Assembly: GCF_000024885.1 (NCBI RefSeq)
Contig: NC_013512.1
Coordinates: 496,001-560,000, forward strand
Origin: Sulfurospirillum deleyianum DSM 6946
GTDB lineage: Bacteria > Campylobacterota > Campylobacteria > Campylobacterales > Sulfurospirillaceae
Direction: 5' to 3'
Length of the DNA stretch: 64,000 nucleotides
In this document: positions 1 through 64,000 of the stretch, piece by piece
Numbering within the stretch: the stretch's first letter is position 1
Layout: the number at the start of each line of letters is the position of its first letter
Made by a program: the position numbers and the translations under genes
The notes under the pieces: model-generated
Seen by the model: only the letters and a program-made list of their open reading frames with translations
The model's database searches: none
Told to the model about the DNA's origin: nothing

Positions 1-1
1 T

Positions 2-322
2 ATTGATAATAGAAATAACTCTATTAACCGTGATTTAGAAAATGCAGGAAAAAATGCTAGTGACGTTGTTGCCTATTACCAAGAAATAGAAACAATTTTG
101 TCTGAAGCCAAGTTTGAAGCTGCAAAAATTCGTGAGGCTGCGATAAACGAAGCAAATGAGAAAGCTTTGAAACGTATTGAGCAGAAGAAAAATGAACTTG
201 AAGTTCAAACAGGCGTTTTCTTCACAACGTTAGAATCAGAAAAAAATGAGTTTAAAAATAGTTTAATGGCACAAATGCCTCTTTTCAAAGAGAGCGTTCA
301 TGCAAAATTAAACACAATTTAA
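2..322 (+). CDS. atpF': ATP synthase subunit b' (3' part)
   Basis: The frame is open from the left edge of the window, so the start lies upstream and 106 codons are visible. The protein is charged, Ala/Glu/Lys-rich and almost wholly helical, as expected for the peripheral-stalk coiled coil of F0F1 ATP synthase. It lies 11 bp before a second b-type gene, the b'/b pair usual in Campylobacterota. The N-terminal membrane helix is not in the window. The family call rests mainly on composition and operon position. Confidence 0.88.
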   Translation: MDNRNNSINRDLENAGKNASDVVAYYQEIETILSEAKFEAAKIREAAINEANEKALKRIEQKKNELEVQTGVFFTTLESEKNEFKNSLMAQMPLFKESVHAKLNTI

Positions 323-333
323 GGAGATAAAAA

Positions 334-849
334 ATGAAGATCAATTATTTTTTACTCTTGTTAACACCTATTGCCCTTTTAGCCAGTGGTGGTGAGGGAA
401 GTGGTGGAACAGATATTTTTCCAAGAACCGTTAACTTTTTAATCTTTGTTTCAATCATGTATTACTATGTTGCGAATGATCTTAAAGCATGGTATGTAGG
501 TCGAAAAAATGAGATTGCAACGAAGTTAGATTCAATTCAAGTTAAACTTAAAGAGTCTAATAGCAAAAAAGAGATAGCCCTTGCAAAAGTTGAAGAAGCA
601 AAAGTAAATGCAAAAAATTTGATTGAAACTGCTAAAAAAGAGGCAGTTTTACTGACAGAAAAAATTGCACAAGAGGCAGATGCAGAACTAAGTAATTTAG
701 AAAAAGCATTTCAAGATCGTATGGCAATAGAACAGCGTAGAATGCAAAGAGAAATTATCTCAAATGTCTTAGACGAGATGTTTAAAGAGGGTTCTATTAC
801 TCTAGGCGATGATGAGATGGTTAAAATTGTGAATAAGAAGGTTGCATAA
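334..849 (+). CDS. atpF: F0F1 ATP synthase subunit b
   Basis: This 171-residue peripheral-stalk subunit holds the catalytic F1 head against the membrane rotor. Residues 1-18 form a hydrophobic leader-like helix and residues about 30-47 a second hydrophobic stretch. A long Lys/Glu/Ala coiled coil covers residues 50-140. AAGGAG lies 8 bp before the ATG. The stop overlaps the atpH start (TAATG), which suggests translational coupling. Confidence 0.93.
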   Translation: MKINYFLLLLTPIALLASGGEGSGGTDIFPRTVNFLIFVSIMYYYVANDLKAWYVGRKNEIATKLDSIQVKLKESNSKKEIALAKVEEAKVNAKNLIETAKKEAVLLTEKIAQEADAELSNLEKAFQDRMAIEQRRMQREIISNVLDEMFKEGSITLGDDEMVKIVNKKVA

Positions 850-1379
850 TGAGTAGTGCAATAGCAAAAAAATATGTCAATGCCCTTATGAAAGGCTGTA
901 CCAACGATGAATTGGTAGAAATTTCAAATGAACTATCTACTTTAAGCCATCTGTTTAGCCTTGATAAGTTTAACAATATTGTTCTTTCTCCTCATGTATC
1001 AAAACATGCTAAGGCGGAGTTTGTGGTTTCATTGTTAACGCTAAAGAATGTAAAATTAACGAATTTTGTTAAACTCTTAAACAACAATGATAGACTTAAA
1101 TTAATACCTTCTATTGCAGATGAACTTAAATACCAGCTAGCACTGAAAAATAACAAGTTCGTTGGTACTATTTCTACAAGCTTTGCGATGAATGAAAGAC
1201 AAATAAAACTTCTAGAAGATAATTTTAGTAAAAAATTTGGTGCGAGTATTTCGTTAAAAAATAGTGTCAATGCGTATCCTGGTATTAAGGTAGAGTTAGA
1301 TGATTTAGGGATAGAAGTACGTTTTTCTCTTGAGCGACTCAAAGCTCAAATGAGCGAACATATTTTAAAAGCAATTTAG
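849..1379 (+). CDS. atpH: F0F1 ATP synthase subunit delta
   Basis: This 176-residue protein is the delta (OSCP-like) subunit linking the b/b' stalk to the top of the alpha3beta3 head. The N-terminal SSAIAKKYVNAL pattern and the C-terminal PGIKVELDDLGIEVRFSLERL pattern (about residues 143-165) match the family. Its start overlaps the atpF stop by 1 bp, and atpA begins 41 bp downstream. Confidence 0.93.
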   Translation: MSSAIAKKYVNALMKGCTNDELVEISNELSTLSHLFSLDKFNNIVLSPHVSKHAKAEFVVSLLTLKNVKLTNFVKLLNNNDRLKLIPSIADELKYQLALKNNKFVGTISTSFAMNERQIKLLEDNFSKKFGASISLKNSVNAYPGIKVELDDLGIEVRFSLERLKAQMSEHILKAI

Positions 1380-1420
1380 TATATTTTAGAAGAATAAACA
1401 AAGAAAGATAAGGAGTAATT

Positions 1421-2938
1421 GTGGGAGCAAAAATGAAAGCTGATGAGATCAGTTCAATCATTAAAGAGCGTATTGAAAACTTTGAACTCAATGTTGACAT
1501 CGAAGAGACAGGAAAAGTTATTTCCGTTGCGGATGGTGTTGCAAACGTTTATGGGTTAAAGAACGTTATGGCTGGTGAAATGGTTGAGTTCGAAAATGGT
1601 GAGAGAGGAATGGCACTTAACCTTGAAGAATCAAGTGTAGGTATTGTTGTTCTTGGAAGCTGTAATGAGATTAAAGAGGGTTCTTCTGTTAAACGATTAG
1701 GAAAGCTTTTACGTGTACCTGTTGGTGAAGCGCTTGTTGGTCGTGTTGTTAACTCATTGGGAGATCCTATTGATGCAAAAGGACCAATTAACGCTACTGA
1801 GACACGTTTCGTTGAAGAAAAAGCACATGGTATTATGGCGAGAAAATCCGTACATGAGCCTCTTCAAACAGGACTTAAAGCAATTGATGCCCTTGTTCCC
1901 ATTGGTCGTGGACAAAGAGAGTTGATTATTGGTGATAGACAAACAGGTAAAACAACGATTGCTATAGATACTATCATTAACCAAAAAGGTCAAAATGTTA
2001 CATGTATTTATGTTGCGATTGGTCAAAAACAATCAACGGTTGCTCAAGTCGTTAAAAAGCTAGAAGAGCATGGAGCTATGGATTATACAATCATTGTTAA
2101 TGCAGGAGCAAGTGATTCTGCTGCAATGCAATTTTTAGCACCATATGCTGGTGTTTCTATGGGTGAATATTTTAGAGATAGTGGCAAGCATGCGTTGATC
2201 GTTTATGATGATCTTTCTAAACATGCGGTTGCTTATCGTGAAATGTCATTGATTTTACGCCGTCCTCCAGGTCGTGAAGCCTACCCTGGTGATGTTTTTT
2301 ATCTACACTCAAGATTACTAGAGCGTGCTGCAAAAGTCAATGATGAATTGGGTGCAGGTTCACTAACAGCGCTTCCTATTATTGAGACACAAGCGGGTGA
2401 CGTTTCTGCGTATATTCCAACAAACGTTATTTCAATTACAGATGGTCAGATTTTCTTAGAATCAGATTTATTTAACTCAGGTATTCGTCCTGCGATTAAC
2501 GTTGGTTTATCTGTAAGCCGAGTTGGTGGTGCGGCTCAAATTAAAGCAACCAAACAAGTTGCAGGAACACTGAGACTTGATCTTGCTCAATACCGTGAGC
2601 TTCAAGCATTTGCACAGTTTGCAAGTGATCTTGATGAATCAAGTAGAAAACAATTAGAGCGTGGTCAGAGAATGGTTGAGCTTCTCAAACAACCTCCATA
2701 TGCACCAATTGCTATTGAAAAGCAAGTTTTAATTATTTTCGCAGGTGCTAAAGGTTATTTGGATAGTATTGATGTAAAAGAGGTGAGTCGTTTTGAAGCG
2801 GAACTTAACTCATACGTTGCTGCAAAATATCCAAATATTATTGAACAACTTAACGTTAAAAAAGCAATTGATAAAGAATTAGAAGAGCAATTACATAAGG
2901 CATTGAGCGAGTTTAAAGCGACGTTTGCAGTCAAGTAA
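1421..2938 (+). CDS. atpA: F0F1 ATP synthase subunit alpha
   Basis: The 505-residue non-catalytic nucleotide-binding subunit of F1. The P-loop GDRQTGKT is at residues 171-178, and the C-terminal half carries the conserved [11 protein letters not shown] region. The GTG start at 1421 has AAGGAG 5 bp upstream; an in-frame ATG at 1433 is an alternative. Length and order are standard. A near-copy of the window's common palindrome (TTACATGTAT, one end mismatched) lies near 1999. Confidence 0.98.
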
Positions 2939-2947
2939 GGATAAGCT

Positions 2948-3832
2948 ATGGCAAACCTTAAAGAGATAAAAAGAAAAATCAAGAGTGTTCAAAACACTCA
3001 AAAAACGACACGAGCTATGAAACTCGTTTCAACTGCAAAGTTGAAACGAGCTGAAATGGCAGCAAAGCAATCTCGCTTGTATGCGATTAAAATTAATGAA
3101 GTGCTTTCAGAGATTGCTTATAAAATAAATCAGCATAAAAATGGTGCAGTTGAGAGTCGTTTTTTTGATAATAATCAAACACCACGTATTGTTGATGTTG
3201 TTTTTGTAACAGCAGACAAAGGGTTGTGTGGTGGTTTTAATGTTCAAACCATTAAAGCAGTGCGTCATCTATTGGCTGAGTATTCTGCCCAAAATATTAC
3301 GGTTCGATTGCGTGCAGTTGGACGTAAAGGTATCGCATTTTTTAATTTCCAAGGTATTGAACTTCTGAGCACTTATGCTGGAGTGAGTTCTAGCCCTAGT
3401 TATGAAAAAGCACAAGAAATTATTAAAAGTGCCATTGACGATTTTATTGATGGAAAAACTGATAAAGTTATTCTTGTACACAATGGGTATAAAAATATGA
3501 TTTCTCAAGAGTTGAAAATCGTAGATATTGTACCTGTTGCATCACCGATTGAGGCAAAAGAGACAAGTTCTTTAATGGAAGTTGAACCAGAAGCTAATGG
3601 TGAAGAGATTTTGGATTCTTTAATTCAAAAGTATTTTGAGTACAACATGTATTATGCCTTGATTGATTCATTGGCTGCTGAGCATAGTGCAAGAATGCAA
3701 GCCATGGAAAATGCAACCAATAATGCGAAAGAGCGTGTGGGTGTTCTTACACTCGCATATAATAAAGCAAGACAAGAGTCTATTACTACTGAGCTCATTG
3801 AGATTATCAGTGGTGTAGAGTCTATGAAATAA
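2948..3832 (+). CDS. atpG: F0F1 ATP synthase subunit gamma
   Basis: This 294-residue subunit is the central rotor shaft. The N-terminal helix with [22 protein letters not shown] (residues 6-27) and the C-terminal helix with [10 protein letters not shown] are the two conserved arms of the coiled coil that turns inside alpha3beta3. The DKGLCGGFN motif lies near residue 90. The gene starts 9 bp after atpA with AAGGAT as ribosome site. Confidence 0.97.
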
Positions 3833-3844
3833 ACTGTTTTTTAA

Positions 3845-5263
<1,419 letters not shown>

Positions 5264-5282
5264 GAAGCAATAAGGTTTAAAA

Positions 5283-5678
5283 ATGAATACACTTAAATTG
5301 GAGATTGTCACTCCAGAGGGTCAAATTTTTACCAACGATGTCAAAGGTGTTACACTTCCTGGGAAAGAGGGTGAGTTTGGAGTACTTCCAAACCATGCCT
5401 CTATTGTAGCATTGTTGCAAGCAGGTATTATTGACATTGAACTTAAAGATGGAAATCACGATGTCGTTGCCATTAATTGGGGACATGTGAAAGTTGATGA
5501 GAACTCTGTCACTATTTTAGCCGATGGAGCAGTTTCTATTGGTGGGACAAGTGAAAGTGAAGTTGCTAAATCTTTAGAAGCTGCAAAAGAGCTTTTGAAA
5601 AGTATTAGTGATTCTGATGTTGCAATTGCAATGGCAACAGCAAAAATTGAATCTGCTGCTAAATTGAAAAAGTTTTAA
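5283..5678 (+). CDS. atpC: F0F1 ATP synthase subunit epsilon
   Basis: This 131-residue epsilon subunit attaches to gamma at the foot of the rotor and can inhibit ATP hydrolysis. The N-terminal beta sandwich has LEIVTPEGQIF and LPGKEGEFGVLPNHA. The C-terminal helical hairpin (about residues 88-131) is Ala/Lys-rich. It is the last ATP synthase gene; the Tol genes follow after only 5 bp, so cotranscription is likely. Confidence 0.95.
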   Translation: MNTLKLEIVTPEGQIFTNDVKGVTLPGKEGEFGVLPNHASIVALLQAGIIDIELKDGNHDVVAINWGHVKVDENSVTILADGAVSIGGTSESEVAKSLEAAKELLKSISDSDVAIAMATAKIESAAKLKKF

Positions 5679-5683
5679 TTGAT

Positions 5684-6271
5684 ATGTCATTTCTTGATTT
5701 GGTGATTAATTTTGCCGCTCGAAGCGGTTTTGTTACATGGTTTATTATGATTTGGTTGTCTACTTATTTTATCATTACATTTGGGATACTATTTGGTAGG
5801 CACCTTTATTTAAATCATTGGCTTTCTGTTGAGAAGAGTTCTCTTGAATCGATGTTGATGGGTGCAAAAAATGTACGTGATGATTCGATTTTAAGAAAAT
5901 GCTCTAGTGTTTCAGGAACATCTGAAAAATTGCTTAATGTTTGTAAAAATGTAGCTGAGAAAAATGCAACAAGTGCGTTATGGATGCTCTCAATTATTGC
6001 TTCAACAGCTCCTTTTATTGGTCTTTTTGGTACGGTTGTCTCTATCTTAGAAACTTTTAGTGGACTTGGACAATCAGGAAGCGCTTCTTTAGGTGTCATT
6101 GCTCCTGCCATTAGTGAAGCTTTAGTTGCGACAGCAGCAGGTATTTTTGTTGCTATTCCAGCGTATAGTGCAAACTTATTTTTGCGACGTAAGGCATATG
6201 AAGTGATTGTTTATGTGCAAAGAGAGGTTGATATTTTACTCTCAGCCAATGAAACAAAAAGAGATAATTAA
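5684..6271 (+). CDS. tolQ: MotA/TolQ/ExbB proton channel protein
   Basis: A 195-residue inner-membrane protein with three hydrophobic segments: near residues 18-38, 100-122 and 145-168. The stretch TAPFIGLFGTVVSILETF followed by SEALVATAAGIFVAIPA is the family signature. It should form the proton channel that energises the TonB/TolA-like partner encoded two genes downstream. ExbB and TolQ are hard to tell apart; the tolB-pal context favours TolQ. The next gene starts at the base after its stop. Confidence 0.9.
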   Translation: MSFLDLVINFAARSGFVTWFIMIWLSTYFIITFGILFGRHLYLNHWLSVEKSSLESMLMGAKNVRDDSILRKCSSVSGTSEKLLNVCKNVAEKNATSALWMLSIIASTAPFIGLFGTVVSILETFSGLGQSGSASLGVIAPAISEALVATAAGIFVAIPAYSANLFLRRKAYEVIVYVQREVDILLSANETKRDN

Positions 6272-6664
6272 ATGCATAGTCAATTAGATGAAGTACCAGA
6301 ACTAAATATTACGCCCTTAGTTGATATTATGTTGGTACTTCTTGCAATTTTGATGGTAACTACACCCGCTTTAGTTTATGAAGAGGTGATTAAGCTTCCT
6401 GATGGAAGTAAATCATCTGTTGTAAATAAATTACCAGAATTAGAAATTAGAATTACGAAAGATAGAAAAGTTTATTTAAAAAATGACAGTTTTATGTTAT
6501 CGGAGTTCGCTGATAGTTTTATGATGCAAAAAAGTAAATATCCTTTAAAAAGTATTGTTTATATTAAAGCTGATGAGGGACTTTCGTATAAAGATGTTAT
6601 GTTTGTACTTAAAACTGTTAAACAATCTGGTTTTACTAATATTTCATTAGAAACGAATGGATAG
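6272..6664 (+). CDS. tolR: ExbD/TolR family protein
   Basis: This 130-residue protein has one N-terminal membrane helix (about residues 16-34) and a periplasmic domain. The segment ELNITPLVDIMLVLLAILMV carries the Asp in the helix that takes part in proton use in this family. It is the usual partner of the TolQ/ExbB protein encoded immediately before it. ExbD versus TolR is decided only by context. Confidence 0.9.
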   Translation: MHSQLDEVPELNITPLVDIMLVLLAILMVTTPALVYEEVIKLPDGSKSSVVNKLPELEIRITKDRKVYLKNDSFMLSEFADSFMMQKSKYPLKSIVYIKADEGLSYKDVMFVLKTVKQSGFTNISLETNG

Positions 6665-6669
6665 CTAAC

Positions 6670-7446
6670 GTGTCAAGCGTTAATAAATATGCCTCCTTAG
6701 GGTGGACATTGTCCATCCTCCTTTATATTTTTATTCTTATTTTTTTTGGCTATATGTTAAGCCATGAGAAACAGACACTTAAAAATTATACTTCAAACAA
6801 AGATCCAATGAATGTCTCTTTAGTAGAAAGAACAAAAAATAACTCTGAAAAATTAAAAGAAGAGAGAAAAAAAGAAGAGATCAAAAAACCTGTTGAAAAA
6901 CCTTCAGAAAAACCGAAAAGTGAAGAAAAGAAAGTTGCTTCATCTCCAAAAGAAGCAGTTAAAAGTCAATCTTTAAGAGGTTTATTTGAAGATATTAATA
7001 CTTCTAAATTGAAACCAGAAGCAAAAGAGCAGAAAAAAAATCAAACACAACCAACACGTATTAAGCCAAATAAAGAAGAGACAAAAGAAAAGAGCGAGAA
7101 TGTTGCTTCTAAAATCGCCAATTCTTTAAATTTTGCAGAAGAAAAGCATTTGATTGATAGTAAAAAAAGTGGTGAGTATGATCCTTTTATTGGTAAGGTA
7201 CAAGAAATTTTAGAAGAAAATTGGCAAAAAACAGTTGATACTGAAAATGGAAATGTTGCTAAAGTAATTATCAAAGTAAGTAATCAAGGTGTTTTCAGTT
7301 ATAAAATAGTTTCATTGTCGTATAACAATGATTTTAATACAAAATTAAAAGAGTTCTTAAAAAGCATGGAAAGTGAAGAATTTCCAAAATATGACAAAGG
7401 TGAGCTTTTTGAGTTACCTGTTGAATTTAAAGATATGAAGGAGTAA
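6670..7446 (+). CDS. TonB/TolA-like energy transducer
   Basis: The 258-residue protein has an N-terminal membrane anchor (about residues 11-30), a long Lys/Glu/Pro/Ser-rich linker (about 55-150) that would span the periplasm, and a C-terminal globular domain. FIGKVQEILEENWQKT near residues 173-188 resembles the TonB/TolA C-terminal fold. The start is GTG with no clear ribosome site, which suggests coupling to the gene 5 bp upstream. In a Tol-Pal cluster this protein takes the place of TolA. A8 and T8 tracts are present but the frame is intact. Confidence 0.82.
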   Translation: MSSVNKYASLGWTLSILLYIFILIFFGYMLSHEKQTLKNYTSNKDPMNVSLVERTKNNSEKLKEERKKEEIKKPVEKPSEKPKSEEKKVASSPKEAVKSQSLRGLFEDINTSKLKPEAKEQKKNQTQPTRIKPNKEETKEKSENVASKIANSLNFAEEKHLIDSKKSGEYDPFIGKVQEILEENWQKTVDTENGNVAKVIIKVSNQGVFSYKIVSLSYNNDFNTKLKEFLKSMESEEFPKYDKGELFELPVEFKDMKE

Positions 7447-7449
7447 GTC

Positions 7450-8718
7450 ATGATAAAAAAAATGATTTGTTTAATGGTGTTTGCACTGTTTTCGTATGCA
7501 GCAGATGCGACGGTTGAGATTGTTAAAAAAATAGATGTTTTACCAAAAATTGCTGTTCAGGATGCAAGTGCTAAAAATGTAGATATGGCATTAAGACAAA
7601 AATTTTTCAAACTATTGGTTGGCGATTTACGAGTCAGTAGTCATTTTCAAGTTGTTGATGAATATTTACAAAGTAGTTATGAAGGTGGACCTTTCGAGAA
7701 TTTTCTTTCTGAAAAAAAAGTTGATTCAATTTTACGTTTTAGCATTAATAGTAATATCAATACGATGTCTGCCAATGTTAAATTTATTAATGCTAAAACA
7801 GGTGCAACAACTTTTGAAAAGGCATACTCTTTAAATGATCTCAAGCGACATCCATTCTTGGCACACAAAATTATTATAGATGTCAATGACCAAATAGGAG
7901 CTCCCTCTATTAAATGGATGGAGCAGTCTGTGATTTTTGCAAAATATACAGGGACTAAAAAAAGTGAAATTGTTGTTTCAGACTATACGCTTAGTTATCA
8001 AAAAGTGATGGTTGCAGGAGGATTAAATATCTTCCCAAAATGGGCAAATGATCAACAAAACGCATTTTATTATACTTCTTATAATGGGGCTGAGCCTACA
8101 ATTTATCATTATGATTTAAGAACAGGTGCCCGTAAAAGTATTATTTCAAGTAATGGTATGATTGTATGTTCGGATGTTTCCAAAGATGGAAGTAAACTTT
8201 TGCTCACTATGGCGCCCAAAGATCAGCCTGATATTTACTTATATGATGTAAAAAGTCGCAAAATTACAAAAATTACAGAATATGCAGGTATTGATGTTAA
8301 TGGTAATTTTATTGATAATGACAGACGTATTGCATTTGTTTCTGATAGATTAGGTAACCCTGATATCTTTGCTCAAGGTATTTATGATAAAAGTTTCGAA
8401 AAACTCGTCTATCATGGAAAAAATAAAAACTCTATTTCAACCTATGATAATTATATTGTTTATTCGAGCAGAGAAGCAGACAATGCCTTTGGACGTAATA
8501 CGTTCAATCTTTATCTTATTTCTACGAATACAGATTATTTGAGACAATTAACAGCAGCAGGAGAGAATTTATATCCTCGTTTTGCAAATGATCCTGATAC
8601 AATTATGTATATAAAGCAGTTTGGAAATCAGAGTGCCTTAGGCATTATTCGCTTAAATGCAAACAAAACGTATCATTTTGAGCTAAAAACAGGTAAACTT
8701 CAGTCAATTGATTGGTAA
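7450..8718 (+). CDS. tolB: Tol-Pal system protein TolB
   Basis: A 422-residue periplasmic protein with a signal peptide (residues 1-18, cleaved near SYA-AD). An N-terminal alpha/beta domain is followed by a six-bladed beta propeller from about residue 160, visible as WAND, SNGMIVCSDVSKDGSKLLLT, DRRIAFVSDRLGNPDIF and YPRFANDPDTIMY repeats. It binds Pal and takes part in outer-membrane constriction during division. It begins 3 bp after the TonB-like gene. Confidence 0.94.
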   Translation: MIKKMICLMVFALFSYAADATVEIVKKIDVLPKIAVQDASAKNVDMALRQKFFKLLVGDLRVSSHFQVVDEYLQSSYEGGPFENFLSEKKVDSILRFSINSNINTMSANVKFINAKTGATTFEKAYSLNDLKRHPFLAHKIIIDVNDQIGAPSIKWMEQSVIFAKYTGTKKSEIVVSDYTLSYQKVMVAGGLNIFPKWANDQQNAFYYTSYNGAEPTIYHYDLRTGARKSIISSNGMIVCSDVSKDGSKLLLTMAPKDQPDIYLYDVKSRKITKITEYAGIDVNGNFIDNDRRIAFVSDRLGNPDIFAQGIYDKSFEKLVYHGKNKNSISTYDNYIVYSSREADNAFGRNTFNLYLISTNTDYLRQLTAAGENLYPRFANDPDTIMYIKQFGNQSALGIIRLNANKTYHFELKTGKLQSIDW

Positions 8719-8736
8719 TTTTTAAAAAAAAAATGG

Positions 8737-8742
8737 TATAAT
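8737..8742 (+). promoter_or_regulatory. Extended -10 promoter of pal
   Basis: TGGTATAAT at 8734-8742 is an extended -10 box. It lies 40 bp before the pal start in the 63-bp gap after tolB. An A10 run (8724-8733) fills the spacer just upstream. The promoter lets pal be transcribed apart from the tol genes. Confidence 0.6.
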
Positions 8743-8781
8743 TCCAAAGTTGTAAATTTAATTTCCAAAAAGGATTTAATA

Positions 8782-9282
8782 ATGGGTAAATTAGCGTTAA
8801 CAAGTTTAGCGGTAGCAGTTTTAGTTTTGACTGGTTGTAGTCAAAAAAGTCCAGAGGTTGATATGACTAAATCAACTGCTGATACACAATCAAGTGTTGA
8901 TGATGGTATGAGTGCTCTTCAAAAATTGATTGCTTCTTTAGAAGCAAATTCTAAAACAATCTATTTTGATTTTGACAAATACAATGTTCGTAAAGATCAA
9001 CAAACAAATATCGATGCAAATGCTGCATTGTTTAACTCTGCTGAGGCAAAAAACTTTTCAATTAAAGTTGAAGGTAACTGTGACGAATTCGGTACAGATG
9101 AGTACAACTATGCGCTTGGTCTTAAAAGAGCAAAAAGTGTTAAAGATGGTTTGGTTGCAAAAGGTATGAATGCTGATAGACTTACAGTTGTAAGTTATGG
9201 TGAAAGCAATCCTGCTGTTAACGAGCACAATAAAGATGCTTGGGCAAAAAACAGAAGAGCTGAGTTTAAAGTACTTCCATAA
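8782..9282 (+). CDS. pal: Peptidoglycan-associated lipoprotein Pal
   Basis: This 166-residue OmpA-family lipoprotein carries a lipobox LVLTGC at residues 14-19, so Cys19 should be acylated. The OmpA domain runs from about residue 58 with IYFDFDKYNVR, VEGNCDEFGTDEYNYALGLKRA and NRRAEF, which bind the peptide stem of peptidoglycan. It ties the outer membrane to the wall and contacts TolB. AAAGGAT precedes the ATG, and an extended -10 lies in the gap upstream. Confidence 0.96.
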   Translation: MGKLALTSLAVAVLVLTGCSQKSPEVDMTKSTADTQSSVDDGMSALQKLIASLEANSKTIYFDFDKYNVRKDQQTNIDANAALFNSAEAKNFSIKVEGNCDEFGTDEYNYALGLKRAKSVKDGLVAKGMNADRLTVVSYGESNPAVNEHNKDAWAKNRRAEFKVLP

Positions 9283-9293
9283 TTGTCTATAAA

Positions 9294-10214
9294 ATGAAAA
9301 AAAAGTTTTTCTTATTTTCGGTAGCGCTACTTCCAATAGTAGCGTTATCTTCTGAACCTTCTGTTTACGGTACTATTGATAGCAATGGTATTTCTTCTAA
9401 AAGTGTTCCTTCTCAAGAAGTTCAAACTCTTCCACAAAATGGAGAGTCAGTTCATTCATCACCAATACGTTATAGAGAGCCTGAAAAAAGTTCAAGTACT
9501 AATGTTTCTTCTGAAGATTATGAAGGTGTTCGATCTGTTTTACAAAGTTATGAAACAAAAATTGCAAAACAAGATGAACGTATGCGACAGATGGAAGATG
9601 AGATTATTAAATTGCGTGAGTATGTTGAAGAAAGCCGAAAAATTCAACTTGAAAATCAAGAAAAAGTTAAGTCAGTAGTTGGCGAACTAGGTACGCTCAT
9701 CGATTCTATTAATAAGAGTTATGTTCCAAAAGAAAAATTTGAACAGCTTGAAAATGAGTTAAAGCAGAATAAAAATGCCATTTCTAAGCAAAAATCGTCT
9801 GCGGTAGATGAAAAAAAGACAGAAAAAGAGTCTACACCTAGTGTGACTTCAAAGCAAGATTTGAGTTCTAAAGATAGTGCTAGCTTAATGAAAGAAGCAG
9901 ATACCTTTTTTGAAAACAAATCTTATACCAATGCAGAACCTTTATACAAAGAGTTATTAAACCGCAATTATAAACCTGCAAAAGTAAATTTTAATTTGGG
10001 TGAGATTGCCTATAGTAAAAAATCGTATGCTTCGGCGATTGAATATTATAAGACAAGTATTTCCTTATTTGATAAAGCAGCATATATTCCAACGCTCTTA
10101 TACCATACAGGAACTTCTTTTGAAAAACTTGGAAAAGCTAAGGAAGCACAAGGTTTTTATAAGGCATTGAAAGCAAATTATCCTACATCTCCTGAGGCTA
10201 AAAAAGTCAAATAA
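9294..10214 (+). CDS. cpoB: Tol-Pal accessory TPR protein CpoB/YbgF
   Basis: A 306-residue periplasmic protein. Residues 1-19 form a signal peptide. Residues about 80-160 form a coiled coil that would trimerise. TPR repeats occupy the C-terminal 120 residues (DTFFENKSYTNAEPLYKELL, then LGEIAYSKKSYASAIEYY). Position directly after pal is standard for this coordinator of Tol function and wall synthesis. It begins 11 bp after pal and probably ends the operon. Confidence 0.9.
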   Translation: MKKKFFLFSVALLPIVALSSEPSVYGTIDSNGISSKSVPSQEVQTLPQNGESVHSSPIRYREPEKSSSTNVSSEDYEGVRSVLQSYETKIAKQDERMRQMEDEIIKLREYVEESRKIQLENQEKVKSVVGELGTLIDSINKSYVPKEKFEQLENELKQNKNAISKQKSSAVDEKKTEKESTPSVTSKQDLSSKDSASLMKEADTFFENKSYTNAEPLYKELLNRNYKPAKVNFNLGEIAYSKKSYASAIEYYKTSISLFDKAAYIPTLLYHTGTSFEKLGKAKEAQGFYKALKANYPTSPEAKKVK

Positions 10215-10293
10215 CCTACTTTGACAATTTTTAACCACTCTTTTGCATAAAAAATAGACCTTACTTTTTTTCTAAGGGCTTCTACAACAAATT

Positions 10294-10299
10294 TATGAT
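10294..10299 (+). promoter_or_regulatory. Possible -10 box of slyD
   Basis: TATGAT lies 41 bp before slyD in the 120-bp gap after cpoB. No clear -35 is seen, which is common in Campylobacterota. An overlapping GATAAA is an alternative. Weak evidence. Confidence 0.35.
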
Positions 10300-10334
10300 A
10301 CGATAAACTTTACCAAAAAAACAAGGGAGAAGTT

Positions 10335-10919
10335 ATGTTGATTTGCGATAATCAAGTCGTTTCAATTCATTATGAACTTACGAGTGTTGATAATGGTGAA
10401 GTTTTAGATAGTAATTTAAACGCTGCACCACTCTCTTTTATTGTTGGAAAAGGTCAAATCATTCCAGGATTAGAAGAAAAAATTAAAGAACTCAAAGCAG
10501 GAGATAATGCAAATATTCATGTTGCAGCAGCTGATGCTTATGGTGAGTATGATGAAAATGCTGTTCAAACTTTGCCTAAAGAGCAATTTGCTGGACTTGA
10601 ACTACACGTAGGTATGACACTTTATGGTCAAGGCGAACATGGCGAGACTGTTCAAGTTGTTGTCAAAAATTTCAATGATGAAAATGTTGAAATAGATTTT
10701 AATCATCCGTTAGCAGGTAAAGATCTTTTATTTGCTATTAATGTTCTTGAAGTCAGAGATGCGACATCAGATGAGTTAATAAATGGATATGTTGGCAGTA
10801 GCCATGGTGGTTGTGGATGCGGATCAGGTGACAGTTGTCACACTACAAACGATGATGAAGATGCATGCTGCGGCGGTGAAAGTCACTCTCATGGTGGCGG
10901 ATGTTGTGGATCACACTAA
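10335..10919 (+). CDS. slyD: SlyD-type FKBP peptidyl-prolyl isomerase
   Basis: A 194-residue cytoplasmic proline isomerase and metallochaperone. Residues 1-70 and 130-150 form the FKBP domain, interrupted by the insert-in-flap domain typical of SlyD (about 70-125). From residue 155 the tail is very rich in Cys, His and Gly (GGCGCGSGDSCH, DACCGGESHSHGGGCCGSH), fit for Ni or Zn binding and hydrogenase or urease maturation. GGGAGAAG precedes the ATG. The next gene probably starts inside its 3' end. Confidence 0.94.
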   Translation: MLICDNQVVSIHYELTSVDNGEVLDSNLNAAPLSFIVGKGQIIPGLEEKIKELKAGDNANIHVAAADAYGEYDENAVQTLPKEQFAGLELHVGMTLYGQGEHGETVQVVVKNFNDENVEIDFNHPLAGKDLLFAINVLEVRDATSDELINGYVGSSHGGCGCGSGDSCHTTNDDEDACCGGESHSHGGGCCGSH

Positions 10920-11670
10920 TTATATAGCAAAGTCAAGAGCCTCAATTGAGGCTCTTAAATCTGCCAATCTTCTCAAAAGTGTCTCAATTAATGCATTAAT
11001 CTTAGGTGAACGTGGTGTTGGTAAATTAACACTAGCACAACACATTGTTAATGCTCCTGTTGTAGATGCGAGAGCGTTTAATGATCTCTTAGCTCTCATT
11101 GAAACCCATAGTGTTTTGATTGTAAAAAATTTTCACGAAATTACCAATTATAAAAAATTAAAAATTGCATTGGATGTTTACAAAACACGTTTGATTGCAA
11201 CTTCAAATATGGATATTAGTGACTCCATAGTGGATATGTTTTTTAGTTTAAAAATAGTGCTTCCTCCTTTACGTGAACGCAAAGAGGATGTTACTCCTTT
11301 AGTCGAAAAATTTACTGCAGAAGCACGATGTATGTTTGATGATACAGAGCATGATACTTTTTCACTTTCGATAATAGCCCCTGATTTGAGTAAAAATGCT
11401 TACTCCTTAAGACGTTCTGTATATAACGCTTACTTAATGCACTCTTTTGGTGAAGATGAAGTTTTAACCATGATGCAAAATTTTATTTCAAATAAAATTG
11501 GTGGGCGTAATGATTATCGTGACTTGTTGTACCTTTTTGATGTTCCCATGATTCAAAGTGGATACGTCAAATTTGGATCGCAACTGGCTATTAGTGAACG
11601 ATTTGGACTCAATAGAAATACACTTCGCAAAAAAATTAACGACTACAAAGATCGATTAAAAATAGATTAA
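10906..11670 (+). CDS. Degenerate NtrC/Fis-family regulator
   Basis: About 254 residues from a GTG at 10906 that overlaps the end of slyD; the upstream part of the open frame is a slyD shadow. A Walker A-like GERGVGK is at residues 34-40. The Walker B position reads LIVKNFHE instead of LFLDE. PLRERKED (about 121-128) matches the sigma54-activator sensor region. A Fis-type helix-turn-helix sits at the C terminus (LAISERFGLNRNTLRKKI). There is no receiver domain and no GAFTGA loop, so it probably cannot open sigma54 promoters. ATG at 10891 is another possible start. Confidence 0.72.
   Translation: MDHTNYIAKSRASIEALKSANLLKSVSINALILGERGVGKLTLAQHIVNAPVVDARAFNDLLALIETHSVLIVKNFHEITNYKKLKIALDVYKTRLIATSNMDISDSIVDMFFSLKIVLPPLRERKEDVTPLVEKFTAEARCMFDDTEHDTFSLSIIAPDLSKNAYSLRRSVYNAYLMHSFGEDEVLTMMQNFISNKIGGRNDYRDLLYLFDVPMIQSGYVKFGSQLAISERFGLNRNTLRKKINDYKDRLKID
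10935..10956. other. 22-bp perfect palindrome after slyD
   Basis: A perfect 22-bp inverted repeat centred at 10945/10946 (AAGAGCCTCAA and its complement) starts 15 bp after the slyD stop, inside the first codons of the regulator gene. No T-run follows it. It could act as an attenuator, a processing site or an operator. Confidence 0.5.
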
Positions 11671-11701
11671 CATGGAAAATGGTTATGGTCTTGCATAGCT
11701 C

Positions 11702-11711
11702 TTACATGTAA
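11702..11711. repeat. TTACATGTAA palindrome
   Basis: First of 27 copies. It lies in the 61-bp gap before fabD, 20 bp upstream of the ATG. Confidence 0.85.
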
Positions 11712-11731
11712 ATAATATAAAAGGTTCATTA

Positions 11732-12655
11732 ATGAATAAAACACTGTTTATATTTCCTGGTCAAGGCAGCCAAAAAGTTGGCATGGGGAAGGATTTTTAT
11801 GACAACAGTTCACTTGCAAAAGAGATGGTTGAGAAAGCAAGTGAGCGCATTCATGTTGATTTTACAAAACTTCTTTTTGAAGAAAATGACCAATTAGAAC
11901 AAACCGAATACACGCAACCTGCCATTTTGCTTGTCAGCCTCATTGCACATCGTCTTTTTACAGAAACGTGCAAAACGCTTCCTGTATCTGTTCTAGGACA
12001 CTCTTTGGGTGAGTTCTCAGCACTCAGTGCAACAGGTGCTATGGACTACTTAGACGCTGTTGAATTAGTCCATCAACGAGGGTTGTTGATGAAAAAGGCA
12101 TGTGAAGGTATTAACGCTGGGATGATGGCACTTTTAGGGCTTGATGATGCCCGTGTGGAAGAGATTACGTGTAAAGAGCGAGAGCTGGGTAAAAAGGTGT
12201 GGGCAGCCAACTATAACGGGGATGGGCAAATTGTCATTGCAGGCAATAAAGATGACCTCTCTTCCCTAGAGCCACTCTTTAAAGAAGCGGGTGCTAAAAA
12301 AGCAGTTTTACTGCCGATGTCTGTTGCCAGTCATTGTCCTTTGCTCAGTTCAGCCCAAGCCAATTTAGAGGGGTATTTGGAGAAGTGGCTGAAAGATGAT
12401 TTTGCGATGCCTGTTATTTCTAATGTAACAGCCAAAGCGTATCAAAGCAAAGAAGAGGCAAAACGCTTATTGTCTGAGCAGTTGATTTCTCCTGTAAAAT
12501 ACAAACAATCTATTTTACATGTAGAATCTTCAACCGATATGTTTATAGAATTTGGTGGCAGTGTACTTAAAGGGTTAAATAAACGCATTTCGCAAAAGCC
12601 AACCCATAGCATTGTTGATATGAAAAGTTTAGAAGAAGTGCTTGCACTGTTTTAA
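11732..12655 (+). CDS. fabD: Malonyl-CoA:ACP transacylase
   Basis: A 307-residue enzyme that moves malonyl groups from CoA to acyl carrier protein for fatty acid synthesis. FPGQGSQKVGMG opens the fold. GHSLGEFSAL holds the nucleophilic Ser (about residue 92), and SVASHCPLL the catalytic His (about 200). Length is standard. mtnN follows after 9 bp. Confidence 0.96.
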   Translation: MNKTLFIFPGQGSQKVGMGKDFYDNSSLAKEMVEKASERIHVDFTKLLFEENDQLEQTEYTQPAILLVSLIAHRLFTETCKTLPVSVLGHSLGEFSALSATGAMDYLDAVELVHQRGLLMKKACEGINAGMMALLGLDDARVEEITCKERELGKKVWAANYNGDGQIVIAGNKDDLSSLEPLFKEAGAKKAVLLPMSVASHCPLLSSAQANLEGYLEKWLKDDFAMPVISNVTAKAYQSKEEAKRLLSEQLISPVKYKQSILHVESSTDMFIEFGGSVLKGLNKRISQKPTHSIVDMKSLEEVLALF

Positions 12656-12664
12656 AGGAAAAAG

Positions 12665-13360
12665 ATGAAAATAGCCATTATGGGTGCCATGGTCGAAGAG
12701 ATCACACCACTCTTAGATTTTTTTGGAACGTACGAAACACTAGAGTTTGCGAAAAATCGTTATTACACGACAACCTATAAAGGGATGGAGTTAGTGATTG
12801 CGTACAGTAAAATTGGTAAGGTAAATGCGAGTTTGACCGCAACAACCCTCATTGAAAAATTTGGGGCAGAACAACTGCTCTTCTCAGGTGTTGCAGGTGC
12901 GCTAAATCCAAATTTACGCATCGGTGATGTCCTTGTTGCAACGGCTTTAGCCCAGCATGATTTAGATATTACCGCTTTTGGGCATCCGCATGGGTATGTG
13001 CCTGAGGGGTCTGTGTATGTTGACACCGATGCGTCGCTTCGAGCTTTAGCGCATAAAGTAGCCAAGGCACAAAATATCATTTTGCAAGAGGGCATTATTG
13101 CCACGGGAGATCAGTTTATTTGCGATGGCGTCAAAAAAGAGTGGATTCATACGACGTTTAAGGCAGATGCGACTGAAATGGAAGGTGCATCAGTTGCTGT
13201 TGTGTGTGATGCGCTAAAGATTCCTTTTTGTGTGCTTCGTGCGATTAGTGATGCAGCGGACATGGATGCAGGTTTTAGCTTTGATGAGTTTTTAGTAAGC
13301 TCAGCTAAAGAGAGTGCGCAGTTTATTATTGCCATGTTGGATGAATTGGCAGATGCTTAA
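12665..13360 (+). CDS. mtnN: MTA/SAH nucleosidase (Pfs)
   Basis: This 231-residue nucleosidase cleaves methylthioadenosine and S-adenosylhomocysteine. In menaquinone-futalosine bacteria the same enzyme cleaves 6-amino-6-deoxyfutalosine. MGAMVEEI at the N terminus holds the catalytic Glu; FSGVAGA, ATEMEGA and the catalytic Asp in RAISDAAD are present. AAAGGAAAA precedes the ATG. The last 8 bp overlap the start of the ttcA-like gene. Confidence 0.95.
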   Translation: MKIAIMGAMVEEITPLLDFFGTYETLEFAKNRYYTTTYKGMELVIAYSKIGKVNASLTATTLIEKFGAEQLLFSGVAGALNPNLRIGDVLVATALAQHDLDITAFGHPHGYVPEGSVYVDTDASLRALAHKVAKAQNIILQEGIIATGDQFICDGVKKEWIHTTFKADATEMEGASVAVVCDALKIPFCVLRAISDAADMDAGFSFDEFLVSSAKESAQFIIAMLDELADA

Positions 13361-14105
13361 TATTAGTAAACGTTTATTGCGTATTGCTGGGCGAACCAAC
13401 GCGCGCTATAAGCTTATTTGCGAGGGTGATAGGATTCTTTTGGGGCTTAGTGGCGGTAAAGATTCACTCAGCCTTGCCCATATTTTAAAGCATATGCAAC
13501 GGGTTGCTCCGTTTGATTTTGAGTTTAAGGCGGTTACGATTACCTATGGTATGGGTGAAGAGCTAGATACACTGCATCAGCACTGTGTTGAGCATGAGAT
13601 AGACCATGAAATTGTGGATACGAAAATTTTTGATTTGGCGCAAGATAAAATTCGAGAAAACTCCTCTTTTTGTAGTTTTTTCTCACGAATGCGAAGGGGT
13701 GCGCTCTATACCTATGCTCTGGAGTATGGCTATACAAAATTAGCACTTGCACACCATTTGGATGATGCGGTGGAGAGCTTTTTTATGAACTTCTCTTACA
13801 ATGGAACTTTGCGTTCCATGCCTCCAATTTATACAGCCCAGAATGGCTTACATGTAATTCGCCCGTTGATACATGCAAGAGAGCGTCAACTCAGAGATTG
13901 TGCAAAAGAGCATAACATGCCAACCATTGGTGATGAGGCGTGTCCTGCGATGCGTTTTGATGTAAAAATGCCTGTGATTCGTACTCGTACCAAAGAGATG
14001 CTGGCTCAAATGGAACAAGAAAACCCTGAGCTTTTTATTTCTCTTAAAAAAGCGTTTGAGAGTTTACAGGTTTCAAGTTTTTGCGATGAGCGTTTTTTAG
14101 CATAA
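13353..14105 (+). CDS. TtcA-like tRNA thiolation protein
   Basis: A 250-residue PP-loop ATPase of the TtcA family, which 2-thiolates a tRNA cytidine. SGGKDS is at residues 33-38 and LAHHLDDAVESF at about 132-143. The start is the ATG that overlaps the mtnN stop (ATGCTTAA). TtcA normally binds a 4Fe-4S cluster with a CxxC pair and a later Cys. Here the pair reads Cys107-S-F-Phe110, so the second Cys is missing; Cys197 is a candidate third ligand. Fe-S dependence is therefore uncertain. Confidence 0.8.
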   Translation: MLNISKRLLRIAGRTNARYKLICEGDRILLGLSGGKDSLSLAHILKHMQRVAPFDFEFKAVTITYGMGEELDTLHQHCVEHEIDHEIVDTKIFDLAQDKIRENSSFCSFFSRMRRGALYTYALEYGYTKLALAHHLDDAVESFFMNFSYNGTLRSMPPIYTAQNGLHVIRPLIHARERQLRDCAKEHNMPTIGDEACPAMRFDVKMPVIRTRTKEMLAQMEQENPELFISLKKAFESLQVSSFCDERFLA

Positions 14106-14127
14106 CGCTGACGTAGTTTTCTAAACG

Positions 14128-14760
14128 TTAAAACCCTTCCAATAAAATCTTCCATAGCACATCCACCTCTTCATCGCTGAGTGCTATGGTGCTTTTTTCT
14201 TCAAACAACCTTTTTACATGTAAAAGCGAAAACGTTTGATTCCATGCACAATTTTTGTGTGCGGGTAAATAGGCTCGAATGAGTGTTAAATCACTCGTTA
14301 TGGGCTCTTCACAATTAAAACAGATAAAATCATCATGCAGTCTTCCTTCATGCTCTAAAAGCCTAACATAAGCCTCTATGGCTATACGTTTAGGATTTTG
14401 TTTCGCCCAAATAGCAGCACAAGACTCTAAAAGTTCAAAGTAGAAAGGCTCTAAGGACGCAATATCCTTGAGATGAGTATAAAAAAGACGCACAAAAGGT
14501 TGCCATAATAGCATTCGCTCACGATGGGTATTCCACGAAGTGCCTAAATGAAGGATAGAACGTAGCTGAGGGAGCGAGGATTTGAGGGAGGGAAGCGCTT
14601 CAAAGTCAATTTTATACCCTAAATGAATAGTGGAGTGTCTTGCCCCGTAAAATCGGTAGAGTGTTTTGATACTCGTTTGTGTGAGAAGGGTGACAATGAG
14701 GTCTTCGTCTTTAACCCGTGTAATATTGATAATATAACCTTGCATGAGGAATTTTAGCAT
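14128..14760 (-). CDS. recO: DNA repair protein RecO
   Basis: A 210-residue RecO of the short epsilonproteobacterial type. The N-terminal OB-fold begins MLKFLMQGYIINITRVKDEDLIV. A helical domain with FNCEEPI follows from about residue 150. RecO loads RecA on SSB-coated single strands with RecR, whose gene is at 54.5 kb. It is convergent with ttcA-like (22 bp apart) and divergent from gltB. A TTACATGTAA palindrome at 14214-14223 encodes Leu-His-Val within it. Confidence 0.82.
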   Translation of the reverse strand: MLKFLMQGYIINITRVKDEDLIVTLLTQTSIKTLYRFYGARHSTIHLGYKIDFEALPSLKSSLPQLRSILHLGTSWNTHRERMLLWQPFVRLFYTHLKDIASLEPFYFELLESCAAIWAKQNPKRIAIEAYVRLLEHEGRLHDDFICFNCEEPITSDLTLIRAYLPAHKNCAWNQTFSLLHVKRLFEEKSTIALSDEEVDVLWKILLEGF

Positions 14761-14795
14761 TCAAATATTGCAATAATATTAAATTTTAAAATTAG

Positions 14796-14821
14796 TATAT
14801 TAAATTTATATATTAAATTTA
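14796..14821. repeat. Tandem 13-bp repeat upstream of gltB
   Basis: TATATTAAATTTA is repeated twice with no gap (14796-14808 and 14809-14821) and abuts a TTGACA at 14822. It may be an UP element or a regulator site for the gltBD promoter. Confidence 0.6.
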
Positions 14822-14850
14822 TTGACAATTAATTTTATTTACGATAAGTA
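14822..14850 (+). promoter_or_regulatory. Candidate gltBD promoter
   Basis: TTGACA at 14822-14827 is followed after a 17-bp spacer by the weak -10 candidate TAAGTA (14845-14850), with GATAAG overlapping. The predicted leader to gltB is about 115 nt. The -35 is convincing, the -10 less so. Confidence 0.4.
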
Positions 14851-14972
14851 AGTGTTCAAAATAGCATAAAATAGTGTTTAATTGTTTTTTAATTGTTTTT
14901 TGTGTAACATCCTTCGCTTTTAACTTAAAATTTGTCAGATTTTTGATGAAAATTCCATAAAAGGCTTGTGCA

Positions 14973-17900
14973 ATGGATCTTATTACAGGATTTAAAGACA
15001 ATTGCGGTTTTGGACTAATCGCAAACATAAAAAATATCCCAACCCATGAAAATGTTGAAGATGCAATTACGGCGTTAGAGCGTATGATGCACAGAGGTGC
15101 GATAGCCGCAGATGGTAAGAGTGGCGATGGAAGTGGTCTTCTTTTTTCAATGCCCACTGAGTTTATGAAAAACGAAGCAAAAAAATTGGGTGTGGACTTG
15201 CCAAAGCAGTTTGCGGTCGCAATGATTTTTTTGCAAAATGATGAACAAAAACAGATTTTTGAAGAGACCTGTGAGCAAAATGACTTGAAAGTCCTCTTGT
15301 ACCGTGATGTACCCGTCAAAACAAAAGCGCTTGGAAAATTAGCGCTGGATTCATTACCCCAAATTGTACAAGCCTTTGTAACCTCTTCTTCATTGGTTGC
15401 GACAAAACGCTTTGAAGCATTATTGTATTTAACCCGTAAAATGGTTGAAAAAAAGTTAGCACAGGCTTTTGATTTTTATATTGCTTCTTTTTCAAGTAAA
15501 GTGATTTCGTATAAAGGGTTGGTGATGCCAACCTACATTAAAACCTTTTTTCCCGATTTGAGCGATAAAGCGTTTAAAGCAACCTTTGCACTTTTTCATC
15601 AACGTTTTTCGACCAATACCCTTCCCAAATGGAAACTCGCACAACCGTTTCGCACTTTAGCGCATAACGGTGAGATTAACTCTATTTCAGCGAATCGTTT
15701 TTACACACAAGTGCGTAGCGAGTCTATAAAAAGTTCTGTTTTTACGCAAGAAGAGCTTCAACAACTCTATCCTTTAACCAACGCAGATGTCAGCGATAGC
15801 GCAAGTTTAGATAATATGTTTGAATTTATGTTGATTAATGGGTTTGATTTTTTCAAAGCCATTCGCTCTTTAATTCCTGTACCATGGCAAAATGCTCCTC
15901 ATATGGATGCAGAGCTTCGAGCATTTTATGAATACTCCAGTATCAATTTTGAGCCATGGGATGGTCCTGCTGCGATTTCTCTGACCGATGGACGTTACAT
16001 TGCCTGTGTATTGGATAGAAATGGTTTGCGTCCTGCCAAATATATCATTACCAAAGATGACCGCATTCTGATTTCAAGTGAATACGGTGTTTTAGATATT
16101 GAAGAGGATAACATCATTGAGCGTGGTCGTTTACAAAGTGGTCAAATGATAGGCTTAGACCTTAAATTTGGCAAAATCATGAAAGATGATGACATCAATG
16201 ACTACATTAAAAGCTCCAACACTTACACAGAATGGCTTAATAAAGGGCTTGTTTACCTGCAAGAGTTTGTAGATATCCCGTTTTCAAAAACAACGGATTA
16301 TGTACGTGAAAATTTAGAGATAGAACAGCGCTATTTTAACATCACGCAAGAAGTCAAAAATATGGTGCTTGAGCCGATGATGAAAGATGGCAAAGAGGGT
16401 GTTGGCTCTATGGGGGATGATACCCCAATGGCGGCATTTAGCCAAACACAGCGTAATTTTAGTGATTATTTTAAACAAAAATTTGCACAAGTCACCAATC
16501 CTCCGATTGACCCGATTCGTGAAAAAGTCGTTATGAGTTTAAATACCAACTTTGGCATCATTCGCAATATCCTAGAAGAGGGTGAAGAACACGCCCTTTG
16601 TATTAAAACCATTTCACCTCTTTTAATGCAAGAAAAATATGAAATTATTGATTCGTTTGGTGATGCCAGTAAACCTCGTTATAAAGAAGAGTATAAAAAT
16701 CGCTATTTCTCAACCCTTTTTGAAGACAACCTTAAAGGTAGTCTTGAAGATTTGGTGTATGACATCGTTCAAGCCGTCAAAGAAGAGGGTGTTCGCATCG
16801 TTTTCCTTGATGATAGAGGAATGAGTGAAAAACAAAAACCGATGCCGATGACTATGGTCATTGGTCGAGTGAATCAGGTTTTATTGGATGAGGGTGTGCG
16901 CTCGCTGGTCTCCATTGTTGCCATTAGCGGTGAAGCGTTGGATGCCCATTCGTGTGCCACTATGGTTGGGTTTGGCGCCAGTGCGATTTATCCCTATCTT
17001 TTATACGCAACCGTTTTGGATGAGTGCAAAAAGAGTGAGATGAGTGCATATGAGACGAAAACAAAACTTAAAAACGTCAGTCACGCTATCAATCAAGGCT
17101 TGCTCAAAATTATGTCGAAGATGGGTATTGCAACGATTGCTTCATATCGAAACTCAGCCTTATTTGATGTCTTAGGACTTTCTAGCGAGATTGTTAAAGA
17201 GTGTTTTAATGGTGCGATTTCAATGATTCCAGGGCTTGGATATAGCGATATTGAAGAGCGTCTTTCAAACAACCATGCAAAAGCGTATGATCTAAACATT
17301 AACAAAAAACTCTTTCCGCTTGAAATTGGTGGATTTTACAAATACATTGAGGGGCAAGAGTTTCACGACTATCATCCGCATATTGTCCATGCGATTCACA
17401 AAGCCGTTGTGACAGCGGAGAAAAAAGATTTTGCGGAATTTACCAAAATGGTGAATAACCGTGGCTTTAAAATGATTCGTGACTTTTTTGAACTCAAATC
17501 TGATCGTGAGCCTATCGCATTGGAGAAAGTAGAGAGTAAAGAGGCTATTTTTAAGCGTTTTGCTACAGCAGCGATGAGTTTAGGCTCTATCTCTCCCGAG
17601 GCGCATGAAGCGCTAGGTGAGGCGATGAATAAAATTGGGGGTATGAGTAACTCAGGCGAGGGTGGTGAAGCACCAGAGCGTCTTAAAACCCATAAAAACT
17701 CTAAAATTAAACAGATTGCATCGGGTCGTTTCGGCGTAACACCTGAGTATTTACGCTCCGCCACAGAGATTCAAATTAAAGTGGCACAAGGTGCAAAACC
17801 AGGTGAGGGTGGTCAGCTTCCAGGGCATAAGGTGACACCACTCATTGCCACTCTTCGTTATACCATTCCAGGTGTTACACTGATTTCTCCTCCGCCACAC

Positions 17901-19397
17901 CACGATATTTACTCGATTGAGGATTTGGCGCAACTTATTTTTGATATGAAGCAGATTAATCCTGATGCGATTATTACGGTGAAATTAGTCTCCACAGCAG
18001 GTGTTGGAACGATTGCAGCGGGTGTTGCTAAAGCGTATGCGGATAAAATTATTATCTCAGGAGGCGATGGTGGTACGGGTGCAGCACCTTTAACCTCCAT
18101 TAAATTTGCGGGAAATCCGTGGGAATTAGGGCTGAGTGAAGCGCATAATGCACTCAAAGCAAACCATTTACGTGATAGTGTTCATTTGCAAACCGATGGT
18201 GGTTTAAAAACGGGACTTGATGTTATTAAGGCTGCTTTATTGGGGGCAGAGAGTTATGCGTTTGGAACGCTCTCTTTGACGATTATTGGGTGTAAAGTGC
18301 TTCGTGTGTGTCACCTAAACCGCTGTTCTGTGGGTGTGGCAACGCAAGATGAGAAGCTTCGTGAACACTTTGTCGGTACGGTCGATAAATTGGTGAACTT
18401 CTTTACCCTATTGGCTGAAGATGTGCGTGAGATATTGGCACACTTAGGCTATGAGCGTTTGGAAGATATTATTGGACGAAGCGATCTTTTACATGTAATT
18501 GAAGATAGCTTTGCGAAAAAGTTTGACTTCTCTTCGGTTCTGATGCGACTCGAAGGACCCAACACGCACAATGGCAAAGCCAATGAGCCGTTTGATAAAA
18601 ATGAATTTGAGAAAGAGATTTTAAAAGAGGTTTACAAAGTTATTGAAAATCCTGATGAAAAAATGGTGTTGCACAAATCCATTTGCAATACCAATCGAAG
18701 CTTTGGCACACTCATCAGCGGTGAAATTGCGAAATACTATGGCAATAAAGGGCTAAAAGATGAGAGCATTGTCTTTAGACTCAATGGCGTAGCAGGACAA
18801 TCTTTGGGGGCTTTTTTAGCCAATGGTATTAGCATTAATCTCAAAGGCACTGCCAATGATTATGTGGGCAAAGGCATGAACGGTGGAAAAATCGTTATTG
18901 CTCCAAAGTATCAAGGCAGAGGTTACTCGTGTGCGGGCAATACCTGTTTGTATGGCGCAACGGGTGGAAAACTCTTTGTTGCGGGCAATGTGGGTGAGCG
19001 TTTTTGTGTGCGTAACTCAGGCGCTACGGCGGTTGTTGAAGGGACGGGTGATCATGCGTGTGAGTATATGACAGGCGGTGTGGTTGCTATCTTAGGCAGT
19101 ACGGGTGTAAATTTTGGTGCGGGTATGACAGGCGGTGTGGCGTTTATCTACGATGAAAACCGTGATTTTATTGACAAACTCAATCAAGAGTTGGTTGTGG
19201 CAGAGCGTATTGATACGGATGACATGGATGAAGCACGCCACTTCTTAAAACGCCTCCTTCGAACGCATATCAATGAGACGGTGAGTTTCAAAGCTACCCA
19301 TATTTTAGAGAATTTCCGTGATGTTTTAAGAGATTTTTGGATGGTACGCCCTAAAGATATGACCAATGTACCACTCAACCCAGCGCAAGGAGACTAA
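14973..19397 (+). CDS. gltB: Glutamate synthase large subunit
   Basis: This 1474-residue enzyme makes two glutamates from glutamine and 2-oxoglutarate. The N-terminal glutaminase domain has its nucleophile Cys11 in NCGFGLIA after a 10-residue propeptide. The FMN-binding synthase domain carries SGGDGGTGAAP. Cys residues for a 3Fe-4S cluster lie near residues 1107-1120 (GCKVLRVCHLNRCSVGV). The C-terminal GXG beta-helix domain is complete. Cotranscribed with gltD, 1 bp downstream. A 212-bp AT-rich gap holds the promoter. Confidence 0.97.
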   Translation: MDLITGFKDNCGFGLIANIKNIPTHENVEDAITALERMMHRGAIAADGKSGDGSGLLFSMPTEFMKNEAKKLGVDLPKQFAVAMIFLQNDEQKQIFEETCEQNDLKVLLYRDVPVKTKALGKLALDSLPQIVQAFVTSSSLVATKRFEALLYLTRKMVEKKLAQAFDFYIASFSSKVISYKGLVMPTYIKTFFPDLSDKAFKATFALFHQRFSTNTLPKWKLAQPFRTLAHNGEINSISANRFYTQVRSESIKSSVFTQEELQQLYPLTNADVSDSASLDNMFEFMLINGFDFFKAIRSLIPVPWQNAPHMDAELRAFYEYSSINFEPWDGPAAISLTDGRYIACVLDRNGLRPAKYIITKDDRILISSEYGVLDIEEDNIIERGRLQSGQMIGLDLKFGKIMKDDDINDYIKSSNTYTEWLNKGLVYLQEFVDIPFSKTTDYVRENLEIEQRYFNITQEVKNMVLEPMMKDGKEGVGSMGDDTPMAAFSQTQRNFSDYFKQKFAQVTNPPIDPIREKVVMSLNTNFGIIRNILEEGEEHALCIKTISPLLMQEKYEIIDSFGDASKPRYKEEYKNRYFSTLFEDNLKGSLEDLVYDIVQAVKEEGVRIVFLDDRGMSEKQKPMPMTMVIGRVNQVLLDEGVRSLVSIVAISGEALDAHSCATMVGFGASAIYPYLLYATVLDECKKSEMSAYETKTKLKNVSHAINQGLLKIMSKMGIATIASYRNSALFDVLGLSSEIVKECFNGAISMIPGLGYSDIEERLSNNHAKAYDLNINKKLFPLEIGGFYKYIEGQEFHDYHPHIVHAIHKAVVTAEKKDFAEFTKMVNNRGFKMIRDFFELKSDREPIALEKVESKEAIFKRFATAAMSLGSISPEAHEALGEAMNKIGGMSNSGEGGEAPERLKTHKNSKIKQIASGRFGVTPEYLRSATEIQIKVAQGAKPGEGGQLPGHKVTPLIATLRYTIPGVTLISPPPHHDIYSIEDLAQLIFDMKQINPDAIITVKLVSTAGVGTIAAGVAKAYADKIIISGGDGGTGAAPLTSIKFAGNPWELGLSEAHNALKANHLRDSVHLQTDGGLKTGLDVIKAALLGAESYAFGTLSLTIIGCKVLRVCHLNRCSVGVATQDEKLREHFVGTVDKLVNFFTLLAEDVREILAHLGYERLEDIIGRSDLLHVIEDSFAKKFDFSSVLMRLEGPNTHNGKANEPFDKNEFEKEILKEVYKVIENPDEKMVLHKSICNTNRSFGTLISGEIAKYYGNKGLKDESIVFRLNGVAGQSLGAFLANGISINLKGTANDYVGKGMNGGKIVIAPKYQGRGYSCAGNTCLYGATGGKLFVAGNVGERFCVRNSGATAVVEGTGDHACEYMTGGVVAILGSTGVNFGAGMTGGVAFIYDENRDFIDKLNQELVVAERIDTDDMDEARHFLKRLLRTHINETVSFKATHILENFRDVLRDFWMVRPKDMTNVPLNPAQGD

Positions 19398-19398
19398 G

Positions 19399-20784
19399 AT
19401 GCAAAATTTTATCAATGAAGAGAGAATTGAGCCAAGAAAGCGCTCAACCAGTGATAGGGTCAGAGATTTTAAAGAGATTTATGAAGTGATGGGTCGAGAA
19501 GACGCTAGAGAACAGGCGGATCGTTGTGTGCAGTGTGGCGACCCTTTTTGCCATAGTAAATGTCCTTTGCATAACTACATTCCTTTTTGGCTCAAAGCAA
19601 CCAGTGGGATGAAGAAAGAGTTGGCGTTTAATCTTTCCAATGAAACCAACCCTTTTCCTGAAATTACAGGGCGTATTTGTCCGCAAGATCGCCTTTGCGA
19701 GGGAGATTGTACGCTCAATGATGGGTATGGTGCAATTACGATTGGGGCGATTGAGACATTTATCTCAGAAGATGGTTTCAAGCGAGGATTAAAACCATCT
19801 TTCCCTGGGATTACGACCAAGAAAAAAGTAGCGGTAATTGGTGCGGGACCTGCAGGATTGGCGTGTGCAACCTACTTACTTCGTGCGGGTATTGCGGTCA
19901 GTTTATACGATAAGCAAAACCGAGCGGGCGGACTTTTAACCTATGGTATTCCTGGTTTTAAACTCGATAAAGAGGTGGTAGCACGTCGTGTCAAGTGGCT
20001 TGAAGAAGCGGGTCTTTCTTTACATGTAAACACACACGTAGGCAGTAAAGAGCTGAGTTTTGATGAGGTGGCACACAGTCATGATGCTATCTTTTTAGGC
20101 ATTGGTGCGGAGAGTCCACGCAAAGCGAATATCGCCAATGAAAACGCTGAGGGTGTCTTTCTTGCCATTAACTTTTTACGTTCCATTCAAAAAAAGCTTT
20201 TCAATGAAGCCTACGATAAAAAGTTTGAAGTTAAGGGTAAAAATGTTGTGGTCATCGGTGGTGGCGATACGGCGATGGATTGTCTTAGAACCTCCATTCG
20301 TGAGGGGGCTAAGAGTGTGACTTGTTTGTATCGAAGAGATAAATACAATATGCCAGGCAGTAAAAAAGAGTTTAAAAATGCCATTGAAGAGGGTGCGGAG
20401 TTTGTTTACAACGTGACACCTAAAGAGATTTTGGTTAATTCTGATGGCGCTGTGGTGGGTATTGATATGCATAAAACGATTTTGGGCGCTAAAGATGCGA
20501 GTTGCCGTCAGTGCGTGGAAATTGTCAAAGGTGGCGATTTTAGAGTGGATGCGGATGTGATTATTTTTGCTTTAGGTTTTAGTCCTTCTGTTCCGACTTT
20601 TTTAGCTGAAAATGGCATTGAGGTGAATAAATCAGGGTGCATTGTCGTCAATCATGAGTATCAAACGACCAAATCAGGGGTTTATGCGGGTGGAGATTGT
20701 AAGCGAGGTTCTGATCTTGTTGTCACCGCAGCCAAAGAGGGCAAAGAAGCAGCGATGCACATCATCAAGAAACTGCTCGGCTAA
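19399..20784 (+). CDS. gltD: Glutamate synthase small subunit
   Basis: About 461 residues from ATG 19399, one base after the gltB stop, with AAGGAG upstream. It feeds NAD(P)H electrons to GltB through FAD and two 4Fe-4S clusters. The ligand Cys are in CVQCGDPFCHSKCPL and GRICPQDRLCEGDC near the N terminus. The FAD dinucleotide motif GAGPAGLACA and the NAD(P) motif GGGDTAMDC follow. A TTACATGTAA copy at 20020 encodes Leu-His-Val. The next gene starts on the last base of the stop. Confidence 0.95.
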   Translation: MQNFINEERIEPRKRSTSDRVRDFKEIYEVMGREDAREQADRCVQCGDPFCHSKCPLHNYIPFWLKATSGMKKELAFNLSNETNPFPEITGRICPQDRLCEGDCTLNDGYGAITIGAIETFISEDGFKRGLKPSFPGITTKKKVAVIGAGPAGLACATYLLRAGIAVSLYDKQNRAGGLLTYGIPGFKLDKEVVARRVKWLEEAGLSLHVNTHVGSKELSFDEVAHSHDAIFLGIGAESPRKANIANENAEGVFLAINFLRSIQKKLFNEAYDKKFEVKGKNVVVIGGGDTAMDCLRTSIREGAKSVTCLYRRDKYNMPGSKKEFKNAIEEGAEFVYNVTPKEILVNSDGAVVGIDMHKTILGAKDASCRQCVEIVKGGDFRVDADVIIFALGFSPSVPTFLAENGIEVNKSGCIVVNHEYQTTKSGVYAGGDCKRGSDLVVTAAKEGKEAAMHIIKKLLG

Positions 20785-21509
20785 TGCGTTTTATTGAGGC
20801 GGTTTTACGTGCGAATGAAGAGCTTTATACCCTTTTACATGTAAAGGGTTTGCAGACTACGCATCATCAAGCATTTGAAGTGGGTGCGGGAGGGGATAGA
20901 AGTGCGGGGATTGATTTAGAAGCAGAGAAGATTTTTATTAAACATCTTCTGCCTTTTGGAGAGATTTTATCAGAAGAGAGTGGGGTCATTGAAAACCCCG
21001 CTACTTCCGCTCGCATTGTACTGGATCCCATTGATGGAAGTGACAATCTGCTCTCTCATTTACCCTATTATGGAACTTCTGTGGCCTATTTTGAAGCAGG
21101 AAAATGTACCCAAGCGGTCATTGTAAATTTAGCCAATGGGGATGTTTTTATCAAGGATGAACAGGGGTTAAGGCAAGGTAAAATTGGCTCAGATACCTTT
21201 TTATATGTAAGAAAAAATAGCTTTTCAAAAGTGGGTATTTTTGAGCGTTCGTACGCTTCAAATTGTGTGCATCAGAAACTTTTTGATGCCAAGATAAAAT
21301 ACCGCTCTCCTGGTGCCTTTGCCCTCTCTTTAGCCTACGCCCACGACGTTGATTTTGTCCTTTATGTTGGCAAAATGCGCTCTTATGATATTGAAGCGGG
21401 TCTTTTTATGTGTGCGGATTTAGAGACCTTCTGTGAGGGTGAGATTTTCCTCGTAAGTAAAGATAAGGAAATTTTCGATAAAATGATAGGCTTATTTAAA
21501 AGCGATTAG
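20784..21509 (+). CDS. Inositol monophosphatase family protein
   Basis: A 241-residue sugar-phosphatase of the IMPase/FBPase fold. LSEESG (metal site 1) and VLDPIDGSDNLL (the DPIDGT-type metal motif, about residues 79-90) are present. The C-terminal DIEAG resembles the WDxAAG motif. The substrate cannot be read from sequence; fructose-1,6-bisphosphate or inositol phosphate are possible. It overlaps the gltD stop (TAATG) and lies next to accD, an order also seen in Campylobacter. Confidence 0.85.
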   Translation: MRFIEAVLRANEELYTLLHVKGLQTTHHQAFEVGAGGDRSAGIDLEAEKIFIKHLLPFGEILSEESGVIENPATSARIVLDPIDGSDNLLSHLPYYGTSVAYFEAGKCTQAVIVNLANGDVFIKDEQGLRQGKIGSDTFLYVRKNSFSKVGIFERSYASNCVHQKLFDAKIKYRSPGAFALSLAYAHDVDFVLYVGKMRSYDIEAGLFMCADLETFCEGEIFLVSKDKEIFDKMIGLFKSD

Positions 21510-21530
21510 CTTTACACGAGGATAAAACCT

Positions 21531-22409
21531 ATGCGATTTGCAGAAATTTTCAGCAGCATCCGAAAAATGCAATCTACTCCAAGCGAAGCCCCAAGCCATT
21601 GGGTGAAGTGTGGTGCCTGCCAATCTTTGATGTATTATAAAGAAGTTGAACAGTGTTTAAATGTCTGCCCAAAGTGTGGTTTTCATATGCGTATCTCTGC
21701 CAAACAACGTATCGAACAGCTCTGTGATGAAGGAAGTTTTGTTGAGTTTGATACGAAATTAGCTCCTATAGATCCCCTCAAATTTGTAGATAAAAAATCG
21801 TATAAAAAACGGATTGAAGAGGCGCAAGAGAAGACAGGAAAAAACTCTTCTGTTGTATGTGGTTCATGTAAAATCAATGGTGTGAGCGTTCAGCTTGTTG
21901 TGTTTGATTTTGCGTTTATGGGCGGAAGTTTAGGTTCTGTTGAGGGCGAAAAAATTGTACGAGCGATTCATCGTGCGATTGCCAATAAAGAGGGCTTAAT
22001 TATTATCAGTGCCAGTGGTGGTGCTCGTATGCAAGAGAGTACCTTCTCTTTGCTTCAAATGTCTAAAACATCTGCCGCACTCACGAAACTTGCTGATGCA
22101 AAACTCCCCTACATCTCTGTTTTAACCGACCCAACGATGGGTGGGGTTAGTGCCTCTTTTGCCTTTTTAGGTGATATTATTATGGCTGAACCGGGTGCTT
22201 TAGTGGGTTTTGCGGGTCAGAGAGTCATTAAACAAACGATTGGTGCCGATCTACCAGAAGGCTTCCAGAAAGCTGAATTTTTGTTGGAACATGGCTTAAT
22301 TGATATGATTGTTAAACGCAGTGATATGAAAAAGGTTCTCTCAGACTTGTTGACACTTTTGGGTGAGTCGTGTCATAAAGAGGCTTTTGAGTTAAAACTC
22401 AAAGCATGA
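21531..22409 (+). CDS. accD: Acetyl-CoA carboxylase carboxyltransferase beta
   Basis: A 292-residue subunit that, with AccA, moves the carboxyl group from biotin to acetyl-CoA. The N-terminal Cys4 zinc ribbon is clear (CGACQ near residue 28, CPKCGF near 48). The crotonase-like core has DFAFMGGSLGSVEGEK and SASGGARMQES. Standard length. Its last 4 bp overlap the rlmH start (ATGA). Confidence 0.96.
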   Translation: MRFAEIFSSIRKMQSTPSEAPSHWVKCGACQSLMYYKEVEQCLNVCPKCGFHMRISAKQRIEQLCDEGSFVEFDTKLAPIDPLKFVDKKSYKKRIEEAQEKTGKNSSVVCGSCKINGVSVQLVVFDFAFMGGSLGSVEGEKIVRAIHRAIANKEGLIIISASGGARMQESTFSLLQMSKTSAALTKLADAKLPYISVLTDPTMGGVSASFAFLGDIIMAEPGALVGFAGQRVIKQTIGADLPEGFQKAEFLLEHGLIDMIVKRSDMKKVLSDLLTLLGESCHKEAFELKLKA

Positions 22410-22861
22410 ATATCACCCTCTTTACGATAGAAAAAAGCAGCGATAAAGCCTTAGACGGCATTGCTGGTGAATACACTAAAATGATTTCTCGCTTCGCTAA
22501 AATAGAAGCGATAACGCTCTTTAATAAACAAATTGCAGCCGCACAGATGGTGGGTGCAAAAGAGGCTAGAACTTCTTACACTAAAGCGTATGAACCCCAT
22601 TTAAAAGGGTACAATGTCGCTTTAGATGTTCAAGGAGAAGAGCTAAACAGTGAACAGTTTAGTACGCTTTTTGATTATGATGTGAATATTAATTTTTTCA
22701 TTGGAGGTGCTTTTGGCTTTGAAGAGGCTTTTTTAGGTAAAACTCAAAAGATTATAAGTTTAAGTAGATTAACATATGCGCACAAAATCGCAAAGGTGGT
22801 TTTATTTGAACAGATTTATCGGGGATTGTGCATAAAAAATAACCATCCCTATCACAAATAG
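22406..22861 (+). CDS. rlmH: 23S rRNA pseudouridine1915 N3-methyltransferase
   Basis: A 151-residue SPOUT methyltransferase. The knot region holds FFIGGAFGFEEAF, then ISLSRLTYAHKIAKVVLFEQIYRGLCI and the terminal PYHK, all diagnostic of RlmH, which methylates pseudouridine 1915 of 23S rRNA. Start overlaps accD by 4 bp, so translation is probably coupled. Confidence 0.94.
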   Translation: MNITLFTIEKSSDKALDGIAGEYTKMISRFAKIEAITLFNKQIAAAQMVGAKEARTSYTKAYEPHLKGYNVALDVQGEELNSEQFSTLFDYDVNINFFIGGAFGFEEAFLGKTQKIISLSRLTYAHKIAKVVLFEQIYRGLCIKNNHPYHK

Positions 22862-22866
22862 TTATC

Positions 22867-22872
22867 TATAAT
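22867..22872 (+). promoter_or_regulatory. Candidate -10 box of dksA
   Basis: TATAAT at 22867-22872, just after the rlmH stop and 30 bp before the dksA ATG, would give a leader of about 24 nt. No good -35 is seen. Confidence 0.5.
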
Positions 22873-22902
22873 GGTTTCAATTTTTCGTAAAGGAAACAGA
22901 GA

Positions 22903-23262
22903 ATGAGAGAGCACGAGCTAAAGCATTTTGAGGATATTCTAAAAGAAAGAAAAACTCAAATTAAGAAAAATATTGAAGATTCGATGCGAGAAATCGAAGA
23001 TTTAAAAGACAGTGAAGTTGGGGATGAGGCAGATCATGCTTCCGTGAGTACGGATCGTATGATTGAACAGGCGATTAGTACACAACAAACCAAAGAGCTT
23101 AATGAGATAGAGTTTGCTTTAAATAAAATTCGCAATGGCTCGTATGGGATGTGCGAAATGTGTGAGGAAGATATTGGGTTTCAACGCCTTAAAGTAAAAC
23201 CTCATGCGAGATATTGTATTGTGTGTCGAGAGATTATTGAGAAATCGGCAAAAACTAAGTAA
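22903..23262 (+). CDS. dksA: DksA/TraR-family zinc finger protein
   Basis: This 119-residue protein binds the RNA polymerase secondary channel and tunes transcription with ppGpp. Two long N-terminal helices (residues 5-75) form the coiled coil with acidic tip residues (DSEVGDEADHAS). The C4 zinc finger uses CEMC and CIVC (residues about 84-111). AAAGGAAA precedes the ATG. It has its own candidate promoter. Confidence 0.93.
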   Translation: MREHELKHFEDILKERKTQIKKNIEDSMREIEDLKDSEVGDEADHASVSTDRMIEQAISTQQTKELNEIEFALNKIRNGSYGMCEMCEEDIGFQRLKVKPHARYCIVCREIIEKSAKTK

Positions 23263-23283
23263 GAGAACGCAGGGGAGAAACAC

Positions 23284-24294
23284 ATGGGAATTAAACGTTA
23301 TTTTTTAGTATCACTGATTTATATGTTGGCTATCGGACTTTATGTTTATAGTTTTAATGGAGAGAGTTATACCTTAGAATTTTTTGGTTTATCGATGACT
23401 CTCCCAGTGGCATTTTGGATCGTTTTCCCTGTGTTGTTTTTGTGTATTGCTTCTGTGGGACATTTGGTATTTTATAACTTCAAAGATTTTTTATACAAAC
23501 GTGCGTGGAAAAAAGATAGCGAAGTGTTTCATGAAGAGGCAAAAAATCGTATCTTAGGAGAGAATTTAAATGCCTCTTATAAAACGGATGGATTTAAATT
23601 TGCGGGTAAAATGCTTCAAGCCATGAAGTTTGATCCTTCTATTCCCTCTTCGTTTATTGAAGAAGACATTGCGGCGGCTTCTGCGGTTGCAATTAGCATT
23701 GCCAATGGAAACTATGAAGATTTAAAAAAGTATAAACTTTCAAAAGAGAATCCTTTGGTGATTCAAAACAGTATGAATCGTCTTAAAGTTGAGCCAAAAT
23801 ATGCGTTTGAAGTTTTGAAAAATTGTAAAGAGCTTGAGGGAGATTTGTGTAAAAAAGCGTATGAAACGCTTTTAGGGTTTGCCAGTTTCAATGAAATTAA
23901 GCGTTACAACTTTCCTATTGAGAAGGAAGCATTTGCGTGTATGATGGAGCGTTATTTAAATTCTGATGATAGCTTTGAAATGGATATTAAATCCATTGAG
24001 GAGATTTTAGAGCAACTCAACGCTGATCGAATGGATTATGTTGAACTGGCACGTAAAATTAAAGTGAAATTTTCACCTGATTCTTTGATTGCACTTTTTG
24101 AAAAGCTTTACAATTCAAAAGGGAGTGTGGCTGCGGATGCGTATTTGTATGTTCTGTATGATTTACAGATGATTGATAAAATTCGTGAGATTTTACTCAA
24201 TTCTGACCCTGAGGAGTTTGTCAAGTTTAGAACACTTCTTTTCTTAAGAGATAATGGTAAAAGTATTAACATCGACACCTTCTTAAATATATGA
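23284..24294 (+). CDS. Conserved epsilonproteobacterial membrane protein
   Basis: A 336-residue protein of unknown function. Two membrane helices lie at residues 5-24 and about 38-62. A soluble, mainly helical domain of about 260 residues follows and is probably cytoplasmic. No catalytic motif is evident. A gene of this kind sits between dksA and dus in Campylobacter too, so it belongs to the conserved neighbourhood. The stop overlaps the dus start by 4 bp (ATGA). Confidence 0.8.
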   Translation: MGIKRYFLVSLIYMLAIGLYVYSFNGESYTLEFFGLSMTLPVAFWIVFPVLFLCIASVGHLVFYNFKDFLYKRAWKKDSEVFHEEAKNRILGENLNASYKTDGFKFAGKMLQAMKFDPSIPSSFIEEDIAAASAVAISIANGNYEDLKKYKLSKENPLVIQNSMNRLKVEPKYAFEVLKNCKELEGDLCKKAYETLLGFASFNEIKRYNFPIEKEAFACMMERYLNSDDSFEMDIKSIEEILEQLNADRMDYVELARKIKVKFSPDSLIALFEKLYNSKGSVAADAYLYVLYDLQMIDKIREILLNSDPEEFVKFRTLLFLRDNGKSINIDTFLNI

Positions 24295-25229
24295 TAGATA
24301 CGATAGATTTTGAGCAGGGTATTTTAGCCCTTGCTCCGCTTGCTGGTTTTACAGATCTTCCTTTTCGTTCTGTGGTTAAAAAATTTGGTGCAGATGTGAC
24401 ATTTTCAGAGATGATTAGTGCTAATGCCCTACGTTTCAAATCAGAAAAAACATTTAAAATGCTCACAAAATCTCCTTTAGAAATTCCTTATATTGTACAA
24501 ATAGTCGGTTCTGATTTAACGTCTATCAAAGAAGCGGTCTTGATTTTAAATGACATGGAGGGCATTGCGGGTATTGATTTGAATTGTGGGTGTCCTGTTC
24601 CTAAAATGGTCGCACAAGAAGCAGGCTCATCGCTCTTGCTCAATTTAGATCATATGCAACGAGTGATTGAAACTATTAAGACCTATTCTAATAAGCGTTA
24701 CACGAGTGCAAAAGTACGCTTGGGGTTTAATACGAAGATTCCAGAGTTGATTGCCAAAGCGTGTGAAAATGCGGGTGCAGATTTTATGAGTATGCATGGG
24801 CGAACACGTTCAGGTGCGTATAAAGCGGAAGTGGATTATCAAGCGATTGCAGAGGCACGTGCGGCAGTGAAAATTCCTGTGATTGCGAATGGGGATATTA
24901 CGAGTCTTGAAAAAGCTTTACATGTAATGAGTGTGACAGGGTGTAAAAACCTCATGATTGGTAGAGGAGCGTTAGGTAATCCGTGGATTTTTTATCAGCT
25001 TAAAAATGGATTGCATCATGTTGAAAAAACGAAGATTTTAGAAATTGTTTTAGAACATTATGATGCAATGGTTGAGTTTTATGGCGAAAAAGGTGTTTCG
25101 ATTTTTCGTAAGCATTTACATACCTATTCAAAAGGCTTTCGTGAAGCTTCTGAGTTCCGAGATAAAATCAATCGTATTGAAGATAAGGTGTTAATGCGTG
25201 AGGCGATTGCGCATTTTTTTGCTCAATAA
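24291..25229 (+). CDS. dusB: tRNA-dihydrouridine synthase (DusB-like)
   Basis: A 312-residue flavoenzyme that reduces uridines in the tRNA D-loop. LAPLAGFTDLPFR holds the FMN site, IDLNCGCPVPKM the catalytic Cys (about residue 100), and MHGRTRSG and IGRGALGNPWIF the phosphate-binding loops. A palindrome copy at 24918 encodes Leu-His-Val. The 3' end overlaps the convergent gene by 7 bp. Confidence 0.93.
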   Translation: MIDTIDFEQGILALAPLAGFTDLPFRSVVKKFGADVTFSEMISANALRFKSEKTFKMLTKSPLEIPYIVQIVGSDLTSIKEAVLILNDMEGIAGIDLNCGCPVPKMVAQEAGSSLLLNLDHMQRVIETIKTYSNKRYTSAKVRLGFNTKIPELIAKACENAGADFMSMHGRTRSGAYKAEVDYQAIAEARAAVKIPVIANGDITSLEKALHVMSVTGCKNLMIGRGALGNPWIFYQLKNGLHHVEKTKILEIVLEHYDAMVEFYGEKGVSIFRKHLHTYSKGFREASEFRDKINRIEDKVLMREAIAHFFAQ

Positions 25230-25576
25230 CCGTCGTTAAACCCTTGTGCTTTGTGTTTCTCTTTTTTATAACTTCCCCTGTATTTCTCTTTCTCTAGCAA
25301 ATTCGCCTCTTTTAAGAGTTTTCTATGAATCTCTTGAGGGTCACTATCTTCGCTTAGAATGCTTTGGGCTACAAGATTGGCATAGTTTTGTAGCCCATTG
25401 GTATAGGTAGAATCTAAATGAATCGGTTCAACTTTTTGAAGTGTTTTTAAGCTCTTCTCAACACGTTTGACAAAAAGGGCATAGTCAAAATTTTCATTTT
25501 TTAAGGCACTGATACAGCTTCCTAAAAAACGCTCCAATGCACGGATATATTTGACTCTCGCTTCTTTGTCTTTCAT
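25223..25576 (-). CDS. Hypothetical protein
   Basis: A 117-residue, highly charged and mainly helical protein with no signal peptide, membrane segment or motif I recognise. The C-terminal 25 residues are Lys/Glu-rich. It overlaps the AEC transporter gene by 4 bp, so it is probably translated as the last gene of the fliN-fliO-transporter operon. Confidence 0.7.
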   Translation of the reverse strand: MKDKEARVKYIRALERFLGSCISALKNENFDYALFVKRVEKSLKTLQKVEPIHLDSTYTNGLQNYANLVAQSILSEDSDPQEIHRKLLKEANLLEKEKYRGSYKKEKHKAQGFNDGY

Positions 25577-26502
25577 GGTAAACTCACAATATGAAGGTAA
25601 TGGAGCAAGTTGCTCACTAAAATAAAAAAAGGAATAAAAATCAATGAGGTAAAAAAGACCATGGCTGTTACATCCAAAGGTTTACACTCATAGAGTGCTG
25701 CTAGATTGACATTGGTTACGGCTAAGGGAACGATAAGCTCGATAAAAATAAGGGTTGCTAGCATCGGCTCTAGTTCTAGCATGCTATAAAGAATCCATCC
25801 TGCAATGAGTGGTGTTATGATAAATTTAATGATACTCACATGGAACAGTAGTTTATAGTTAATGCTACGCAGTTTAATGTTATAAAGGTACATCCCAAAA
25901 ATGACTAATTGAATGACCATCGTACAATAAGCACCCATTTGCAAAGGTGTTTGCATCGCAGGATGGAGTTTTATATCAAAAATATTCATGAGTACAGCCA
26001 ACGTGGCAAACCAAATGACGGGAAGTTTCACAATGTTGAGTAGGGATTGTTTAATACTACAATTTCCCCTTGAATAGAAAAAGACACCCAACGTATAGAC
26101 GACAAAAACATTGGTTAAATTAATCATACTCATATAAATGATAGAGGCTTCGCCAAAGAGTGCCATCCCTAAAGGAATCCCAAGGTTGCCTGTATTGCCA
26201 AGGACAACACAAATGGTAATGATGGATTTTTCTTTGATATCTTCTTTAAAAAAAAGACGACCAATGACGCCACTAATAAGAATACAGATAAAAGAGATCA
26301 CAAGATACCAAAAAGGCGCTTCAAGCAGTTCCACCTGAATGGGTTTTGTGGAGAGTCCCCAAAAAGAGAGCATGGGTTGTAAAAAGTAGATGGACATCAA
26401 GATCATGCCTTTTTCGTTCATCTGCTCTTTGAGCATCTTTTTTGCCATAAATCCCAAAAGGATGAAGGCGTAGATGGATAAAATGGAAATCGCAATGGTC
26501 AT
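25573..26502 (-). CDS. AEC (auxin efflux carrier) family transporter
   Basis: A 309-residue inner-membrane protein with about ten hydrophobic helices in two halves, as in the AEC/BART family. NTGNLGIPLGMALFG in helix 4 is the family signature. Bacterial members move malate, other organic acids or unknown substrates; the substrate here is not readable. It lies 6 bp after fliO and overlaps the hypothetical gene downstream. Confidence 0.87.
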   Translation of the reverse strand: MTIAISILSIYAFILLGFMAKKMLKEQMNEKGMILMSIYFLQPMLSFWGLSTKPIQVELLEAPFWYLVISFICILISGVIGRLFFKEDIKEKSIITICVVLGNTGNLGIPLGMALFGEASIIYMSMINLTNVFVVYTLGVFFYSRGNCSIKQSLLNIVKLPVIWFATLAVLMNIFDIKLHPAMQTPLQMGAYCTMVIQLVIFGMYLYNIKLRSINYKLLFHVSIIKFIITPLIAGWILYSMLELEPMLATLIFIELIVPLAVTNVNLAALYECKPLDVTAMVFFTSLIFIPFFILVSNLLHYLHIVSLP

Positions 26503-26508
26503 GCGTGG

Positions 26509-27381
26509 TTAATGCGTATCATCATAGGGAGCGTAATCAGCAGAAGCTTTGTCCTTATAACTGTTTTGTTGTTTGCTTGTGTCTTGCAATTTAAGATACT
26601 CATCCAAGCGGCGGCGATTTTCCTCAAAAACTTTTTCGAAGTCATTGTCATCTTTCACTTCACCGTTTTGGAACTTTTCGAGTAAAAGATTTGAACTTCC
26701 TGTCATAACAAGGTATTTGATGGAACCGTACTCAAAGAGCACAATGCTGTTTTGGTTGTCAATTATTTTTTTATGCAAAAGGGTGACTTCATGCCCAGAA
26801 TTAGTAGTTTTAGGGCTAAAAAGCCATGATGAACGTGATGGCATTGGTTTGTTGGTGGTTTGAAATGCCATACGGCGTTTTATCCAGAGCATCAGCGCAA
26901 TTAAAATCAGTAAAATAGCAATCACAATAATATAGCGGGTATCTACAAGCTCAAAGCTTGAAGGGGCAGACGTGCTAGAAGATGGTGTTTGTAGCGCTGT
27001 ATTTTGTGAGGCAGAGGATGCTTGTAGGATGCTACTACGAATACGAAGTCCAAATCCATCTACCGTTTTAGAAGCGACGACACTGATATTTTTGTTGCTT
27101 TTAAGAATAATTTGAAGGGTATTGTTTTTTTCAGGAAGGATGGTTAATTCTTGAATGATTTCAGAGTTAATACTCTTTTCAATCATCTTATCGTATCCCA
27201 AATCGTTAATGGTCAAGATAATAGCATTGGTCTCATTTTTTTGAGTAATACTTCCCTCGTGCGGTGCATCAAAGGAGAGCATTACATCGACTCTATCTGT
27301 TCTTTCATAAACATTGTAGGTTAATAAATTTGCAGCATTGACCCACGCGCATAAGGTGATAATGGCAAGAAAAATTTTCAT
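26509..27381 (-). CDS. fliO: Flagellar biosynthesis protein FliO (probable)
   Basis: A 290-residue protein with a signal-like N terminus (residues 1-16), a periplasmic beta-rich domain resembling AMIN domains (about 18-115), a membrane helix at about 150-166 followed by KRR, and a cytoplasmic FliO-like domain (EVTLLHKKIIDNQNSIVLFEYG, then YLVMTGSSNLLLEKF). The Campylobacter gene after fliN was found to be FliO, and this one overlaps fliN by 4 bp. FliO supports assembly of the FliPQR export gate. The periplasmic domain is larger than in enteric FliO. Confidence 0.78.
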   Translation of the reverse strand: MKIFLAIITLCAWVNAANLLTYNVYERTDRVDVMLSFDAPHEGSITQKNETNAIILTINDLGYDKMIEKSINSEIIQELTILPEKNNTLQIILKSNKNISVVASKTVDGFGLRIRSSILQASSASQNTALQTPSSSTSAPSSFELVDTRYIIVIAILLILIALMLWIKRRMAFQTTNKPMPSRSSWLFSPKTTNSGHEVTLLHKKIIDNQNSIVLFEYGSIKYLVMTGSSNLLLEKFQNGEVKDDNDFEKVFEENRRRLDEYLKLQDTSKQQNSYKDKASADYAPYDDTH

Positions 27382-27689
27382 CGATTCTCTTTTTTAAAGT
27401 ATTGAATAACCGTTTTGGAGTCTAAAATTTCATTGATACGAATGGCAAGGTTTTTTTCATACACCATGACTTCGCCTTTACCAAAAATTTTATTGTTGAT
27501 GTAAAGCTCAACACTCTCTCCCGCAGGTTTTTCAAGGTCAATGACAGAACCTTTTTCCAGTTTTAAAAGACGCTGAATTGTAAGGGTTGTTGTTCCAAGT
27601 TCTGCAACAAAATCGACACTAATATCCAGTAAATTTTCAAATCCTGAAAGAAGTTTACGTTCAACATACTCTTGATCGGCTGCGTCCAA
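27378..27689 (-). CDS. fliN: Flagellar motor switch protein FliN
   Basis: A 103-residue SpoA-domain protein of the flagellar C-ring. LLDISVDFVAELGTTTLTIQRLLKLEKGSVIDL and VELYINNKIFGKGEVMVYEKNLAIRI cover the whole SpoA fold. It takes part in export and rotation switching. First gene of the minus-strand operon with fliO, which it overlaps by 4 bp. Confidence 0.92.
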   Translation of the reverse strand: MDAADQEYVERKLLSGFENLLDISVDFVAELGTTTLTIQRLLKLEKGSVIDLEKPAGESVELYINNKIFGKGEVMVYEKNLAIRINEILDSKTVIQYFKKENR

Positions 27690-27800
27690 TGGTTTTCCTT
27701 TGTCATGATGAGATTTTTTACTTAAGCAAAAACTCTTCCAAAACCTTTATAAATACGTTTTATTATAGTTTATTTAGGTTAAATTGTTGATTAACCTTTT

Positions 27801-27810
27801 TTACATGTAA
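27801..27810. repeat. TTACATGTAA palindrome
   Basis: Lies in the gap between fliN and xth, 3 bp after the xth stop on the minus strand. Confidence 0.85.
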
Positions 27811-27813
27811 GGA

Positions 27814-28578
27814 TTAAAGCGTTATTTCAATACCCACAGGACAATGGTCTGAGCCTTGAATATGCGGTAAAATAAAGGCGTCTTTGAGATTTTTTTGAAG
27901 CTCTTTGGAGATAAAAAAGTAGTCAATTCTCCATCCCACATTTCGCTCCCTTGCCCCTGAGCGATACGACCACCACGAGTAGGCGTCTTTAACATTCCCA
28001 TGCACTTCTCTAAACGTGTCAAGGTAGCCTTTTGCTAAAAGTGTGTCGATCCACGCTCTCTCAATGGGCAAAAAGCCAGAGATATCTTCGTTGGCTTTGG
28101 GATTGGCAAGGTCGATTTCTCGGTGTGCTGTATTGACATCGCCACAGATAATAATTCCTTTGCCCATTGTGCGTAGGGCTTCGGTGTGGGCTAAAAAGTC
28201 GCTGTAAAACTGCATTTTATGACGTAAACGCTCTTCACTTTGTTGTCCATTGGGAAAATAGACATTGAACAAAACAACATCACCGAAGTGGTGTTCTAAG
28301 ATGCGCCCCTCTTTGGTATGGTCGATGTGCCATGCGGTATTGGTTGTATCAAACAGACGTGTTGAAAAGCTCATCGTGCCAGAGTAGCCTTTTTTCGTAG
28401 CCGAATTGATATGTTTACATGTAAAAGGGTGTGTGAAAAGAGGTTCAGGAATTTGGTGCGCTTCAGCTTTGATCTCTTGCAAACATAAAACATCGGGTTT
28501 TTCCTCATCGACCCAGCTAAAAGCATTTTTATTTGCGACGGCTCGAATGCCATTGACATTCCACGAAATCAGTTTCAT
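27814..28578 (-). CDS. xth: Exodeoxyribonuclease III
   Basis: A 254-residue AP endonuclease/3'-5' exonuclease for base excision repair. WNVNGIRA, LQEIKA (metal Glu), FNVYFPNG, GDVNTAHREIDL and the final SDHCPVGIEI (catalytic His) are present. AAAGGAG precedes the ATG on the minus strand. A 7-bp inverted repeat (28592-28598/28606-28612) lies in its 5' region. A palindrome copy at 28415 encodes Thr-Cys-Lys. Confidence 0.96.
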   Translation of the reverse strand: MKLISWNVNGIRAVANKNAFSWVDEEKPDVLCLQEIKAEAHQIPEPLFTHPFTCKHINSATKKGYSGTMSFSTRLFDTTNTAWHIDHTKEGRILEHHFGDVVLFNVYFPNGQQSEERLRHKMQFYSDFLAHTEALRTMGKGIIICGDVNTAHREIDLANPKANEDISGFLPIERAWIDTLLAKGYLDTFREVHGNVKDAYSWWSYRSGARERNVGWRIDYFFISKELQKNLKDAFILPHIQGSDHCPVGIEITL

Positions 28579-28638
28579 AAAACTCCTTTAAATGATAGAA
28601 AAATCCTATCATAGGGTTCTTGAAAGGGCACTTTGTTT

Positions 28639-28648
28639 TTACATGTAA
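28639..28648. repeat. TTACATGTAA palindrome
   Basis: Lies between the xth start and the oxidase terminator hairpin. Confidence 0.85.
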
Positions 28649-28664
28649 GAAGAAAAAGAGGAGA

Positions 28665-28692
28665 GTGTACCAAGCCTAAAGCATTGGTACAC
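28665..28692 (-). terminator. Terminator of the bd-type oxidase operon
   Basis: GTGTACCAA and TTGGTACAC form a perfect 9-bp stem around a 10-nt loop. Read on the minus strand it is followed by TCTCCTCTTTTT. It sits 6 bp after the oxidase stop. On the plus strand a T7 run also follows, so it may work both ways. Confidence 0.7.
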
Positions 28693-28698
28693 CTTTTT

Positions 28699-29892
28699 TT
28701 AGAGAATATTGTTAAATAAGATACCAATACCCCATGCAAAATAGATTGCCATCCATGCAATCATAATATAGAGGGTGGATTGTCCTAGTTTGCTTACAAG
28801 CGCATCTTTAGAACCATCAAAAACACCTTCGTTTTTACCGACTTTCCATGCCATGGTTAAGAGATAGGCTACCCCTACAAATCCCATAATAAGGAACGTT
28901 GAGAGGAACATAACAATCGTTGGAATCTCAAGATTGACAGGATAGTCATAGATGTTATAGCCCAAATCTATCATCAGATCAAAACGAATCAGCTCTCTGA
29001 TGGTTGAAATCAAAAGGGCAACGATGACTAAAACTAAGGTTGTGTAGTAGCTATTGCGATTGGTTTTCGCCATCGCCAAGAGCAGTACAACTCCCACAAT
29101 CGTAGCAAGGGATACAGGATGAAAGAGGTAGTTGATTTGGAACATCCATGCGACAAAAAGAACAGCACTGATTAGCAATCCACTGACCGCAAGTGTGGTG
29201 CCTAATTTAGCACTGTACTCAATAAAAGATGCTTCAAAATCTTTACGGGTGGATAAAAAACGGCTGTAATTTTGTAAGAAAATTCCTACCACAGGAATGC
29301 TCAAACTCACCATAAATGCAAGGCGAATGGTATCAACATTAAATGTCCAGCCACTCGTATCAACCACACCATTAGGTGCGTACATATTCATCCATTCAGT
29401 TGGCATAAGTGACGTTACGGTAAAGTTATGCATCAAAATACCCGCAAAAACCAAAATAGCAAATGAGATAAACCCTATGAAGGTACTACTTGATTTTTGA
29501 GCTTTATTGGCATAGTAGTACCAATAATACATACTATAACCCACAATCAAACTATAAATAAAAATGAAAACCCACATACCAGAGAGCGTATTGGTTACGT
29601 ACCAATTTGGGTCATAAATGACTTGTGTAAACAAAAGTGGTGCAACTCCTAAAACAATCAAAATTGAAACGCTGATTTTGCCTGTTTGAATCAGGTGTGG
29701 TGTTAAAATACTCCAATACTTATCGCTACTTCCCTTTGCAGAACCGTAAAGCGAAAGCCCCAAGGAACCTAATGAAAGAAGTACAAAAGCGATATGCAAT
29801 GCCCATGTTAAAACATAGAGTATTTGAAAAATGATAGGATAAAAAGGAACTCCCGCAGGGTCTCTTAGTGCCAATAATACAGATGCGTCCAT
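28699..29892 (-). CDS. Membrane subunit of a bd-type oxidase
   Basis: A 397-residue polytopic protein with about nine hydrophobic helices. TWALHIAFVLLSLGSLG (His33) in the first helix looks like the heme-ligand helix of the CydA family rather than a typical CydB. A region LGVAPLLFTQVIYDPNWY follows. It has none of the canonical CydA quinol-loop or GRQPW sequences. It is encoded 9 bp after the cytochrome c-fused CydA-like gene, so the two are probably partner subunits. The exact subunit type is uncertain. Confidence 0.68.
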   Translation of the reverse strand: MDASVLLALRDPAGVPFYPIIFQILYVLTWALHIAFVLLSLGSLGLSLYGSAKGSSDKYWSILTPHLIQTGKISVSILIVLGVAPLLFTQVIYDPNWYVTNTLSGMWVFIFIYSLIVGYSMYYWYYYANKAQKSSSTFIGFISFAILVFAGILMHNFTVTSLMPTEWMNMYAPNGVVDTSGWTFNVDTIRLAFMVSLSIPVVGIFLQNYSRFLSTRKDFEASFIEYSAKLGTTLAVSGLLISAVLFVAWMFQINYLFHPVSLATIVGVVLLLAMAKTNRNSYYTTLVLVIVALLISTIRELIRFDLMIDLGYNIYDYPVNLEIPTIVMFLSTFLIMGFVGVAYLLTMAWKVGKNEGVFDGSKDALVSKLGQSTLYIMIAWMAIYFAWGIGILFNNIL

Positions 29893-29901
29893 GTTTTCTC
29901 C

Positions 29902-31239
29902 TTAGTATTTAAGCGATGCGAGGTATTCAGCCATGGCATCGTATTCATGTTCGGGTAGTTTAAGGGTTGGCATGTAGGAAAATGCACCATCACCCATTGC
30001 ATATAAAATGGCTTTCACTCCCTCTTTGTCCATGCCTGTTAACTTATCTTTGAGTGGTCGATAAACCCCTGTTGTCTCCAAAGAGTGGCAGTTAGAACAC
30101 GCCATTTTTGCAAGAAGCGCACCTGCTTCAAGTTTATTTTCTTCGGTAATCGTTTTAAGGCGTTTAGGAACAAAAGGGTTTACATGTAAAAGCCCTTTCT
30201 CCGCAATAATCGGAAGCTCACTTTTAATGTTTTTACCAGGAACATCACGACTGATGATTTGGTTAGAGTAGATGTATTGACCCGCAACATATGGTTTTCG
30301 CATAGACTCTCTAAGCTTCTCACCTGACCACAATCCTGAAATAAGAATGACAGCTATCATCGTACTTGCAAGAGCTGGATGAATCAGTTTTGGTTTGATG
30401 ATAGCGATTGCAAAATAGCTCATAAAAACAAGGGTGAGGATGATTCTATTTTGAATAATTGTCTCTTTTGAAAAGGCAAAAACCGCATGGGCATTATCAG
30501 GTAATGTTCCCATATACCAGACAAAGAAGAAGAGGGTAATAAACCCACCAAAAATACTTACATAACCCATTTTACGGCTCAGTTCATTGGAGAGTTCTTC
30601 ATTTTCCTTGCGCATAGCACTGGAAATCAACAATCCAATAACCCCTGACATCATAATCATAAAGCCAACACGTAAGAACATATGCGGGAAGGTATTGATA
30701 CCAAAAAAAGCATCACTCGCACTACCGGTTGCATAGTAGGCTTGTGTACCTGGCCACATCATAAAGCTGATAATACCAATAATCAGCGCTAAGGTTCCCA
30801 CCGAAGCAATCGCAAATGTATAGGTTAGTTGTAAATGTGTTTTTTTATCTATTTTGTTCATGAAGTAAACCAGCACAAAAACGCCAATGACTTCATAAAT
30901 AAAAAAGACCCATTCCGTTGCCCAGACCCACACAAAGTTGTGAATGAGCGCACTAATGCCCCTAGGACTAGCCGCCGTTGCCGTGTACCAAATGCCCGGT
31001 CCTGTAATCGAACCCAAAACATAGGAAAATATCAGCAAGAACATGCCGTACTTTTTCATGTACGGGTAGTAATCACTTCGATTTTCTTTATAGGCTTTGT
31101 GTGCCAAAAAGGCAAACAACATCGCCGCTCCAACAGAAGTATGTGAAAACAAGATGTGTATCGTGCCCGTAATACCCATCATCCAAGCACTTCCATACTC
31201 AGGAAAATAAAACAATGGAAATTGTCCTATTATATCCAT
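29902..31239 (-). CDS. Cytochrome bd-superfamily subunit I with fused cytochrome c
   Basis: A 445-residue protein. The first about 320 residues hold roughly eight helices of the CydA fold: His28/His33 in helix 1, ATEWVFFIYEVIG with Glu109 and Glu116, and FPHMFLRVGF with His186. The C-terminal domain has a heme c site CSNCH (381-385) and a likely distal Met423 in YMPTL. The long quinol-binding loop and GRQPW of quinol bd oxidases are missing. This fits the OR-C family of the bd superfamily, predicted to take electrons from a c-type cytochrome. AAAGGAG precedes the start. Divergent from marR. Confidence 0.78.
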   Translation of the reverse strand: MDIIGQFPLFYFPEYGSAWMMGITGTIHILFSHTSVGAAMLFAFLAHKAYKENRSDYYPYMKKYGMFLLIFSYVLGSITGPGIWYTATAASPRGISALIHNFVWVWATEWVFFIYEVIGVFVLVYFMNKIDKKTHLQLTYTFAIASVGTLALIIGIISFMMWPGTQAYYATGSASDAFFGINTFPHMFLRVGFMIMMSGVIGLLISSAMRKENEELSNELSRKMGYVSIFGGFITLFFFVWYMGTLPDNAHAVFAFSKETIIQNRIILTLVFMSYFAIAIIKPKLIHPALASTMIAVILISGLWSGEKLRESMRKPYVAGQYIYSNQIISRDVPGKNIKSELPIIAEKGLLHVNPFVPKRLKTITEENKLEAGALLAKMACSNCHSLETTGVYRPLKDKLTGMDKEGVKAILYAMGDGAFSYMPTLKLPEHEYDAMAEYLASLKY

Positions 31240-31353
31240 GAACTCTCCTTTAATTAAATTTTTTTAATTCAGGTGCATTATTAAACATGTGTGTTAAATA
31301 TGTGTTAATTTAATTTGAAATTAAGAAAATAATTAGAAATTTTTATATTTGTG

Positions 31354-31363
31354 TTACATGTAA
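31354..31363. repeat. TTACATGTAA palindrome
   Basis: Lies in the divergent intergenic region between the oxidase and marR, 23 bp before the marR -35 box. Confidence 0.85.
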
Positions 31364-31385
31364 AGAAAAAATTTAGCTTAAAGAG

Positions 31386-31414
31386 TTGACATTAATTAGA
31401 TATCTAATTATAAT
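31386..31414 (+). promoter_or_regulatory. Consensus sigma70 promoter of marR
   Basis: TTGACA (31386-31391), a 17-bp spacer and TATAAT (31409-31414) form a perfect consensus promoter. Transcription should start near 31421, right at the ATG (31422), so the mRNA may be leaderless. The spacer is filled by a palindromic operator. Confidence 0.8.
31393..31410. promoter_or_regulatory. MarR operator 1
   Basis: TAATTAGATATCTAATTA is a perfect 18-bp palindrome lying between the -35 and -10 boxes of marR. A bound dimer would block RNA polymerase, so autorepression is expected. A second, 16/18 copy precedes the cupin gene. Confidence 0.75.
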
Positions 31415-31421
31415 ACTCCTT

Positions 31422-31856
31422 ATGAAAAAACAACGACTTATAGCGCTTTCTAGCCGCTTGGCGGAAAAAGCCAATCAATTTATCATTGCAGAGTTCAAAA
31501 AACAGGAGCTTTTTGATATTGCCCCCAGTCATGGTGATATTTTGAGTTTGTTATTTGATGGCAATGCCCATGAAATGAGCGAGATTGCCAAAAAAATTCA
31601 TCGCACCAAACCCACTGTTACCGTTTTAGTAGAAAAACTCGAAAAAAATGGCTATGTGCAACGCATAAAATCAGAGAGTGATGCACGCTTTACGATGGTT
31701 TTACTCACTCAAAAGGGATTTAAACTCCAACCAATGTTCGAAATGATTTCAGAGAAACTGAATGCCTTAGCGTATTTTGGTCTTCGTGATGAAGAGGCGA
31801 TGCTTTTAGAGATTTTGCTTGAAAAAGCGATTGTTAATTTTGAAAAGCAAGAATAA
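31422..31856 (+). CDS. MarR-family transcriptional regulator
   Basis: About 144 residues from ATG 31422. The winged helix-turn-helix covers about residues 40-105: EMSEIAKKIHRTKPTVTVLVEKLEKNGYV is the recognition region and SDARFTMVLLTQKG the wing. It probably represses its own promoter and that of the cupin gene through matching 18-bp operators. No Shine-Dalgarno sequence is seen and the predicted transcript begins at or next to the start codon. Its ligand is unknown. Divergent from the bd-type oxidase, which it might also control. Confidence 0.88.
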   Translation: MKKQRLIALSSRLAEKANQFIIAEFKKQELFDIAPSHGDILSLLFDGNAHEMSEIAKKIHRTKPTVTVLVEKLEKNGYVQRIKSESDARFTMVLLTQKGFKLQPMFEMISEKLNALAYFGLRDEEAMLLEILLEKAIVNFEKQE

Positions 31857-31869
31857 ACATTTGCTTATA

Positions 31870-31887
31870 TAGTTAGATATCAAATTA
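31870..31887. promoter_or_regulatory. MarR operator 2
   Basis: TAGTTAGATATCAAATTA matches operator 1 at 16 of 18 positions. It lies 14 bp after the marR stop and 78 bp before the cupin ATG. TTGCTT (31861-31866) and ATTAAT (31884-31889) flank it like a weak -35/-10 pair with 17-bp spacing. Confidence 0.65.
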
Positions 31888-31889
31888 AT

Positions 31890-31937
31890 AAAGGAGGGCG
31901 TTTTTACATTGAGATGTTTTTAATGCTTAACAAATAG
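31890..31937 (+). other. Orphan Shine-Dalgarno and possible leader peptides
   Basis: A strong AAGGAGGG at 31890-31897 is not followed by an annotatable gene. TTG at 31909 would give a 4-codon peptide, and ATG at 31914 a 7-codon peptide ending at 31937. Either could be a leader peptide, or the site could be a deletion remnant. Confidence 0.3.
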
Positions 31938-31965
31938 AGATTAAAAGTAAAAAAGGAAAAATAGA

Positions 31966-32361
31966 ATGGAAAAATCAGGAGAAAATTATAAAGTAATCTC
32001 ATGTGGCGATGTCGCATCTTTAGGTCGTGTGGTACTTCACGATGCATTAGCACTAACGGGTGCAGAAGTCTCTATCAACGAACTACCAGCAGGGGTGAGT
32101 GTACCTTTTGTGCATGCGCATAAAAATAATGAAGAAGTGTATGTGGTACTAAGCGGTAAAGGTTTTTTGTTTATCGATGGTGAAGAATTTGCTATTCAAG
32201 AGGGCGATGCGTTTCGGATAGACCCAAAAGGTGAGCGTTGCATGAAAGCAGACGATACAAGTGCTATTCGTTTCATCTGTGTGCAAGCCAAAGCCAACAG
32301 CTTAGAGGGGTTTACACAGAGCGATGGCGTTTTATCTGAGACAAAACCGTCGTGGCTATAA
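31966..32361 (+). CDS. Cupin-domain protein
   Basis: A 131-residue single-domain cupin. Motif 1 is PFVHAHKNNEEVYVVLSGKG (about residues 45-64), with His and Glu metal ligands. Motif 2 is EGDAFRIDPKGERC (about 80-93), where the usual His is absent. Substrate unknown. The upstream MarR operator suggests it answers the MarR ligand. AAAAGGAAAAAT precedes the ATG. Confidence 0.82.
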   Translation: MEKSGENYKVISCGDVASLGRVVLHDALALTGAEVSINELPAGVSVPFVHAHKNNEEVYVVLSGKGFLFIDGEEFAIQEGDAFRIDPKGERCMKADDTSAIRFICVQAKANSLEGFTQSDGVLSETKPSWL

Positions 32362-32364
32362 CTT

Positions 32365-32382
32365 TTGCCTCAAAAGAGGCAA
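32365..32382 (+). terminator. Hairpin after the cupin gene
   Basis: TTGCCTC AAAA GAGGCAA forms a 7-bp stem with a 4-nt loop, 3 bp after the cupin stop. The following T-run is weak. Confidence 0.5.
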
Positions 32383-32462
32383 CCTTAGTTTGTCGTTTTA
32401 ATTGTCATTATGGAGAACGCTTTTAACCCTTTCATAGTAGACTAAAAAGAAAAAGAGAGACC

Positions 32463-32949
32463 ATGAAAGAGTTTATTGCTACCATTCAAACCGCCATTAT
32501 CGGTACGCTAGATACCCATAACCACCCTTTTAGCTCGTACGCACCTTATGTGTACGACACCAACCGCTTTTACGTTTACCTCTCCGACATCGCAACTCAT
32601 GCCAAAAACCTTCAAAGAAACACAAAAGTATCTCTTTTTTTTTGCGGAAGATGAGAGTAAAACGGAGAATGTGTTTGCACGAAAGCGTGTCAGTTTGCAG
32701 TGTGATAGTCAAAAAATTGAGCGAGGCAGTGAGCGTTTTGAAGCGGTTTTAGGTCTGTTTGCTGAGAAATTTGATGCCAAAATGGTGGGTACACTTAAAA
32801 AAATGACCGACTTTAATCTGTATGAATTTAACGTGACATATGGCGAAGCAACCTTTGGGTTTGGCAAAGCGTATTTTGTGGGTGGAGAGAATATGGATGA
32901 ACTTATCCCTAGAGGTGAGAGTAATCCGCATCATGGAACAGTCAAATAG
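32463..32949 (+). pseudogene. HugZ/PNPOx-like protein, frameshifted
   Basis: Two reading frames together encode one protein of about 161 residues of the split-barrel flavin/heme family (HugZ-like or pyridoxamine oxidase-like). Frame 1 (32463-32654) begins MKEFIATIQTAIIGTLDTHNHPFSS and ends just past a T9 run at 32635-32643. With T8 the text would read on as VSLFFAEDESKTENVFARKR. The rest continues in another frame to 32949 with FGFGKAYFVGGENMDELIP. It may be a phase-variable gene in the off state, a recent pseudogene or a base-call error. HugZ relatives in Helicobacter and Campylobacter degrade heme. Confidence 0.75.
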
Positions 32950-32953
32950 TGTA

Positions 32954-32982
32954 TTGACAAAACATCTACAAAATACTAAAAT
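32954..32982 (+). promoter_or_regulatory. Promoter of the brnT-brnA-like pair
   Basis: TTGACA (32954-32959), 17-bp spacer and TAAAAT (32977-32982). It lies 25 bp before the GTG start of the toxin gene. Confidence 0.65.
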
Positions 32983-33007
32983 AATTCATCAACGATAAGG
33001 AAAAAGT

Positions 33008-33289
33008 GTGGATAAAATCATTCGTTGGGATGAAGCCAAAAATCAACTCTTGCAACTTCAACGAGTGGTGAGTTTTGAAGAGGTGCTTAATCACATTGAA
33101 CAAGGTACTGTTTTAAATCGCCTCATGCATCCTAACCGTGAAAAATACCCCCATCAAGAGATTTTTGTTGTTGAGATGAAAGGGTACATTTGGTATGTTC
33201 CTTTCGTGGAAAATGAGAGTGAAATATTTTTAAAGACCATTATTCCGAGCCGAAAACTGCTCAAATCATTTGGAGGTAAAAAACAATGA
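33008..33289 (+). CDS. BrnT-like toxin
   Basis: A 93-residue basic protein with a GTG start and AAGGAAAAA upstream. RWDEAKNQLLQLQRVVSFEEVL resembles the N terminus of BrnT toxins (WDExKN...GVSFEEA). FVVEMKGYIWYVPFVENESEIFLKTIIPSRKL fits the beta strands and basic end. BrnT is a RelE-like ribonuclease. The next gene starts inside the stop (ATGA overlap), as in type II toxin-antitoxin pairs. Confidence 0.75.
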   Translation: MDKIIRWDEAKNQLLQLQRVVSFEEVLNHIEQGTVLNRLMHPNREKYPHQEIFVVEMKGYIWYVPFVENESEIFLKTIIPSRKLLKSFGGKKQ

Positions 33290-33576
33290 AAACAAAAAAA
33301 ATAGTCCTAGATACCGAAGAAGTAGAACTCCTCGGAGAGATAGAAGCAGGCGAATGGCACGAAAAACCTTTGGATGAACAAGAGCTGAGTGCGTACCAAA
33401 ACCATGCCAAATATACCAAAGCATTGAATGAAAAAAGGCAAACCACCATTCGCTTTTCCGTCAGTGACCTAGCCGTACTCAAAGCAAAATCAAAAGAGCT
33501 AGGCATCGGGTACCAAAACCTGATTCAAGCACTGGTGCATAATTATGTGAAGGGTGATATTAAGTTGGAAGTGTGA
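33286..33576 (+). CDS. BrnA-like antitoxin
   Basis: A 96-residue protein. The acidic N-terminal half (LDTEEVELLGEIEAGEWHEKPLDEQEL) would wrap the toxin. The C-terminal half TTIRFSVSDLAVLKAKSKELGIGYQNLIQALVHNY is a ribbon-helix-helix DNA-binding domain. It overlaps the toxin gene by 4 bp and probably autoregulates the pair with it. Confidence 0.75.
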   Translation: MKTKKIVLDTEEVELLGEIEAGEWHEKPLDEQELSAYQNHAKYTKALNEKRQTTIRFSVSDLAVLKAKSKELGIGYQNLIQALVHNYVKGDIKLEV

Positions 33577-33581
33577 GTTCT

Positions 33582-33591
33582 TTACATGTAA
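33582..33591. repeat. TTACATGTAA palindrome
   Basis: Five bases after the antitoxin stop; extends to TTTACATGTAAA. Confidence 0.85.
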
Positions 33592-33616
33592 AATAAACAT
33601 GGGGAAAGTTAAAAGT

Positions 33617-33650
33617 AAAGCCATGTCCCATTTTCTTCTCAGTGGCTTTT
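33617..33650 (+). terminator. Possible terminator after toxin-antitoxin pair
   Basis: AAAGCCA and TGGCTTT form a 7-bp stem with a 19-nt loop and end in a short T-run. Weak to moderate. Confidence 0.4.
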
Positions 33651-33692
33651 TGATTACTCATTTTAAATATTAAAATATGAAAAAGGTAAGTG

Positions 33693-34001
33693 ATGAATTT
33701 TTATTATGTATTTACCCCAGATGGTATTTCAATTCAACATACTTGGAGCAAAGTTAAGGCTATGATTAATAGAGTCCCTAACTCTGGCTGTCAAAGAATT
33801 GACAATAAGCCAAATTTGGAAAGATGGCTTGAATATGTAGAAAAATATTGTAGCGAAAGTGCAATTAACATTTTTAAAAATATGATTGAAGAACAAAATA
33901 AAAATAAATCTACAAAGGAAATTGAAATACAATTCCCTTCAAAATTAGAATTACTTTCAAAAAAAGGTCTAAGAATTGTAAAGAAAAATACAAAAAAATA
34001 A
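33693..34001 (+). CDS. Hypothetical protein, AT-rich
   Basis: About 102 residues from ATG 33693, with AAAAGG 6 bp upstream (GTG at 33690 is an alternative). The protein is basic at its C-terminal end (KKNTKK) and has no motif I recognise. Base composition is visibly more AT-rich than flanking genes, and codons such as AAA, AAT and ATT dominate. It has its own terminator and sits beside a toxin-antitoxin pair, which suggests recent acquisition. Function unknown. Confidence 0.65.
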   Translation: MNFYYVFTPDGISIQHTWSKVKAMINRVPNSGCQRIDNKPNLERWLEYVEKYCSESAINIFKNMIEEQNKNKSTKEIEIQFPSKLELLSKKGLRIVKKNTKK

Positions 34002-34102
34002 ATGGGATATTTAAGATATTCTATAGTAAATCAATCAGTGGAGCTAGTGAATTGCTCTAAGGGTAATTTGTTGGCACATTTCAAATGTTAAGAATATCAA
34101 GG

Positions 34103-34136
34103 TTGAGCCCTTGAATTTCAAGGGCTCAAAAGTTTT

Positions 34137-34138
<2 letters not shown>
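34103..34138 (+). terminator. Intrinsic terminator between hypothetical gene and thiC
   Basis: TTGAGCCCTTGA and TCAAGGGCTCAA form a perfect 12-bp stem around ATT, followed by AAGTTTTTT on the plus strand. It ends the plus-strand transcript just before the thiC 3' end. Confidence 0.8.
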
Positions 34139-36017
<1,879 letters not shown>

Positions 36018-36020
36018 TTA

Positions 36021-36120
36021 TTCCCTACGCTGGCATTACCCAGATCAGGTTCGTGAAACCGCATTAACGGTCTCTTTGGGGTATTATCTCAGCCGCTTTA
36101 AAAAGCTAGCACCCCCACAG
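36021..36120 (-). ncRNA. TPP riboswitch (THI element)
   Basis: On the minus strand the region reads GGGGTGCTAGC, then GGCTGAGATAATACC, then GAACCTGATCTGGGTAATGCC and GCGTAGGGAA, which are the conserved thi-box sequences for pyrimidine and pyrophosphate sensing. The SD of thiC follows at once (about 36012-36017), so thiamine pyrophosphate probably blocks translation or transcription of thiC. Confidence 0.95.
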
Positions 36121-36145
36121 ACAATGGTAAACAGTTGAAGCGTTG

Positions 36146-36151
36146 ATTATA
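36146..36151 (-). promoter_or_regulatory. -10 box of the thiC leader
   Basis: TATAAT on the minus strand, 26 bp upstream of the riboswitch core, in the right place to start the leader transcript. Confidence 0.55.
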
Positions 36152-36232
36152 CAAAAGCAGACAAAGAAGTGACTTAAGAAAAAAAGTTGGCTTTTAAAAA
36201 ATAGATATTTGTTAAAAAGACGTTTCACTTCT

Positions 36233-36242
36233 TTACATGTAA
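36233..36242. repeat. TTACATGTAA palindrome
   Basis: Three bases after the CheX-like gene stop (minus strand). Confidence 0.85.
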
Positions 36243-36245
36243 CGA

Positions 36246-36662
36246 TTAGCGTGCAATGACGAAGGTGCTATTTTGGATTTGAAAATGGTGCGCATCGCTG
36301 AGTGGAATGGGAAAGGGAGCGCAAACATTGCCCATAAATTCAGGGACAGATAAATGGTAATTGTTATGGGGATATTTCTCTTCTAAAAGCACTTTGGCCG
36401 AGCCTATGATTTGATTGGCAATCTCTTTAAGTAAATCATCCAAATCATCCTCACAAAGATTTTCCTCAAAAAGAAGATTGAGTGCAATCCCATCTAAGAC
36501 TTTTTTTTCAAAGAAAAGATACCACGTGTGTTCAGCTTCATTTTCAAGCAGTGAAATTGCAGAACCGTAAAAATACTCTCCTAAACTTTCAATTTTTTGA
36601 GGAACTTCACATAAAATGGTTTCAAAAAAGGCGTGGGTTGCTTCGATGACGGCTTCTCTCAT
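36246..36662 (-). CDS. CheX-like chemotaxis phosphatase
   Basis: About 138 residues from an ATG at 36662 with AAGGAG 7 bp upstream. KEIANQIIGSAK (Glu80, Asn83) matches the ExxN catalytic helix of CheC/CheX/FliY phosphatases, which dephosphorylate CheY-P. The alternating strand/helix pattern agrees. It stands alone with no chemotaxis genes nearby. A TATAAT on the minus strand (36689-36684) precedes it, and GCTCC/GGAGC arms enclose the ribosome site. Confidence 0.72.
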   Translation of the reverse strand: MREAVIEATHAFFETILCEVPQKIESLGEYFYGSAISLLENEAEHTWYLFFEKKVLDGIALNLLFEENLCEDDLDDLLKEIANQIIGSAKVLLEEKYPHNNYHLSVPEFMGNVCAPFPIPLSDAHHFQIQNSTFVIAR

Positions 36663-36749
36663 TTTTTGCTCCTTTAAGGAGCCATTATAAATCAATTTTT
36701 TTAAATTATGGCTAAGAATTTTACATACCGAAATGTTTTTGAAAAAAGA

Positions 36750-36755
36750 TACAAT
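36750..36755 (+). promoter_or_regulatory. Candidate -10 of amino acid permease gene
   Basis: TACAAT 29 bp before the start codon in the divergent gap with the CheX-like gene. Confidence 0.4.
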
Positions 36756-36784
36756 ACTGGTTTGACTTTTTTAAAAGGAATGGT

Positions 36785-38122
36785 ATGCACAAACATAAGC
36801 TTTCAAGAGGCTTGCAAAATAGGCATGTACAGCTTATTGCCTTAGGTGGAGCGATTGGAACGGGTCTTTTTTTAGGGGTTTCAACCACCGTACAACTCAC
36901 AGGTCCAGCGGTACTTTTAGGGTATGCTCTGGGTGGTTTTATAGCATTTATGATTATGAGACAACTGGGTGAAATGGTTGTTGAAGAGCCTGTGGCTGGC
37001 TCATTTAGCCACTTTGCGAACAAATACTGGCACCCGTTTGCGGGTTTTGCTTCAGGGTGGAATTATTGGATGTTATATGTTTTGGTGGGGATGGCAGAAC
37101 TCACCGCCATTGGTACCTTTGTACACTTTTGGCTTCCCAATATTCCTGTGTGGGCTTCAGCGGCATTTTTCTTTGTACTGGTCAATCTGGTTAATTTGGT
37201 GAATGTTCGTATTTACGGCGAGTTTGAGTTTTGGTTTTCTATTATTAAAGTGGTGGCGATTGTTGCGATGATAGCTTTTGGTAGTTATCTGCTTATCAGC
37301 GGGAACGGTGGAGAGAGTGCAAAAATTAGCAATCTTTGGGCGCTTGAGGGAGGTTTTTTTCCACATGGGCTTCAAGGTTTTTTAATGGCGATGGTCTTCA
37401 TTATGTTCTCGTTTGGTGGGTTGGAGCTGATTGGTATCGCCGCTGCGGAGACGGATGATCCGAGTCATACGATCCCACAAGCGACCAATCAAGTCATTTA
37501 TCGTATTTTGATTTTTTACATTGGTGCGTTAGCCATTTTGCTCTCATTAATGCCATGGATGAATATGACCAAAGATGTGACCCCTTTTGTGATGGTTTTT
37601 CAAGTGATTGACCAAAATATCATTGCGCATATTCTTAATGCCATCGTTTTAACCGCGGCGCTTTCGGTATATAACAGCGGGGTTTACTCTAACTCACGGA
37701 TGCTTTTTGGTTTAGCGATGCAAGGCAATGCGCCTAAAAAGTTGATGAAACTAAGCGATAAAGGTGTACCTGTTAATGCCGTGCTTTTCTCAGCGCTGAT
37801 TACAGGAACGTGTGTCATTCTAAACTATTTCATGCCAGAAGATGCCTTTAAATTTTTGATGGCGCTTGTGGTTTCTGCGTTGGTTTTGAACTGGTTTATG
37901 ATTAGTTTTGCGCATCTTAAATTTCGTTATGCGATGATGAAAAAACACATCGAACCCAAATTTAAAGCCTTTTGGTTTCCCTTTGGCAACATCCTTTGTT
38001 TAGTCTTCTTTGTGATGATTTTGGGCATTATGCTTTTTATTGAGGGGATTAGTACCTCCGTTTATCTTATTCCGATTTGGTTGGGAATCCTTGCCATCGG
38101 TTATAAACTCTCTCGAAAATAA
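36785..38122 (+). CDS. APC-family amino acid permease
   Basis: A 445-residue inner-membrane transporter with about twelve helices. LSRGLQNRHVQLIALGGAIGTGLFLG at residues 6-31 is the signature of the AAT subfamily (AroP/ProY/LysP type), which takes up amino acids with protons. FSFGGLELIGIAAAETDDPSHTIPQA is the conserved central motif. Substrate not readable. AAAAGGAA precedes the ATG. One copy of the multi-hairpin repeat follows the stop. Confidence 0.92.
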   Translation: MHKHKLSRGLQNRHVQLIALGGAIGTGLFLGVSTTVQLTGPAVLLGYALGGFIAFMIMRQLGEMVVEEPVAGSFSHFANKYWHPFAGFASGWNYWMLYVLVGMAELTAIGTFVHFWLPNIPVWASAAFFFVLVNLVNLVNVRIYGEFEFWFSIIKVVAIVAMIAFGSYLLISGNGGESAKISNLWALEGGFFPHGLQGFLMAMVFIMFSFGGLELIGIAAAETDDPSHTIPQATNQVIYRILIFYIGALAILLSLMPWMNMTKDVTPFVMVFQVIDQNIIAHILNAIVLTAALSVYNSGVYSNSRMLFGLAMQGNAPKKLMKLSDKGVPVNAVLFSALITGTCVILNYFMPEDAFKFLMALVVSALVLNWFMISFAHLKFRYAMMKKHIEPKFKAFWFPFGNILCLVFFVMILGIMLFIEGISTSVYLIPIWLGILAIGYKLSRK

Positions 38123-38128
38123 AATTAA

Positions 38129-38273
38129 GAGTTCTTGCAAAACTCTTAACACGCCTTTAAAGCAAAGCTCTAAAGGCTACGTTAACATTGGGTTTTCTTC
38201 GACAGAAAGCCCACGCACCCTTGGTGCTTTTTCTTCTTGCAAAATGAGTTTTGCAAGAAGTCTTTTAAATTTT
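38129..38273 (+). repeat. Multi-hairpin repeat, copy A
   Basis: About 145 bp starting 7 bp after the permease stop. Hairpins in order: AAGAGTT/AACTCTT; GCCTTTA/TAAAGGC; GGGTTTTCT/AGAAAGCCC; GCACC-CTT-GGTGC followed by TTTTT; and CTTCTTGCAAAA/TTTTGCAAGAAG (12-bp stem). Copies B and C lie at 45 kb. Could be a structured RNA, a 3' stabiliser or a mobile palindromic element. Confidence 0.8.
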
Positions 38274-38289
38274 TATATGTAAAAACGCT

Positions 38290-38299
38290 TTACATGTAA
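38290..38299. repeat. TTACATGTAA palindrome
   Basis: Extends to CTTTACATGTAAAG (38288-38301), just after repeat copy A. Confidence 0.85.
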
Positions 38300-38352
38300 A
38301 GATAACCATTTATTAAGAGCGCTTCAAGTAGAATCAAGTATCTTAAATTAAA

Positions 38353-39111
38353 GTGAAAATGATGGTGATTGCGCTTGGTTTTTTTGGTCTTTTAGTAGGT
38401 TTCTCCTCAGGCTTTTTTGGTATTGGAGGCGGTACCATTTTAGTGCCTACACTGATTTATTTTGGGTATGACATTAAAATGGCGATTGGCATCTCTGTCA
38501 TGCAGATGATTTTTAGCTCCATGTTTGGCTCTTACCACAACTACAAAGCAGGTGTATTACAGCTTCATAGCGGTATTTATTTAGGATTTGGTGCATTAAT
38601 TGGTGCTGGGTTTAGCGGTTTGATTGTAGATGCTTTGTCTTCACTAGCGCTTCTTATCCTCTTTGCGTCTATTTTAGCGCTCTCGATTTACAAGTTTTTT
38701 TCTGCACCGATTGTTCCAGCGCATGAACCCAATGAATCAAAAAGTTTGCTCTTTGGTGTTGGTATAGTTATTGGGGCGATTGCGATTAGTACAGGAACGG
38801 GCGGAGCAATTTTTTTAACCCCTTTTTTAGTGGGTTTTTTGCACTGGGATATTAAAAAGGCGGTGGGAACCACGCTCTTTTTTATTATTTTTGGCTCTAT
38901 TTCAGGGTTTATCAGTCTAGCGCTGAGTGGGCATGTGGATTATACCGTGGGTGTGGCTGTGGGGATTGGCTCTGTTTTAGGAGTCTATTTTGGGGTAAAA
39001 TTATCCCATCGTGTTGAGAAAAAAGTGCAAAAAAGAGCGCTTTTATTCTTGTATGTGGTTATGTTTGTCTTAACCCTCAATAAAATTTTAAGTGAGATGA
39101 ATATCCTATGA
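38353..39111 (+). CDS. TauE/SafE sulfite-exporter family protein
   Basis: A 252-residue membrane protein with about eight helices in two repeats. FSSGFFGIGGGTILVPTLI and STGTGGAIFLTPFLVGFL are the paired family signatures. Family members export sulfite, sulfoacetate or similar anions; the substrate is not known here. GTG at 38353 or ATG at 38359 may be the start; no strong ribosome site is seen. It overlaps uvrA by 4 bp. Confidence 0.88.
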   Translation: MKMMVIALGFFGLLVGFSSGFFGIGGGTILVPTLIYFGYDIKMAIGISVMQMIFSSMFGSYHNYKAGVLQLHSGIYLGFGALIGAGFSGLIVDALSSLALLILFASILALSIYKFFSAPIVPAHEPNESKSLLFGVGIVIGAIAISTGTGGAIFLTPFLVGFLHWDIKKAVGTTLFFIIFGSISGFISLALSGHVDYTVGVAVGIGSVLGVYFGVKLSHRVEKKVQKRALLFLYVVMFVLTLNKILSEMNIL

Positions 39112-41924
39112 TCAAAATTTACGGTGCTAAAGAAAATAATCTTAAAAATATTAACCTTGAAATTCCTAAAAATAAGCTCGTGGTTTTTACAGGACTTAGC
39201 GGAAGTGGTAAAAGTACTTTAGCGTTTGATACCCTTTATGCAGAAGGACAACGCCGTTATATTGAGTCGCTCTCCTCATACGCAAGGCAGTTTTTGGACA
39301 GGGTGGGTAAGCCTGATGTGGAAAAAATTGAAGGACTGACCCCTGCCATTGCGATAGATCAGAAAACGACCAGCAAAAATCCTCGCTCAACGGTAGGAAC
39401 CATTACAGAGATTTATGACTACTTGCGTCTATTGTTTGCCAGAGTTGGAAAACAGCACTGTCATTTGTGTGGTAAAGAGATTTCGCAGATGTCTGTGGCG
39501 GATATTATTGAACAGGTTTTAAAGTTACCTCCTGAAACCAAGCTCTCTATCTTAGCGCCACTTGTGCGTGAGAAAAAGGGAAGTTTTGCGGATATGATTG
39601 AATCTTTGCGCCACAAAGGGTATGTCAGAGCGCAAATTGATGGGGTGATGGTACGTTTGGATGAGGAGATAGAGCTTTCGAAAACGAAAAAGCATACGAT
39701 TAAAGTCATCATTGACCGTGTGGTGGTGCGAGAAGAAAATTTTGAGCGCATCGCCAGTGACATCGAAAAAGCGCTTTTGGAGAGTTACGGTGAGGTGGAA
39801 CTAGATATTGCCAACGCTGAGGAAGTAGGACTTCCTACCTCACACATTCATTACAGTGAACATTTGGCGTGTTTTGATTGTAAGATTAGTTTTGAGCCTT
39901 TAGAGCCTCTTTCGTTTTCATTTAACTCCCCTAAAGGGGCGTGTGGGGTGTGTGATGGTTTAGGGATTCGCTATACGCTTGATTTAAAGAAAATTATCAA
40001 TGAAAATGTGAGCATTCAAGAGGGTGCCATCAAGATTTTTTATGGCTTTAATAAAAGCTTTTACGCCAAATTTTTAGAAGCCTACTGTGAGGCTGCTGGT
40101 ATTAATACACGTATTCCGTATGAAGAGCTTGAAGAGCATCAACAAAGAGCTATCTTGCATGGCGGGGTGGAAGAAGCGACTTTCTTTTGGAAAAAACATA
40201 AACTCGTACGCAAATGGGAAGGGGTTATTAAAATCGCTTATGACATGCTGAAAGATGAAAAAGAGTTGGGCGAGTATATGAGTGAAAAAATCTGTGATAC
40301 CTGTGGTGGATACCGTTTAAAAGCGGAGAGTTTAGCCGTAAAAGTGGCGGGAAAAAACATCGCCGACATCTTAGAAATGCCCATAGATAAATGTTTAGAA
40401 TTTTTCAAAAACGATGAGAACTTTGCCTACATGAAAGCGCAACATAAGATGATTTCTGAGCCGATTTTAAAAGAGATACGTGAGCGTCTTTTCTTTTTAT
40501 TTGATGTTGGACTTGGCTACATTAGCTTGGGAAGGGATGCGAGAACCATTAGTGGTGGTGAGGCGCAACGTATTCGCATTGCTTCGCAAATTGGCAGTGG
40601 ACTTACGGGGGTTATGTATGTTTTGGATGAGCCTAGCATTGGGTTGCATGAGAGAGATACGCTTAAGCTGATTCGTACCTTGCGTAATTTGCAAAAAAAA
40701 GGCAATTCGGTCATTGTGGTGGAGCATGACAAAGAGACCATCCAAACGGCTGATTTTATTGTGGATATTGGACCTGGGGCTGGAAAGTTTGGCGGGGAGA
40801 TTGTTTTTGCGGGAACCAAAGAGGAGCTTTTAAAAAGCACTACCCTAACGGCACAGTATCTTAATGGTACAAAAATTATTAATTACCGAGAAAATAGAGC
40901 GCAAGAGCGTTGGATTGAACTTAATCATGTCACGATTAATAACATTCAAAATCTCGATGTCAAAATTCCCTTAGGCAATTTAGTCGCCATTACAGGTGTG
41001 AGTGGCAGTGGTAAGAGTTCACTCATTCTTCAAACTTTGCTTCCTGTGGCAAAAGAGTATCTTAACCGTGCCAAAAAGGTAAACAAAGTAGCAGGGGTGG
41101 AGTGCATAGGACTTGAGCAACTCGATAAAGTTATTTATCTTGACCAAAGTCCGATTGGCAGAACCCCTCGTTCTAATCCTGCGACCTATACAGGCGTGAT
41201 GGATGAAATCCGTGCCTTGTTTGCCAAAACAAAAGAGGCGCAAATACGAGGGTATAGCGTGGGGCGTTTCTCGTTTAACGTGAAAGGCGGACGCTGTGAG
41301 AAGTGTCAAGGAGATGGTGAGATAAAAATAGAAATGCACTTTTTACCTGATATTATGGTGAAGTGTGACGTCTGTAAAGGACACCGTTACAATGCCCAAA
41401 CCTTAGAGATTAAATACAAAGGCAAATCCATTTCAGATGTTTTAAATATGAGCGTGGATGAAGCGTTTGAATTTTTTAAAGCGATTCCAAAAATCCACCA
41501 AAAAGTACAAACCTTGGTGGATGTTGGACTGGGCTACATCACTTTGGGGCAGAATGCCGTGACACTCAGTGGCGGTGAGGCACAGCGTATTAAACTGGCG
41601 AAAGAGCTGAGTAAAAAAGATACCGGCAATACCCTTTATGTTTTAGATGAACCCACCACAGGGCTTCATTTTGCCGATGTGGATAGGTTAGTAAAAGTCT
41701 TGCATCATCTCACCGATATGGGCAATTCAGTCTTGGTTATTGAGCACAATATGGATGTCATCAAAAATGCGGACTATCTCATTGATATGGGACCTGAGGG
41801 AGGCAGCTATGGTGGGCGTATTATAGCGATGGGAACGCCTTTAGAGGTGGCAAAAGAGGCTTCTCAATCAGGCAGTTACACGGGAAAATTTTTAGCTTTA
41901 GAATTGGAAAGTGAAAAAAAGTAG
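39108..41924 (+). CDS. uvrA: Excinuclease ABC subunit A
   Basis: A 938-residue damage-recognition ATPase of nucleotide excision repair. There are two ABC modules: Walker A GLSGSGKST (about residues 30-38) and GVSGSGKSS (about 634-642), with signatures TISGGEAQRI and TLSGGEAQRI. Zinc-binding CxxC pairs occur at HCHLCGKE, CVCDGLG and CEKCQGDG...CDVCKG. Start ATG overlaps the TauE-type stop (ATGA). Confidence 0.98.
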   Translation: MIKIYGAKENNLKNINLEIPKNKLVVFTGLSGSGKSTLAFDTLYAEGQRRYIESLSSYARQFLDRVGKPDVEKIEGLTPAIAIDQKTTSKNPRSTVGTITEIYDYLRLLFARVGKQHCHLCGKEISQMSVADIIEQVLKLPPETKLSILAPLVREKKGSFADMIESLRHKGYVRAQIDGVMVRLDEEIELSKTKKHTIKVIIDRVVVREENFERIASDIEKALLESYGEVELDIANAEEVGLPTSHIHYSEHLACFDCKISFEPLEPLSFSFNSPKGACGVCDGLGIRYTLDLKKIINENVSIQEGAIKIFYGFNKSFYAKFLEAYCEAAGINTRIPYEELEEHQQRAILHGGVEEATFFWKKHKLVRKWEGVIKIAYDMLKDEKELGEYMSEKICDTCGGYRLKAESLAVKVAGKNIADILEMPIDKCLEFFKNDENFAYMKAQHKMISEPILKEIRERLFFLFDVGLGYISLGRDARTISGGEAQRIRIASQIGSGLTGVMYVLDEPSIGLHERDTLKLIRTLRNLQKKGNSVIVVEHDKETIQTADFIVDIGPGAGKFGGEIVFAGTKEELLKSTTLTAQYLNGTKIINYRENRAQERWIELNHVTINNIQNLDVKIPLGNLVAITGVSGSGKSSLILQTLLPVAKEYLNRAKKVNKVAGVECIGLEQLDKVIYLDQSPIGRTPRSNPATYTGVMDEIRALFAKTKEAQIRGYSVGRFSFNVKGGRCEKCQGDGEIKIEMHFLPDIMVKCDVCKGHRYNAQTLEIKYKGKSISDVLNMSVDEAFEFFKAIPKIHQKVQTLVDVGLGYITLGQNAVTLSGGEAQRIKLAKELSKKDTGNTLYVLDEPTTGLHFADVDRLVKVLHHLTDMGNSVLVIEHNMDVIKNADYLIDMGPEGGSYGGRIIAMGTPLEVAKEASQSGSYTGKFLALELESEKK

Positions 41925-41980
41925 CACTTTTGTGTTTCTTTTGGTAACAACTATTTCCTTAAAAAAAGCTATAAATGGCT

Positions 41981-41990
41981 TTACATGTAA
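41981..41990. repeat. TTACATGTAA palindrome
   Basis: Between uvrA and the first symporter; extends to CTTTACATGTAAAG. Confidence 0.85.
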
Positions 41991-42019
41991 AGAGACATAA
42001 GATAGACATAACTTTTCTT

Positions 42020-42025
42020 TATAAT
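42020..42025 (+). promoter_or_regulatory. -10 box of first symporter gene
   Basis: TATAAT 33 bp upstream of the TTG start. Confidence 0.5.
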
Positions 42026-42057
42026 CAACTTATCTAAAAATTTTTAAAGGATAAGTA

Positions 42058-43380
42058 TTGAAAGAAGAGGTCGTTATCAAAAAAAAGGACTGGAAAAGCT
42101 ATACGATTAAAAGTTTAGCATTTTGGGTTGTCTTTGCAATTATTGCGGGTATTGTGTTTGGTATGTATGATCCAAAGATGGCAATCGCTACAAAACCTGG
42201 TATTGATTGGTTTATTCAAGCATTAAAATGGTTGGTTGGACCGATTATTTTCTTAACCATCATTTCGGGTATCGTGGGGCTTGAAAGCCTTAAAGAGGTT
42301 GGAACGATTGGCTTTAAAGCGTTTATCTATTTTGAAGTGGTCAGTACATTTGCCTTAGCGATTGGTGTTTTATTTGGTAATTTGATGGGACCTGGAAATG
42401 GGATGAACCTTTCTGTTGAGTCTTTGGATGCAAGCAGTGTTTCAAAGTTTACCAACGTCAATCAAGATGTGGGTTCTGTTTGGTCAATTTTAAAAGGCGC
42501 CATTCCTCACGATCCGATTAGCCCTTTTATTAGTGGTAATACCCTTCAAGTCCTTACAATGGCCTTGACATTGGCTATCTTAATCTCCGCTTTTGGTGGA
42601 AAATATAAAGCAACCATTTTGAAACCTCTTGAGATTGCTCAAAACTTTTTCTTCAAAATCTTAACGGTTTTAATGTGGTTAAGCCCTATTGCTAGTTTTA
42701 GTGCGATGGCATTTTTGATTGGTAAATTTGGTATTGCTTCCTTGATTAATATGGCAAGTTTATTGGGCGTTATGTTTGTTTCTGTTCTCGCATTTGTTTT
42801 TGGTGTACTTGGTATCATCATGGCAATCTTCAAAATCAATATCTTTAAATTTATGCGTTTTATTGCCAAAGAAGTCTTGATTGTTTTTGCAACCTCTTCA
42901 AGCGAGTCAGCTCTTGCGCCATTGATGCGTCGTTTGGAAGCGGCGGGTGTGAGTCGTGGTACAACAGGCTTGGTTATTCCAACAGGGTATTCATTCAATC
43001 TTGACTGTACGAATATCTATCTTTCTCTTTCAATTATTTTTATTTCTCAGGCGTTTAACATTCCTTTAACACTCGCAGAAGAGTTGTCTATTATCTTTAT
43101 TTTAATGGTAACCTCAAAAGGTGCGGTAGGTGTCACAGGGTCTGGTTTTATTGTCCTTGCAGGAACTTTATCTGCTATGGGTGGATCGATTCCTGTGGTG
43201 ACAGTGGCTGTGCTTTTGGGTGTGGATAAATTTATGAGCGAGATGAGAGCCGTGGGTAACTTGTGTGGTAACGCAGTTGCCGCTGTTGTCGTTGGTGCAT
43301 GGGATAAGCAGATTGATATGGAAAAATTCAAATATGCCTTAGACCATCCAGAAAGCGTTGAAGATACCATCCCTGGTTAA
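42058..43380 (+). CDS. Dicarboxylate/amino acid:cation symporter, copy 1
   Basis: A 440-residue DAACS (GltP/DctA) transporter that would import C4-dicarboxylates, glutamate or aspartate with Na+ or H+. The start is TTG with AAAGGATAAG upstream. ATSSSESALAP, the serine-rich hairpin, begins near residue 279. The cation/substrate motif reads NLDCT where DctA and GltP have NLDGT/NMDGT. GVTGSGFIVLAGT is in the second hairpin. The next gene is a close paralogue with long identical nucleotide stretches. Confidence 0.93.
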   Translation: MKEEVVIKKKDWKSYTIKSLAFWVVFAIIAGIVFGMYDPKMAIATKPGIDWFIQALKWLVGPIIFLTIISGIVGLESLKEVGTIGFKAFIYFEVVSTFALAIGVLFGNLMGPGNGMNLSVESLDASSVSKFTNVNQDVGSVWSILKGAIPHDPISPFISGNTLQVLTMALTLAILISAFGGKYKATILKPLEIAQNFFFKILTVLMWLSPIASFSAMAFLIGKFGIASLINMASLLGVMFVSVLAFVFGVLGIIMAIFKINIFKFMRFIAKEVLIVFATSSSESALAPLMRRLEAAGVSRGTTGLVIPTGYSFNLDCTNIYLSLSIIFISQAFNIPLTLAEELSIIFILMVTSKGAVGVTGSGFIVLAGTLSAMGGSIPVVTVAVLLGVDKFMSEMRAVGNLCGNAVAAVVVGAWDKQIDMEKFKYALDHPESVEDTIPG

Positions 43381-43386
43381 TTCGTG

Positions 43387-43428
43387 AAGGGGTTAGTGGG
43401 AAAATTCTTCCCTAACCCTTTTTTATTT
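43387..43428 (+). terminator. Terminator of symporter copy 1
   Basis: A long hairpin built from GGTTA plus GGGAA and their complements, followed by CCTTTTTTATTTTT. Confidence 0.75.
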
Positions 43429-43628
43429 TTCCAAACTTTCTTCTTTTTTCAAAAAAAATCTCATTAAAATCCCCTTACGTGTGTAATAATCAATGCAGAC
43501 TTTAAAAAGTTTATAAACTACATAGAGCTTTTTATCAATATTCACTAAAACTTTTTTTACTGCTTTTGAGATGTAAAAAACACCATTTCTGACTATTGAC
43601 TACTTTAAAAGCAAGAAAGGCATGATAC

Positions 43629-44957
43629 GTGGAAACTGTGAGTGAAAACAAAGTAGCAAAAAGAAATTGGACGCACTATACGATTAAAAGTTTAGCGTTT
43701 TGGGTTGTGGTTGCGATTATTGCGGGGGTTGCTTTTGGTATCGTTGATCCTGCTTTGGCAATTAAGGCAAAGCCTGGTATTGATTGGTTTATTCAAGCAT
43801 TAAAATGGCTGGTAGGACCGATTATTTTCTTAACCATTATTTCGGGTATTGTGGGGCTTGAAAGCCTTAAAGAGGTTGGAAGTATTGGACTTAAAGCGTT
43901 TATCTATTTTGAAGTGGTCAGTACGTTTGCTCTAGCCATTGGTGTTTTATTTGGTAATTTAATGGGACCAGGTAGAGGAATGAATCTCTCCGTGGAGTCT
44001 TTGGATGCAAGCAGTGTGGAGAGTTTTACCCACAAAACGCAAGAAGCTGGTTCTGTCTGGTCTATCTTAAAAGGTGCGATTCCGCATGATCCTATCTCTC
44101 CTTTTATTCATGGCAATACGCTTCAGGTTTTAGTGATGGCATTGACCATCGCTGTTTTGATTGCGGCATTTGGAAATCAATACAAAGAGGCGATTTTAAA
44201 ACCTCTGGAAAAAGCACAAGAGTTCTTTTTTAAAATTTTAATGGTTGTGATGTGGCTCAGTCCTATTGCTTCATTTAGTGCGATGGCGTTTTTGATTGGA
44301 AAATTTGGTATTGCGTCTTTGGTAGGTATGGCAAGTCTCCTTGGCGTGATGTTTCTCTCCGTTGTTGCGTTTTTATTTGGGGTGTTGGGTATTATCTTAT
44401 GGTTTTATAAAATCAACGTTTTTAAATTTATGCGTTTTATTGCCAAAGAAGTCTTGATTGTCTTTGCAACCTCTTCAAGCGAGTCAGCTCTTGCGCCATT
44501 GATGAGACGTTTGGAAGCGGCAGGTGTGAGTCGTGGTACAACAGGACTTGTTATTCCAACAGGGTATTCGTTCAATCTTGACTGTACCAATATTTACCTT
44601 TCTCTTTCCATTATCTTTTTGGCTCAAGCATTCAATATTCCTTTAACACTTTCACACGAACTTTCGATTATTTTTATTTTGATGGTTGCTTCAAAAGGTG
44701 CGGTGGGTGTCACAGGGTCTGGATTTATCGTTCTAGCGGGTACATTATCTGCGATGGGGGATGTTATTCCTGTGGTAACGGTGGCTGTACTTTTGGGCGT
44801 GGATAAATTTATGAGTGAAATGCGAGCCGTGGGTAACTTGTGTGGTAACGCCGTTGCTGCTGTTGTTGTTGGTGCATGGGATAAGCAGATTGATATGGAT
44901 AAATTTCGATATGCGTTAGACCATCCAGAGAGCATTGAAGATGGTATTCCTGGATAA
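43629..44957 (+). CDS. Dicarboxylate/amino acid:cation symporter, copy 2
   Basis: A 442-residue paralogue of the preceding gene, differing mainly in the first 30 residues, around residues 130-200 and in the segment with ILWFYKINVFKF. It has a GTG start with AAAGG 9 bp upstream. It shares the NLDCT variant motif with copy 1. The 248-bp gap holds copy 1's terminator and no obvious -35/-10 pair. Separate leader and terminator suggest separate control of the two copies. Confidence 0.93.
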   Translation: METVSENKVAKRNWTHYTIKSLAFWVVVAIIAGVAFGIVDPALAIKAKPGIDWFIQALKWLVGPIIFLTIISGIVGLESLKEVGSIGLKAFIYFEVVSTFALAIGVLFGNLMGPGRGMNLSVESLDASSVESFTHKTQEAGSVWSILKGAIPHDPISPFIHGNTLQVLVMALTIAVLIAAFGNQYKEAILKPLEKAQEFFFKILMVVMWLSPIASFSAMAFLIGKFGIASLVGMASLLGVMFLSVVAFLFGVLGIILWFYKINVFKFMRFIAKEVLIVFATSSSESALAPLMRRLEAAGVSRGTTGLVIPTGYSFNLDCTNIYLSLSIIFLAQAFNIPLTLSHELSIIFILMVASKGAVGVTGSGFIVLAGTLSAMGDVIPVVTVAVLLGVDKFMSEMRAVGNLCGNAVAAVVVGAWDKQIDMDKFRYALDHPESIEDGIPG

Positions 44958-44970
44958 GTAAAAGGAGAAG

Positions 44971-45120
44971 CTAATAAGAACTTCTCTTATTAGAATTCTT
45001 AACACGCCTTTAAAGCAAAGCTCTAAAGGCTACGTTAACACTGGGTTTTCTTAGGCAGAAAGCCCACGCACCCTTGGTGCTTTTTTTCTTACGAAATGAA
45101 TTTTGTAAGAAGTCTATTAG
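44971..45120 (+). repeat. Multi-hairpin repeat, copy B
   Basis: About 150 bp beginning with CTAATAAGA/TCTTATTAG (9-bp stem), then the same series as copy A. The last stem is CTTAC...GTAAG. Copy A has CTTGC...GCAAG there, a compensatory change. It lies right after symporter copy 2 and abuts copy C. Confidence 0.8.
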
Positions 45121-45277
45121 CGTTCTTATAGAATTCTTAACACGCCTTTAAAGCAAAGCTCAAAACGCAGTTTCTGTGAAAAGGCTACGTTAACACTGGG
45201 TTTTCTTAGGCAGAAAGCCCACGCACCCTTGGTGCTTTTTCTTCTTACAAAATGAATTTGGTAAGAAGTCTATTAGG
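45121..45277 (+). repeat. Multi-hairpin repeat, copy C
   Basis: About 155 bp in tandem with copy B. The GCCTTT/AAAGGC loop carries an extra stretch of nearly 20 bp that itself can pair (CGCAG-TTT-CTGTG). Copies B and C together fill most of the 375-bp gap between the symporter and the HDOD gene. Confidence 0.8.
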
Positions 45278-45295
45278 TTTTTAATAAAACCTCGT

Positions 45296-45301
45296 TATAA
45301 T
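45296..45301 (+). promoter_or_regulatory. -10 box of HDOD gene
   Basis: TATAAT 31 bp before the ATG, after repeat copy C. Confidence 0.55.
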
Positions 45302-45332
45302 CTCTTTAAATATATGACTAAAGAGAGATGCT

Positions 45333-46142
45333 ATGTTAGAAGCGATTGCTGAACGTATCAAAGCGTTACCTCCCCTTCCTAAAAGTTTTCATGAGATGAC
45401 AAAAGTGTGCCAAGACCCTCAAAGTGGTATTAACGATTTAGCGCATGTTATCGAGAAAGACCCCATGTTGGTTGCTAATCTCTTAAAGATTGCGAATTCT
45501 CCTTTGTATGGATTTAGACGAGAGATTAAAACCATTATTCAAGCGGTGGGGCTTTTTGGGATGTCCACGACACGTTCGTTGGTGACGGATATGTCTATTA
45601 AAAAACTTTTGCAGGTGGATATGGCACCTTATGGTATCACGCCTGAGGAGTTTGCGATGATTTCAGGGATGCAAAGTGCTTTGATGCTGCGTTGGTATGG
45701 TAAAGTGGACACCTCAAAGATAGATATGCTTTTTTTAGCCGCTCTGCTTCAAGAAACAGGGAAAATTTTAATTGCTGATGAGGTAATGAAAAACGATGAA
45801 ACCTATTCGTTTCGTTCTGAAATTGAGACATGCGTAAATATCGCAGATGTGGAGAAGATGTTTGTGGGGATGAGTAGCAGTGAAGTGACGGCGCTTATTT
45901 TTAAACATTGGAAATTTGATACCAAGATGGTTGAGGCTATCTTGTACTCTGATTCGTGGACAGAGGCACACGAGGAGATTCAATCCTACGCCCTTGCGCT
46001 TAAAATTGTCAAAACGGCGATTCCTCTGAATGCGCCTTTGAGTGAGCGAAGCATCAATGTTGCGCTTAATTTAATAGAAAAAGCGCAGATGGATACCTCA
46101 CCCTTTTTAGATGCGATTGCACAGCTTAAATCTTCTTTCTAA
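45333..46142 (+). CDS. HDOD-domain signalling protein
   Basis: A 269-residue protein made of one HDOD domain (about residues 10-205). LPPLPKSFHEM, VIEKDPMLVANLLKIANSPLYG and ALLQETGKILIADEV are typical. HDOD domains lack HD phosphohydrolase activity and act in signalling or motility. It has its own -10 box. polA follows 26 bp later. Confidence 0.87.
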   Translation: MLEAIAERIKALPPLPKSFHEMTKVCQDPQSGINDLAHVIEKDPMLVANLLKIANSPLYGFRREIKTIIQAVGLFGMSTTRSLVTDMSIKKLLQVDMAPYGITPEEFAMISGMQSALMLRWYGKVDTSKIDMLFLAALLQETGKILIADEVMKNDETYSFRSEIETCVNIADVEKMFVGMSSSEVTALIFKHWKFDTKMVEAILYSDSWTEAHEEIQSYALALKIVKTAIPLNAPLSERSINVALNLIEKAQMDTSPFLDAIAQLKSSF

Positions 46143-46147
46143 ACTCT

Positions 46148-46157
46148 TTACATGTAA
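46148..46157. repeat. TTACATGTAA palindrome
   Basis: In the HDOD-polA gap, abutting the polA ribosome site (AAAAAGG). Confidence 0.85.
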
Positions 46158-46168
46158 AAAGGTGTTGC

Positions 46169-48826
46169 GTGAAAACATTAACGATTATTGATACTTTTGG
46201 TTTCTTTTTTAGGAACTACTATGCCCTCCCGCAGTTACGCAATTCCCAAGGGTTTCCCACAGGTTTGCTAACAGGTTTTGCCAATTTTATTTATGCGATT
46301 AAAAATGAACATGACACTGATTATGTGATGTTTGCGCTTGATAGCAAAGGAAAAAATTTTCGCCATGAGCTAGACCCAAATTATAAAGCCAATCGTCCCG
46401 AAGCGCCTGAAGAGTTGAAAAAGCAGTTGCCCGTTGCGATTTCGTGGATTGAAAAAATGGGCTTTAAGTGTTACAGCGAAGAGGGATTTGAGGCGGATGA
46501 CGTTATCGCTTCAGCGGTTAAATTTGCGAAAAGACATGGGATTAAAGTGCGTATTGTGACCCACGATAAAGATTTGTATCAGCTGATCGATGATGGACGT
46601 GTGGTCATTTACGATCCGATGAAAAAAATAGAAATTGATAGCGAAAAGTGTTTTGAAAAATTTGGCGTCTATCCTGATAAAATCAATGAGTATCTCTCTT
46701 TGGTGGGCGATACTGCGGATAACATTCCAGGGGTTAAAGGCATTGGACCTAAGGGAGCAAAAAAACTGCTGGATGATTTTGGGAGTGTTGAAAATATCTA
46801 CGCAAATTTAGAACGTATTGCAAACCCTCGTTCAAAAAGTATGTTAGAAGAGGGCAGAGAGAGTGCGTTTTTAAGCAAACAGTTGGTACGTTTGGATGAT
46901 AGCCTCAATATCGCCGATACTTTTGAAGCGTTCTATTTTCCGTGCGACAACCCTCTGGTGAATATTGCCGATGAATTAGAGAAGTATGAACTGCGTCACA
47001 TGCTCTCCCGTGTACGCAATGAGGCTTTACATGTAAAGATAAAAGAAGCGCCTAGCAACACTTTTAGGGCGATTTTGGTGGATGATGCCAAAATCCTTTT
47101 CAATGTGATTGAGGGGATTGAAGAGGGGAGTTGGGTTGCGTTTGATACTGAGACCAATGCCCTTGATGCGTACAATGCCAAAATTGTTGGTTTTTCGTTT
47201 GCTTTGAATGAGCACGAAGCGTATTATGTGCCTCTTGCCCATCACTACTTAGGTGTTGGAGAGCAGATTGGGATGGAAGAGGCTAAAGAGGCGTTGAAAA
47301 AGCTTTTTAAGCATAAGATTGTTGGGCAAAATCTCAAATACGATTTGGCGGTCATTGAGAATAATTTTGGCTTACGTCTCTCTTCTTCTTATGCCGATAC
47401 GATGCTAATGGCGTGGCTTTTAAATCCTGAGAGTAACGTGGGGCTTGATACTTTGGCAAAACGCTTTTTTAATCATGACATGGTCAAGTTCAAAGATGTT
47501 GTCAGTAAAAATGAGAACTTTAGCCATGTTCCTTTGGATAAAGCGTGTGAATATGCGAGTGAAGATGCGTGGATGACACTCAAACTTTACAACAAATTGC
47601 ATGATATGTTAGAACCTCGTCTCTTAGAAATTGCCAAAGAGGTAGAGTTTCCGTTTATCCTGACGTTGATGCGGATGGAAAAAGAGGGCATTAAGATAGA
47701 TGGAGCTTATTTTGAAGCGCTTTTAAAACGCACTGATGGAGCGATAGACGCTTTAAAACATGAGATTTTTACCTTGTGTGATGCACAGTTCAATCTGAAC
47801 TCAACCCAGCAATTAGGCACAGTGCTTTTTGAACAGCTAGGGCTTCCGCCTGTTAAAAAGACGAAGACAGGTTATAGCACGGATGAGAACGTGCTCAATG
47901 AACTTTTAGATAAACATCCCTCCATCGCAAAGATTTTGGAGTATCGAGAGCTTTATAAATTACGTTCTACCTACATTGAACCCCTTTTAAAACTCTCCAA
48001 AGAGTCTCCTTTGGGTCGAGTACACACCTCCTTTATCCAGACAGGAACCTCCACCGGAAGACTTTCATCAAAAGACCCAAATTTGCAAAACATTCCTGTC
48101 AAAACCGCTTTAGGTAGAGAGGTAAGAGGTGGTTTTGTGGCTAAAGAGGGATGTGTGCTGATAGGTATTGATTATTCGCAGATTGAGCTGAGGCTTTTGG
48201 CACATTTTAGCAATGATGAAGCGATGGTTAAAGCGTTTAGAGATGGAAAAGATATTCACTATGAAACCGCATTAAAACTCTTTGGTGAGCAAGAAGCGGC
48301 TTCCAAACGTAGTGTGGCAAAAAGTATTAACTTTGGGCTTTTATATGGGATGGGACCGAAGCGTTTATCGGAGACGTTGGGGATTTCCATGGCGGAGGCA
48401 AAGCGGTATATTGAGAGTTATTTTGCGACGTTTCCAACGATTAAAGCGTATGTCATGGAAGTTGCAGAACAGGCAAAAACAACAGGATATGTTGAAACCT
48501 TGTTGGGACGTAAACGCTTTTTTGATTTTGAACACGCCAATGCGATGCAGTATGCAGGCTATTTACGTGAAGCGGTCAATACCGTTTTTCAAGGCAGTGC
48601 CGCAGACCTTATTAAGCTTTCAATGAATAAAATCATGGCGACCCTCATTCATGATGAGGCAAAACTTTTGCTTCAAATTCACGATGAGCTTATTTTTGAA
48701 GTGGTGGAGAGTCAAGCTCAAAGTTTCGCTTTAGAGGCTCAAAAAGTGATGGAAGAGATTTATGCACTTCGTATTCCATTGAAAGTTTCGATTGCGATGG
48801 GTAAGAATTGGGGAGAGTTGAAGTGA
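46169..48826 (+). CDS. polA: DNA polymerase I
   Basis: An 885-residue polymerase for Okazaki-fragment processing and repair. The 5' nuclease domain (1-290) has EADDVIAS and GDTADNIPGVKGIGPKGA. The 3'-5' proofreading domain (about 300-490) keeps its acidic residues in VAFDTETN, GQNLKYDLAV and YASEDAWMTL. The polymerase domain has IGIDYSQIELRLLAH, KSINFGLLYGM and LLQIHDELIFEV. GTG start with AAAAAGG upstream. A palindrome copy at 47027 encodes Leu-His-Val. Confidence 0.97.
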   Translation: MKTLTIIDTFGFFFRNYYALPQLRNSQGFPTGLLTGFANFIYAIKNEHDTDYVMFALDSKGKNFRHELDPNYKANRPEAPEELKKQLPVAISWIEKMGFKCYSEEGFEADDVIASAVKFAKRHGIKVRIVTHDKDLYQLIDDGRVVIYDPMKKIEIDSEKCFEKFGVYPDKINEYLSLVGDTADNIPGVKGIGPKGAKKLLDDFGSVENIYANLERIANPRSKSMLEEGRESAFLSKQLVRLDDSLNIADTFEAFYFPCDNPLVNIADELEKYELRHMLSRVRNEALHVKIKEAPSNTFRAILVDDAKILFNVIEGIEEGSWVAFDTETNALDAYNAKIVGFSFALNEHEAYYVPLAHHYLGVGEQIGMEEAKEALKKLFKHKIVGQNLKYDLAVIENNFGLRLSSSYADTMLMAWLLNPESNVGLDTLAKRFFNHDMVKFKDVVSKNENFSHVPLDKACEYASEDAWMTLKLYNKLHDMLEPRLLEIAKEVEFPFILTLMRMEKEGIKIDGAYFEALLKRTDGAIDALKHEIFTLCDAQFNLNSTQQLGTVLFEQLGLPPVKKTKTGYSTDENVLNELLDKHPSIAKILEYRELYKLRSTYIEPLLKLSKESPLGRVHTSFIQTGTSTGRLSSKDPNLQNIPVKTALGREVRGGFVAKEGCVLIGIDYSQIELRLLAHFSNDEAMVKAFRDGKDIHYETALKLFGEQEAASKRSVAKSINFGLLYGMGPKRLSETLGISMAEAKRYIESYFATFPTIKAYVMEVAEQAKTTGYVETLLGRKRFFDFEHANAMQYAGYLREAVNTVFQGSAADLIKLSMNKIMATLIHDEAKLLLQIHDELIFEVVESQAQSFALEAQKVMEEIYALRIPLKVSIAMGKNWGELK

Positions 48827-49362
48827 TCGAAGTCGTGTTACTAGGGTTTGCGTTGAGTATGGATGCTTTTGCCGTTTCCATAGGATTAGGCTCTAAAGAG
48901 GTCAATTCTCATGCTCTTCTCGCCTTAAAGGCGGGGTTGTTTTTTGGAATATTTCAAGCGATGATGCCTTTGGTTGGTTATGCGGGCGGATATGGATTGA
49001 TTGGATTTGTTAGTGCATATGCACATTATATTGCTTTTGGTTTATTGCTTCTCATTGGGGCTAAGATGATTTATGAGGGTGTCAATGAGAGTCTTGAAGA
49101 GGAGATCGCTAAGATTACCAATAAACTGATGCTCACCCTTGCGATTGCAACAAGTATTGATGCGATGGCAGCGGGATTTAGTTTAACCCTTTTGGATTTC
49201 AATCCTTTGTTGGCGTGTCTTTGTATTGGCGTGATGACCGCAGTTATTAGCAGTATAGGTGTTTATGTTGGCAAATTGACAGGTACATGGTTTGAAGGCA
49301 AAGCAGAAGTGTTTGGTGGTGTGGTGTTGGTTGCGATTGGTTTTAGGATTTTGTTTTTTTAA
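48823..49362 (+). CDS. mntP: Manganese efflux pump MntP
   Basis: About 179 residues from GTG 48823, which overlaps the polA stop (GTGA) and has GGGGAG upstream. Six membrane helices. FALSMDAFAVSIGLG near the N terminus and ATSIDAMAAGFSL in the second half carry the paired Asp residues of the MntP family, which exports Mn2+. Confidence 0.9.
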   Translation: MIEVVLLGFALSMDAFAVSIGLGSKEVNSHALLALKAGLFFGIFQAMMPLVGYAGGYGLIGFVSAYAHYIAFGLLLLIGAKMIYEGVNESLEEEIAKITNKLMLTLAIATSIDAMAAGFSLTLLDFNPLLACLCIGVMTAVISSIGVYVGKLTGTWFEGKAEVFGGVVLVAIGFRILFF

Positions 49363-49385
49363 AGAAGGCTCCTAAAAGCCTTCTT
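49362..49385. terminator. Hairpin between mntP and outer-membrane gene
   Basis: AAGAAGGCT and AGCCTTCTT form a 9-bp stem with a 6-nt loop between two convergent genes. Neither side has a good T-run. Confidence 0.5.
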
Positions 49386-49390
49386 AGAAG

Positions 49391-50011
49391 TTAAAATTTA
49401 TAATTTAATCCGAGATAATACTGAACGATGCGATCATTTTCCATTTTCAGATCAACGTTTGTGCCACTCTCATCAAATGTGGATGTATCGTCTATATCAC
49501 TGATCATATAGCGAACACCTACTTCAAGTTCCATATTTTTTGTTAAAGCGTAGAGAACACCAGCTTCTGCACCATAATTGAATCCTTTTGGTTTATCAAG
49601 TGAGAGCTCTTTAGCAAGATCATCATCAATGTCTGCGACAGTGTAAGAGGCGTTTACACCGATAAAAGGTGTGAAATTTGATTTGTTTCTAAAGAGGTAG
49701 TCATAGCCAAGACCATAGGTGTATGATGTCATCGTCTCTGTTTCATTTTGATAGGCAACACTTCCGTAGATTCTTCCATAGTCAAAATAGGTACCAATTT
49801 TTATGGCTTCGTACGTTGTGTTGAATGTATCTGATGTTGAACCTCCAAGAACGGTGTCTCCATTAGAAATATGAATGTCCGCAGATGCTGTGCTTTTTCC
49901 ATGAATACTCATACCACCAAATTCACCGCCTACAAACCATGCATTACTATCTGCAAAACTAGCAGATACACTAAGCATCAAAAACGATGCAACCATTAAA
50001 CTTCTTTTCAT
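49391..50011 (-). CDS. Outer-membrane beta-barrel protein
   Basis: A 206-residue protein with a signal peptide (residues 1-20, cleaved after SFA). Alternating polar/hydrophobic strands and a C-terminal YYLGLNYKF with terminal Phe are typical of 8-stranded OmpA/opacity-type barrels. Its function is unknown. It is alone on the minus strand, with AAGGAG before the start. Confidence 0.85.
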   Translation of the reverse strand: MKRSLMVASFLMLSVSASFADSNAWFVGGEFGGMSIHGKSTASADIHISNGDTVLGGSTSDTFNTTYEAIKIGTYFDYGRIYGSVAYQNETETMTSYTYGLGYDYLFRNKSNFTPFIGVNASYTVADIDDDLAKELSLDKPKGFNYGAEAGVLYALTKNMELEVGVRYMISDIDDTSTFDESGTNVDLKMENDRIVQYYLGLNYKF

Positions 50012-50100
50012 AGAACTCCTTCATTGAATAAAATGAAGAATGTTATCGAATACAAATGAATAATATTATTAAATTATAAAAAAGTTTCTATTTTGTTATT

Positions 50101-50700
50101 TTATGAGAAAGATGGAGAGTGATTTTTTAGAATTTTTTCACAGCGTTTATACTCAGGCATAAAACTCTCTACGCATTCCCAAAATGCTTTTTGATGGTGC
50201 TTATGCGTGATGTGGGAAAGTTCATGAATCACAATGTAGGTGATGCACTCTAAAGGGAGTTGGGCGAGTGTGAGGTTAAAGCTTAGCTCATTTTTATAGG
50301 AGCAACTTCCCCATCGTTTTTTTGCCCTGCGAAAGCTGATTTTAGTAGGCTTCACCCCCATAATAAAGCTCCACTCTTCGACCAAACGCATTACCAATGG
50401 AATTGTTTTTTCAGTGTAAAAACTTTGGGGTGTTTGGCTTACATGTAACAAAATAGGCTCGCCCAAATAGAGGATTTTTCCTTCCTCTTCAAAGAGCTGT
50501 TTGAGGAGTATTCGCCCTTTGCTTGCGTTCATTTTTGTGAAAATCCATGAGGCTTTCTCGCTTAAAACTTTTTCAATGTAGAGTAAGGAGGGAGAGGGGG
50601 ACTTGACAATGACCCCTTTTTCAGGATGAACCTGAATATAGAGGTGCTTGAGCCGAGGGTTGACGTGAAGCGTGTATGAGAGGGTTTGGCTCTCATACAT
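50101..50700 (-). CDS. YgjP-like metallopeptidase
   Basis: About 199 residues from an ATG at 50700, 7 bp after the dnaJ stop. HELSHITHKHHQKAFWECVESFMPEYK near the C terminus is the zinc motif HExxH with downstream His and Glu. RRAKKRWGSCS is the other conserved segment of the family. Cytoplasmic; substrate unknown. A palindrome copy at 50439 encodes Leu-His-Val. Confidence 0.85.
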   Translation of the reverse strand: MYESQTLSYTLHVNPRLKHLYIQVHPEKGVIVKSPSPSLLYIEKVLSEKASWIFTKMNASKGRILLKQLFEEEGKILYLGEPILLHVSQTPQSFYTEKTIPLVMRLVEEWSFIMGVKPTKISFRRAKKRWGSCSYKNELSFNLTLAQLPLECITYIVIHELSHITHKHHQKAFWECVESFMPEYKRCEKILKNHSPSFS

Positions 50701-50707
50701 AAAGGTT

Positions 50708-51838
50708 TTAATCAAACCAACTTTTGATTTTGTCAAAGACACTCTCAAATTTTTCATCTTTATGTTTGCTTTCGATGCCAAACTCTTCTTGCAATTTTTC
50801 CAGCAACTCTTTTTGTTCTTTCGTGAGTTTTTTGGGATAACGAATGGAGATTTGCGCTATCATGCTTCCTAATTGGTGGTTATGAACGTTTTTAACACCC
50901 TCTTTTTTGAAGATAAATTGTTGTTTATCTTTGGCTCCCAAAGGAATTTCAAACTCAATTTCTCCACGAATCGTTGGAATTTTAATCTTCTCTCCAAGGG
51001 CTACTTGTGTAAAGAAAACAGGCACTTCAATGTAGATATCGTCATTGTGACGTACAAAATGCTCATCTTCTTTGACATGGACTAAAATGTATAAATCACC
51101 CCTGCTCCCACGCTCATCAATATTTCCTCGCCCTGCAACACGAATGCGATTGTTGTTGTCAATGCCCTCTGGAATATCAATAGTGACTTTATCTTCAACG
51201 CTGTTAAACCCTTTGCCTTTACAATCTGAACACGGATTGGTGATGACACTTCCTTTGCCTTGACAAGCAGGGCAGGGTTGTGAAAAGGTCATAAATCCTT
51301 GACGGTAAAAGACTTGTCCTTTGCCTTTACATTCAGGGCAAGTGCCTTTGGATTTGTCTTTACTTCCTGTACCATCGCAGGTATCGCATGGTTTTTTATA
51401 CGAGAAGCTCACCTCTTTTTTCGTGCCAAAAATGGCTTCATTAAAGGCTAGGGTGACATCTGCTTCTAAGTCAAGATTATATTTTCGGTTCTGTTTGCCA
51501 TTGCTACTTCCAAAACCACCGCCAAAACCACCACCAAAGACAGATTCAAAAATGGAACCCAAATCTCCCATAATGTCTTCATAGCGCATATCGGAGAAGT
51601 GGCTAAATCCTTGAGAATCTAGTCCTGCTTTGCCGTATCGATCATAGGTTGCTCGTTTTTGTTCATCGCTTAAAACTTGGTAGGCTTCATTGATAGCTTT
51701 AAATTTTTCTTCGGCCTCTTTGTCGCCTTGATTGCGATCAGGATGATATTGCAGCGCTAATTTTCGATAGGCTTTTTTGATCTCGCCAGAATCGGCAGAT
51801 CTTGTAATTTCCAGTACTTCGTAATAATCTAATTCCAC
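50708..51838 (-). CDS. dnaJ: DnaJ chaperone
   Basis: A 376-residue type I Hsp40. The J domain (1-70) has HPD in [10 protein letters not shown] Gly/Phe region (about 90-110) follows. Four CxxCxGxG zinc repeats are [24 protein letters not shown] and CSDCKGKG (about 143-210). It hands substrates to DnaK, which is not in this window. GTG start with a weak ribosome site. Confidence 0.95.
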
Positions 51839-51849
51839 TGCTTTCTCTT

Positions 51850-51859
51850 TTACATGTAA
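51850..51859. repeat. TTACATGTAA palindrome
   Basis: Eleven bases upstream of the dnaJ start codon, where its ribosome site would lie. Confidence 0.85.
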
Positions 51860-51990
51860 GATTTTGAAGAGGTGAATTTTACCAAAATGTAGTTTAAATT
51901 TTGGTTGTTAAGGTTGATTAACAAAGCGTTAAAAGGTGGTTAATAGCCCTCTTGTAAGATTTCACTATCAAACTTTTAAAGGAGTCAAAA

Positions 51991-52482
51991 ATGAAAAAGA
52001 CAATTTTAACCCTCGCAACGTTGGTTGCACTTGGAACGAGCAGTGCGTTTGCGTTTGGTGGTGGATGCCAACCGATGCAAGGTAATGGAATGGGAATGAA
52101 CGCCGAGCGTGGAATGCAGCATGGTGGAAAAGGTGGTGGTATGATGGGTATGCCACTGATGATGTTAGACCAACTCAATCTCAGTGATGACCAACGCCAC
52201 AAACTTGCGATTTTACGCAGTGAGATGAGACTGGAGATGACGAAGTTACGTGACCCTAAAATGCGCACCAAAATGCAAGATTTGATGAGTGCGGAGAGCT
52301 TTGATAAAAAAGCGTTTGTTAAAATGCACAATGAAATGCATGAGAAAATGCTAGCTCTTCAAGCTGACCATATGGAAAAAGTCTTTAATGTCTTAACCAA
52401 AGAGCAACGCTTAGAGCTTAAAAAAGTGATGAATGAGCGTCCAATGCGTCCTATGGGAAAACCAGCGCCTCAAGCACAATAA
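51991..52482 (+). CDS. Spy/CpxP-like periplasmic protein
   Basis: A 163-residue protein with a signal peptide (residues 1-22, AFA-FGGG). The mature N terminus is Met/Gly/His-rich, then helices with LNLSDDQRHKLAILRSEMRLEM and LTKEQRLELKKV, the latter an LTxxQ motif. Relatives chaperone unfolded periplasmic proteins or sense metals such as Cu and Zn. It directly precedes a two-component system, like cpxP and cpxRA. AAAGGAG precedes the ATG. Confidence 0.82.
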   Translation: MKKTILTLATLVALGTSSAFAFGGGCQPMQGNGMGMNAERGMQHGGKGGGMMGMPLMMLDQLNLSDDQRHKLAILRSEMRLEMTKLRDPKMRTKMQDLMSAESFDKKAFVKMHNEMHEKMLALQADHMEKVFNVLTKEQRLELKKVMNERPMRPMGKPAPQAQ

Positions 52483-52501
52483 TCTTCACCTCCTCTTCTT
52501 T

Positions 52502-52527
52502 AAGACCTCTTCGGAGGTCTTCTTTTT
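52502..52527 (+). terminator. Terminator of the Spy-like gene
   Basis: AAGACCTC TTCG GAGGTCTT followed by CTTTTT: perfect 8-bp stem with a stable TTCG tetraloop. Confidence 0.85.
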
Positions 52528-52545
52528 AAAAGCTCCTAAATTCTG

Positions 52546-52551
52546 TATAAT
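52546..52551 (+). promoter_or_regulatory. -10 box of the two-component operon
   Basis: TATAAT 26 bp before the response regulator start and downstream of the Spy-gene terminator, so the operon has its own promoter. Confidence 0.55.
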
Positions 52552-52577
52552 TCTAAAAACCCTCACAAAAGGTCTCC

Positions 52578-53252
52578 GTGATGATTAATGTTTTGATGAT
52601 TGAAGATGATGAAGAGTTTGCTGAAATTTTGAGCGAATACCTTGCGAAGTATAATATTAAAATTACCAATTATCCTGACCCTTATTTGGGACTCAGTGCG
52701 GGCATTAAAAAGTATGATTTGCTGATTTTGGATTTAACCCTTCCAGGGATGGATGGGCTTGAAGTCTGTAAAGAGGTTGTTGCTAAGTACGATATTCCTA
52801 TTATTATCTCCTCCGCACGAAGCGATATTAGCGATAAAGTGATTGGGCTTCAGATGGGTGCGGATGATTATTTGCCAAAGCCTTACGATCCCAAAGAGAT
52901 GTACGCAAGGATTCAAAGTTTGATTCGCCGCTATAAAAAAAGTTCTGCCTCAGAGGAGGCGCACCACGCCAGTGCCTTTGTGGTGGATGAAAAGCGCCAT
53001 GAAATCTCTTTTAAAGGCGAAGTGTTAAGTTTAACACCTGCGGAGTATGAGATTCTCTCTTACATGATTCGTCAAAATGGTTTTTCGATTTCAAGGGAGC
53101 AGTTGGTGTATAACTGCAAATCGTTGAAAGATAAAGGCTCGAAGAGTTTGGATGTGATTATTGGTCGCTTGCGTGCGAAAATAGGGGATGACTCGAAAAA
53201 TCCAGAGCATATTCATTCGGTTCGAGGTATTGGGTATAAGCTGGTTGGATGA
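52578..53252 (+). CDS. OmpR-family response regulator
   Basis: A 224-residue regulator. The receiver domain (1-118) has acidic pocket EDD (9-11), phospho-acceptor Asp52 in LILDLTLPGMDG, and the KP pair near 105. A winged-helix DNA-binding domain (about 128-224) contains SREQLVYNCKS and GRLRAKIGDD, then HSVRGIGYKL. It is the partner of the overlapping histidine kinase gene and resembles ArsR/CpxR-type regulators of Campylobacterota. Confidence 0.93.
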   Translation: MMINVLMIEDDEEFAEILSEYLAKYNIKITNYPDPYLGLSAGIKKYDLLILDLTLPGMDGLEVCKEVVAKYDIPIIISSARSDISDKVIGLQMGADDYLPKPYDPKEMYARIQSLIRRYKKSSASEEAHHASAFVVDEKRHEISFKGEVLSLTPAEYEILSYMIRQNGFSISREQLVYNCKSLKDKGSKSLDVIIGRLRAKIGDDSKNPEHIHSVRGIGYKLVG

Positions 53253-54496
53253 TACGAAATTCTATTTTAAATAAAATTAGCGCTATTTTCGGGCTCTCTT
53301 TATGTTTATTGGTGATGTTTTTTGCGCTTTTGCTAGAGCATCAAGGGGAGCGTAATATGGAAAACATGAAACAACGCCAACTCCAATCGGTCAACTACCT
53401 CTTAGTGATGTATCGAAACAATGTTCAACCTTCCGATATTGAAGAGTATTTTAATAACTTTGGATTGAAAAAAGTCTCCAGTAAACACCTTAGGGATTCT
53501 GTATTGGAGCGAGGGGTGGTGATTTTTCAAAAGCTCTCTCCTATTAGTCGATTTTCTTCTATTGTGTACAATGATCATTACTATCTCTTTATCGACAATT
53601 TTGAATCGAGTGTGCTTTTGGAGAGTCAAGAACATAAAAGTTTCAATGAAAGTTTATGGGTTGTTTTTGTCATTGCTTTGTTGATTTTGGTTTACATGTA
53701 TATTTCAATTTATAAGAGCATTTCGCCACTGCGAACGCTCAGTGCGCAGATTCGTAAATTTGCGGGTGGGGATTTGGAGATTACATGTAAAAGTGATTCG
53801 AGTGATGAAATCGGTGAAGTGGCAAATGAGTTTGACAAGGCGGTCAAAAAGATACGCGATTTGATTCAATCCAGACAACTCTTTTTACGCACATTAATGC
53901 ATGAACTAAAAACGCCGATTGGCAAAGGGCGTATTGTCTCTGAAATGCTAGAGGATGAAACGGCGAAAAAACGGTTGGTAAATGTCTTTAGCCGTTTGGA
54001 TTTATTGATTGGCGAATTTTCCAAAGTAGAGCAGTTAAGTACCAAACAGTATGACTTACATGTAAAAGAGTACACGATGATTCCTATCATTGAACAGGCG
54101 ATTGATTTGTTGATGCTCGATGAGAAGAAAAAAGAGGAACAGATTTGCCTTGAAGGTGATTTTGATTTTATGGTTGCCGTGGACTTTGATTTGATGGCAT
54201 TGGCGATTAAGAATTTGATGGACAATGCATTGAAGCATAGTTTTACGAAAAAAGTTTTTATCAAACAAAAGGGGCAAAACGTCATTATTGCCAATCAAGG
54301 AGAGCCTTTGTCCATGGCGATAGAGGAGTATTTACAGCCTTTTGTTTCAGGCTCTAAGGCGTGTGGTAGTGGATTAGGGCTTGGACTTTACATTGTTTCA
54401 AATATTATGGCGTTGCATGGATTGCGTTTAGCGTATGCGTATGTTGAGGGATATCATGAATTTAGTGTTGATTTTTCAGAAGGAAAGAGCGCATGA
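53249..54496 (+). CDS. ArsS-family sensor histidine kinase
   Basis: A 415-residue kinase. Membrane helices are at about 10-30 and 135-157, enclosing a 100-residue periplasmic sensor. A HAMP-like linker follows. The H box is LMHELKTPIGKGR with His218, as in ArsS kinases of Helicobacter. The ATPase domain has KNLMDNALKHS and GLGLGLYI. It overlaps the regulator gene by 4 bp and recR by 4 bp. Two TTACATGTAA copies (53781, 54056) and a near-copy (53692) lie inside it. Confidence 0.92.
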   Translation: MIRNSILNKISAIFGLSLCLLVMFFALLLEHQGERNMENMKQRQLQSVNYLLVMYRNNVQPSDIEEYFNNFGLKKVSSKHLRDSVLERGVVIFQKLSPISRFSSIVYNDHYYLFIDNFESSVLLESQEHKSFNESLWVVFVIALLILVYMYISIYKSISPLRTLSAQIRKFAGGDLEITCKSDSSDEIGEVANEFDKAVKKIRDLIQSRQLFLRTLMHELKTPIGKGRIVSEMLEDETAKKRLVNVFSRLDLLIGEFSKVEQLSTKQYDLHVKEYTMIPIIEQAIDLLMLDEKKKEEQICLEGDFDFMVAVDFDLMALAIKNLMDNALKHSFTKKVFIKQKGQNVIIANQGEPLSMAIEEYLQPFVSGSKACGSGLGLGLYIVSNIMALHGLRLAYAYVEGYHEFSVDFSEGKSA

Positions 54497-55062
54497 TGCG
54501 AGGGCTTGAGAAGTTTAATAAACTAGTAGAGGCGTTTGAAAAGCTCCCTACGGTTGGGAGAAAATCCGCCCTTCGTTTTGCCTATCATTTGGTGCTAAAC
54601 GATACTTCTTTGGCGATGAAACTCTCTCATACGATTGAGAGTGCGATTAAGAGTATTCGTAAATGCGAACGCTGTGGAGCGCTGAGTGAGCATGAACTGT
54701 GTGATATTTGTGTGGATGAAAGACGCGATCATGCGAAGCTGTGTGTCGTGGAGAGTGCCAAAGATATTTTTATTTTAGAAGAGCATAAACTCTTTGATGG
54801 AAACTATTTTGTATTGGCTTCTTTGGATGAGGAGATTCTTGAACGCTTAGAGAACAGAATCAAAGAGGGCGTACAAGAGGTTATCTTTGCGCTAACCCCT
54901 TCGTTATCAACCGATGCATTGATTTTATTTGTAGAGGATAGACTCAAAGCTTATGCGTTGCATTTTACGAAAATTGCTCAGGGTGTGCCCACAGGCGTAC
55001 ATCTTGAAAATGTCGATATGCTCTCACTTTCTAAAGCTTTGGAAGCGAGAACAAAGACGTAA
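54493..55062 (+). CDS. recR: Recombination protein RecR
   Basis: A 189-residue protein that works with RecO to load RecA. The N-terminal LPTVGRKSALRFAYHL is a helix-hairpin-helix. The C4 zinc finger is CERCGALSEHELCDIC (about 57-72). The Toprim domain follows (CVVESAKDIFILEE). Start ATGATG overlaps the kinase stop; ATG 54496 is also possible. Confidence 0.94.
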   Translation: MMRGLEKFNKLVEAFEKLPTVGRKSALRFAYHLVLNDTSLAMKLSHTIESAIKSIRKCERCGALSEHELCDICVDERRDHAKLCVVESAKDIFILEEHKLFDGNYFVLASLDEEILERLENRIKEGVQEVIFALTPSLSTDALILFVEDRLKAYALHFTKIAQGVPTGVHLENVDMLSLSKALEARTKT

Positions 55063-55144
55063 AAATAACCTCTTTTTAAGCGCTTTTCTTTAAGTTGCAT
55101 TGTGTTAGCATGAGTGCAGTAAAGCATGTGAGGAGGATTTTGGT

Positions 55145-56296
55145 ATGATCGATCACATCGAATTATCGCTGCGTAAATGTGTGACTCCTGAATTTGTTTT
55201 TGGTGTAGAAGCTCGAAAAATGTCAGGAAAATATGCGAAAAATTTGGGAACAAAAAATGTCTTAATTGTCACCGATAAGGGCGTTCGTCGTGCGGGTTGG
55301 GTTGAGGATGTCATCAAAGCGTTAGAAGCTGAAATGATTCAATATACCATTTTTGATGATGTGGTTCCCAATCCAAGAGATACCAATGTCCTTGCGGGTG
55401 TAAAATGTTACCGTGAACATAAATGTGATGGTATTGTGACCATTGGTGGCGGAAGCCCAATGGATTGTGCCAAAGGGATTGGTATTGTAGTCTCCAATAT
55501 GGGAGATATTCTAGCGTATGAAGGCGTTGATAAAATTCTCTATCCTTTACCTCCTTTAATTTGCATTCCAACCACCGCAGGAACCGCAGCCGATGTTTCG
55601 CAGTTTGCGATTATTAATGATGTGAAACGTCATGTCAAGATTGCGATTGTGAGTAAATCGATTGTTCCTGATGTCTCTTTGATTGATCCTGAAACGACGT
55701 TGAGCATGGATGATACGCTGAGTGTGTATACGGGTATGGATGCCTTAACCCATGCGTTTGAAGCCTATGTCTCCAACGCCAATTCTGCCATCACGGATTT
55801 GTACGCCTTAGAAGCGATTTCGCTTTTAGCAAAGCATTTACCAGAGGTGGTAGAGCGTCCTTATGATATGGATGCACGTGCTTCTGTAATGATGGCAAGT
55901 CTGTTAGCGGGTCTTGCTTTTTCCAATGCCTCGTTGGGCGTCATTCATGCGATGGCACACTCTTTGGGTGGTTGGCTTGATTTACCGCATGGGTTGTGCA
56001 ATGCGATACTGCTTGATTCTGCGGTGTCGTACAACTTTTCTTACGCACAAAGGCGTTATCAAACGATTGCAACGTGTATGGGAATGAAAGGAAATGTCAA
56101 TGCAAAAGAGATGTGTGCATTTCTTCATGCGTTTAAAGCATCGCTTGGCGTGACGCAACATCTGGGTACATTGGGCGTTGATGAGCAGAGTATTCCTCAT
56201 TTGTCAACGATGGCATTACACGATGCATGTATTGTCACCAATCCTATTATGCCTAGCCAACATGAGGTAGAGGAGATTTTTTTACATGCCTTATAG
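55145..56296 (+). CDS. Iron-containing alcohol dehydrogenase
   Basis: A 383-residue group III dehydrogenase. The NAD-binding GGGSPMDCAKG lies near residue 98. MDALTHAFEAYVS and HAMAHSLGGWLDLPHGLCNAILL supply the His residues binding Fe2+. AGTAADVSQFAI replaces the usual AGTGSE motif. It oxidises or reduces an alcohol/aldehyde pair that cannot be named from sequence. GAGGAT precedes the start. The 3' end overlaps the next gene by 11 bp. Confidence 0.93.
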   Translation: MIDHIELSLRKCVTPEFVFGVEARKMSGKYAKNLGTKNVLIVTDKGVRRAGWVEDVIKALEAEMIQYTIFDDVVPNPRDTNVLAGVKCYREHKCDGIVTIGGGSPMDCAKGIGIVVSNMGDILAYEGVDKILYPLPPLICIPTTAGTAADVSQFAIINDVKRHVKIAIVSKSIVPDVSLIDPETTLSMDDTLSVYTGMDALTHAFEAYVSNANSAITDLYALEAISLLAKHLPEVVERPYDMDARASVMMASLLAGLAFSNASLGVIHAMAHSLGGWLDLPHGLCNAILLDSAVSYNFSYAQRRYQTIATCMGMKGNVNAKEMCAFLHAFKASLGVTQHLGTLGVDEQSIPHLSTMALHDACIVTNPIMPSQHEVEEIFLHAL

Positions 56297-58046
56297 CAAC
56301 AATGAAGAGCTTCGTACAAAAATTATTGGTCTAGGGGAGAGCTCTGTGCGGAAGAGTTATTATCCTCAACTGCAAGATAGAATCATGGAACTTGAACGAT
56401 TTCACGCACTTTTAGATCGTGCAAGGGAGTTGATTTTTTTAGTTGACGCTCAGAATTTACATATTATTGATGTCAATGCGATTGTCTGCTCAACGCTTGA
56501 GGCTTCCAAAGAGAGTTTAGTGCACAGTGAGATTACGCAGTGGCTTCCTCATGAATTGATTGAGCGTATGCAACGCTTAGCGCAAGGTGTTGAAGATTCG
56601 ATAATGGTTGAAATGGGCATCGAAAATTCTGGAGGAGTTGTCCCTTTGGAGTTTGTGCTTCAATATCTCTCTTTTGGGGAAGATGACTATTTTGTTATTT
56701 TGGGAAAAGATATTTCTGAGCGTCGGCATGCAGAATCGACGATTCATACTTTAGCCTTTTTTGATCCTTTAACCCATCTTGCGAACCGTCAGCTTTTGCA
56801 TGACCGCATGGCACAAGCCCTTGCGAAAAGCCAAAGGCATCATAAAGTAGGCGCTCTTTTGATGATTGATTTGGATAATTTTAAAGCCTTGAATGATACC
56901 AAAGGGCATCATATTGGTGATGAGCTTTTGATACAGGTTGCCCAAAGGATTCAAACCATTGTTAGAGAAGGCGATACATTGGCACGTATAAGCGGTGATG
57001 AGTTTGTGGTATTGCTCGAGGGCTTAGCGCATGAGGAGTCCAAAGCAGCACAAGAAGCAGAAAAATTTGCAACCCGTGTGAAATATTTATTGAATGAACC
57101 TTATGAGCTTTTAGGGTATGAACACACCTGCTCTTCTAGTATTGGCATTGCGCTTTTTAATGGACAGCCTAAGAGTAAAGAGACGTTGTTAAAACAAGCG
57201 GATATTGCGATGTATCAAGCCAAAGAAAAAGGTCGAAATCGTATCTGTTTTTATGATCCTTTAATGCAAGAAAACATTGAACATAAAACGACCATGGAGC
57301 ATGAGTTGCGCATGGCACTGAGTAAAGAGGAACTCATACTTTTTTATCAACCTCAGGTCAATTTAGAGGGAAAAATCGTTGGAGTTGAAGCGTTGCTTCG
57401 TTGGAATCACCCTCAAAAAGGACTGATTCCTCCTAATACCTTTATTCCCCTTGCTGAAGAGACGGGGTTGATTATTCCTGTGGGAAGTTGGGTGTTGCAT
57501 CGTGCTTGTCAGCAGTTGTCTGAATGGAAAAAGGATTTTCCTCATCAGCCCTTACATCTCTCTATTAATGTCAGTGCCAAACAGTTTCAAGAAGCCTCCT
57601 TTTATGAGACGGTTGCCAATGCTATTGCTTTGAGTGGAAGTGATGCAGGATCGATTAAGCTAGAGTTGACGGAGAGTTTGATTTTAGATTCAATTCATGA
57701 AACCATTGCAAAGATTGAAGCGTTGCGGTTGTTAGGTGTTGGTTTTTCTTTGGACGATTTTGGTACAGGGTACTCTTCTCTTTCCTATCTCAAACGTCTA
57801 CCCCTTGATGAGCTAAAAATCGACCAATCTTTTGTACGAGATATTGGTCACGACAATAATGACGCCATGATTGTAAAGACGATTATTGAAATGGCACACA
57901 ACTTTGATTTGGATGTGATTGCTGAGGGGGTTGAAGATAAAGAACAGTTTAACTTTTTAATGGAAAATGGATGTGGGTTATTTCAAGGATATCTTTTTGG
58001 AAAGCCAATGCCTCCAGAAGAGCTTGAGCGCCTTTTTTTGGCATAA
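56286..58046 (+). CDS. PAS-GGDEF-EAL cyclic-di-GMP protein
   Basis: A 586-residue protein with no membrane helix. A PAS domain spans about 30-145. The GGDEF domain (about 155-315) has SGDEF as active motif, with an RxxD I-site (REGD) five residues upstream, so product inhibition is possible. The EAL domain (about 330-580) keeps EALLRWNHP, NVSAKQF, ELTES, DDFGTGYSSLSYL and EGVEDKEQ, all needed for phosphodiesterase activity. It may both make and break c-di-GMP. Confidence 0.94.
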   Translation: MPYSNNEELRTKIIGLGESSVRKSYYPQLQDRIMELERFHALLDRARELIFLVDAQNLHIIDVNAIVCSTLEASKESLVHSEITQWLPHELIERMQRLAQGVEDSIMVEMGIENSGGVVPLEFVLQYLSFGEDDYFVILGKDISERRHAESTIHTLAFFDPLTHLANRQLLHDRMAQALAKSQRHHKVGALLMIDLDNFKALNDTKGHHIGDELLIQVAQRIQTIVREGDTLARISGDEFVVLLEGLAHEESKAAQEAEKFATRVKYLLNEPYELLGYEHTCSSSIGIALFNGQPKSKETLLKQADIAMYQAKEKGRNRICFYDPLMQENIEHKTTMEHELRMALSKEELILFYQPQVNLEGKIVGVEALLRWNHPQKGLIPPNTFIPLAEETGLIIPVGSWVLHRACQQLSEWKKDFPHQPLHLSINVSAKQFQEASFYETVANAIALSGSDAGSIKLELTESLILDSIHETIAKIEALRLLGVGFSLDDFGTGYSSLSYLKRLPLDELKIDQSFVRDIGHDNNDAMIVKTIIEMAHNFDLDVIAEGVEDKEQFNFLMENGCGLFQGYLFGKPMPPEELERLFLA

Positions 58047-58051
58047 TACTC

Positions 58052-58106
58052 TGCACACCTTTAGTCTTTTTACTTCTTTTAAAATGCGTTCTGCAAGAAG
58101 CCTAAT
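58052..58106 (+). repeat. Decayed copy of the multi-hairpin repeat
   Basis: After the GGDEF-EAL gene, GCACACCTTTAGTCTTTTT followed by CTTCTTTTAAAATG...GCAAGAAGCCT matches the last two hairpins of copies A-C with several mismatches. The outer CTTCTT/AAGAAG stem remains. Confidence 0.55.
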
Positions 58107-58131
58107 TTAGAAACTATTTACTTTTGCTTAT

Positions 58132-58137
58132 TATAAT
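58132..58137 (+). promoter_or_regulatory. -10 box of zinc-ribbon gene
   Basis: TATAAT 22 bp before the ATG at 58160. Confidence 0.55.
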
Positions 58138-58159
58138 CTATCAGAAAAAAGGAGTGCGT

Positions 58160-58420
58160 ATGCGTTGTCCAGTCTGTCAAACGGTTGATTTATTAATGTC
58201 AGAGCGACAAGGTGTTGAGATAGATTATTGTCCACAATGCCGAGGTGTCTGGTTGGATAGAGGTGAATTGGATAAAATTCTTGAACGTTCTTCTTCCTCC
58301 TCTAAGGCGTATGAAAAAGAGGCACGAACGATGCCCAAAGAAGAGTATCGCTCTTATGAAAAGTCACACTATCCTTCTAGGAAAAAAGAGAGTTTTTTAA
58401 GCGAACTATTTGATTTTTAA
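58160..58420 (+). CDS. TFIIB-type zinc-ribbon protein
   Basis: About 86 residues from ATG 58160 with AAAAAGGAG upstream. The N terminus MRCPVCQTVDLLMSERQG and YCPQCRGVWLDRGELDKIL form a C4 zinc ribbon (two CxxC pairs, residues 3-6 and 24-27). The rest is charged and probably disordered. The family is common in bacteria without an assigned function. Confidence 0.85.
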   Translation: MRCPVCQTVDLLMSERQGVEIDYCPQCRGVWLDRGELDKILERSSSSSKAYEKEARTMPKEEYRSYEKSHYPSRKKESFLSELFDF

Positions 58421-58425
58421 GCCTC

Positions 58426-58453
58426 AAAAGAGCTTTACATGTAAAGCTCTTTT
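58426..58453. terminator. Bidirectional terminator built on the palindrome
   Basis: A perfect 28-bp palindrome centred at 58439/58440 contains TTACATGTAA (58435-58444) at its core, extended by AAAAGAGC and GCTCTTTT arms and a T6 run. It separates two convergent genes. Confidence 0.8.
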
Positions 58454-60094
58454 TTAGAGGGTATATTTTTGACGTAAGCTTTTTTTATCGATTTTTCCCA
58501 CACTTGTTTTATCAATGCTTGAGACAAAGAGAATCTTTAAGAGCATACCCTCTCTTGCCATAATCCCTTTTTTGATAAACTCTTTTGCGTGGCTTAGTAA
58601 CTCTTTTTCAGAAATGGGTTTAAGGTTATCACAGACAACTAAAGCCAAAGGGCGTTCTCCCCATTTTTCATCTTCCACCCCAATCACGGCAACTTCCTTA
58701 ACGCTAGGATGTTGATGAATAATATCTTCGAGTTCTAAAGAGGAGACCCATTCGCCTCCCACTTTTATAATATCTTTTACCCTATCCGTAATTTTAACAT
58801 AGCCCTTTTCATCCATATAAGCAACATCGCCCGTATGCAAGTAGCCTCCAGCCCATAGGAGTTCTGAGTTTTTTTGGTCTTTAAAATATCCTTGTGTGAG
58901 CCACGGAGAACGTACGACAATTTCACCGGTACTTTTTCCATCGTGAGGAAGGGGTTGCATTTGCTCATCTACAATTTCCATCTCCACAAGCCCCATTGAA
59001 CGACCTGTTTTAATACGAATATCGCTTTGCTCTTCATTGCTTAGCTCAAGCATTTCAGGAGTGAGTTGAGCCAAACTTAAGATAGGACATGTTTCACTCA
59101 TACCATAGCCTGTAAACATATCAATGCCTCTTTGGAGAGCCTCTTGACACATTGCCTTAGGAAGTGCCGCTCCTCCAATAATCACTTTCCATCCTCGCAA
59201 ATCGACCTCATTAATTTTAGGTGAATTAAAGAGCATGTGCATAATGGTCGGGACACAGTGTGAAAAAGTGACATTTTCTTTTGCGATGAGTTCTAGGAGG
59301 AGATCAGGAATGTAGCGTCCTGGATAAACCTGTTTGACACCCAGCATGGTTGCGACATAAGGAAGTCCCCATGCATGGACATGAAACATCGGCGTAATAG
59401 GCATGTAGACATCATTTTGGTGAAAATTACCTTGATGGGGTGCTGTTCCTAACGTGGAGAGAACCCCTAATGTGTGCAATACCAGTTGTCGATGCGTGAA
59501 ATAAACACCTTTGGGAAGTCCTGTGGTGCCAGTTGTGTAAAAAGTGGTTGCACGGGTGTTCTCATTTAAGTCTGGAAACGCAAAAACGCTAGGCTGTTGT
59601 GCGAGAAGAGTTTCGTATTCTCCTTTTACATGTAAAGAGGTTTTAAGAGCCATCGCTTCATCTTGCAGAAGGACAAAAGAGTCAACTTCAAGTCGTCCTT
59701 TGATTTGCTCTAAGATAGGTAAAAAATCACTGTGGGCTAAAATAAGGTCATCTTCCGCATGATTGATGGTATAGAGAATTTGTTCAGGAGAGAGTCGAAT
59801 GTTAATGGTGTGTAATACAGCTCCAATCATTGGTACAGCAAAATAGCACTCCAAATAACGATGTGAATCATAATCCATCACAGCAACCGTATCGCCTGCT
59901 TTAATGCCCATTGTACTGAGCATATGCGCAAGTTGATGCACCCGCTTTTTAAATGTTTCATAGGAAAAACGTTGATCAAAGCGATAGACAATTTCTTGTT
60001 TTGGATTGTACGCAATAGGCGCATTAAAAAGGTGTTTAATAAGCAGTTGATAATCATAAGCATAGGGATTTTTCAAGGTTTGTTCTAGTTGCAT
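58454..60094 (-). CDS. Acyl-CoA ligase (AMP-binding)
   Basis: About 546 residues from ATG 60094 with AAAGGAG 9 bp upstream. The adenylation motif TFYTTGTTGLPKGVYFTHR (about 180-200), GYGMSETCP and YLHTGDVAYMDEKGYVKITDRVKDIIKVGGEW are intact. Closest in style to medium/long-chain fatty-acid-CoA ligases. It activates a carboxylic acid to its CoA ester via an acyl-AMP. Downstream of aroE by 22 bp. Palindrome copy at 59626 encodes Leu-His-Val. Confidence 0.9.
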   Translation of the reverse strand: MQLEQTLKNPYAYDYQLLIKHLFNAPIAYNPKQEIVYRFDQRFSYETFKKRVHQLAHMLSTMGIKAGDTVAVMDYDSHRYLECYFAVPMIGAVLHTINIRLSPEQILYTINHAEDDLILAHSDFLPILEQIKGRLEVDSFVLLQDEAMALKTSLHVKGEYETLLAQQPSVFAFPDLNENTRATTFYTTGTTGLPKGVYFTHRQLVLHTLGVLSTLGTAPHQGNFHQNDVYMPITPMFHVHAWGLPYVATMLGVKQVYPGRYIPDLLLELIAKENVTFSHCVPTIMHMLFNSPKINEVDLRGWKVIIGGAALPKAMCQEALQRGIDMFTGYGMSETCPILSLAQLTPEMLELSNEEQSDIRIKTGRSMGLVEMEIVDEQMQPLPHDGKSTGEIVVRSPWLTQGYFKDQKNSELLWAGGYLHTGDVAYMDEKGYVKITDRVKDIIKVGGEWVSSLELEDIIHQHPSVKEVAVIGVEDEKWGERPLALVVCDNLKPISEKELLSHAKEFIKKGIMAREGMLLKILFVSSIDKTSVGKIDKKSLRQKYTL

Positions 60095-60116
60095 ACCAAA
60101 GACTCCTTTGAAGAAG

Positions 60117-60908
60117 TTAGAGTTCAAAAACAGGGCGCATCAAAGATTCGATTGTTTTAAGATCGTATTGTTGTGCAAAAAAAAGATGAAAAGCCAAAAC
60201 ACCTTGATATAAAAGCATCTCTTTACCATCTTTATATGTCAGATGATGCGCTTGTGCAAGGCGTAAAAAAGGAGTTTGTTGGTTATAAATGACATCAAAA
60301 GCGTAGTGTGCCTTCTCAAAGAGTAGATTCAAAAGAGCCTCTTCACAAGGATAGGATTCATCTTTGAGTCCTGCGGAGGTTGTATTGATAATCAGCTCAT
60401 ACGAAGAGGGTGTAAAGGTCTCCCATGTTTTACATGTAAAGCCTAGTTTCTCAAAAAAATCGAGTCTGCTAGCAGAGCGGTTAAGAATCGTAACATCAAC
60501 ATGGTGTGCTTTTAAAATCATCGCAATCGCCTTAGCCGTTCCTCCTGCCCCTAAAATCAGTGCATTACGAAGGTGCCCAAAGGATTTTATTGCCGCATAA
60601 AATCCTTCTGCATCGGTGTTGTAACCGATGATGCGAGTGCCTTCTTTGATTAATGTATTGACTGCGCCAATCTCTTTGGCAATGCCTCTGACTTCATCAC
60701 AGTGCGCGAAAGCTACTTCTTTGTGAGGTACCGTTACATTGGCACCTGAAAGATCAAGTTTCCTAAAGGTTGGAAGAAGGGTTTGGGGATGTTCAATAGG
60801 TGTTCGAATATAGCACCCATCAATGCCTAGCCCTTGCATCACTGCATTATGAAGTCTAGGAGAAATAGAGTGGGTTACAGGGTAGCCAAAAAGGGTAAAG
60901 AGTTGCAT
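60117..60908 (-). CDS. aroE: Shikimate dehydrogenase
   Basis: A 263-residue NADPH enzyme reducing 3-dehydroshikimate. GYPVTHSISPRLHN is the substrate-binding start. NVTVPHKE carries the catalytic Lys, GYNTDAEGF the catalytic Asp, and ILGAGGTAKA the NADP motif. Four bases follow trpE. A palindrome copy at 60430 encodes Thr-Cys-Lys. Confidence 0.96.
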   Translation of the reverse strand: MQLFTLFGYPVTHSISPRLHNAVMQGLGIDGCYIRTPIEHPQTLLPTFRKLDLSGANVTVPHKEVAFAHCDEVRGIAKEIGAVNTLIKEGTRIIGYNTDAEGFYAAIKSFGHLRNALILGAGGTAKAIAMILKAHHVDVTILNRSASRLDFFEKLGFTCKTWETFTPSSYELIINTTSAGLKDESYPCEEALLNLLFEKAHYAFDVIYNQQTPFLRLAQAHHLTYKDGKEMLLYQGVLAFHLFFAQQYDLKTIESLMRPVFEL

Positions 60909-60912
60909 CGTA

Positions 60913-62325
60913 TCACGCTTTTAAATCATGCAATGAGCTTGTCATTGCCCCTAGTTTATTGGTCACTTCAAGGTACTCTAACTCTGGTTTGCTATCTGCT
61001 ACAATGCCTGCACCTGCTTGAAAGACAATCTTTTCATCATCCAAATAGGCGGTACGAATCATAATACAACTGTCCATATTGCCATCAAAACCAAAATAAC
61101 CCGCAGCACCACTGTAGAAACTACGTTTAATACCTTCAAAATCACTGATGAGTTGCATAGCCCTAATTTTAGGTGTTCCTGTCATGGTTCCTGCTGTAAA
61201 AGTCGCAGCAAAAAGGTCAAACATATCGTGGCTACTATCTAGTTCTGCTTCAATGTCACTGACCATATGCATGACGTGCGAGTAACGCTCCACTCGCATC
61301 ATCTCTTTGACGTTTACACTGCCGACTTTGGCGACACGTCCGACATCATTGCGCCCCAAATCTATGAGCATCAAATGTTCCGCACGCTCTTTTTCATCAT
61401 GTAACATCTCTGCTTCGTATGCCATATCTTTCTCATAGGTTGAACCACGTTTACGTGTTCCTGCAATAGGACGCAGTAAAATATGCCCATCTTTAAGACC
61501 CACCATAACCTCAGGAGAACTTCCGATAATCGCAAATTTTGGATAAGAGAGATAGAACATATAAGGGGAAGGGTTTTTTTGACGTAAAATGCGGTAAAAA
61601 CTTAAACGATCAATGTGGGCGTATTGGGTAAAACGGTTTGACATTAAAATTTGAAATACGTCTCCACTTCGAATCATCTCTTTGGATTTTTTAACCATCG
61701 TAAAAAATGCTTCTTTAGAAAAGGCAAACGAGCCTTTGTTGGAGTCAATATCTGCTGTTTGAATAGGTATGTAAATATGAGGCTCTTTTAAAACAGCTTC
61801 AATCGCTTCAAATTTTTCCGCAAGTGCGGGTAAAAAAGTGGTGAGGGTTAAGGTATTGGATTTATGTGAAAAGGTACATACCAGCTTCGGACGCATCAAA
61901 TCAACTTCAGGAATATCCAGCTCATCTCGAAGATTTCCCATGGAGGCTTTGAGTTTAGGTTCAAAAATCTGAACTGCATCGTAGCCAATATAGCCAATAA
62001 ACCCATCCACAAATCCTACCCCTAGCTCTTTGGCTTTGGCTTGATAAAAGGGTTGATCTAAGCTTTTGTAACGCTCTTTTAAATAAGGGAAAGGGCTATT
62101 GCCTAAAGGATGGGTGTTGCCTGATTCATCTATGTGAAGGCTTGTATGATGATGGTGGATAATGCGTTCATGCGCACCAATAAAGAGAAAGCTGAAATTG
62201 CCATCGTTATTATTGATGGCACTTTCAAATAAAAAACAGAGTTCCCCATCAAAATAGTTTTGCAATTTAGCAAAAATAGTGATGGGAGTGAGTTGGTCAA
62301 AAAGGATTTTTCGAGCGTATAACAC
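60913..62325 (-). CDS. trpE: Anthranilate synthase component I
   Basis: A 470-residue chorismate-utilising enzyme. LFESA near residue 32 takes the place of the LLES feedback site for Trp. The catalytic domain has SPEVMVGL, PIAGTRKRG, LMLIDLGRNDVGRV, TFTAGTMTGTPKIRAM and GAGIVADS. Aminodeoxychorismate synthase (PabB) is the main alternative. It begins one base after the SPOR gene and leads into aroE, so the chain is aromatic biosynthesis. Confidence 0.88.
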   Translation of the reverse strand: MLYARKILFDQLTPITIFAKLQNYFDGELCFLFESAINNNDGNFSFLFIGAHERIIHHHHTSLHIDESGNTHPLGNSPFPYLKERYKSLDQPFYQAKAKELGVGFVDGFIGYIGYDAVQIFEPKLKASMGNLRDELDIPEVDLMRPKLVCTFSHKSNTLTLTTFLPALAEKFEAIEAVLKEPHIYIPIQTADIDSNKGSFAFSKEAFFTMVKKSKEMIRSGDVFQILMSNRFTQYAHIDRLSFYRILRQKNPSPYMFYLSYPKFAIIGSSPEVMVGLKDGHILLRPIAGTRKRGSTYEKDMAYEAEMLHDEKERAEHLMLIDLGRNDVGRVAKVGSVNVKEMMRVERYSHVMHMVSDIEAELDSSHDMFDLFAATFTAGTMTGTPKIRAMQLISDFEGIKRSFYSGAAGYFGFDGNMDSCIMIRTAYLDDEKIVFQAGAGIVADSKPELEYLEVTNKLGAMTSSLHDLKA

Positions 62326-62326
62326 C

Positions 62327-63052
62327 TTATTTCACCCGATAAATAAATGCATTTTTGTTAAGATTCGCACGTATATTTTTAAGCGCATTGTCCGCTTCCG
62401 CACTGTTGGCATATGGACCTACAAGTAGCTTGATCACTTTATTGCCATTGACAACGGTAGAATAGGCTTTACACTCATATCCTTTGGCTTTAAAATCAGC
62501 TAATTGTTTTGCAGTTGGAGTCGTTGCGACGGCACCCACTTGAACATAAATGCCCGCACTGACTGCTCCGCCACTTGTAGAAGGCGTATCAATCTCTGTG
62601 CTTCTTAGCATCGTTTGTGGTTTGCTCGCCTCTTTTTTAGCTTCTTCTTTTACCTTTTGGACAGGAAGTGTTGCAACAGCTGTTTCTGTTGTTGTTGAGG
62701 TGCTGGTTTCTGGCGTATTTTTAGTCTCTTCTTGTTTTTGTGCCTCTTTTTCTTTGAGGGTTTTAATCATATCTTCAAAACTCTCTTTTTTAGGGTTTTC
62801 TTCAATGATAGGCACTTGTTTAAAGAGCTGGTCATCTTTTGGAATTTGTGTCTCTTGGGTAGGCTCTGGGGGTAAAATCAATTTAGATGCCTCTTTATTT
62901 GCATCTTTGTTAGCGACTTTCATACTAGCAAGGGCTACTAAAAAGACAAGAATCAAAAAAGCAACTAAAATCAAGATACGCTTTACTTTAAGGGTTTTGT
63001 TGTCCCCTTTTTCTAAAACAATATCGCTAAGTTCATTTCTATTTTCCATCAT
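62327..63052 (-). CDS. SPOR-domain membrane protein
   Basis: A 241-residue protein with a cytoplasmic N terminus, one membrane helix (about 25-46), a Thr/Glu/Lys-rich periplasmic linker (about 50-160) and a C-terminal SPOR domain (about 166-241, GIYVQVGAVATTPTAKQLADFKAKGY). SPOR domains bind denuded septal peptidoglycan, so a role in division is likely. AAAGGAG precedes the ATG. Confidence 0.9.
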   Translation of the reverse strand: MMENRNELSDIVLEKGDNKTLKVKRILILVAFLILVFLVALASMKVANKDANKEASKLILPPEPTQETQIPKDDQLFKQVPIIEENPKKESFEDMIKTLKEKEAQKQEETKNTPETSTSTTTETAVATLPVQKVKEEAKKEASKPQTMLRSTEIDTPSTSGGAVSAGIYVQVGAVATTPTAKQLADFKAKGYECKAYSTVVNGNKVIKLLVGPYANSAEADNALKNIRANLNKNAFIYRVK

Positions 63053-63102
63053 TTCTCCTTTGGAGTGATCATACTAAAAAGTTGTGTGATGCAAAGCAAG
63101 CT

Positions 63103-63645
63103 TTACATATGTTTTGACCATGAGGCACCGCGTTCTTTTTGGTAGAGCTCATAGGGCAATGCCAAAATATTAAACTCACGAGGAAGTTCTTGTGTGGGAA
63201 ACATACGCCATTCACGGGGAAGCTTTTGTGAAAGTTTTGCAGAGAGCATTTTAGCAATCTGGTATCCCTCTTGCAGGGTAGTATGCCCTTTATGAACATA
63301 CAAATGCAAATGCCCTTCCGTTTTACTTGTAAACGCCGTGAAATTGATGAACCCTTCTTCCCTAAGCAAAAGCTGTGCCCTATGCCAAAATCGTTCAGTA
63401 TTGCGTCCATTATAATCAAAAACAATATTTTCAACTTTATCAAAACGATTGATCAATGAGTGCGCAACGGTGATTTTACCGTCCAAATGGTCTTTAATAA
63501 TGCTGTTGCTTAAAGGTTGGTCAATACGCTCAAATTTGTCAAAAAAAACTCGACCTCCAAAATCAATTTTTTGGACAATGGCGTCTCGCTTTATCCAATA
63601 ATGGTCTGTAATCATTTTAATAAGAGAGACGTCCATTGTGTACAT
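63103..63645 (-). CDS. DUF1882 protein
   Basis: A 180-residue cytoplasmic protein of unknown function. Its place directly after glyA and before the SPOR gene matches Campylobacter. It contains [24 protein letters not shown] and [28 protein letters not shown] lies 7 bp before ATG 63645; ATG 63636 is an alternative. Confidence 0.82.
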
Positions 63646-63654
63646 TATTGAGCC

Positions 63655-64000
63655 TTAGTAGGTTGGTCTATCGTAAATGATGAAGTGACTAGCAAGTGCT
63701 TTCATCTCTGCTTTAATCGTTACATGTAACGCTTCATCATAAATATTATCCAATACATCAGCGATTTTATTTGCAATGATTTCGAACTCTTTTTCTTTCA
63801 TACCACGTGCGGTTAGGGCAGGTGCGCCAATTCTAACACCACTGGTAACAAAAGGACTTCTGGTTTCACCAGGTACGGTGTTTTTATTGACGGTGATACC
63901 TGCTCGGCCAAGAGCGGCATCGGCATCTTTACCACTAAACGCTTTGTTAAGGAAAGAGACAAGCACAAGATGGTTATCCGTTCCGCCACTAACGATATCG
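63655..64000 (-). CDS. glyA: Serine hydroxymethyltransferase (C-terminal part)
   Basis: The frame runs off the right edge. The visible 115 codons start in [12 protein letters not shown] and include [14 protein letters not shown], the C-terminal signature of GlyA, which converts serine to glycine and charges tetrahydrofolate. A palindrome copy at 63720-63729, extended to CGTTACATGTAACG, encodes Leu-His-Val. Confidence 0.95.

Follow-up and report, generated by a model that had tools for sequence, protein, structure and literature searches.

Two adjacent genes of Sulfurospirillum deleyianum DSM 6946, here called A and B, probably encode a member of the cytochrome bd superfamily, a membrane-bound oxygen reductase of the OR-C type fed by a c-type cytochrome and not by quinol. 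The pair lies in a 64,000-nucleotide stretch of DNA (the window) of a genome that consists of a single 2.31-Mb contig. Gene A combines ligands of the oxygen site on a CydA-like core with the loss of the quinol motif and the presence of a C-terminal cytochrome c. OR-C enzymes, reportedly described by Murali, Gennis and Hemp in 2021 as having a CydA-like core that lacks the quinol site, a C-terminal haem c and a proposed c-type donor, share all three features with A. The OR-C label is our best reading and rests on these features; the tree, from which published OR-C and OR-N sequences are absent, places A only as outside the quinol-using family (qOR). A sequence-only reading of the locus had already concluded that the enzyme is probably not a quinol oxidase and that it matches the OR-C family, whose proposed donor is a c-type cytochrome. 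The tree, the missing quinol motif, the haem c and the cytochrome genes that adjoin the pair in Pseudomonadota all point the same way.

Abstracts and passages of published work divide the bd superfamily into the three families qOR, OR-C and OR-N (PMC13189123, PMC10839748) and describe searches of genomes with OR-C profiles (PMC11707229). At this level of the literature our searches found no biochemical study of a bd enzyme bearing haem c. We found no mention of the A-B pair in the passages of a Sulfurospirillum paper that names cydAB, and no passage on bd enzymes beyond the reference list in those of a Campylobacterota review. As far as found in these sources, A-B belongs to a kind that has been proposed from genomes and is already known, but is biochemically unproven.

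Both open reading frames are on the minus strand, where the sequence-only reading had located them, with a gap of nine bases between them (Table 1). Each is preceded by AAGGAG, which resembles a ribosome-binding site. The closest named relatives of A are found in metagenome-assembled genomes of Campylobacterota (98% identity), and records of Sulfurospirillum mostly share 85-92% identity with it (63% in S. diekertiae). The divergent MarR-family gene next to A carries in its promoter spacer the palindrome ATTAGATATCTAAT, which is predicted to be a likely autoregulatory operator of that gene. A MarR regulator was rejected as a component of the system: it adjoins the pair in only one of 80 loci, that of a near-conspecific, and it is therefore treated as local.

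Table 1. Features of the A-B locus, in window coordinates
Feature	Position	Strand	Basis or remark
Gene A, CydA-like subunit with C-terminal haem c	29902-31239	-	445 aa ORF
Gene B, CydA-prime-like partner	28699-29892	-	397 aa ORF
Eight-helix membrane core, A residues 17-322	30274..31191	-	AlphaFold2 helices, CydA chain match, positive-inside pattern
A His28 codon	31156-31158	-	
A His33 codon	31141-31143	-	
ESMRKPY, A residues 311-317, degenerate GRQPW region	30289..30309	-	HMMER alignment to 5doq, L-INS-i columns, motif counts
Class I cytochrome c domain, A residues 369-445, predicted periplasmic	29905..30135	-	
CSNCH haem c attachment motif, A residues 381-385	30085..30099	-	Kept in 121/122 A rows
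MarR-family regulator gene, divergent, possible local regulator	31422..31856	+	
Sigma-70 consensus (12/12) upstream of MarR gene	31386..31414	+	
Palindrome ATTAGATATCTAAT, 14 bases	31395-31408		Within sigma-70 spacer

Fold and conserved residues of gene A

The relationship of A to CydA is recovered at the level of domain models, profiles and predicted structure. The Pfam model PF01654 matches residues 19-209 (E 1.5e-5), a marginal match of 24.2 bits against a cut-off of 26.2 bits, and a cytochrome c model spans residues 371-444. Searching the single sequence against PDB sequences gave no match. A profile built from 54 relatives of A matches CydA of Geobacillus (5doq; E 1.1e-5), and a profile-profile comparison with 17 canonical CydA sequences in hhalign gave E 3.1e-6. 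The AlphaFold2 model (mean pLDDT 83.7) has eight membrane helices followed by a soluble domain whose fold matches cytochromes c, and solved CydA chains match its residues 8-328 with Z scores of 24.2-27.5 over 307-314 residues. Helix 9 is missing from the model, and the alignment to CydA stops at E. coli residue 462. The CydA-like helices with a His ligand and the C-terminal CSNCH haem c domain had been recognised from the sequence, and both are borne out by these matches and by the conservation of His28. Lysines and arginines number 3, 3, 2 and 2 in the predicted inside loops of A and 0, 1, 0 and 1 in the outside loops. These counts fit a C-terminus, and with it the haem c, on the periplasmic side, the compartment in which bacteria attach haem c. 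The bd fold of the A and B models also resembles ActC and ActF of alternative complex III and PsrC of polysulfide reductase, at Z scores (14.8-17.4) close to the level that helical bundles can attain by chance.

Conservation was examined in 122 aligned A sequences. The Campylobacterota members came from two collections, with duplicates from the same genome included; L074 and L083 are truncated, and L144, which has one in-frame stop, was excluded from alignments and tree. Every sequence that reaches the respective column keeps His28, Glu109, Glu116, Arg190, Glu307, Arg310, Glu311, Arg314, Lys315, Pro316 and the CXXCH motif, the one sequence without CXXCH being truncated. In the alignment His28 is equivalent to E. 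coli His19, Glu109 and Glu116 to Glu99 and Glu107, and Glu311 and Arg314, in the GRQPW region, to Glu445 and Arg448. The columns of His28 and Arg314 are invariant across all 81 sequences of A, B and canonical CydA used in the tree. Passages of PMC6853902 identify Glu99 and Glu445 as axial ligands of haems d and b595, His186 and Met393 as the ligands of haem b558, and an extra Leu as the residue that displaces Glu99 in the E. coli protein. According to the alignment, this Leu is absent from A, and the two helix-3 glutamates are spaced by 7, as in Geobacillus CydA.

The Q-loop motif QPxKxxAxE occurs in none of the 122 A sequences and in 18 of the 27 canonical CydA sequences, in agreement with the loss of the quinol loop claimed in the sequence-only reading. 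The loop between helices 6 and 7 measures about 13 residues in the AlphaFold2 model. The same reading had also considered GRQPW to be lost. This is true of the literal motif, which is absent from all 122 A sequences and present in 27/27 canonical ones, but not of its working residues: the motif class E-x-x-R-x-P-[YWF], which includes GRQPW, is kept in 121/122 A sequences (the sole exception is truncated L083) and in 27/27 canonical CydA, and A retains the Glu and Arg as E-x-x-R-K-P-aromatic. The column of the b558 ligand His186 never holds His in A or in main-type B. The residue found there in A is Arg190 in the hhalign alignment and Leu189 in the alignment to 5doq and in that of the tree, the register being off by one. 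No conserved Met was seen in A at the position of Met393, in the helix 7 region, which aligns poorly; we are less sure of a loss of this second b558 ligand.

Of the 77 close Campylobacterota sequences, 8 carry Ile instead of Met423, the expected axial ligand of haem c; they include L026, L028, L029, L030, L079 (S. diekertiae), L080 and L082. Three of these (L029, L080 and L082) have no Met whatever at the usual distance, so that the haem c of such proteins may have an odd ligand.

The partner B and the tree of subunits

The partner was said in the sequence-only reading to carry a CydA-like His in helix 1 and to lack a clear CydB sequence, and our comparisons likewise bring it closer to CydA than to CydB. 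His33 is kept in 111 of 111 B sequences. The profile of B matches that of A with E 4.5e-7, that of CydA weakly, by profile only, with E 0.0075, and that of CydB with E 0.29, no better than chance. Neither the CydA nor the CydB Pfam model (PF01654, PF02322) is matched by any of 51 B sequences, and B was accordingly rejected as a CydB. The B of the window matches no Pfam model and contains no CXXCH; scattered weak matches of single B sequences are to unrelated families. Searched against PDB sequences, the B profile recovered only an unrelated peptide (E 0.7). The AlphaFold2 model of B (pLDDT 88.9) has 10 predicted helices. In an initial Foldseek search the two highest-ranking chains were CydB, none under E 0.001, and structural comparison of the model found a CydA chain as the best match in all ten listed bd entries (Z 23.0-26.2). 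A further motif, which the earlier reading did not mention, is Glu300-x-x-Arg303, both residues of which are kept in nearly all close B sequences. The helix-3 Glu pair is absent from B in the alignment. Our preferred reading of B is a subunit of the CydA-prime type, one that lacks part of the oxygen site but could hold a haem.

The tree was built from 81 sequences and 353 columns and includes 27 canonical CydA, 32 A (19 of them close) and 22 B sequences (14 close), the close ones being picked for spread; L198, which gave no CydA ORF, was excluded. Three separate groups were recovered with supports of 100/99 (canonical CydA), 100/99 (A) and 100/97 (B), and all 200 bootstrap trees that were examined contain the canonical group. 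A therefore falls outside the quinol family, the outcome expected from the sequence-only reading. Note that the root is arbitrary and that the program warns of long branches meeting, and no branching order of the three groups is claimed.

Within both A and B the tree separates a main group from a distant one, with weak support for distant A (61/32). Distant pairs carry haem c on both subunits, with CXXCH in A and in B, as seen in L033:5424-9739, L035, L146, L147, L157, L160 and L161; behind the L033 pair come genes for a thioredoxin-like protein and a CcoG-like 4Fe-4S protein. Given haem c on both distant subunits, it seems that main-type B exchanged its haem c for two helices, or that the change ran in the opposite direction. 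Distant B sequences replace the Glu of E-x-x-R with His (7/8) and, unlike main-type B, have His at the b558 column (5/8).

Distribution and neighbouring genes

Among 298 sampled Campylobacterota genomes, 34 gave a match; 32 of these have a full-length A, and the other two matched through the cytochrome c only. A scan of named genomes listed 80 loci from 189 relatives, mostly Campylobacterota, and 31 of these 80 belong to Pseudomonadota and Verrucomicrobiota (44-53% identity). B stands directly behind A in 79 of the 80 listed loci, the remaining one ending at a contig end, and in 29/29 further loci (L004-L032). A and B lie side by side in so many genomes that the pairing is not due to chance. 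The surroundings of the pair otherwise vary among loci, which indicates that A-B travels as a unit.

The gene that follows B provides the strongest evidence for a cytochrome c donor, evidence that is indirect for the window itself. Sequence behind B is available in 29 of the 31 non-Campylobacterota loci. In 26/26 of the Pseudomonadota loci among them, a small c-type cytochrome ORF with one or two haems lies directly behind B on the same strand, and its product is predicted to be periplasmic. All but one of these 26 cytochromes are homologous to the cytochrome that is annotated after A-B in a Methylosinus plasmid. Such an ORF is absent in 3/3 Verrucomicrobiota loci. When cytochrome c ORFs passing a signal-peptide filter were counted by distance, 24 of 73 loci had one at 0-1 kb behind B, and every other bin held 0-3. 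No cytochrome c gene adjoins the pair at the window locus, and only some Campylobacterota loci have one. A c553-like gene adjoins the pair in several Sulfurospirillum loci, on the opposite strand in L041, L042, L043 and L072 and upstream in L079 and L082.

Genes for a RegB/RegA-like redox sensor and regulator adjoin the pair on plasmids of Methylosinus (L204:8047-9943) and Agrobacterium (L206:7766-9554), with NCBIfam scores under the curated cut-offs. As a general partner such regulators were rejected, RegA-like homologues being near the pair in only 4/80 loci. Three plasmid records call A no more than 'cytochrome c' or 'c-type cytochrome'; for B, two of them give 'hypothetical protein' and one gives 'cytochrome C'. 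With such annotations A-B has probably been missed in counts of oxygen reductases.

The genome of the window also encodes a canonical CydAB (546 bits to PF01654), one haem-copper oxidase and a bc1-type cytochrome b, and the last two make a cytochrome c pool plausible. Two equal-scoring matches to bc1 cytochrome b (G000:C1:741198 and G000:C1:1860166) suggest that the bc1 locus may be duplicated.

Proposed mechanism, alternatives and significance

A would be the catalytic subunit. Its helices 1-4 and helix 8 retain the equivalents of His19, Glu99, Glu107, Glu445 and Arg448, so that it could hold two haems between these helices and reduce oxygen, with protons drawn from the cytoplasm. Missing from A are the Q-loop and helix 9 and, probably, the site of haem b558. 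With the chain ending after helix 8, the C-terminus would emerge in the periplasm, and the covalently bound haem c would adjoin the active-site end of helix 8 on that side. B would take the place of CydB as a second CydA-type subunit, probably binding haem or stabilising the pair. Electrons would pass from menaquinol through bc1 and a periplasmic cytochrome c to the haem c of A, then to the two active-site haems and to oxygen. Haem content, the role of B, the identity of the donor, oxygen as acceptor and the movement of charge we infer from sequence and models.

A more specific version is put forward tentatively, as a possibility we would not yet favour: a bd-type cytochrome c oxidase of two CydA subunits in which b558 is gone and haem c delivers electrons directly to b595/d, with a dedicated periplasmic cytochrome as third gene in Pseudomonadota and, in the branch of the window, a partner whose haem c was exchanged for two membrane helices. 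In that case bd enzymes and haem-copper oxidases would have reached cytochrome c oxidation independently.

This architecture can be placed among known systems. With the E. coli and Geobacillus CydAB of the qOR family, A shares the fold, the equivalents of the haem d and b595 ligands and the E-x-x-R-x-P motif; it differs in having lost the Q-loop, the b558 His and helix 9, in having gained haem c, and in a partner that is CydA-like and not CydB. The archaeal CydAA' enzymes (qOR4a) are quinol-using and pair two CydA-type paralogues as A-B does, whereas A-B has no quinol site and bears haem c. Passages on the OR-N CydAA' of Nitrospira and Nitrospina describe two CydA-type proteins lacking a quinol site with cytochrome c as proposed donor, as in A-B (PMC10839748, PMC12342949, PMC3578206), and state that cytochrome c is likely used by OR-N enzymes, experimental confirmation lacking (PMC10839748). 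The Nitrospina bd-like protein is described as having 14 helices, three of which replace the Q-loop (PMC3578206); judged by that description, A differs in its eight helices and haem c domain. OR-N sequences were sought in Verrucomicrobiota and Pseudomonadota and none was recognised.

The alternative that survives best, though unlikely, is that the pair reduces or detoxifies another ligand, such as nitric oxide or peroxide, or scavenges oxygen without conserving energy. Canonical bd enzymes have such side roles, and the genome also encodes canonical CydAB and a haem-copper oxidase; however, the conserved residues are those around the oxygen site, genes for nitric oxide metabolism were not conspicuous next to the pair (neighbours being annotated non-exhaustively), and canonical CydA is absent from 11 of the 32 A-bearing Campylobacterota genomes (by comparison of two match lists), so that A-B is not merely an auxiliary of CydA. 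Somewhat less likely still, A-B could be a quinol oxidase that binds quinol elsewhere, such as beside haem b595 in the space between helices 1 and 9, with haem c as an accessory relay. Passages on the bd enzyme of M. tuberculosis describe such a second quinol site beside haem b595 (PMC9846854), but helix 9, which forms part of it, is missing from A, the quinol motif occurs in no A sequence, and all 26 Pseudomonadota loci place a cytochrome c gene behind the pair. It is very improbable that A has no kinship with CydA and is some other membrane protein ending in a cytochrome c, for instance the urate oxidase PuuD or a relative of subunits of alternative complex III or polysulfide reductase. An abstract describes a membrane cytochrome c urate oxidase, and ActC/ActF and PsrC chains align too, but their Z scores lie far below those of CydA chains, and A conserves the set of CydA ligands. 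The Pfam matches of A at E <=1 are limited to PF01654, to two models of cytochrome c and to PF18509, a magnetochrome model of 30 positions that touches the haem c region at E 0.32, far below its cut-off.

Cytochrome bd as textbooks describe it oxidises quinol and leaves complex III out of the path. If A-B is indeed a cytochrome c-fed bd enzyme, charge would be moved by each electron both at bc1 and at A-B, unlike in quinol-fed bd. Coupling at bc1 would be regained while the bd oxygen site is kept, and haem b558 and the Q-loop would be dispensable. By genome evidence the pair spans sulfur oxidisers, methylotrophs and Campylobacterota, and the Pseudomonadota operon of A, B and cytochrome c would offer a direct candidate for the donor.

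Follow-up and report, generated by a model that had tools for sequence, protein, structure and literature searches.

Correia, Nezha and QMITE are MITEs that are tied to insertion sequence (IS) elements through common ends (PMC10969869, PMC3049150). In Streptococcus pneumoniae, the copies of BOX are co-transcribed with neighbouring genes and SPRITE is terminator-like; BOX, RUP and SPRITE have been reported chiefly from the pneumococcus and its close relatives (PMC3049150). The repeat analysed here resembles Correia, Nezha and QMITE: it is short, no coding capacity was seen in it, it folds strongly, and it has numerous intergenic copies, terminal inverted repeats, a short A/T-rich target duplication and ends in common with an insertion sequence. 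Unlike them, its inside is not an IS remnant: it is a structured module, which other families of the order possess in a form lacking the ends and whose covariation is strand-specific. With BOX, RUP and SPRITE it shares the character of a dispersed structured repeat, whereas its sequence and fold differ from theirs and its core is shared by several families of a single order.

The repeat was found in Sulfurospirillum deleyianum, a sulfur-reducing bacterium with a single chromosome of 2,306,351 bp, of which positions 496001-560000 form the 64,000-nucleotide window analysed here (coordinates below are those of the window unless the genome is named). Our preferred reading, which we consider probable, has two nested layers, in which an IS5-linked MITE encloses a strand-specific, putatively RNA core.

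The Sulfurospirillum MITE and its putatively IS5-type relatives

An earlier note on this DNA had described a three-copy repeat, with copy A at 38129-38273 and copies B and C at 44971-45277. The existence of the three copies and their common hairpins were borne out, whereas the borders had to be corrected on the basis of the target duplications. Copy A is a complete MITE of 136 bp (38128-38263). Its left terminal inverted repeat, AGAGTTCTTGCAAAACTC (38128-38145, + strand), begins a self-complementary end hairpin, and the right one, AGACTTCTTGCAAAACTC (38246-38263, - strand), matches at 17 of 18 positions the end AGACATCTTGCAAAACTC of a 916-bp IS. Between them lie the structured core (38150-38213, - strand), made of hairpin P2 (38153-38177, preceded by GTA(G) on the - strand) and hairpin P3 (38189-38213, - strand, with a five-base loop that is GCYGA in the family), and hairpin P4 (38215-38227, + strand). 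A right-end hairpin spans 38233-38260 (+ strand). Copy B (44992-45115, 124 bp) is 12 nt short at the left end and sits inside the 3' arm of the terminator of the upstream transporter gene (TCTTATT|AG), in which its left ATT target duplication (44989-44991) also falls. A single ATT (45116-45118) is common to B and to copy C (45119-45271, 153 bp), which is followed by another ATT (45272-45274); this arrangement is expected if the duplication of one copy served as the insertion site of the other. The loop insertion of copy C that had been pointed out earlier is 17 nt long, hairpin-capable in itself, placed in the P2 loop (approximately 45162-45178) and present again in other copies of the family. 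The order-wide covariance model R1 recognises all three cores on the - strand, with 84.3 bits (E 1.1e-19) for A, 89.3 bits (E 5.9e-21) for B (45003-45066) and 54.8 bits (E 3.2e-12) for C (45164-45221).

Other features of the window were observed alongside. Two adjacent paralogous transporter genes (42058-43380 and 43629-44957) have a 300-nt stretch in common at 86% identity. A palindrome, TTTACATGTAAA, possibly a regulator site, recurs between genes (e.g. near 38289, 46147, 47025 and 58433) and also occurs near several element copies across the genus.

The genome-wide search proposed earlier proved productive: a whole-genome DNA search gave about 27 copies, on both strands (27 places at E ≤ 1e-4, the lowest 2.5e-55), and R1 finds 35. 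The earlier note had let its proposal depend on further copies and further covariation, and both are present, the covariation being strong. Element copies occur in 24 of 24 Sulfurospirillum genomes. The element is about 136 bp long, with 18-bp terminal inverted repeats and no transposase gene; the family consensus starts with AGAGTTCTTGCAGAACTC and ends with its inverted repeat, GAGTTTTGCAAGAAGTCT. An exact 3-bp A/T target duplication, mostly ATT or AAT, flanks 76 of the 122 distinct full-length copies obtained in the genus, as compared to a mean of 31 and a maximum of 45 when left and right flanks were shuffled in 1000 trials. The places of insertion are usually intergenic. The site of copy A is empty in three relatives, in which the permease gene runs directly into an A/T-rich spacer. 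B and C are missing from relatives, where a terminator or another palindrome stands instead; at three orthologous sites (L082, L083 and L084) this is a 28-bp palindrome, AGAGTTCTTGCAAAACGGCAAGAACTCT, which looks like a solo MITE end hairpin. That the Sulfurospirillum repeat is a non-autonomous MITE, a layer of a known kind, we regard as secure. Its terminal inverted repeats, 3-bp duplications, empty site and putative IS5-family donor had escaped the original reading as an RNA or hairpin DNA.

The ends of the MITE and its 3-bp duplication equal those of the 916-bp IS with a putative IS5-type transposase, whereas the MITE has no transposase gene and its inner 100 bp or so are unrelated to that IS. 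The 916-bp IS is found in five sister species, with ends AGACATCTTGCAAAACTCA and duplications AAT, ATT, ACT or AGT; it has two overlapping frames and a DDE_Tnp_4 match above cut-off, and its right 23 bp, CAAATGAGTTTTGCAAGATGTCT, are those of the right end of copy A but for two positions. A related 907-bp IS in genome G005, with ends AGACTTCTTTCATAACCC and an AAT duplication, encodes two proteins that matched HTH_Tnp_4 and DDE_Tnp_4 above cut-off in a Pfam/NCBIfam scan. The IS5 family is the closest to it: the best NCBIfam match is transpos_IS5_4, which stays under its cut-off, as a gene divided between two frames would be expected to do. In the S. deleyianum genome no DDE_Tnp_4 gene with MITE-type ends was found, while five sister species contain such an IS; the MITEs of this genome therefore look orphaned, and their link to the IS stands on common ends and duplication length. 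From these two features we infer that the transposase of the 916-bp IS may move the MITE in trans. A second MITE-like family, of about 164 bp, was also seen at genome positions 16049-16214, 443986-444149, 1250952-1251115, 1688387-1688550 and 2245591-2245754 (L145-L149); its 3-bp duplications are AAT, ACT and AGT, and its ends, AGACTTCTTTCATAACCC, match those of the 907-bp, putatively IS5-type element of G005.

The structured core, its strand and its distribution

Copy A folds with a z of -8.6. Pairing of one element end with the other showed no more covariation than shuffles, so that the conserved part is not the long stem that was predicted to join the two ends of copy A. The hairpins behave differently. 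Over 45 hairpin pairs, 146 double-change cells were counted as compared to 47 after shuffling, and pairing fell from 91% to 44-54% when partners were shifted by one column. The compensatory change noticed earlier in the last stem of the window copies (TTGC/GCAA to TTAC/GTAA), which in copy A lies in the right-end hairpin, recurs in the family at column pair 151/167, as G-C 60 times, A-U four times and G-U four times. A 22-sequence alignment of the - strand had 95.9% of cells paired, with 66 double changes against 16 after shuffling and a score of 0.519 against 0.204. The R1 alignment (A4; 84 matches, 77 distinct sequences, several families) gave 386 double-change cells against 118 in shuffles and a covariation of 0.682 against 0.258, with no more than 49% paired after sliding; since it was fitted to R1, it leans towards this model.

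The earlier note had read the fold on the + strand. On that strand, the mismatches in the stems are chiefly A with C, which correspond to U with G on the opposite strand: in P2, within the genus only, 29 A-C and 5 G-T mismatches were counted. When the - strand is read, P2 has 91 G-U vs. 7 A-C mismatches and outer P3 30 vs. 9, and this bias points to the - strand as the structured one. Inner P3 does not favour the - strand, because it has a C.A contact in 71 of 77 sequences, plus a variable neighbour, which would read T.G if the opposite strand were taken; this contact may be a conserved internal loop. The occurrence of G-U mismatches almost solely on the - strand suggests that the folding of the core is strand-specific and probably takes place at the RNA level. 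G-T pairs form in single-stranded DNA too, and the strand-specific wobble, taken by itself, would fit both an RNA and a single-stranded DNA hairpin. In neither region of the window did the - strand show a promoter-like site. The earlier proposal of an RNA or a hairpin DNA substrate was a good guess and is partly supported; it missed the MITE, the opposite strand and the inner core, to which conservation across the order is limited.

Outside the genus, the matches of the DNA search fall mostly in the middle of the element, at query positions of about 26-107, and most of these loci contain the core without the MITE ends, i.e. a variable P2, the linker, P3 with its conserved loop, and a variable P4 often followed by T. 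The core is about 64 nt long and consists of hairpins P3 and P2 and a conserved linker, G-Y-GTTA-R-C-GTA, which appears as CTACGTTAACACT or in its CTACGCTAACGCT form. P2 stems can differ completely among loci of one genome with pairing kept. Two copies from outside the genus (L354 and L370) keep a left-end hairpin resembling that of the MITE. No excess of inverted repeats over shuffled pairs was found in the flanks of the core outside Sulfurospirillum; the pair ATTAAGTTAA/TTAACTTAAT, considered as a terminal repeat of the bare core, is present in some G179 copies and is not general.

When R1 was run over 397 Campylobacterota genomes, with at most 13 candidates scored per genome, 80 genomes in several families of the order gave matches, with a patchy distribution. 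Fuller scoring of seven genomes counted 78 cores in G179, 35 in S. deleyianum, 33 in G301, then 21, 13 and 10, and 6 in G145. Tandem units of 86-104 bp exist, and other copies are dispersed. In G179, a 1.8-Mb genome that is 85% complete, many of the 78 copies are near-identical and some are in tandem (L482-L509). One unannotated core lies on a named plasmid of Sulfurovum mangrovi, the sole plasmid match, and the core occurs on two viral contigs; the phages searched gave no match. With the Rfam 15 covariance models, tRNA genes were the sole matches, and for one copy of the core nothing appeared even with E values up to 5. Searches of open-licence papers yielded no account of the element. As a pattern, the strand-specific conserved core is secure; that it acts as RNA is likely.

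Gene context and alternative explanations

The earlier note had remarked that the three window copies follow transporter genes. This link is due to chance: the neighbours of other copies are diverse (TonB, GGDEF, tRNA pseudouridine synthase, Ppx/GppA and cytochrome genes, among others) and transporters are just some of them. In the genus, orientation with respect to the neighbouring genes is random: 36 copies are ++, 33 --, 27 +- and 23 -+ (n = 119). Outside the genus, where neighbour genes are likewise diverse, the core is more often sense to both neighbours (49 ++ vs. 21 --), an excess in which many copies come from three genomes and are not independent, and which is absent within the genus. 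Orientation with respect to replication, judged by eye from copy positions, showed no consistent pattern.

The suggestion that a segment of the repeat could terminate transcription agrees with what we see in P4: in 3 of 3 window copies GCACCCTTGGTGC is followed by TTTTT on the + strand, and P4 with this T-run looks like an intrinsic terminator on that strand. The T-run is common within the genus. If the repeats were dispersed terminators of upstream genes and nothing more, these features would be accounted for; we consider this very improbable, because orientation to genes is random, with 23 of 119 genus copies between divergent genes, because P2, P3 and the linker are unnecessary for termination, so that P4 alone is explained, and because G179 copies have no clear T-run. 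A similarly low probability is given to the hairpins being kept solely by quasi-palindrome correction through template switching at the DNA level, with the structure read by no RNA or protein. Direct swaps from U-A to C-G with few intermediates, which occur at some pairs, are what this process would leave. It acts alike on both strands, and neither the 91 G-U vs. 7 A-C mismatches of P2 nor the invariance of loops and linkers across families is predicted by it; the strand-specific wobble in particular counts against plain palindrome correction.

Among the alternatives, the strongest lead comes from the GTAG that adjoins P2, as in the REP/BIME sequences with their RAYT (TnpA_REP) enzymes. The core would then be a REP-like single-stranded DNA hairpin moved by a RAYT-type Y1 tyrosine transposase, whose binding to the hairpins in single-stranded form would be the reason for their conservation. 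In almost all copies GTAG lies directly 5' of P2, a short imperfect hairpin, on the - strand; pairing is strand-specific, copies are both dispersed and in tandem clusters, and Y1_Tnp genes are present in every sampled Sulfurospirillum genome. However, the check for a REP-type or IS200-like transposase gave a negative answer: the core is found at 0 of 21 Y1_Tnp loci, most of these genes carry flanking repeats of their own (GGGTCAGG/CCTGACCC type), and no Y1_Tnp match was obtained in the complete genome G301 (33 copies) or in G179 (78 copies, 85% complete). Moreover, P3 and the linker, which a REP does not need, are conserved as much as P2. We therefore hold this explanation to be quite unlikely. 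Beside gyrA, several species of Sulfurospirillum have one RAYT-like Y1_Tnp gene, which is about 252 aa in length and is flanked by the inverted repeats GGGTCAGGGC and GCCCTGACCC (L404 at genome 310039-310365, with its orthologues).

It is also possible, and in our judgement unlikely, that the core serves the host as a regulatory RNA, such as a riboswitch-like leader or a small RNA, for which the MITE is merely one route of spreading. Variable, covarying stems with invariant loops are a riboswitch-like pattern, some genomes have sense copies just 5' of start codons (e.g. before dnaK), and the ++ excess outside the genus points the same way. Against this, the neighbour genes are diverse, the near-identical copies dispersed in one genome resemble recent spread and not a regulon, and the orientation preference is absent in Sulfurospirillum.

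A structured core as putative cargo

Under the nested reading of a MITE enclosing a putative RNA core, the core would be folded within transcripts that cross it in the - direction, would work as RNA and would show its invariant loops to some factor, and an ancestor of the Sulfurospirillum MITE would have taken up one copy of it between IS5-type ends. Since the core occurs without mobile ends in many related bacteria, it seems that a mobile element acquired a structured RNA. More tentatively, with a confidence that falls somewhat short of even, we propose a mobile-cargo RNA family of the Campylobacterales, which would spread in bare or tandem form, would have been captured by IS5-type ends in Sulfurospirillum, and would be under selection for its fold while the carriers change.

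MITEs are usually regarded as IS shells with nothing inside. In the present case the shell belongs to one genus, whereas the content is common to families of the order and is constrained to a single strand-specific fold. Should the core be RNA, it would represent an unclassified structured RNA of sulfur-cycling Campylobacterota, among them a published type strain, with as many as 78 copies in one genome.
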